Source of the DNA: a virus | Reading direction: 5' to 3' (one strand) | Length of the DNA stretch: 20,516 nucleotides | Virus record (IMG/VR): IMGVR_UViG_3300037189_010336 | Coordinates: 1-20,516 of that record | In this document: positions 1 through 20,516 of the stretch, one piece after another | Position numbering within the stretch: the stretch's first letter is position 1 | Layout: each line of letters begins with the position of its first letter | Notes under the pieces: generated by a model | What the model was told of the DNA's origin: nothing | Databases searched by the model: none | What the model saw: only the letters and a program-made list of their open reading frames with translations | Program-made: the position numbers and the translations under genes

Positions 1-4
1 AATA

Positions 5-340
5 ATGGCTAACGCTAATGCAAAGAACGACAAGACAGAAAAGTTGTCCCTTATTGATGGAACAACATTTGAAGTTAAACCGCTAAAAATCTCACTACTA
101 AAGCCCTTCATGAAAACTTTCCAGGGACTTTCAGAGGTAGCGGATGATAATGAGAAGTCAATGGATGTATTAATTGAATGCGTACAAATCGCTTTCCAGC
201 AGTACTACCCAGAACTCGCTGATGACAAAGAAAAGATTGAAGATAGTTTGGATCTTCCAACTGTTTACAAAATCGTTGATGCTGCATCAGGAATTCAACT
301 ATCAGACGCTACAGCGCTGATGGGTCAAATTTCAAAGTAA
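5..340 (+). CDS. Tail assembly chaperone-like small protein upstream of the tape measure gene
   Basis: This 111-aa protein lies immediately upstream of the tape measure gene, the place where long-tailed phages encode the chaperones that hold the tape measure protein during tail assembly. It has a charged N-terminus (roughly residues 1-15), a short beta-like stretch around LIDGTTFEVKPLK, and then a mainly helical acidic body with residues such as EVADDNEKSMDVL. The ATG overlaps a TAA at 3-5 that is probably the stop of an upstream gene lying outside the window. It is acidic and soluble, with no signal peptide or membrane segment. Many such chaperones are made with a frameshifted longer form; here neither shifted frame stays open for more than a few codons past the stop, so no long fusion is encoded downstream. 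The coding call is firm. The chaperone role rests on position and general character rather than on a diagnostic motif. Confidence 0.6.
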   Translation: MANANAKNDKTEKLSLIDGTTFEVKPLKISLLKPFMKTFQGLSEVADDNEKSMDVLIECVQIAFQQYYPELADDKEKIEDSLDLPTVYKIVDAASGIQLSDATALMGQISK

Positions 341-346
341 AGAGGG
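341..346 (+). promoter_or_regulatory. Shine-Dalgarno sequence that selects a TTG start for the tape measure gene
   Basis: AGAGGG sits 8 bases before the TTG at 355. In the tape measure frame a TGA stop occupies 352-354, directly before that TTG, so translation cannot begin further upstream. The next in-frame ATG lies far inside the protein, so TTG is the best start. An out-of-frame ATG at 351 opens a three-codon ORF (Met-Ile-Val-stop) that overlaps the start, only 4 bases from the same Shine-Dalgarno. Confidence 0.7.
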
Positions 347-354
347 TGTAATGA

Positions 355-3300
355 TTGTCTGATGTAAACGCCAATATTGGTATAGTCTTTGATACTAAAG
401 ACGCCCTTGCCAGTTTACGTCAATTACAGGCTGGATTAAGCAAGTTTAATCAGGCTTTAACTGTAGGCAATGTTAATGCAGCCAATGCACAAAAAGGATT
501 AAATGCCCAGTTAATTCAGGCAATTAATTCAACAGGAAAATTTGTTGCATCTCAAAAGAATGTAGTAAATAGTACAACTTCTTTTACTGAAGCACTTGAA
601 AAAAATAAACTCAGCATGCGGGAATACTTTAGGTATACCGCTGCTGCTGCAACTGCAAATACAAAAACATTTAGCAGAATGTTTGCAGCAGAGCGAGACA
701 TTATTAATCGTGCTCGTAAAGATAGAGTCAAGTCTCTACAGACACAGTATATACAACTAACAAATGCACAGGGCGAACTTGTAAAAGTTTTACAGATAGT
801 TCCAAAGCACCTTGAAATGGCCAACGGTCAGTATGCTGATTATGCTACACGTGTTCAGATGGCTGCACAAAGACAGCAGTTAATGAATCAACTTCTGAAG
901 CAGGGTTCTACACAACTTCTAAATTTTGGTAAAAATACACAGTGGGCTGGCCGTCAGTTGATGGTTGGTTTAACTATTCCGTTGTCTATGCTTGGTTCTT
1001 TTGCTGCTCAAACATTTAGAGACATGGAAAAAGAAGTTGTTAATTTTAAGCGTGTTTATGGTGACATGTTTACTGACAACGGTGCAACTGATAAGGCTGT
1101 AGCAGACATTCAAAGACTTGGTATGGAATTTACTAAGTATGGAGTTGCAGTTAAAGATACTATGGCTATGGCTTCAAAGGCTGCTGCAATGGGTCTTACT
1201 GGATCAGATTTACAATCTCAAGTATCTGCAGCGACAAAACTTTCAGTTCTTGGTCAAGTAGAACAGCAGCAAGCATTAGAAACAACTATATCATTGCAAA
1301 ATGCATTTGGAATTTCTGCAGATCAACTTGCAAATAAAATTAACTTTCTTAACGCAGTTGAAAACCAAACTGTACTTTCTATTGAAGATTTAACAACAGC
1401 AATTCCAAAGGCTGGTCCAGTTGTCCAGCAACTTGGTGGATCAGTAGAAGACCTTGCATTCTTTATGACTGCAATGAAGGAAGGTGGAATTAATGCATCA
1501 GAAGGCGCTAATGCACTTAAGTCTGGTCTTGCATCTTTAATTAATCCATCAAAGAAAGCAAGTGATTTTCTTGCAGGTCTTGGAATTAACATTAAGGGAA
1601 TTGTTGAATCAAACGCTGGTAACTTAAAGGGAACTGTTGTAGCATTTGCACAAGCACTTGATACACTTGATCCACTTAACCGTGCTCGTGCTATTGAGCA
1701 ACTTTTTGGTAAGTTCCAGTTTGCTCGTCTATCTACATTATTTCAAAATGTAACTAAGGATTCATCACAGGCTGCAAGGGCGCTTGGACTTGCTGGTGCA
1801 TCAGTAGAAGAATTAGCAATCTTATCTGAACGAGAATTAGGTAAGGTTGAAGATGCTGTTGGAGTTAAGTTTCAAAAAACAATTGAACAACTAAAAGTTC
1901 AATTAATACCAGTAGGAAAAGCATTCCTTGAAGCATTAACACCTGTCGTTGCGTTCTTTGGAAAGATTTTAGAAAAGTTTAATAATTTTAGTGATGGAAC
2001 AAAAAAAGCAATTGCAATTGTTATTGGAGTTGTTGGAGGTCTTGCTCCTATTGCACTTATGACATTTGGTCTTCTTGCAAACGGTCTTGCAAACTTGATT
2101 AAGTTTTTTGCAATGCTTCGTGGAGGAATGGCAAAACTTAATGGACAAAACTCAGTACTTGGTGCAGGATTTGATTATTTAACACAACAAGAAATTGAAA
2201 ATCTAGCACAATCAAATGCTTTGCATACATCTCATCAAAATCTTATTGAAACATTCAACATTGAAGCAGGTGCAGCAAATGCTTTGGCAACAGCATACGC
2301 AAATGCATCATCACAGGCAAGAACTCTTGCTGCAACATCTCCAGGATTATTTAATTCTGTTCCAGGTGCAAAGGGGGCAGTATCTAAACTGCCTAAGTTT
2401 GCTGATGGCGGAGTTGTTCCTGGTAGTGGTAATAGTGACACTGTTGCCTCAATGCTTACACCAGGTGAAGTTGTACTTACAAAGCAAACAGTAAAAGAAA
2501 ATCCAGAACTAGTTGCTGCACTTATGAATGGAAATATTAAGAGATACAATGGTGGTACTGGACAAGAAGGAAATGGAATTCCAGGAGCAAGACAGTCAGA
2601 TAATTTTGCAACAAGTGGAAGATATACAGATATTGGTTCTGCAGCACAAAAATATATCCAAAGACAAATTAATAATATTATGGCAGAAAATGAAAGTGCA
2701 ACAGCACGAGTAATTGAGTGGGCAAGAAAATCTGGCAAGGATGTTTCAAACGTAACAAAAGAATCAATTGATTTATGGCGTCAAGAAATGGTTACTAGTC
2801 TCAAGTCATCAGTTGATAACATAAGTGATGAAACAGTAAAATCTCTTGCTGGTTTGTCAGATAAAGCAGCAAAGGCAAAGATTAAAGAAGGATTAAAACA
2901 AACCTCAGTTGGTAAAGATTCTAATTTATTTGAATTTGTAGACCCAAGAGGCGGACAGCAGAAGAAGCAACAAGAAGCACATGCAGATGTTCATCCAAAA
3001 ATGAATGCAAAACAAGTTTTAGATCAGTATGATATAACTGATGATCAGGCAGTAAAAGAACTTACAATGTTTGCTGAAGAATTCCCAGATCAATTATTCA
3101 GACCAGTTACAGCACACATGTATAAACTGGTTGGATTAGTAAATCGTGGAATGACTGGTGCAACTAAAAAGAGTGAAGCAGCATTTGAAAAGAAAAATGG
3201 AATGTCTTTATTTGATGCTTGGGAAAGCGATTTTTCTGGAAAGGGTTCTGGAAAATCTTCAATTGATGTTGCAAAAGACAAGTGGTCTCCAACATTTGAT

Positions 3301-6300
3301 GCAATTGGAGAGAACATTGATACATATGGAGAAGAAGTAGATCTTTATCATAAAGATATTATTGCTGGTGCAAGAGAGTGGAAAAAACTTCATGGAGAAA
3401 CTAAGGCATGGAACGATGAGGCTTTTGCAGAGGTAGAAAAAATTGCTAGATCAAGAAGAAGTGCTGGATTTAATAGTGTAATCCAAAAGGCCGAAGATAG
3501 ACTTACTGGATTACGCACATCATTTAAAGATGATGTTGCAACAGATGTTGAGGCTGTTGCTGGAAGAAGAGGCGTATCTGGCGGTATCATGAATGTTCTT
3601 CGTGGTGGAAGAGCAAAGATTGCAAACGTAGAAGATAGAGTTAAAGGACTTGGATCTAGAAAGAGACGTGCTAAACAAGACGGTGCCGAAATTGGAAGAT
3701 CTACAATTGATGGTATTAGATCTAATGCTGGAACAAATGCTAATTCTCCATCTATAGAAGCAGAAAAGGCTGGAGTGGAAGTCTCTGACGGACTAGCAAA
3801 AGGAATGAAAGAATCAAAAGGCAAGGTTAAAGCAGCAGCAGCAGAAACAGGAAGAGCAGCCACAGATGAAGTTAAAAGACAGGTACAGTCTGATACATTA
3901 CAAAATGGAAATGTTGTAGATGCTTATGTTCCAACATTTTATCCAGATGGTTCAATAGTTGCAGATGGAGATGGAAATCCACTACCTCCAAGACAAGCAA
4001 AGAAGTTAGTTACAAAGTATAAGCGTGGACTTAGAAGAGAAAAGGTTGGAAGATTTTCTGGTAAATCAGCAGGTGCTTTAGGAACAGCAGCAATGGTCTC
4101 TGGAATGGCAGGTGCACCAACAGCAGTTACAGGAGCACTAGGTGGTGCATCAATGGTTGCATCTATGGCACCAGCACTTGCAGGAATGGGTGCAGTTGGT
4201 TGGACAGTAACTGCTATTGCAGCAGTTGGCGTTGGACTTAAATTATTAGATAAGCATTTTAAAGATTCAGCAAAGAAACAAGCAGAGTATGTAAAGTCAG
4301 TTTCAGCAACAACTGAAAAAATGAAAAAGATTGGCGAAGTTACTGGAAAAGTTGGTGCCTCAGAACTTATGTCAAAAAGAAGAAGTGGCTCATTATTTAA
4401 TGATTATAATGATGCTAATAGGGCTGGTACACAATTTGGAGATCAGTTCTTAACATCAGATATTGGAAAGAGTATAACTAAATCATTTGTAGATAATATG
4501 TCAAAGAGTGGTTCTCCAGAAGCAGCAAAGACTTTGGCACTTGAACTAGCAGCATATATATCAGATGGTATTTTAACAGCAGAACAAGCAAACAGCATTG
4601 CTGAGCAAATTGGAACAAATCTTGGAAGTCACACAATAACAACAAATATTGAAGGTAATCTTAGAATGCTTGTTGGTCCAAATGGAGAAGACATATTAAA
4701 TAATCCAATTGAAGCAAGAGTTCGTCTTGTAACTCAGCAGGGCATGGAAGTTGATAAAGCAATTAAAGCAATGAATAAATCTATTAGTGCTGGAAACAGT
4801 GGAAGAAATGAAGCAGCACAAGTAGTTGCCTTTGGAGTGCAAACAGTACAACTTGCACAAGCACAAGCAGATGCCGTTGCTAAATACTCTGACGATTTGA
4901 TTCGTGCAAAAGAAGCAGAACTGGCTGCAACAACAAATAAAGAAAAACAAATAACTTTACAAAAAGAACTAAATGATTTAACATCAAAGGCAGCATCAGA
5001 CACTGCAAGAATGAATAGCAATACTGCAAGAACTATTGATATGCAGATGAAGAATTTTGAAAAACTTCAAGCAACTGGAATGTATTCTGGAGGTCTTGGT
5101 CAAGATCCATTCAACAATTCAGGTGCACGAGAGGCTGCTGCATTTGATTCAGTAAAGGCTATGGCAAAAGATAGATATGCCAATACTGAATATAAGACTA
5201 TGGCACAAACAGTTCTTAGCAGAACGGCAAAAATTAGTGATAACCGTCAGTATGGACAGCAAGGATTTAAGACCGCCAAGGAAGCGCAAAAGTTAGAATA
5301 TAAGATTGACTTCTTAATGGCAAGTGGATTGATGAATCCAGCACAAGCAACAACACTACTTGATTTGTTCCAAGGAAACCTAGATCAACTTGCAACTACT
5401 CTTGATGTTGGAGTAAAAACTCATGGTGCAGCAAAAGTAGAAGAACTTGGAATGCTTCTTTCAGTTGGTAACAAAAAGGGTAAGATGCAAAATATTATGC
5501 TTAATGTTTCAAAAAGAACACCAGCAGACTTTGACAAGTTCTCAAAGATGCTATCAACAATGACTGCTTTAGATGGACATGAGATAAACATGCAGGTAGT
5601 TCTAGACACACTTGGTCAAGATGAACTAGACAAGTTAGCAAATAATTTAGATAAGATTGAAAAAATTAACACACCAATAACAAAAGAAGTTATTGCAAAA
5701 TTTATTCAAGACAATTCCGATATGCCAGGAATGACACAAACAAATATTGATTTACTTACATCTAAGTGGGCAAATTGGGATAAACTTCCAGACTCAATTA
5801 AAAAAGAAGCCATATCAAAGTTTGAAACAATTTATGCATCTACATATGAAACACATTTTAAAGATGATGCAGCAAGAATGAAATTTGCAGCAGAGTATGC
5901 AAATAGCAAGGTCAATGAACTTCCAGAAAATTCTCCTTCACAGGTTAAAGAATTTACATATAGATATAATTATGAAACAGTTGCTGCAGGAGATCCAGCA
6001 AAGGCTGCTGCTGCTATAACTGCAGACAAGGTTAAAACATACCTTGGCGAAAAACCAACACTTGACACTAAAAATCCAAAGAGTGGTGGCACCAGTGGAG
6101 GAACTGGAACTAACCCATTATCTTTCTTAGATGAACTTGCAATGAGATTAAAGCAGGTAAGAGATAATTCATTTAATGCTTTAAAACCAGTTCAATCATT
6201 ACTTGCTGCATTTACAAGCAAGAAAGCACAAAAGAACGCAGCAGCAATGTTTGATATCTTTGATGGAATTCAGAATAGACTTTTAAACATGGGAGTTGGA

Positions 6301-8697
6301 AAAGATTTTAGAGATGCTATTGCATCAATGTCAGCAGAAGATTTTGCAAAGGTTGCTGCCCTTAAAGGTAAAAATGCATTGTTTACATTTAAAGATGGCG
6401 CAGCAAAGACAAAAGATACTATTACTGGTTTAACTCAAACTGGCAAGGCAGTTGATAAGGGATACAATGAGGCAAACCTTGGACAATATAATTTTGTAAA
6501 TGAGCAAACAATTAAAGAAGTTCAAGATCAAGCAACTGCATACAATATGCTTATTGCAAATGGGTTAGATGCATCTCAGGCTTTGGCTGTTGTAGAAGAT
6601 AAGGCACAAGCAGCAGCACTTGCATCTGGAGCAATTAAAGCATCTGATCCAGAATGGAAAAAATATATAGCAAATATTACTAAGGCAAATGATGCACTTG
6701 AAAGACAAGCAGTTCTTAATGAAGCAATTAAGGCAAATGAAGATTTCAAAATTTATCAAGAAATGCCAAAACTTGTTTCTCAATTGAGTAGTCTTGGCTA
6801 TAGTACAGATCAAATTGATGCAGTTCTTGGCAACCCAAATCTTGCAAAATTCTTAGTTGAAGACTTACAAGATGGTCGTATTGATGCCCAGGCAATTGCA
6901 GATTATTTAAATAATATTGAAGCAAGAAAAATTATTGATATTCAGGTTAAGTTAAATAAGGGAGATCTTGCAGGGGCAGCAGAGCAAGGTCGTGCACTTA
7001 TGGAAGAGTACTTCTCTGTTATGGAGGCAGTAATTAGAACTGGCCCAGAAGCAATGCAACTAAATGCAAACAATAGAATTATTGCTGACCTAGAATTACA
7101 GTTAATGCCATTCAAGCAACAGATTGAGTCAATTAATAAATTAATTGCAGATGCACAGCGTGAGATAGAAATGTCTTATTCAAGACCAATTGAAAACTTG
7201 CAGGAACAAGTAAATGATTTAACTCGTGAACTTGAAATGAATCCTTTGTTTGGTGATCGTGCAATGAAAAAGATTCAAGATGAAAATACTATGCTTTCAA
7301 ATGATCTTACAGTTATATCTCATGCAGCAGACGAAATAAATAAAAAGTACGATGCACAAGCAGAAGCCTTGGCAAAGGTACAGGAAATTAATTCAAACAT
7401 TATTGAACAACAAAAAAATCAACTTGATCTAGCAGATGCTTTAACACAAGGAGATATTTCAGCAGCAGCCCGTGCTGCTCAAACTATGAGAGCAACTGGA
7501 GCACAGCAGTTTGCTGGTGGCGTAACAGATGCACTTGCACAGGCTAGAGCCAATGCTTTAGGTGGATTAACTGGACCTCAAAGTGGTTTAACACAAGATC
7601 AGATTAATGAAAAACAATATCAAAATTCACAAAAACTTTATCAAATGGAAACTGATCCAAGAAGACTTCAGATTATTGCAGACATTCAACTTAAGCAAGA
7701 TGAGATTTATCAACTTGAAGAAAAGCGTGAGGCTGCACTACTTAATATTCAAAAACTTGAAGATCAAATTTACAACATTCAGAAAAATTCTATTCAACCA
7801 ATTCAAGATAGAATTGATCGATTAACATATGAAAATCAAATTCTTCAAGCAAACATTGATAGACAGATTGCAGGACTTACATTCTTAGGTAAAACAAGAG
7901 AAGAGTGGGCAGCAATTACTGCTAAGATGGATGCATCAGCACTGCTTACAAAGTTGATGAATTCAAGTGCATATTTAGGAGCATTACTTGCAGCAGCAGA
8001 AGAACTTAACAATACCTGGGCAGATATTCTTGCGAAGTTATTGGAATATGCAAATACCCTTGCTTCTATTACAGCAGCACAAGGACAATTTAATACTCCA
8101 AGCACATCTTATATTCCACCAGCAGATACTCCAGAATCTAAGCAGTATCTTGAAAATACAATTAATGCAGCAACTGCTTTAGATGCTGCACAAGCAGCAT
8201 ATGATCAGGCAGTTATAAATGCATCAGAAAATAAGGGTGGAGGACCTGATGCTCAATATGATCAAAGAGCAGTTGCTGCTGCTGCAGCAGCCCTTGCTAA
8301 AGCACAGGATGCATACGATGCAGTAACTGGCATTGAAGAACTTCTTGCAAACTATGACGGAAACTCAACTGGAGGAGGAGCAGGATATCAATATGCTGCA
8401 AAGGGTGGACTAATTAAGCCAAAGTATTTTGCAGTAGGTGGAAATGTTCGTGGAACAGATTCAGTTCCAGCAATGCTAACTCCTGGAGAATTTGTCATGA
8501 GTAGGTATGCTGTTAACTCACACGGTGTTGATAGAATGAGGGCTATCAATAATGGCTCATCAGTTGGTGACTCAGTGTATAATTATAGTATTAGTGTTAA
8601 TGTTAAATCAGATGCAGATGCAAATGAAATTGCAAGAGCAGTAATAACACAAATAAAGAGCGTTGAATCACAAAAACTCAGGGGGACTAGATTCTAA
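355..8697 (+). CDS. Tail tape measure protein (very large, 2780 aa)
   Basis: This protein sets tail length, fills the tail tube and is ejected with the DNA. Residues about 224-465 match the TP901-type phage tail tape measure core: a helical Ala/Gly-rich region with AAAMGLTGSDL, a long run around TTAIPKAGPVVQQLGGS, GGINASEGANALKSGLASL and ending near EQLFGKFQFARLS. Hydrophobic segments at about 552-590 and 1243-1298 could insert in the host membrane. A GG-x-V-...-MLTPGE block, typical of tape measure proteins, appears twice, at 681-715 and 2683-2720. A SPS-...-G-...-DGLAKGM stretch near 1140 is also family-like. Residues about 2243-2366 and 2433-2508 are predicted by eye to be coiled coils. 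At 2780 residues it is far longer than most, and the usual rule of about 1.5 angstrom per residue implies a tail near 400 nm. I saw no peptidase or lysozyme motif. Start is TTG at 355. The stop overlaps the next gene's ATG by one base. Confidence 0.95.
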   Translation: MSDVNANIGIVFDTKDALASLRQLQAGLSKFNQALTVGNVNAANAQKGLNAQLIQAINSTGKFVASQKNVVNSTTSFTEALEKNKLSMREYFRYTAAAATANTKTFSRMFAAERDIINRARKDRVKSLQTQYIQLTNAQGELVKVLQIVPKHLEMANGQYADYATRVQMAAQRQQLMNQLLKQGSTQLLNFGKNTQWAGRQLMVGLTIPLSMLGSFAAQTFRDMEKEVVNFKRVYGDMFTDNGATDKAVADIQRLGMEFTKYGVAVKDTMAMASKAAAMGLTGSDLQSQVSAATKLSVLGQVEQQQALETTISLQNAFGISADQLANKINFLNAVENQTVLSIEDLTTAIPKAGPVVQQLGGSVEDLAFFMTAMKEGGINASEGANALKSGLASLINPSKKASDFLAGLGINIKGIVESNAGNLKGTVVAFAQALDTLDPLNRARAIEQLFGKFQFARLSTLFQNVTKDSSQAARALGLAGASVEELAILSERELGKVEDAVGVKFQKTIEQLKVQLIPVGKAFLEALTPVVAFFGKILEKFNNFSDGTKKAIAIVIGVVGGLAPIALMTFGLLANGLANLIKFFAMLRGGMAKLNGQNSVLGAGFDYLTQQEIENLAQSNALHTSHQNLIETFNIEAGAANALATAYANASSQARTLAATSPGLFNSVPGAKGAVSKLPKFADGGVVPGSGNSDTVASMLTPGEVVLTKQTVKENPELVAALMNGNIKRYNGGTGQEGNGIPGARQSDNFATSGRYTDIGSAAQKYIQRQINNIMAENESATARVIEWARKSGKDVSNVTKESIDLWRQEMVTSLKSSVDNISDETVKSLAGLSDKAAKAKIKEGLKQTSVGKDSNLFEFVDPRGGQQKKQQEAHADVHPKMNAKQVLDQYDITDDQAVKELTMFAEEFPDQLFRPVTAHMYKLVGLVNRGMTGATKKSEAAFEKKNGMSLFDAWESDFSGKGSGKSSIDVAKDKWSPTFDAIGENIDTYGEEVDLYHKDIIAGAREWKKLHGETKAWNDEAFAEVEKIARSRRSAGFNSVIQKAEDRLTGLRTSFKDDVATDVEAVAGRRGVSGGIMNVLRGGRAKIANVEDRVKGLGSRKRRAKQDGAEIGRSTIDGIRSNAGTNANSPSIEAEKAGVEVSDGLAKGMKESKGKVKAAAAETGRAATDEVKRQVQSDTLQNGNVVDAYVPTFYPDGSIVADGDGNPLPPRQAKKLVTKYKRGLRREKVGRFSGKSAGALGTAAMVSGMAGAPTAVTGALGGASMVASMAPALAGMGAVGWTVTAIAAVGVGLKLLDKHFKDSAKKQAEYVKSVSATTEKMKKIGEVTGKVGASELMSKRRSGSLFNDYNDANRAGTQFGDQFLTSDIGKSITKSFVDNMSKSGSPEAAKTLALELAAYISDGILTAEQANSIAEQIGTNLGSHTITTNIEGNLRMLVGPNGEDILNNPIEARVRLVTQQGMEVDKAIKAMNKSISAGNSGRNEAAQVVAFGVQTVQLAQAQADAVAKYSDDLIRAKEAELAATTNKEKQITLQKELNDLTSKAASDTARMNSNTARTIDMQMKNFEKLQATGMYSGGLGQDPFNNSGAREAAAFDSVKAMAKDRYANTEYKTMAQTVLSRTAKISDNRQYGQQGFKTAKEAQKLEYKIDFLMASGLMNPAQATTLLDLFQGNLDQLATTLDVGVKTHGAAKVEELGMLLSVGNKKGKMQNIMLNVSKRTPADFDKFSKMLSTMTALDGHEINMQVVLDTLGQDELDKLANNLDKIEKINTPITKEVIAKFIQDNSDMPGMTQTNIDLLTSKWANWDKLPDSIKKEAISKFETIYASTYETHFKDDAARMKFAAEYANSKVNELPENSPSQVKEFTYRYNYETVAAGDPAKAAAAITADKVKTYLGEKPTLDTKNPKSGGTSGGTGTNPLSFLDELAMRLKQVRDNSFNALKPVQSLLAAFTSKKAQKNAAAMFDIFDGIQNRLLNMGVGKDFRDAIASMSAEDFAKVAALKGKNALFTFKDGAAKTKDTITGLTQTGKAVDKGYNEANLGQYNFVNEQTIKEVQDQATAYNMLIANGLDASQALAVVEDKAQAAALASGAIKASDPEWKKYIANITKANDALERQAVLNEAIKANEDFKIYQEMPKLVSQLSSLGYSTDQIDAVLGNPNLAKFLVEDLQDGRIDAQAIADYLNNIEARKIIDIQVKLNKGDLAGAAEQGRALMEEYFSVMEAVIRTGPEAMQLNANNRIIADLELQLMPFKQQIESINKLIADAQREIEMSYSRPIENLQEQVNDLTRELEMNPLFGDRAMKKIQDENTMLSNDLTVISHAADEINKKYDAQAEALAKVQEINSNIIEQQKNQLDLADALTQGDISAAARAAQTMRATGAQQFAGGVTDALAQARANALGGLTGPQSGLTQDQINEKQYQNSQKLYQMETDPRRLQIIADIQLKQDEIYQLEEKREAALLNIQKLEDQIYNIQKNSIQPIQDRIDRLTYENQILQANIDRQIAGLTFLGKTREEWAAITAKMDASALLTKLMNSSAYLGALLAAAEELNNTWADILAKLLEYANTLASITAAQGQFNTPSTSYIPPADTPESKQYLENTINAATALDAAQAAYDQAVINASENKGGGPDAQYDQRAVAAAAAALAKAQDAYDAVTGIEELLANYDGNSTGGGAGYQYAAKGGLIKPKYFAVGGNVRGTDSVPAMLTPGEFVMSRYAVNSHGVDRMRAINNGSSVGDSVYNYSISVNVKSDADANEIARAVITQIKSVESQKLRGTRF

Positions 8698-9362
8698 TGG
8701 CAACTAATACCTACATGTCTGGAAGAAAGAAATATTCAAGACCACAGGCTATGCTATGGGCAGACAACCCTGGTACTAAAATTAATGGTTTCTATGTTCC
8801 AGACGGTTATGAGGTAGGGGCTAATCCAGGCCTAGAGGTCGATACAAGCCTATTTAACGAGTTTTTAATACTGTCAGATGATAACAGGTCATCCATAGAC
8901 TTTAAGCCAGTTAGAATCGAAAAACGGGAGAGAATGATCAATGGTCGAATGAGGTCATATCACATAGCAGATAAGACACAAATAACAGTGTCTTGGAATA
9001 TGCTTCCATCCAGAGCCTACGATTCATTTGCTGACTTTAATGCTAACGGTGAGCCAGACCTATCAGTAACACCATCAAGAACAAACCCATATGAATTTAC
9101 TACAGATGGCGGAGCAGGTGGAGTTGAACTTTTGAATTGGTACGAAAATCACAATGGTTCATTCTGGGTTTATCTTTCATATGACAAATATACAAATTTT
9201 GAAAATGATCCAGAAGTAGAAGGTGATGATAGATTTAATAATGTCAATAAATATAACGAAATCATAGAAGTATTCTTTTCAGACTTTAACTATACTGTTG
9301 TTAAAAGAAGTGGTTTGAACTTTGATTTCTGGAATGTATCAGTAACTCTGGAAGAGGCATAA
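8697..9362 (+). CDS. Distal tail (Dit)-like or minor tail protein
   Basis: The 221-aa product follows the tape measure gene directly, where siphoviruses usually encode the distal tail protein that joins the tube to the tip. It looks beta-rich: after a basic N-terminus (SGRKKYSRPQ) it alternates short hydrophobic strands and polar turns, with TQITVSWNMLPS near residue 100 and a terminal NVSVTLEEA strand. A stretch around GGVELLNWYENHNGSFWVY reads like a tail-protein beta sandwich. There is no signal peptide or membrane segment. The ATG overlaps the upstream TAA by one base, and a G-rich tract at 8681-8685 may serve as a loosely spaced ribosome binding site, so translation is probably coupled to the tape measure gene. 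Position and fold character support a structural tail protein. The exact Dit assignment is inference; it could be another minor tail or tube-terminating protein. Confidence 0.6.
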   Translation: MATNTYMSGRKKYSRPQAMLWADNPGTKINGFYVPDGYEVGANPGLEVDTSLFNEFLILSDDNRSSIDFKPVRIEKRERMINGRMRSYHIADKTQITVSWNMLPSRAYDSFADFNANGEPDLSVTPSRTNPYEFTTDGGAGGVELLNWYENHNGSFWVYLSYDKYTNFENDPEVEGDDRFNNVNKYNEIIEVFFSDFNYTVVKRSGLNFDFWNVSVTLEEA

Positions 9363-12300
9363 TGTTTCAGAATGATGATTTATTAAATCATATAGAAACT
9401 AGTTCTTCTATAAAAACACAGTCAGTGGTAATTGCTGAATGGAACATGAATATCCCATCAAACATGTTGCAAATTGGAAATTATAGATACAGACCAAACC
9501 AATCAGACTCAGTATATAGCGCCTTACCAAATACCTTTGATTTAACAGACTCTGGAAATTCAACTGGTGCTGTAAAATATTATACTGATGCAACCGATTC
9601 AGATGTTGTTATTGATGGAGGTTTTGATGATAATAATGAACCAACAACACTGACATCATATAAAGAAAAACTAAAGATGCTTTATTCTTTAGAAGATTGC
9701 TTTAAACCTTTTAGACCTAGATCTGGCATAAATAAAGCAACATATCTTAATGGCAAGTATTTGCATAACCCAAATATCAACATGGCAAAAAGACCAAGAT
9801 ATTATATGTCTGATAAAAATGATGCTTTTAAATATTGGACATCGTTTAGAACAGAAAACGGTATAGAATACGGTATTTCAAATAAGATAGTCGGCAATAG
9901 ATATCACATAGAAGATACAGTTCCATTTATTGTATATAAAGAAAAAATGCCAGTAAATAGAATAGTCGTAAAGATGCAAACAAATGTTGGAGACCTTGAC
10001 TACGGAACATTTTCTAACTCTGCAACAACATTTTTAGACCCATACTACGGAGAACAAAATAAAACAATTCCTTTAAAATGGAAGATTCAAGTTTTAAAAA
10101 ATAATAACTGGGTAGATGCTATTTCATTTTCAGACAGCGATAAGCGTAAAGATGGAACAGCAATAATAAAATCAGATGGTTATCTAGAGGTATCATATGG
10201 ACTAATTGTTCCAGATCGATATCGCTCAATATTTTTGTTTTCTGGCGAACTAGCATCTGAGACACTATTGACTAAACTTCCCAATGAAGGAGAGGCATAT
10301 TTAGTTTCTGCAAATGATTCAGAACTTGGTGCTTTTCATATTTGGTATAAGGGAAATTGGGAAACATTTACTCCAAATTATGGTTGGCAAGTTGCAGATC
10401 CAGAAACTGATAGACTTACAAACTTTGTAACAGATTTAACAAGCCCCCCAAGTTATTTGGCAGAATATGACACTGTGGTTAGATATAAAGAATTTGAATA
10501 TATTTCTGGAATCAGACTAGTTATAGATACCATGAGCAAGTTTGACTGTGCATTTGATTTAATTGAGTTATCCCCAAGACTTGCAGTCGATCTATCTGAA
10601 AAGGTGTTAGAGTTTTCAGTCAATAAGAGTGCTTCAGATTTAGGAGTAAGTGGATTACCAGTTGGACAATTACTTGCATCTACTGGAAAATTAAGTCTTT
10701 TTGATTTTGATAATGCATTCAACTCTAATAATACTGATAGCATAATCAGTAATTATGTTTCAAAAAATATTCAAATTAAAATGTATGAGTCGATTACTGG
10801 TCCAGATAATTACTCATATTTTATTCCTATCAAGACAATGTACTCAGATGGTTTTCCAAAACTAGATAATGCAGCAAAGCATGTTTCTTTAGATCTTAGA
10901 GATCTATATTTTTATTTTGAATCTCAAACAGCACCACAGATACTTTCAACAAGCACATCTGTAAGTTCGGCAGTATCTCTACTTCTAGACTCTATTGGAT
11001 TTTCTAACTATGTATTTAAGCGTGTTGATGGAGAAGCAGAAGTTATCATTCCGTACTTCTTTATTCCGCCAGATAAGAGCATTGCACAAGTTCTTCAAGA
11101 TATTGCAATCTCAACTCAGACAGCAATGTTCTTTGATGAATTTAATAACTTTGTAATGATGAGTAAAAACTATATTATGCCATCTATTGCAGAAAGACAA
11201 ACAGACATAACGCTATTTGGATCAATTGACTATGAGGATTCAGGTGTAGTTAAGAATCAAAACACTAATTTGAAACTAGCAAATGTTATAGAACTAACAT
11301 CACAAAATAACGATGTATATAATGATGGAAAAATAACATACACTACAAGACATATTCAAAGATCAATTGGAAGCATTAAGCAGGCAAGCCTAGTTGATAA
11401 TGAAAAAACTTGGATATACAAGCCAGTATTGTTATGGGAAGTTTCTGGAACCGAAAACACAAAGTCGATAAATAGTGAGGTGGGCAATCAGTCAACATAT
11501 ATGCTTAGCGCCATCCCTCTAAACTCAACTCTCTCTGATGCCGTACCTACAGTATCAAATAATCAGATACTTAATAATGTTATGGATCTTGGTGAAGGAG
11601 TTTATTGGATAACTAGATACAATGGATACTTCTATTCTAATAGTGAAATAATTAAGTATGATGCTGTTCAGTATAATGTTTCTGGAACTGGGGATGTTTG
11701 GATTAATGATGTTCAGGAATATGATAAGTATTTTTCAGCGCTACCATTTAATGGGAAGATATATCCAACAGGATTAGTTAGAATATATTCTGAGCCAGAT
11801 TATGAAGAAGTAAATGGCATAGTTAAATTAAAAAATGGAACTGTAGCAAAACATGGTAGAGGGCAATTCGGCACACCAGTTACAACTCATCATGCAGGAT
11901 TAAACCCATACTGGTCTAATAATAGCAATGTTCGTGGCTGCACTATGCAGTCTAAGTACTTGTTTAAAACTAACCAAACGCTTCCAGTTACATATATTGG
12001 CCCAGCAGGTGTTAACAATACTCTTGCACAAAAAACAACCAGAAATGGTGTTATCAAAAATTTCTTGTCATCAAAGTATATCTCTGAATCAAATCTAAAT
12101 ACAATGGTTGCAACACAGTCTGGAACAATTCAGTCATCTGCACTAGTTATGAATGGTCCAGGATTTACAACCACAGAGTCTCCAATAGATTTTATTTCAT
12201 ATGTCTATAAACCACTAACTGATAGTTATAAACATTTTGGAACTAGAATGAGAATTATTGGCAAGATTGAAAATGATGCTAATCGTGGACAAACACCAGT

Positions 12301-13651
12301 AGGTGCATCAACTTACTTTATAGTTCCAGGAACAACTCCAGATAAAAATATTACTATTGCTGGTGGCTCAGGTGGGCTTGGGGTTATGCTTAATCCAGCA
12401 ACAAACAATGGATATTATTTTGAAATCATCGCCCTGGGTGCAAACAATTTAAATGATACTCAAAAAGATAATGTTAACAATATTATGTTTTATAAAATAA
12501 AGAACTCTGATACTGGTGCGGTACCAGTAAAGTTATGGGAAGGTCTTACTAACATTATTGTTGATGATGGAAAATTTACTGGACAATATAGAATGGCCTC
12601 TGAAGAAAATCCAACGGTATATGATTTATCTGTAGAGTATCAAAACATAGGTGCAAAGAGAAGATTCTTTCTTTATATAAATAACAACCTAGTTGCAACA
12701 GTAGATGATCCTGAGCCACTTCCAGTTTACAATAATATGGCACTATTTGTTCGTGGATCATCAAGAGTGATGTTTGAAAATGTTTATGCTTTGACTAACA
12801 ACTATACACAAAACACATCATTTAAACTGGATACACCTGTTAACTCAGTATTTGGTGATTCAGAACTAAATGCTAATGACTCATTTAGAAAATATGCAAT
12901 GAGTGGAATCGTTCAGTCAACATATTTATCTGGTATTAGTTCTTATCAGCCACCAGAGCATAAGATGTATTTTGAAGAATTTGGAACAATAATGAGAGAG
13001 GCAGCATCATTTAATGTAAGATACGATAAAGCATATCCTGCCCTCTACGCAAAGATGTCTCCTACATTTAATAGAATTAAGGGATACACAGTCTCTGGGT
13101 TTAGGGCGGGATCTTATGGAGCAGAGTTCCTAATTTTTAATGCAACTGATACAGCATTAAGCCTTGATGAAACAAGTGGAAACTATTTAAGAATTCAAGG
13201 TATAACATTTACACAGCAATCAAATAACGACTTGACGGTAGATGAATATTTTTCAAAGAATAGCGATTTCTCAGATCCACAATTTAACGGAACTACGCTT
13301 GTATCATATCCAAACAAAGTTGCAAAAGATTATGAGGATATCAAGTTAAGCAGAATGTCCTACGGTAAAAAGGATTTTAATCTACAGGTTGAATATATTC
13401 AAACACAGGATGATGCAAATAATTTAATGTCTTGGATTATTAAGAAGATAATGAAGCCAAGAAAGTCTGCTGGTGTAAAAATCTTTGCAAACCCAATGAT
13501 ACAATTAGGAGATATTGTTACATTAGACTATGTTGAGCATGGTGTAGATATAATTGGAAGCACTGACTCAAGGTTTGTTGTTTATAATATTGAATATTCA
13601 AGAAATCAGTCTGGACCAGAAATGACAGTATTTTTAAGTGAGGTAGTGTAA
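9362..13651 (+). CDS. Tail-tip hub / large minor tail protein with binding modules
   Basis: At 1429 aa this is the second largest protein and most likely the central tail-tip (hub) protein. Residues about 1-400 look beta-rich and include a short module near 305-340 (LPNEGEAYLV, then HIWYKGNWETF) like small repeats in tail fibres. Residues about 415-610 hold the region I associate with hub proteins: SVNKSASDLG, GLPVGQLLASTGKLSLFD, LDLRDLYFYFE and TQTAMFFDEFNNFVMMS. Residues about 940-1145 resemble a concanavalin-like (LamG-type) sandwich with KRRFFLYINNNLVATVDD, suggesting glycan binding. The C-terminus (about 1367-1429) has IQLGDIVTLDY and a closing TVFLSEVV strand, a common hub ending. No catalytic motif for peptidoglycan cleavage was recognised. 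The start ATG overlaps the upstream stop, with GAAGAGG at 9351-9357 as ribosome binding site. The structural role is well supported; the binding specificity is unknown. Confidence 0.8.
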   Translation: MFQNDDLLNHIETSSSIKTQSVVIAEWNMNIPSNMLQIGNYRYRPNQSDSVYSALPNTFDLTDSGNSTGAVKYYTDATDSDVVIDGGFDDNNEPTTLTSYKEKLKMLYSLEDCFKPFRPRSGINKATYLNGKYLHNPNINMAKRPRYYMSDKNDAFKYWTSFRTENGIEYGISNKIVGNRYHIEDTVPFIVYKEKMPVNRIVVKMQTNVGDLDYGTFSNSATTFLDPYYGEQNKTIPLKWKIQVLKNNNWVDAISFSDSDKRKDGTAIIKSDGYLEVSYGLIVPDRYRSIFLFSGELASETLLTKLPNEGEAYLVSANDSELGAFHIWYKGNWETFTPNYGWQVADPETDRLTNFVTDLTSPPSYLAEYDTVVRYKEFEYISGIRLVIDTMSKFDCAFDLIELSPRLAVDLSEKVLEFSVNKSASDLGVSGLPVGQLLASTGKLSLFDFDNAFNSNNTDSIISNYVSKNIQIKMYESITGPDNYSYFIPIKTMYSDGFPKLDNAAKHVSLDLRDLYFYFESQTAPQILSTSTSVSSAVSLLLDSIGFSNYVFKRVDGEAEVIIPYFFIPPDKSIAQVLQDIAISTQTAMFFDEFNNFVMMSKNYIMPSIAERQTDITLFGSIDYEDSGVVKNQNTNLKLANVIELTSQNNDVYNDGKITYTTRHIQRSIGSIKQASLVDNEKTWIYKPVLLWEVSGTENTKSINSEVGNQSTYMLSAIPLNSTLSDAVPTVSNNQILNNVMDLGEGVYWITRYNGYFYSNSEIIKYDAVQYNVSGTGDVWINDVQEYDKYFSALPFNGKIYPTGLVRIYSEPDYEEVNGIVKLKNGTVAKHGRGQFGTPVTTHHAGLNPYWSNNSNVRGCTMQSKYLFKTNQTLPVTYIGPAGVNNTLAQKTTRNGVIKNFLSSKYISESNLNTMVATQSGTIQSSALVMNGPGFTTTESPIDFISYVYKPLTDSYKHFGTRMRIIGKIENDANRGQTPVGASTYFIVPGTTPDKNITIAGGSGGLGVMLNPATNNGYYFEIIALGANNLNDTQKDNVNNIMFYKIKNSDTGAVPVKLWEGLTNIIVDDGKFTGQYRMASEENPTVYDLSVEYQNIGAKRRFFLYINNNLVATVDDPEPLPVYNNMALFVRGSSRVMFENVYALTNNYTQNTSFKLDTPVNSVFGDSELNANDSFRKYAMSGIVQSTYLSGISSYQPPEHKMYFEEFGTIMREAASFNVRYDKAYPALYAKMSPTFNRIKGYTVSGFRAGSYGAEFLIFNATDTALSLDETSGNYLRIQGITFTQQSNNDLTVDEYFSKNSDFSDPQFNGTTLVSYPNKVAKDYEDIKLSRMSYGKKDFNLQVEYIQTQDDANNLMSWIIKKIMKPRKSAGVKIFANPMIQLGDIVTLDYVEHGVDIIGSTDSRFVVYNIEYSRNQSGPEMTVFLSEVV

Positions 13652-14145
13652 TGGCAACAGACGCAATAGCAAATCAACCATTAGCAACATCTTCTACAGC
13701 ATCGGCATCCTCAGTTAAAATTGCCACACCAGAACTAGTTGCATTAAGCAATAAGCCATTAGATATTGACATAATGGCAGACCTAATATTTGAAAATATT
13801 GGGGGGCAAGAATTAATAAACATAGCAAGAAATGATATTATTAATGGACAAGATGTGCTGTATAGCCCTATTACAAATATGCAAAATATATATCTGCAAT
13901 ATAATCCTAATAATATAGTTAGACTTCAGGATACAGCGGATACATATTTTAAGAATTTTCCTATCAGATTTGAATCAAAGTCTCCAACAGTTGGAACTGG
14001 TCCCAATGGCGAGATAGTTTATATTGATTCAACTACTGGAGATCTTGTTATAAATGTTTATAATCTTGAGCCTGGAGAGCAGGTAGATGTCCAGATATTG
14101 AACTCTGGAGACTTCCTTGATGGTACAATATATGGAGTGGAGTAA
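13651..14145 (+). CDS. Probable tail-tip protein of unknown function
   Basis: I do not recognise this 164-aa protein as a named family. It begins with a low-complexity Ala/Ser/Thr stretch (residues about 1-25), continues with a helical segment around DIMADLIFENIGGQELINIA, and ends with a beta-rich half containing FPIRFESKSP, LVINVYNLEPGEQVDVQIL and an acidic tail. No cysteines, signal peptide or membrane segment are evident. It overlaps the hub gene stop by one base and carries GAGG at 13640-13643 as ribosome binding site, so it is co-translated with tail genes. It is followed after 2 bases by a fibre-like gene. A virion component that connects fibres to the tip, or assists their assembly, is a reasonable guess from this position only. 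Confidence 0.5.
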   Translation: MATDAIANQPLATSSTASASSVKIATPELVALSNKPLDIDIMADLIFENIGGQELINIARNDIINGQDVLYSPITNMQNIYLQYNPNNIVRLQDTADTYFKNFPIRFESKSPTVGTGPNGEIVYIDSTTGDLVINVYNLEPGEQVDVQILNSGDFLDGTIYGVE

Positions 14146-14147
14146 TA

Positions 14148-15296
14148 ATGATAACTAATACTGGTAAAAATATTTTAGCAAAGTATCTTGTTGGGCAGGC
14201 ACCAGCCTACGCCTCATATATTGCTATTGGATGTGGAGCAACACCACTAGATACAACAGATACGCTTGGTGACTACTCAAGCAAAGATTCTTTAGATTTT
14301 GAAATGTTTCGTGTTCCAATCACATCTCGTGGATATGTTGTAGAGAATGGTCAGTCAAAGATTGTATTTACAGCAGAACTTCCAACAGAAGAAAGATACG
14401 AGATTACAGAAGTTGGACTGTGGTCCGCTGGCGCAAACCCAACAGCGGGAGCCTATGACAGTAAAACAATTTATTCATTTAGCACAAATGAAAACTGGGA
14501 AGACCATGTTACAGATGAAACATCTTATCAGGTAGTATCTAAATATGGACCACTAGATGATAGCGATGCAGATAATATTATTAATGATATAACAGTAACA
14601 AGGGGTGGATCTTCTGTTGTTACAAAAACATTTCAGACAAATGCAGATAATAAAATTTTTACAAATCAAGAAAGAGCATCAAGATATGAGCGTTGTCGAT
14701 TTTTAAATAACATAATGGTTATTCGTGGAGATCATGCAGATTTAGATGTTTCTGGAAATCATTTAGTTGTTAATAACTCAACATCAGATCACCTTCACCT
14801 TACTGGCGCTGCTTTAGATTTCAATAAAAACTCACCAACTGATGAATTGAAATTGGCATTTGCTGTTTTTAATAAAGACGGAGAGTCTAGTATTCAGCCA
14901 GATGAAGTTAGAATACTTCTTGAGTTTGCTTCATCAGATATACATGGAACAGGCCAATGGGCAAGATTTGAAGTAATCCTTGATGAGGTAGATTTTTCTA
15001 CAAATAGATATTTTGTTATAAAAAAGCAGTTGCAGGAACTATACAAGAGTTCTGCATTTACATGGAATGCAATAGATCTTGTAAAGTTTTATGTTACTGT
15101 AATAAAAAATAATGAACCTAGCAGTGATTATTATGTTGGATTAGATGCCTTGAGGCTAGAAAATAAAACATCTGCTAACCCAATTTATGGACTTACTGGT
15201 TACTCTGTAATTAAAAATACAGGTGCAGAAACAATTATAAAGTTTGCTAATACAACAAACCATATTGAGTTTAGATTTGGAATGGATGTTTTGTAA
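14148..15296 (+). CDS. Tail fibre-like protein, collar-type N-terminus
   Basis: The first hundred or so residues of this 382-aa protein resemble the N-terminal attachment domain of phage tail-collar fibres: ASYIAIGCGATPLDTTDT, then FRVPITS, IVFTAELPTEE and YEITEVGLW. That order (IAIG, small threonine-rich turn, R-hydrophobic-P, F-A-LP, ITEVGLW) is characteristic. Residues about 190-360 look like a separate beta-sandwich, with ARFEVILDEVDFS, YYVGLDALRLEN and KFYVTVIKNNE, which I read as a possible carbohydrate-binding jelly roll. A role in host recognition follows from this layout and from the fibre-like neighbours. The start has GTGGAG at 14137-14142, 5 bases before the ATG, and lies 2 bases after the preceding stop. 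The last base is shared with the next start. The fibre assignment is fairly good; receptor and oligomer state are not visible. Confidence 0.7.
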   Translation: MITNTGKNILAKYLVGQAPAYASYIAIGCGATPLDTTDTLGDYSSKDSLDFEMFRVPITSRGYVVENGQSKIVFTAELPTEERYEITEVGLWSAGANPTAGAYDSKTIYSFSTNENWEDHVTDETSYQVVSKYGPLDDSDADNIINDITVTRGGSSVVTKTFQTNADNKIFTNQERASRYERCRFLNNIMVIRGDHADLDVSGNHLVVNNSTSDHLHLTGAALDFNKNSPTDELKLAFAVFNKDGESSIQPDEVRILLEFASSDIHGTGQWARFEVILDEVDFSTNRYFVIKKQLQELYKSSAFTWNAIDLVKFYVTVIKNNEPSSDYYVGLDALRLENKTSANPIYGLTGYSVIKNTGAETIIKFANTTNHIEFRFGMDVL

Positions 15297-15733
15297 TGGC
15301 TGATGCTGGTGTTAAAAAGGTAATTATTAAAAAAGAAGATCTTCCAGCATTTCATGGAAATACACAACAGTATTCTGTTAGATATAGGATAGTCTCTGAA
15401 GACAAGAACAGATATTCTCACTGGTCTCCATACTATTCAGTTGCTGCGCCAACTGCACCTACAACAGAGTATTCCGCTACTGTAACTAATAGCACTATTA
15501 ATGTTGTTTGGTCAAAGCCAACGGGATCTGAAATAAAAAACTATTATGTTTATTTCAAGATAAATGGTGGTGCATGGACATATATTGCTGCAACAACATC
15601 TACTCAATTTTCAACACTACTACAAAACACTGTTTCCACTATACAGGTTGCCGTACAAGTTCCAACATATCCAAAGTCATACTTTGCATCAGCAGCATTA
15701 TTTACCTCTCCAGAAATAGAAGTAATGGTATAA
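15296..15733 (+). CDS. Fibronectin type III-like tail protein
   Basis: The 145-aa product has a central domain (about residues 50-145) with the strand pattern of a fibronectin type III fold: APTAPTTEYSATVTNSTINV, then VWSKPTGSEIKNYYVYFKI, a WTYIAATTSTQFSTLL stretch and a closing VAVQVPT segment. The tryptophan-proline and YYVY spacing fits that family. The N-terminal 45 residues (VKKVIIKKEDLPAF, RYRIVSEDKNRYSHWSP) read like an FN3-related leading strand set, so two partial domains are possible. FN3 domains are common as add-ons on phage tail proteins and are thought to aid surface attachment. The ATG overlaps the fibre gene stop by one base and has only a weak GGA upstream, so expression is probably by translational coupling. 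The stop TAA lies inside the TATAAT of the following putative promoter. Confidence 0.7.
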   Translation: MADAGVKKVIIKKEDLPAFHGNTQQYSVRYRIVSEDKNRYSHWSPYYSVAAPTAPTTEYSATVTNSTINVVWSKPTGSEIKNYYVYFKINGGAWTYIAATTSTQFSTLLQNTVSTIQVAVQVPTYPKSYFASAALFTSPEIEVMV

Positions 15734-15734
15734 T
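15726..15734 (+). promoter_or_regulatory. Putative extended -10 promoter for a leaderless transcript
   Basis: TGGTATAAT is an extended -10 element (TG-N-TATAAT). It ends 9 bases before the ATG at 15744, so a transcript starting at the usual 6-9 bases downstream would begin at or next to the start codon. No Shine-Dalgarno-like sequence precedes that ATG and the gene is not overlapped by its neighbour. I could not place a good -35 hexamer at 16-18 bases. TATAAT also occurs by chance in AT-rich DNA, so the support comes from its position. Confidence 0.4.
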
Positions 15735-15743
15735 AGAATAACT

Positions 15744-16187
15744 ATGGCAAAAATTCCACTTCCAGAAAGAGGTCAACCTCTAGATGTAACATATATTTCA
15801 CAACTTGCTCAGGCAGTTAATGAAATCTCATCAGATGTATCTTCAGCAACATATAAGTATACATCTGTAGACACACCAACTGCTGGAAGACAAAATGTCA
15901 AATCCTCTGAGGCAAGAGTAATTGGTGGATATGTAAATGTTATTAATAGTGGATCAATTACAGCAGGCGAAGAAAAATCATTTGTTTATGATTTCTCTGG
16001 AGAATTTAAGTATGCTCCTGTAGCAACTGCAACACCAATTAACATTGGAAATACGGTTGCTGGAAAAAATGTAACAGTAGTTCTTAAAAGTATAACTACC
16101 TCTGGAGTTGAGGGTATTGTTAGATTTAATACATCTGGAGATGTATCAATTGCTGTTAACCTAATAGTTATCGGCATACCAAACTAA
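15744..16187 (+). CDS. Tail fibre or tip accessory protein, possible H-type lectin-like domain
   Basis: This 147-aa protein starts with KIPLPERGQPLDVTYISQLA, a helix-forming N-terminus that in structural proteins often mediates attachment. Its C-terminal half is beta-rich: KSFVYDFSGEFKYAPVATA, a NVTVVLKSITTSGVEGIVRF stretch and a closing AVNLIVIGIPN strand. The pattern of an aromatic-plus-proline turn, a V-x-V-x-L strand, then a T-T-S-G-V turn is reminiscent of H-type lectin (discoidin-II-like) domains, which bind sugars; I treat this as a tentative likeness. The gene is separated from the one before it by 10 bases and lacks a Shine-Dalgarno, and it appears to have its own -10 element. Its stop overlaps the zinc-ribbon gene by one base. 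It is probably a virion protein, the last of the tail module. Confidence 0.6.
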   Translation: MAKIPLPERGQPLDVTYISQLAQAVNEISSDVSSATYKYTSVDTPTAGRQNVKSSEARVIGGYVNVINSGSITAGEEKSFVYDFSGEFKYAPVATATPINIGNTVAGKNVTVVLKSITTSGVEGIVRFNTSGDVSIAVNLIVIGIPN

Positions 16188-16378
16188 TGTTAAAATGTTT
16201 TAGATGCAACGGTAGAATGTTTATTGATAGACAGTACAGTACCATCTCACACCTTGAGATATATTGTATGAAATGTGGCTCAAGAAGTTTCTTTCATCCG
16301 CCACAAGAATCTATGGAGGGCGCATGGCTGTTAAAAAAGGAACTATTGCGAGTGAAGGCTACAATGTCCTCCCTGTAA
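16187..16378 (+). CDS. Small zinc-ribbon protein
   Basis: The 63-aa protein carries two Cys-x2-Cys knuckles, at residues 4-7 (CFRC) and 27-30 (CMKC), separated by 19 residues. This is the layout of a zinc ribbon that would fold around one metal ion and could bind nucleic acid or another protein. The C-terminal third is helical and charged (GAWLLKKELLRVK). It has no catalytic residues or signal peptide. The ATG overlaps the preceding TAA and there is no Shine-Dalgarno, so translation is coupled. Its last 55 bases are also read, in another frame, as the start of the helix-turn-helix gene. Function cannot be named; a small regulatory or structural metal-binding protein fits. Confidence 0.75.
   Translation: MLKCFRCNGRMFIDRQYSTISHLEIYCMKCGSRSFFHPPQESMEGAWLLKKELLRVKATMSSL
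16315..16320 (+). promoter_or_regulatory. Shine-Dalgarno within the zinc-ribbon gene, for the helix-turn-helix gene
   Basis: GGAGGG at 16315-16320 is the strongest ribosome-binding-like sequence near here and precedes the ATG at 16324 by 3 bases. The spacing is short but this ATG gives a clean N-terminus (MAVKKG). It lies inside the coding sequence of the zinc-ribbon gene, in a different frame. A TTG at 16264 and an ATG at 16273 in the same frame lack comparable support. Confidence 0.5.
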
Positions 16379-16866
16379 TTACAGGCAATAAAAAAGTTTG
16401 GTTTCTTAATGGAGACCTAGTTAGAATTCATCATCTAAATAAATCCAATGGAATTATGTCTGTTTATAATATTACAAAAGATCAAATTGAAAGTTGTTTA
16501 ATTAATGATTTTAAAAAGAAAAGAGAACGAGCATATACAGTTGGAGAGACTGCTGATTTAGTTAATCGTCATAAAAAATATATGCCATCATTAATGAAGC
16601 GTGGTGTAATACCTTTTCCAATGGGTTCACAAAAAGGTGGTGCAAGAGGTTTTCGTGTAAGATCATATTACTCTGAATCACAAGTAAAAGAGATACGTGA
16701 TATACTTGCTTCATATCATATGGGTAGACCACGCAAAGATAAATTAATAACAAATGATATTACGCCCAGCAAGCAAGAGTTGACAAGAAGAATGGGCGAT
16801 GGTATACTTACATATACGAGAACAGAAGATGGACGATTTATTCCAGTGTGGAGTGAATCTATTTAA
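16324..16866 (+). CDS. MerR/excisionase-like helix-turn-helix DNA-binding protein
   Basis: Starting at ATG 16324 the protein has 180 aa. Around residues 60-110 it has a winged helix-turn-helix of the MerR/excisionase type: AYTVGETADLVNRHKKYM (helix, turn, helix), a basic wing VIPFPMGSQKGGARGFRV, then YYSESQVKEIRDIL. It is followed by a basic RPRKDK stretch that could contact the DNA minor groove. The N-terminal 55 residues include VWFLNGDLVRIHHLN, a small beta-rich region whose role I do not know. Such proteins are sequence-specific transcription regulators or DNA-architectural factors. It could control the switch between tail and replication transcription, but that is inference. A longer version from the TTG at 16264 would add 20 residues lacking family character. 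The stop is followed after 13 bases by the next gene. Confidence 0.7.
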   Translation: MAVKKGTIASEGYNVLPVITGNKKVWFLNGDLVRIHHLNKSNGIMSVYNITKDQIESCLINDFKKKRERAYTVGETADLVNRHKKYMPSLMKRGVIPFPMGSQKGGARGFRVRSYYSESQVKEIRDILASYHMGRPRKDKLITNDITPSKQELTRRMGDGILTYTRTEDGRFIPVWSESI

Positions 16867-16867
16867 C

Positions 16868-16873
16868 GAAGGG
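16868..16873 (+). promoter_or_regulatory. Shine-Dalgarno for the 68-aa gene
   Basis: GAAGGG lies 6 bases before the ATG at 16880. It supports that ATG rather than an in-frame upstream ATG at 16799, which is buried in the helix-turn-helix gene and would add 27 residues. Confidence 0.65.
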
Positions 16874-16879
16874 TATGAA

Positions 16880-17086
16880 ATGCAAAACGAAGAAACAAAG
16901 GTATCTGTTACACTTGGATACACGCTTAATCTTGGTAACTTTCAATCACTAAGACTTGATCTTGGTATTATTGATAGTAAGCGTGACGGAGAAAATACAA
17001 ACGATGCATTTGAGCGTGTGTATAAGTTTGTTGAAGATAAGTTAACTGAAAAGATTAACGAAGCAAAGGCTGAGATTAACGAATAA
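16880..17086 (+). CDS. Small conserved-looking phage protein, function unknown
   Basis: The 68-aa protein has a beta-rich start, VSVTLGYTLNLGNFQSLRLD, then a turn rich in D/E/N and a C-terminal helix with a regular heptad-like pattern (VYKFVEDKLTEKINEAKAEI). The NLGNFQSLR pattern, with aromatic and glycine residues at fixed places, looks conserved and I associate it with small phage proteins of unknown role, although I cannot name a family. It is acidic and has no cysteines or signal peptide. It lies between a DNA-binding regulator and the gene preceding the helicase, and its stop overlaps the next ATG by one base. An accessory role in replication or gene control is a guess from context. Confidence 0.65.
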   Translation: MQNEETKVSVTLGYTLNLGNFQSLRLDLGIIDSKRDGENTNDAFERVYKFVEDKLTEKINEAKAEINE

Positions 17087-17394
17087 TGGCAGAACGCAAA
17101 GACCGCATGGCTTTGCTTTCAAGATACAGCAAGTATCACACCGCAAGGTATGAATCAAAGCCATCTCTAAACTTAAATGTTGAGCAGTGGGCATCTGATG
17201 CCCTTGTTGAATCATACACATTGCCAGGATGCTACGATATACTTGAATATTACTTTTCAGTTGCAGAGAATCCTTCGTGGAACTACTTTGCATACAATGC
17301 AGAAAAAATATTGCAGGCACAAAAAGATAAGAAGAAGGATGATGAAGAAAGAGCAGAACGTAGACGAATGGCAAAGGAGTGGCTAAGTGAATAA
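17086..17394 (+). CDS. Small basic/acidic protein preceding the helicase, candidate helicase accessory
   Basis: This 102-aa protein has a basic N-terminus (AERKDRMALLSRYSKYHTARY), a central helical part with WASDALVESYTLPGCYDILE and WNYFAYNAEKIL, and a highly charged C-terminal helix of Lys, Asp, Glu and Arg residues. The aromatic and tryptophan positions look constrained, which suggests a folded protein. I do not recognise a named family. It overlaps the helicase start by 8 bases, so the two are translated together. In many phages the gene beside the DnaB-type helicase encodes its loader, and the all-helical, charged character fits, so this is a candidate loader or adaptor. That is inference and untested here. 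The ATG overlaps the preceding TAA by one base and has no nearby Shine-Dalgarno. Confidence 0.6.
   Translation: MAERKDRMALLSRYSKYHTARYESKPSLNLNVEQWASDALVESYTLPGCYDILEYYFSVAENPSWNYFAYNAEKILQAQKDKKKDDEERAERRRMAKEWLSE
17374..17379 (+). promoter_or_regulatory. Shine-Dalgarno deciding a GTG start for the helicase
   Basis: AAGGAG lies 7 bases before the GTG at 17387, an ideal spacing, and sits inside the 3' end of the preceding gene. It supports GTG as the helicase initiation codon. Confidence 0.75.
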
Positions 17395-18607
17395 TACAGA
17401 AGCAAAGGTAATCTCAGCAGTCCTTAATGATAAGCAGGTCCATGTTCTACTTCAGGCAAACATCGATAACCTACTAAGAACCCATAACGATGTCTGGGAG
17501 TTTATTAGAAATTACTTTGAGCATAATAGTGCTGTTCCACCAATGAATCTAGTCATTGATAAATTTAGAGATTTTCAACCAGTCGATGGAGTTGGTGCAA
17601 CAAAGCATCACCTTGAAGAATTACAAACAGAATATTTAACTGATAGCCTTAAGGATATCTTACGGTCTGCTGCAGGAGTTGTTCAGCAGGGTGAAGGCAA
17701 TAAAGCACTAGAAGATCTTATCACCCAGACTTCAGAACTAAAAAAGAATACATCTGCAATTCGTGATATTGATGTAACAGATTTAGAATCAGCCATTGCA
17801 TACTTTGAAAATCTTAAGGTGCAACAGGCAGCAGGCCATGTTGGAATTAAAACCAATCTGCCAGGGTTTGATAATTATCTTCCTTCTGGAATTATGCCAG
17901 GGCAGTTAGGAGTCTTTCTAGCATATCCAGGTATCGGAAAGTCATGGATGGCTCTATACTTTGCTGTACAGGCCTGGAAACAAGGCAAGACACCACTTGT
18001 AATCTCCCTTGAAATGAGTGAGACAGAAGTTCGTAACCGTGTATTTACCATTATGGGTGAGGGTCTTTGGTCTCATAGAAAGTTATCAAACGGAGATGTT
18101 GAACTTGATACATTAAAGGCTTGGCATGCAAAGCATCTGCAAGGCAAACCAGAATTTCACATTATCTCTAATGATCAAGGTGGAGAGATTAACCCATCCG
18201 TTCTTCGTGGAAAAATCGATCAGTATAAGCCAGATTTTGTAATCGTTGACTACCTTCAGTTAATGTCACCAAACCAAAAGTCAGATAATGAAACTGTGCG
18301 AATGAAGAACCTTTCACGAGAACTCAAACTAATGGCTATTGGTGAAGAAGTCCCAATCATTGCTATTTCATCAGCAACACCTGATGACGCTAATGATTTA
18401 ACAAGCGTTCCAACACTTGGTCAAACATCTTGGTCTAGACAGATTGCCTACGATGCTGACTGGGTTATTGCACTAGGCCGTGCACAAAATAGCGATGTCA
18501 TTGAGTGTGCCTTTAGAAAGAACCGTAACGGATTTATGGGTGATTTCCTTGTTCAAGTTGACTTTGACAAGGGATATTACAGATATAAAGATTTTGAAGA
18601 TAAGTAG
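17387..18607 (+). CDS. DnaB-family replicative DNA helicase
   Basis: The 406-aa protein is a RecA-fold ring helicase that unwinds the replication fork using NTP. An N-terminal helical domain (about residues 1-130) precedes the motor. The Walker A motif is AYPGIGKS at 179-186 with the catalytic lysine K185. The activating glutamate is E209 in SLEMS. Walker B is IVDYLQL with D288. Near the C-terminus, DADWVIAL and FRKNRNG match the later DnaB motifs, the arginines of FRKNRNG fitting the intersubunit finger. The usual motif-H3 glutamine (S-Q in classic DnaB) appears to be replaced: the sequence there is AISSATPDD. The length is slightly short of bacterial DnaB. The GTG start overlaps the preceding gene by 8 bases and has AAGGAG upstream. 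It should work with the primase and SSB encoded just downstream. The family assignment is secure. Confidence 0.93.
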   Translation: MNNTEAKVISAVLNDKQVHVLLQANIDNLLRTHNDVWEFIRNYFEHNSAVPPMNLVIDKFRDFQPVDGVGATKHHLEELQTEYLTDSLKDILRSAAGVVQQGEGNKALEDLITQTSELKKNTSAIRDIDVTDLESAIAYFENLKVQQAAGHVGIKTNLPGFDNYLPSGIMPGQLGVFLAYPGIGKSWMALYFAVQAWKQGKTPLVISLEMSETEVRNRVFTIMGEGLWSHRKLSNGDVELDTLKAWHAKHLQGKPEFHIISNDQGGEINPSVLRGKIDQYKPDFVIVDYLQLMSPNQKSDNETVRMKNLSRELKLMAIGEEVPIIAISSATPDDANDLTSVPTLGQTSWSRQIAYDADWVIALGRAQNSDVIECAFRKNRNGFMGDFLVQVDFDKGYYRYKDFEDK

Positions 18608-18608
18608 G

Positions 18609-18614
18609 TATAAT
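18609..18614 (+). promoter_or_regulatory. Putative -10 promoter for a leaderless transcript
   Basis: TATAAT, preceded by GG, ends 7 bases before the ATG at 18622, which would place the transcription start at about the A of that ATG. No Shine-Dalgarno is present at a normal distance and the gene is not overlapped by the helicase gene. I found no clear -35 at standard spacing. It matches the GG-TATAAT-A context of the element at 15726-15734. Confidence 0.45.
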
Positions 18615-18621
18615 ATGTTAC

Positions 18622-18948
18622 ATGGCGAACTATCACCACAAGCCTATCAAGAAGTTCAATTTGAGCGGAGTTATCCACGATGAATCTGCACTTGGTAGAC
18701 TTAAAATGGAATATATTAGACTCCTTGAGTCTGAGATGCGCCTGTCTGGATATGTTCCAAGGCTTGACATTGTTCCAGATTTTACGGTAGACTATAACGA
18801 GAAGAAAAAATATTTTGAATTTGAATTAACAGTACATGGTATACATACAGGGAGAAAACAGAGCGAATGGATAGAGGGAATAGACGGTACCAAAGCAATC
18901 TATACACAAAAGAGCAAATCAAAAGAGTCCTTACGGGAACAGGTGTAA
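18622..18948 (+). CDS. Small conserved-looking protein between helicase and primase, function unknown
   Basis: The 108-aa protein has a His/Lys-rich N-terminus (HHKPIKKFNLSG), a helical middle with ALGRLKMEYIRLLESEMRL, a beta region (RLDIVPDFTVDYNEKKKYFE, then FELTVHGIHTGRK), and a basic C-terminus. The DFTVDYN and FEFELTVHGI strands look constrained. I do not recognise a family and see no catalytic motif. Its last 82 bases overlap the primase gene in another frame. It begins after a 14-base gap that holds the putative -10 element and has no good Shine-Dalgarno, so it may head a leaderless transcript for the primase segment. A replication accessory role is suggested only by its place between helicase and primase. 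An ATG at 18615 in another frame opens only a short ORF and is not favoured. Confidence 0.65.
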   Translation: MANYHHKPIKKFNLSGVIHDESALGRLKMEYIRLLESEMRLSGYVPRLDIVPDFTVDYNEKKKYFEFELTVHGIHTGRKQSEWIEGIDGTKAIYTQKSKSKESLREQV

Positions 18949-19811
18949 CGATTGAGTCTGAGATTGATTCAGACTATATAATTTTTTGTCCATACCATAA
19001 TAATAATAGAACCCCTGCAGGAGAAATAGATAAGTTTAATGGAACATTTTTTTGCTTTTCTTGTCAGAAAGTTGCAGACCTAGTAGAGTTTACAATGCAT
19101 ATGTCTGGTCGTACATATTTTGAGTCCATAAGATTTATTAAAAGCAAAGAAACAGAATCTGATATTACAAAAGAAGTCAATAAACAATTATTTGAAAAGC
19201 CTGAGTTTGTTCCATTCGATGAATTAATTTTAAAAAGACTTAACAATAATCTTAACACATCAGAAAGAGCAAAGGATTATTTTACTTATAGAAAAATATC
19301 CTTAGCATCTTGGTCAAAGTTTTCTTTAGGGTATTCAGAAAAACAAGATATGGTTACTGTGCCAGTTCATAGTCCAGATGGAATGCCAGTAGGATTTGTT
19401 GGTAGATCAATTGAGGGCAAAGAATTTAAAAATACTCCAGGTCTTCCAAAAGCAAAGACTTTATTTAATTTGTACAGAGTAAAGACAGCAGACAAGGTTT
19501 ATGTAGTGGAATCATCATTTGATGCTATCCGCTTAGATCAAGTAGGCTTTCCAGCAGTTGCAACGCTTGGTGCTAATGTATCAAACACACAGATAGAATT
19601 GCTTCAAAAGTATTTCAATAACATTATAGTTATTGCAGATAATGATGAAGCGGGAGGAAACATGAAAACTAAGATAATTGAAAAACTTGGTTCTCGTGTG
19701 TCCGTTATAAAACTAAATAAACAATACAAAGATATAGGCGATATGGACGATAAGTCAATTCAAGAACTGGACTTTCAGTTTGACAAATCAATACAGTCTA
19801 TGCTAAACTAA
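18867..19811 (+). CDS. DnaG-type primase (zinc finger plus TOPRIM)
   Basis: The 314-aa protein makes RNA primers for lagging-strand synthesis. Its N-terminus has a CHC2-like zinc finger: C41-P-Y-H44, then after a short beta-hairpin C63-F-S-C66. The middle is a DnaG-like catalytic segment with FSLGYSEKQDMVTVPVHSPD and GFVGRSIEGKEFKNTPG. The TOPRIM core follows: E215 in YVVESSFDAIRL and the metal-binding pair D258 and D260 in IADNDEAGG, plus GDMDD further on. It is much shorter than bacterial DnaG (near 600 aa) and ends soon after TOPRIM, so the C-terminal helicase-binding domain is absent. No other in-frame ATG, GTG or TTG lies nearby, so ATG 18867 is the start; it lies within the preceding gene. 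A purine-rich GGGAG at 18850-18854 is 12 bases upstream, rather far for a ribosome binding site, so coupling is likely. Arginines here are mostly AGA. Confidence 0.93.
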   Translation: MDRGNRRYQSNLYTKEQIKRVLTGTGVTIESEIDSDYIIFCPYHNNNRTPAGEIDKFNGTFFCFSCQKVADLVEFTMHMSGRTYFESIRFIKSKETESDITKEVNKQLFEKPEFVPFDELILKRLNNNLNTSERAKDYFTYRKISLASWSKFSLGYSEKQDMVTVPVHSPDGMPVGFVGRSIEGKEFKNTPGLPKAKTLFNLYRVKTADKVYVVESSFDAIRLDQVGFPAVATLGANVSNTQIELLQKYFNNIIVIADNDEAGGNMKTKIIEKLGSRVSVIKLNKQYKDIGDMDDKSIQELDFQFDKSIQSMLN

Positions 19812-19821
19812 TATAAAGAAC

Positions 19822-19827
19822 AAGGAG
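19822..19827 (+). promoter_or_regulatory. Shine-Dalgarno for the SSB gene
   Basis: AAGGAG lies 6 bases before the ATG at 19834 in the 22-base gap after the primase. It is the best ribosome binding site in the window and fits a highly expressed protein. Confidence 0.8.
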
Positions 19828-19833
19828 AAACAA

Positions 19834-20487
19834 ATGAGCGTAATTAAAGGACTAAAAGAAATCAATGCACTACTTGACAAGCCAAAGTTTGAAAGCACTG
19901 GGCAAAAGGTTAAGTGGGTAAAGTTGGCTGATGGACAATCAGCAAAGATCCGTTTCGTTGAGGAACTAGATCAAGATTCAGCAAACTACTCAGATGCTCG
20001 TGGGCTATCTGTTGTAGTTGCAGAACACACTAATCCAAAGGATTATAAGCGCAAGGCTGCATGTACACAAGAATCAGAAGGTCGTTGCTTTGGTTGTGAG
20101 ATGGATCGCAAGGAACCAAAGAGTGGCTGGAGAGCACGTATGCGTTTTTATTGCAACGTACTAATTAATGATGGTACAGAAGACCCATACATTGCTGTAT
20201 GGTCACAGGGTATCTCAAAGCAATCAGCATTCAATAACATTCGTGAGTATGCACTTGATACAGGTAGCATCTCAAACCTTGAGTGGAAGTTAAAGCGTAA
20301 TGGTCAGGGAACTGAAACTAGTTACACTCTTCTTCCAAGCAAGCCAGACTCAGAGCCATTCAATTGGGATGGTTTTGAATTTTTCAACCTAGAAAAGGTT
20401 GTTCGTGAAGTTGTGTATCCAGAGCAAGAAGCATTCTACTTTGGATTCGATACACCTTCTGTTACCAGCACAAACATCGACTGGTAA
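19834..20487 (+). CDS. Single-stranded DNA-binding protein, gp32-like zinc site
   Basis: The 217-aa protein probably coats single-stranded DNA at the fork. An N-terminal basic helix (about residues 1-20) precedes a beta-rich core with VKWVKLADGQSAKIRFVEEL, a G-Q-x-A-x-I-R-F arrangement like T4 gp32. H65, C77, C85 and C88 then give a H-x11-C-x7-C-x2-C site; T4 gp32 has H64-x12-C77-x9-C87-x2-C90, so the ligand order and positions nearly coincide. Further strands follow, including RMRFYCNVLINDG and YIAVWSQGI. It is shorter than gp32 (about 300 aa) and ends FDTPSVTSTNIDW, so the long acidic tail of gp32 is largely missing. Arginines are almost all CGT or CGC (10 of 11), unlike the AGA-rich primase, and there is a strong Shine-Dalgarno, both suggesting high expression. 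The SSB role is inferred from the zinc site, core pattern and replication context. Confidence 0.75.
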   Translation: MSVIKGLKEINALLDKPKFESTGQKVKWVKLADGQSAKIRFVEELDQDSANYSDARGLSVVVAEHTNPKDYKRKAACTQESEGRCFGCEMDRKEPKSGWRARMRFYCNVLINDGTEDPYIAVWSQGISKQSAFNNIREYALDTGSISNLEWKLKRNGQGTETSYTLLPSKPDSEPFNWDGFEFFNLEKVVREVVYPEQEAFYFGFDTPSVTSTNIDW

Positions 20488-20490
20488 TAG

Positions 20491-20516
20491 ATGAATTACG
20501 TAGGCTTACACGTACA
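20491..20516 (+). CDS. Start of a further gene, truncated by the window edge
   Basis: An ATG 3 bases after the SSB stop (TAA then TAG) opens a frame reading MNYVGLHV to the window end. No Shine-Dalgarno is visible. The tight spacing follows the pattern of the rest of the module, so another replication gene is likely, but eight residues do not allow identification. Confidence 0.4.

Follow-up and report, generated by a model that had tools for sequence, protein, structure and literature searches.

A conserved TATAAT element upstream of the helicase-primase spacer gene as a candidate leaderless promoter in a group of probable actinophages

Leaderless genes of Actinobacteria and the organization of the locus

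More than 20% of genes in Actinobacteria are leaderless, with a box located about 12 bp upstream of the start (PMC3160421), and for mycobacteria it was found that an RTG at +1 suffices (PMC4633059). An individual example is recX of Mycobacterium tuberculosis: its promoter lies inside recA, and transcription begins at the A of the recX ATG (PMC3062782). Among phages, gene 90 of mycobacteriophage Adephagia is predicted to be leaderless, with a SigA-like promoter at the start codon (PMC11373665).

The TATAAT element described here precedes the gene positioned between those encoding a DnaB-like helicase and a DNA primase, and shares features with each of these systems. As for recX, the putative promoter falls within the 3' end of a preceding gene of DNA metabolism in an actinobacterial setting, transcription is predicted to start at the A of the ATG of the next gene, and the downstream gene would also be co-transcribed. 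Yet, the recX start was mapped and its -10 varies even from one mycobacterium to another, while the hexamer studied here does not vary within a deep clade of viruses and the start is predicted; the genes also differ, and a virus takes the place of the host. Similar to TA-led genes (PMC3160421, PMC4633059), TANNNT/TATAAT is found ~12 bp upstream of an ATG/GTG start devoid of a Shine-Dalgarno (SD) sequence, and a TG peak precedes the box, as in low-GC genomes. In contrast to those chromosomal surveys, our data concern phage genomes, in which the exact TATAAT is enriched instead of the general TANNNT. Adephagia gene 90 is likewise an actinophage gene with predicted transcription from its start codon, but represents a single case from the toxin-antitoxin pair of a temperate phage of another group, with no conservation series. 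Finally, the order helicase, phrog_17515-type gene, primase, SSB is shared with Stanwilliamsviridae phages of Streptomyces (Bmoc, Jada, Gilson), which form a separate clade and show 38–42% protein identity. These phages (45–49% GC) have no TATAAT at this junction, where the stop of the helicase gene overlaps or directly adjoins the start of the spacer gene.

The window, i.e., the whole 20.5-kb fragment of a viral record analysed here (36% GC), carries tail genes at the left and a replication block at the right (Table 1). The spacer and primase genes overlap by 82 nt. The AlphaFold model of the spacer protein is confident (pLDDT 87.8), and its fold gave no match with E<=0.001 in the PDB. The gene encoding the single-strand-binding protein (SSB) serves as a local control: in 28/28 listed upstream haplotypes it is preceded by an AAGGAG-type SD and has no TATAAT at 5–9 nt. 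A near-consensus leadered promoter, TTGACA-17-TATACT with TG ahead of the -10 (11/12 matches), is also found at 16780–16808, within the preceding coding sequence and 71 nt upstream of the SD-led start 16880.

Table 1. Features of the window relevant to the candidate promoters
Feature	Coordinates	Strand	Remarks
TATAAT of the companion element (TGGTATAAT)	15729..15734	+	9-nt gap to ATG 15744
147-aa gene downstream of the companion element	15744..16187	+	ORF
DnaB-like helicase gene, upstream	17387..18607	+	PF03796 E=2.6e-28; stop codon overlaps the first G of the element
GG preceding the hexamer	18607..18608	+	first G also closes the helicase TAG
TATAAT, proposed -10 of the candidate leaderless promoter	18609..18614	+	invariant in all environmental relatives, 5–7 nt from the start codon
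Predicted transcript start, A of ATG	18622..18622	+	18621–18622 inside expected spacing; inferred from the -10-to-start distance
Helicase-primase spacer gene, 108 aa	18622..18948	+	phrog_17515 E=4.9e-21
DNA primase gene	18867..19811	+	Toprim_2 E=1.9e-14, phrog_47 E=5e-52
SSB gene, SD-led internal control	19834..20487	+	phrog_9721 E=4e-40

The helicase stop codon TAG (18605–18607), whose G is the first of the GG, is followed by the second G, TATAAT, the gap ATGTTAC (18615–18621) and the ATG of the spacer gene. The coordinates and spacing given in the first-pass annotation, a TATAAT 7 nt upstream of this ATG with no SD, are borne out by the sequence: no SD is present at 18605–18619, as in TA-led genes. 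The first T of the hexamer lies 13 nt from the ATG (11–13 nt across all environmental relatives), at the position of the -10 box in TA-led genes (about 10–12 bp upstream of the start codon). The start is ATG or GTG in all relatives, and H6, K10 and F12 straight after it are invariant. Upstream of the hexamer we found no TTGACA-like -35 at 16–18 nt (the hexamer at 17 nt is TAAAGA), and the TGn of an extended -10 is without its T, as AGG stands there instead. Both elements are helpful for leaderless (TA-led) genes, yet the definition does not require either. In a consensus promoter scan of this region, sites were no more numerous than in shuffled sequences.

TATAAT matches the -10 consensus of bacterial sigma-70, and we propose that the hexamer at 18609–18614 is very probably a -10-type promoter, probably read by host SigA-type RNA polymerase, from which the spacer gene and the primase gene overlapping it would be expressed as a leaderless mRNA. 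RNA polymerase carrying a factor of the sigma-70 family, in all likelihood the primary, SigA-type one of the host, would open the DNA at TATAAT, just where the helicase gene ends. With a gap of 6 nt (5–7) the transcript start falls on the start codon; the gap of 7 in the window puts the A of the ATG one base beyond the commonest spacing, so that RNA is expected to begin at this A or within about a base of it. Such an mRNA would possess neither a leader nor an SD, and would be translated by 70S ribosomes through the start-codon-first route, which is common in Actinobacteria. By read-through, the same transcript would carry the primase gene; this internal promoter may thus supply the spacer protein and primase independently of the helicase transcript.

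Conservation of the element among relatives of the spacer gene

Relatives were collected from IMG/VR in one scan with the spacer protein, followed by two more scans with alignments reaching ~38–42% identity. In the first scan, 80/80 loci possess TATAAT 5 or 7 nt upstream of the start. Over all three scans the hexamer is found 5, 6 or 7 nt from ATG/GTG in 227/239 loci, a count in which some contigs appear more than once and related sequences are not independent samples. When grouped by protein identity, 33/43 clusters at 90% and 5/7 at 70% have TATAAT at 5–7 nt. All ten 90%-identity clusters devoid of it are of the Streptomyces type and form one clade (support 98/95), whose members have the helicase stop overlapping or directly adjoining the start that follows. 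The environmental relatives, down to ~38% protein identity, have the exact TATAAT at 5, 6 or 7 nt in every case examined.

Among 32 representatives all six bases of the hexamer are invariant, while positions -1 (T15 G14 A2 C1), -3 (A18 C9 T4 G1), -4 and +7 to +10 (e.g., +8: G16 T9 A7) vary; G occupies -2 in 23/32. The gap shifted repeatedly among 5, 6 and 7 on the tree. It follows that the hexamer and its rough distance to the start are kept and the surrounding sequence is not. The hexamer is also found in relatives of 42–45% GC, and four groups (L172, L217, L252, L277) with a different upstream sequence still possess it at gap 6.

The proximity of the helicase stop, only 14 nt from ATG 18622, raises the question of whether the hexamer is kept through its overlap with the helicase end, or serves the translation of a leadered mRNA made from a promoter further upstream, through coupling to the helicase stop or as an A/U-rich enhancer. 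In some relatives the helicase stop is indeed the TAA inside TATAAT (L017, TCG GTA TAA), and translational coupling without an SD is known. Yet, most haplotypes have the stop upstream of TATAAT, which leaves the hexamer non-coding. In eight loci (L035, L037, L038, L039, L040, L052, L055, L059) the helicase ends 620–647 nt upstream of TATAAT; L057 is cut off by the contig end. As read in L035 and L052, the insert is a gene of 190–196 codons that begins one base past the helicase stop (TAA T ATG) and has no TATAAT ahead of its own start. Its stop is followed by ~25–70 non-coding bases and then by TATAAT-ATGGT-ATG of the spacer gene. The element thus travels with the spacer gene and not with the helicase. 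The inserted gene (L035:3139-3711, L052:9339-9929) shows a weak match to PF09859 (Oxygenase-NA), with E from 0.0006 to 0.008, below cut-off.

Recurrence of TATAAT before gene starts and its relation to Shine-Dalgarno sequences

The window contains 14 TATAAT, most of them within genes. One of these belongs to the companion element upstream of gene 15744, whose product gave no match in Pfam and PHROG searches. The companion TATAAT is retained in 7/7 relatives at a gap of 5–9 nt. Its gap is bimodal among relatives, at 6 and 9 nt; at 9 nt the leader would be 2–3 nt, that is, the mRNA would be near-leaderless rather than leaderless. The first-pass annotation had attributed a shared GG-TATAAT-A context to the two sites. 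This description holds for the sites themselves: within the window, GGTATAATA occurs only at the companion (15727) and in the 18607 region. The loose TGnTATAAT nevertheless fits better (G at -2 in 69%), although the hexamer at 18609 is preceded by AGG, unlike that at 15729, which has TGG. As a specific motif GGTATAATA was rejected, since in several contigs the GKTATAATA count is no higher than that of the reversed control. The motif is better described as TATAAT, or loosely TGnTATAAT, at a constant distance from the start.

With such strings common in a 36% GC genome and 14 of them in the window, two might happen to precede gene starts. The probability of finding two or more at 5–9 nt from the 16 gene starts of the window by chance is ~0.0013, for a site chosen after the fact. 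The contigs of seven relatives (71–118 kb) were read in 20-kb pieces, with ORFs and starts called by a simple script. There, TATAAT is located 5–9 nt upstream of a candidate ATG in 90/922 genes, in 50 of them at exactly 6 nt. Other A3T3 hexamers precede 1 to 6 genes each at these distances, except ATAATT (20) and TTATAA (13), which are able to overlap TATAAT. Counted by gene family, TATAAT is found in 34/337, ATAATT in 17, TTATAA in 6 and the remaining hexamers in 1–5, and at a control distance of 35–39 nt TATAAT is found in 4 families. The enrichment upstream of start codons anticipated in the first-pass annotation is thus strongly confirmed over fuller genomes (34 families versus about 3 in controls). 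Four additional, divergent contigs show the same peak, and the excess is seen in 11/11 environmental contigs, with P from 0.01 to 6e-11 each; in two Streptomyces phages the peak is weak (2 and 5 genes). The general TANNNT is not enriched in most contigs, in contrast to the full TATAAT. Chance, which retains a practically nil probability, is refuted by these genome-wide and comparative tests: the hexamer is exactly conserved despite changing flanks, peaks sharply at gap 6 relative to its permutations, and is present also at the higher GC contents noted above.

The elements precede structural, replication and uncharacterised genes alike, and 21/82 sites have a divergent neighbour gene. The same hexamer and spacing at genes unlinked to the helicase also speak against retention through the helicase end or as a coupling signal.

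Several individual genes may be mentioned here. A 532-aa tryptophan-halogenase-like gene of the 118-kb relative G001 (L084:16126-17724; phrog_2928 E=2e-101) has TATAAT 6 nt from its ATG. Each genome carries two or three paralogues of one family, phrog_1084 (in relatives, e.g., L086:12737-13174, L086:15824-16234 and L087:1377-1787), and almost all of them have TATAAT 6–9 nt from the start.

The first-pass annotation had also proposed that SD and TATAAT exclude each other at spaced starts. In its simple form this claim does not stand. An SD is found in 3/61 spaced starts with TATAAT at 5–9 nt versus 167/462 without it, but masking the same six positions in other genes lowers the SD frequency to 3.2%, against 4.9% observed. 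The exclusion is therefore geometry only, because TATAAT occupies the SD position; the five starts of the window were weak evidence as well, and partly circular. What stands is the relation to distance and the switch between orthologues. An SD accompanies 2/93 starts (2%) with TATAAT at 5–9 nt and 45/61 (74%) with TATAAT at 15–30 nt (P=9e-23), compared with 177/489 (36%) of starts without TATAAT. The reappearance of the SD once the hexamer lies ~15–30 nt away fits a promoter, not a translation signal, and, taken with the insert loci and the unlinked genes, leaves retention through the helicase end or a translational role very unlikely. In the relatives' contigs L083-L120 and L284-L300, a weaker second set of TATAAT was seen 15–30 nt from starts, mostly with an SD between. 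We regard this set as short-leader promoters of the same type.

Orthologues of gene 15744 show both arrangements. In 70/80 loci TATAAT is positioned at gap 5–10 with no SD, while in the other 10/80 (five haplotypes) it is ~15–16 nt away, with an AGGAG-type SD between, as in L366: TATAATTAAATAGGAGGAATACATG. Judged by these upstream regions, the orthologues switch between a leaderless-type and an SD-led architecture. One could extend this to a two-way start code operating genome-wide, in which an adjacent promoter would yield leaderless mRNAs from a fixed set of genes (~10% of gene families) and one at 15–30 nt SD-led mRNAs, the choice being selected as expression control during infection and orthologues being able to switch; we consider this extension rather doubtful.

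Host, probable reader of the candidate promoter and meaning for the phage group

As for the host, WhiB, an actinobacterial hallmark (PMC10202952), was detected in 6/7 of the relatives' contigs, five above cut-off, and among 14 control genomes only in C. glutamicum, which points to actinobacterial hosts. The nearest named relatives infect Streptomyces and Rhodococcus. Both lines of evidence place the presumed hosts in a group known to use leaderless genes. A helicase search of GTDB genomes was uninformative, with one 28% match to an archaeal MAG. Several tRNA genes (Asn, Asp, Arg, Glu, Ile, Met, Gly) are present in L084, L085, L093, L094, L095 and L096.

The sites taken as a group have no -35 consensus; about half carry TG one base upstream of the hexamer. 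Such a -10-only architecture, together with a single exact consensus kept across relatives and the strong strand bias of TGnTATAAT, would also suit a promoter of the late or middle class, like T4's TATAAATA, recognised by a polymerase that the phage encodes or modifies, with the starts forming a timed regulon. However, the hexamer is that of the bacterial sigma-70 consensus, a minority of sites display a clear TTGACA-17-TATAAT, and the elements are spread over genes of all the functional classes listed above. Moreover, neither sigma70 region 2 nor region 4 (Pfam) was found in the relatives' contigs, in a search that a divergent T4 gp55-like sigma would escape. A search for T7-type RNA polymerase matched no control and carries no weight. 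We accordingly give little credence to a phage-specific polymerase; with no recognisable phage sigma factor, the promoter is likely to be read by the primary sigma of the host. The leaderless promoter suggested in the first-pass annotation has survived confrontation with chance, AT-richness, coding constraint, altered gene order, altered spacing and genome-wide recurrence, its transcript start being predicted from sequence.

The kind of signal is known. Three aspects seem undescribed within the limited open-access literature that we searched: that one such promoter is deeply conserved in a clade of viruses, that it recurs ahead of roughly 10% of gene families, and that orthologues switch between leaderless and SD-led forms. 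Gene callers that score SD sequences misplace or miss leaderless starts, and an exact, positioned TATAAT can be used as a rule for placing starts in a large group of actinophages known only from uncultured material. Orthologues of gene 15744 offer natural pairs for comparing leaderless-type and SD-led modes in one gene. Retention of the putative leaderless start of the spacer gene over the whole divergence of the proteins argues for selection and not mere tolerance.
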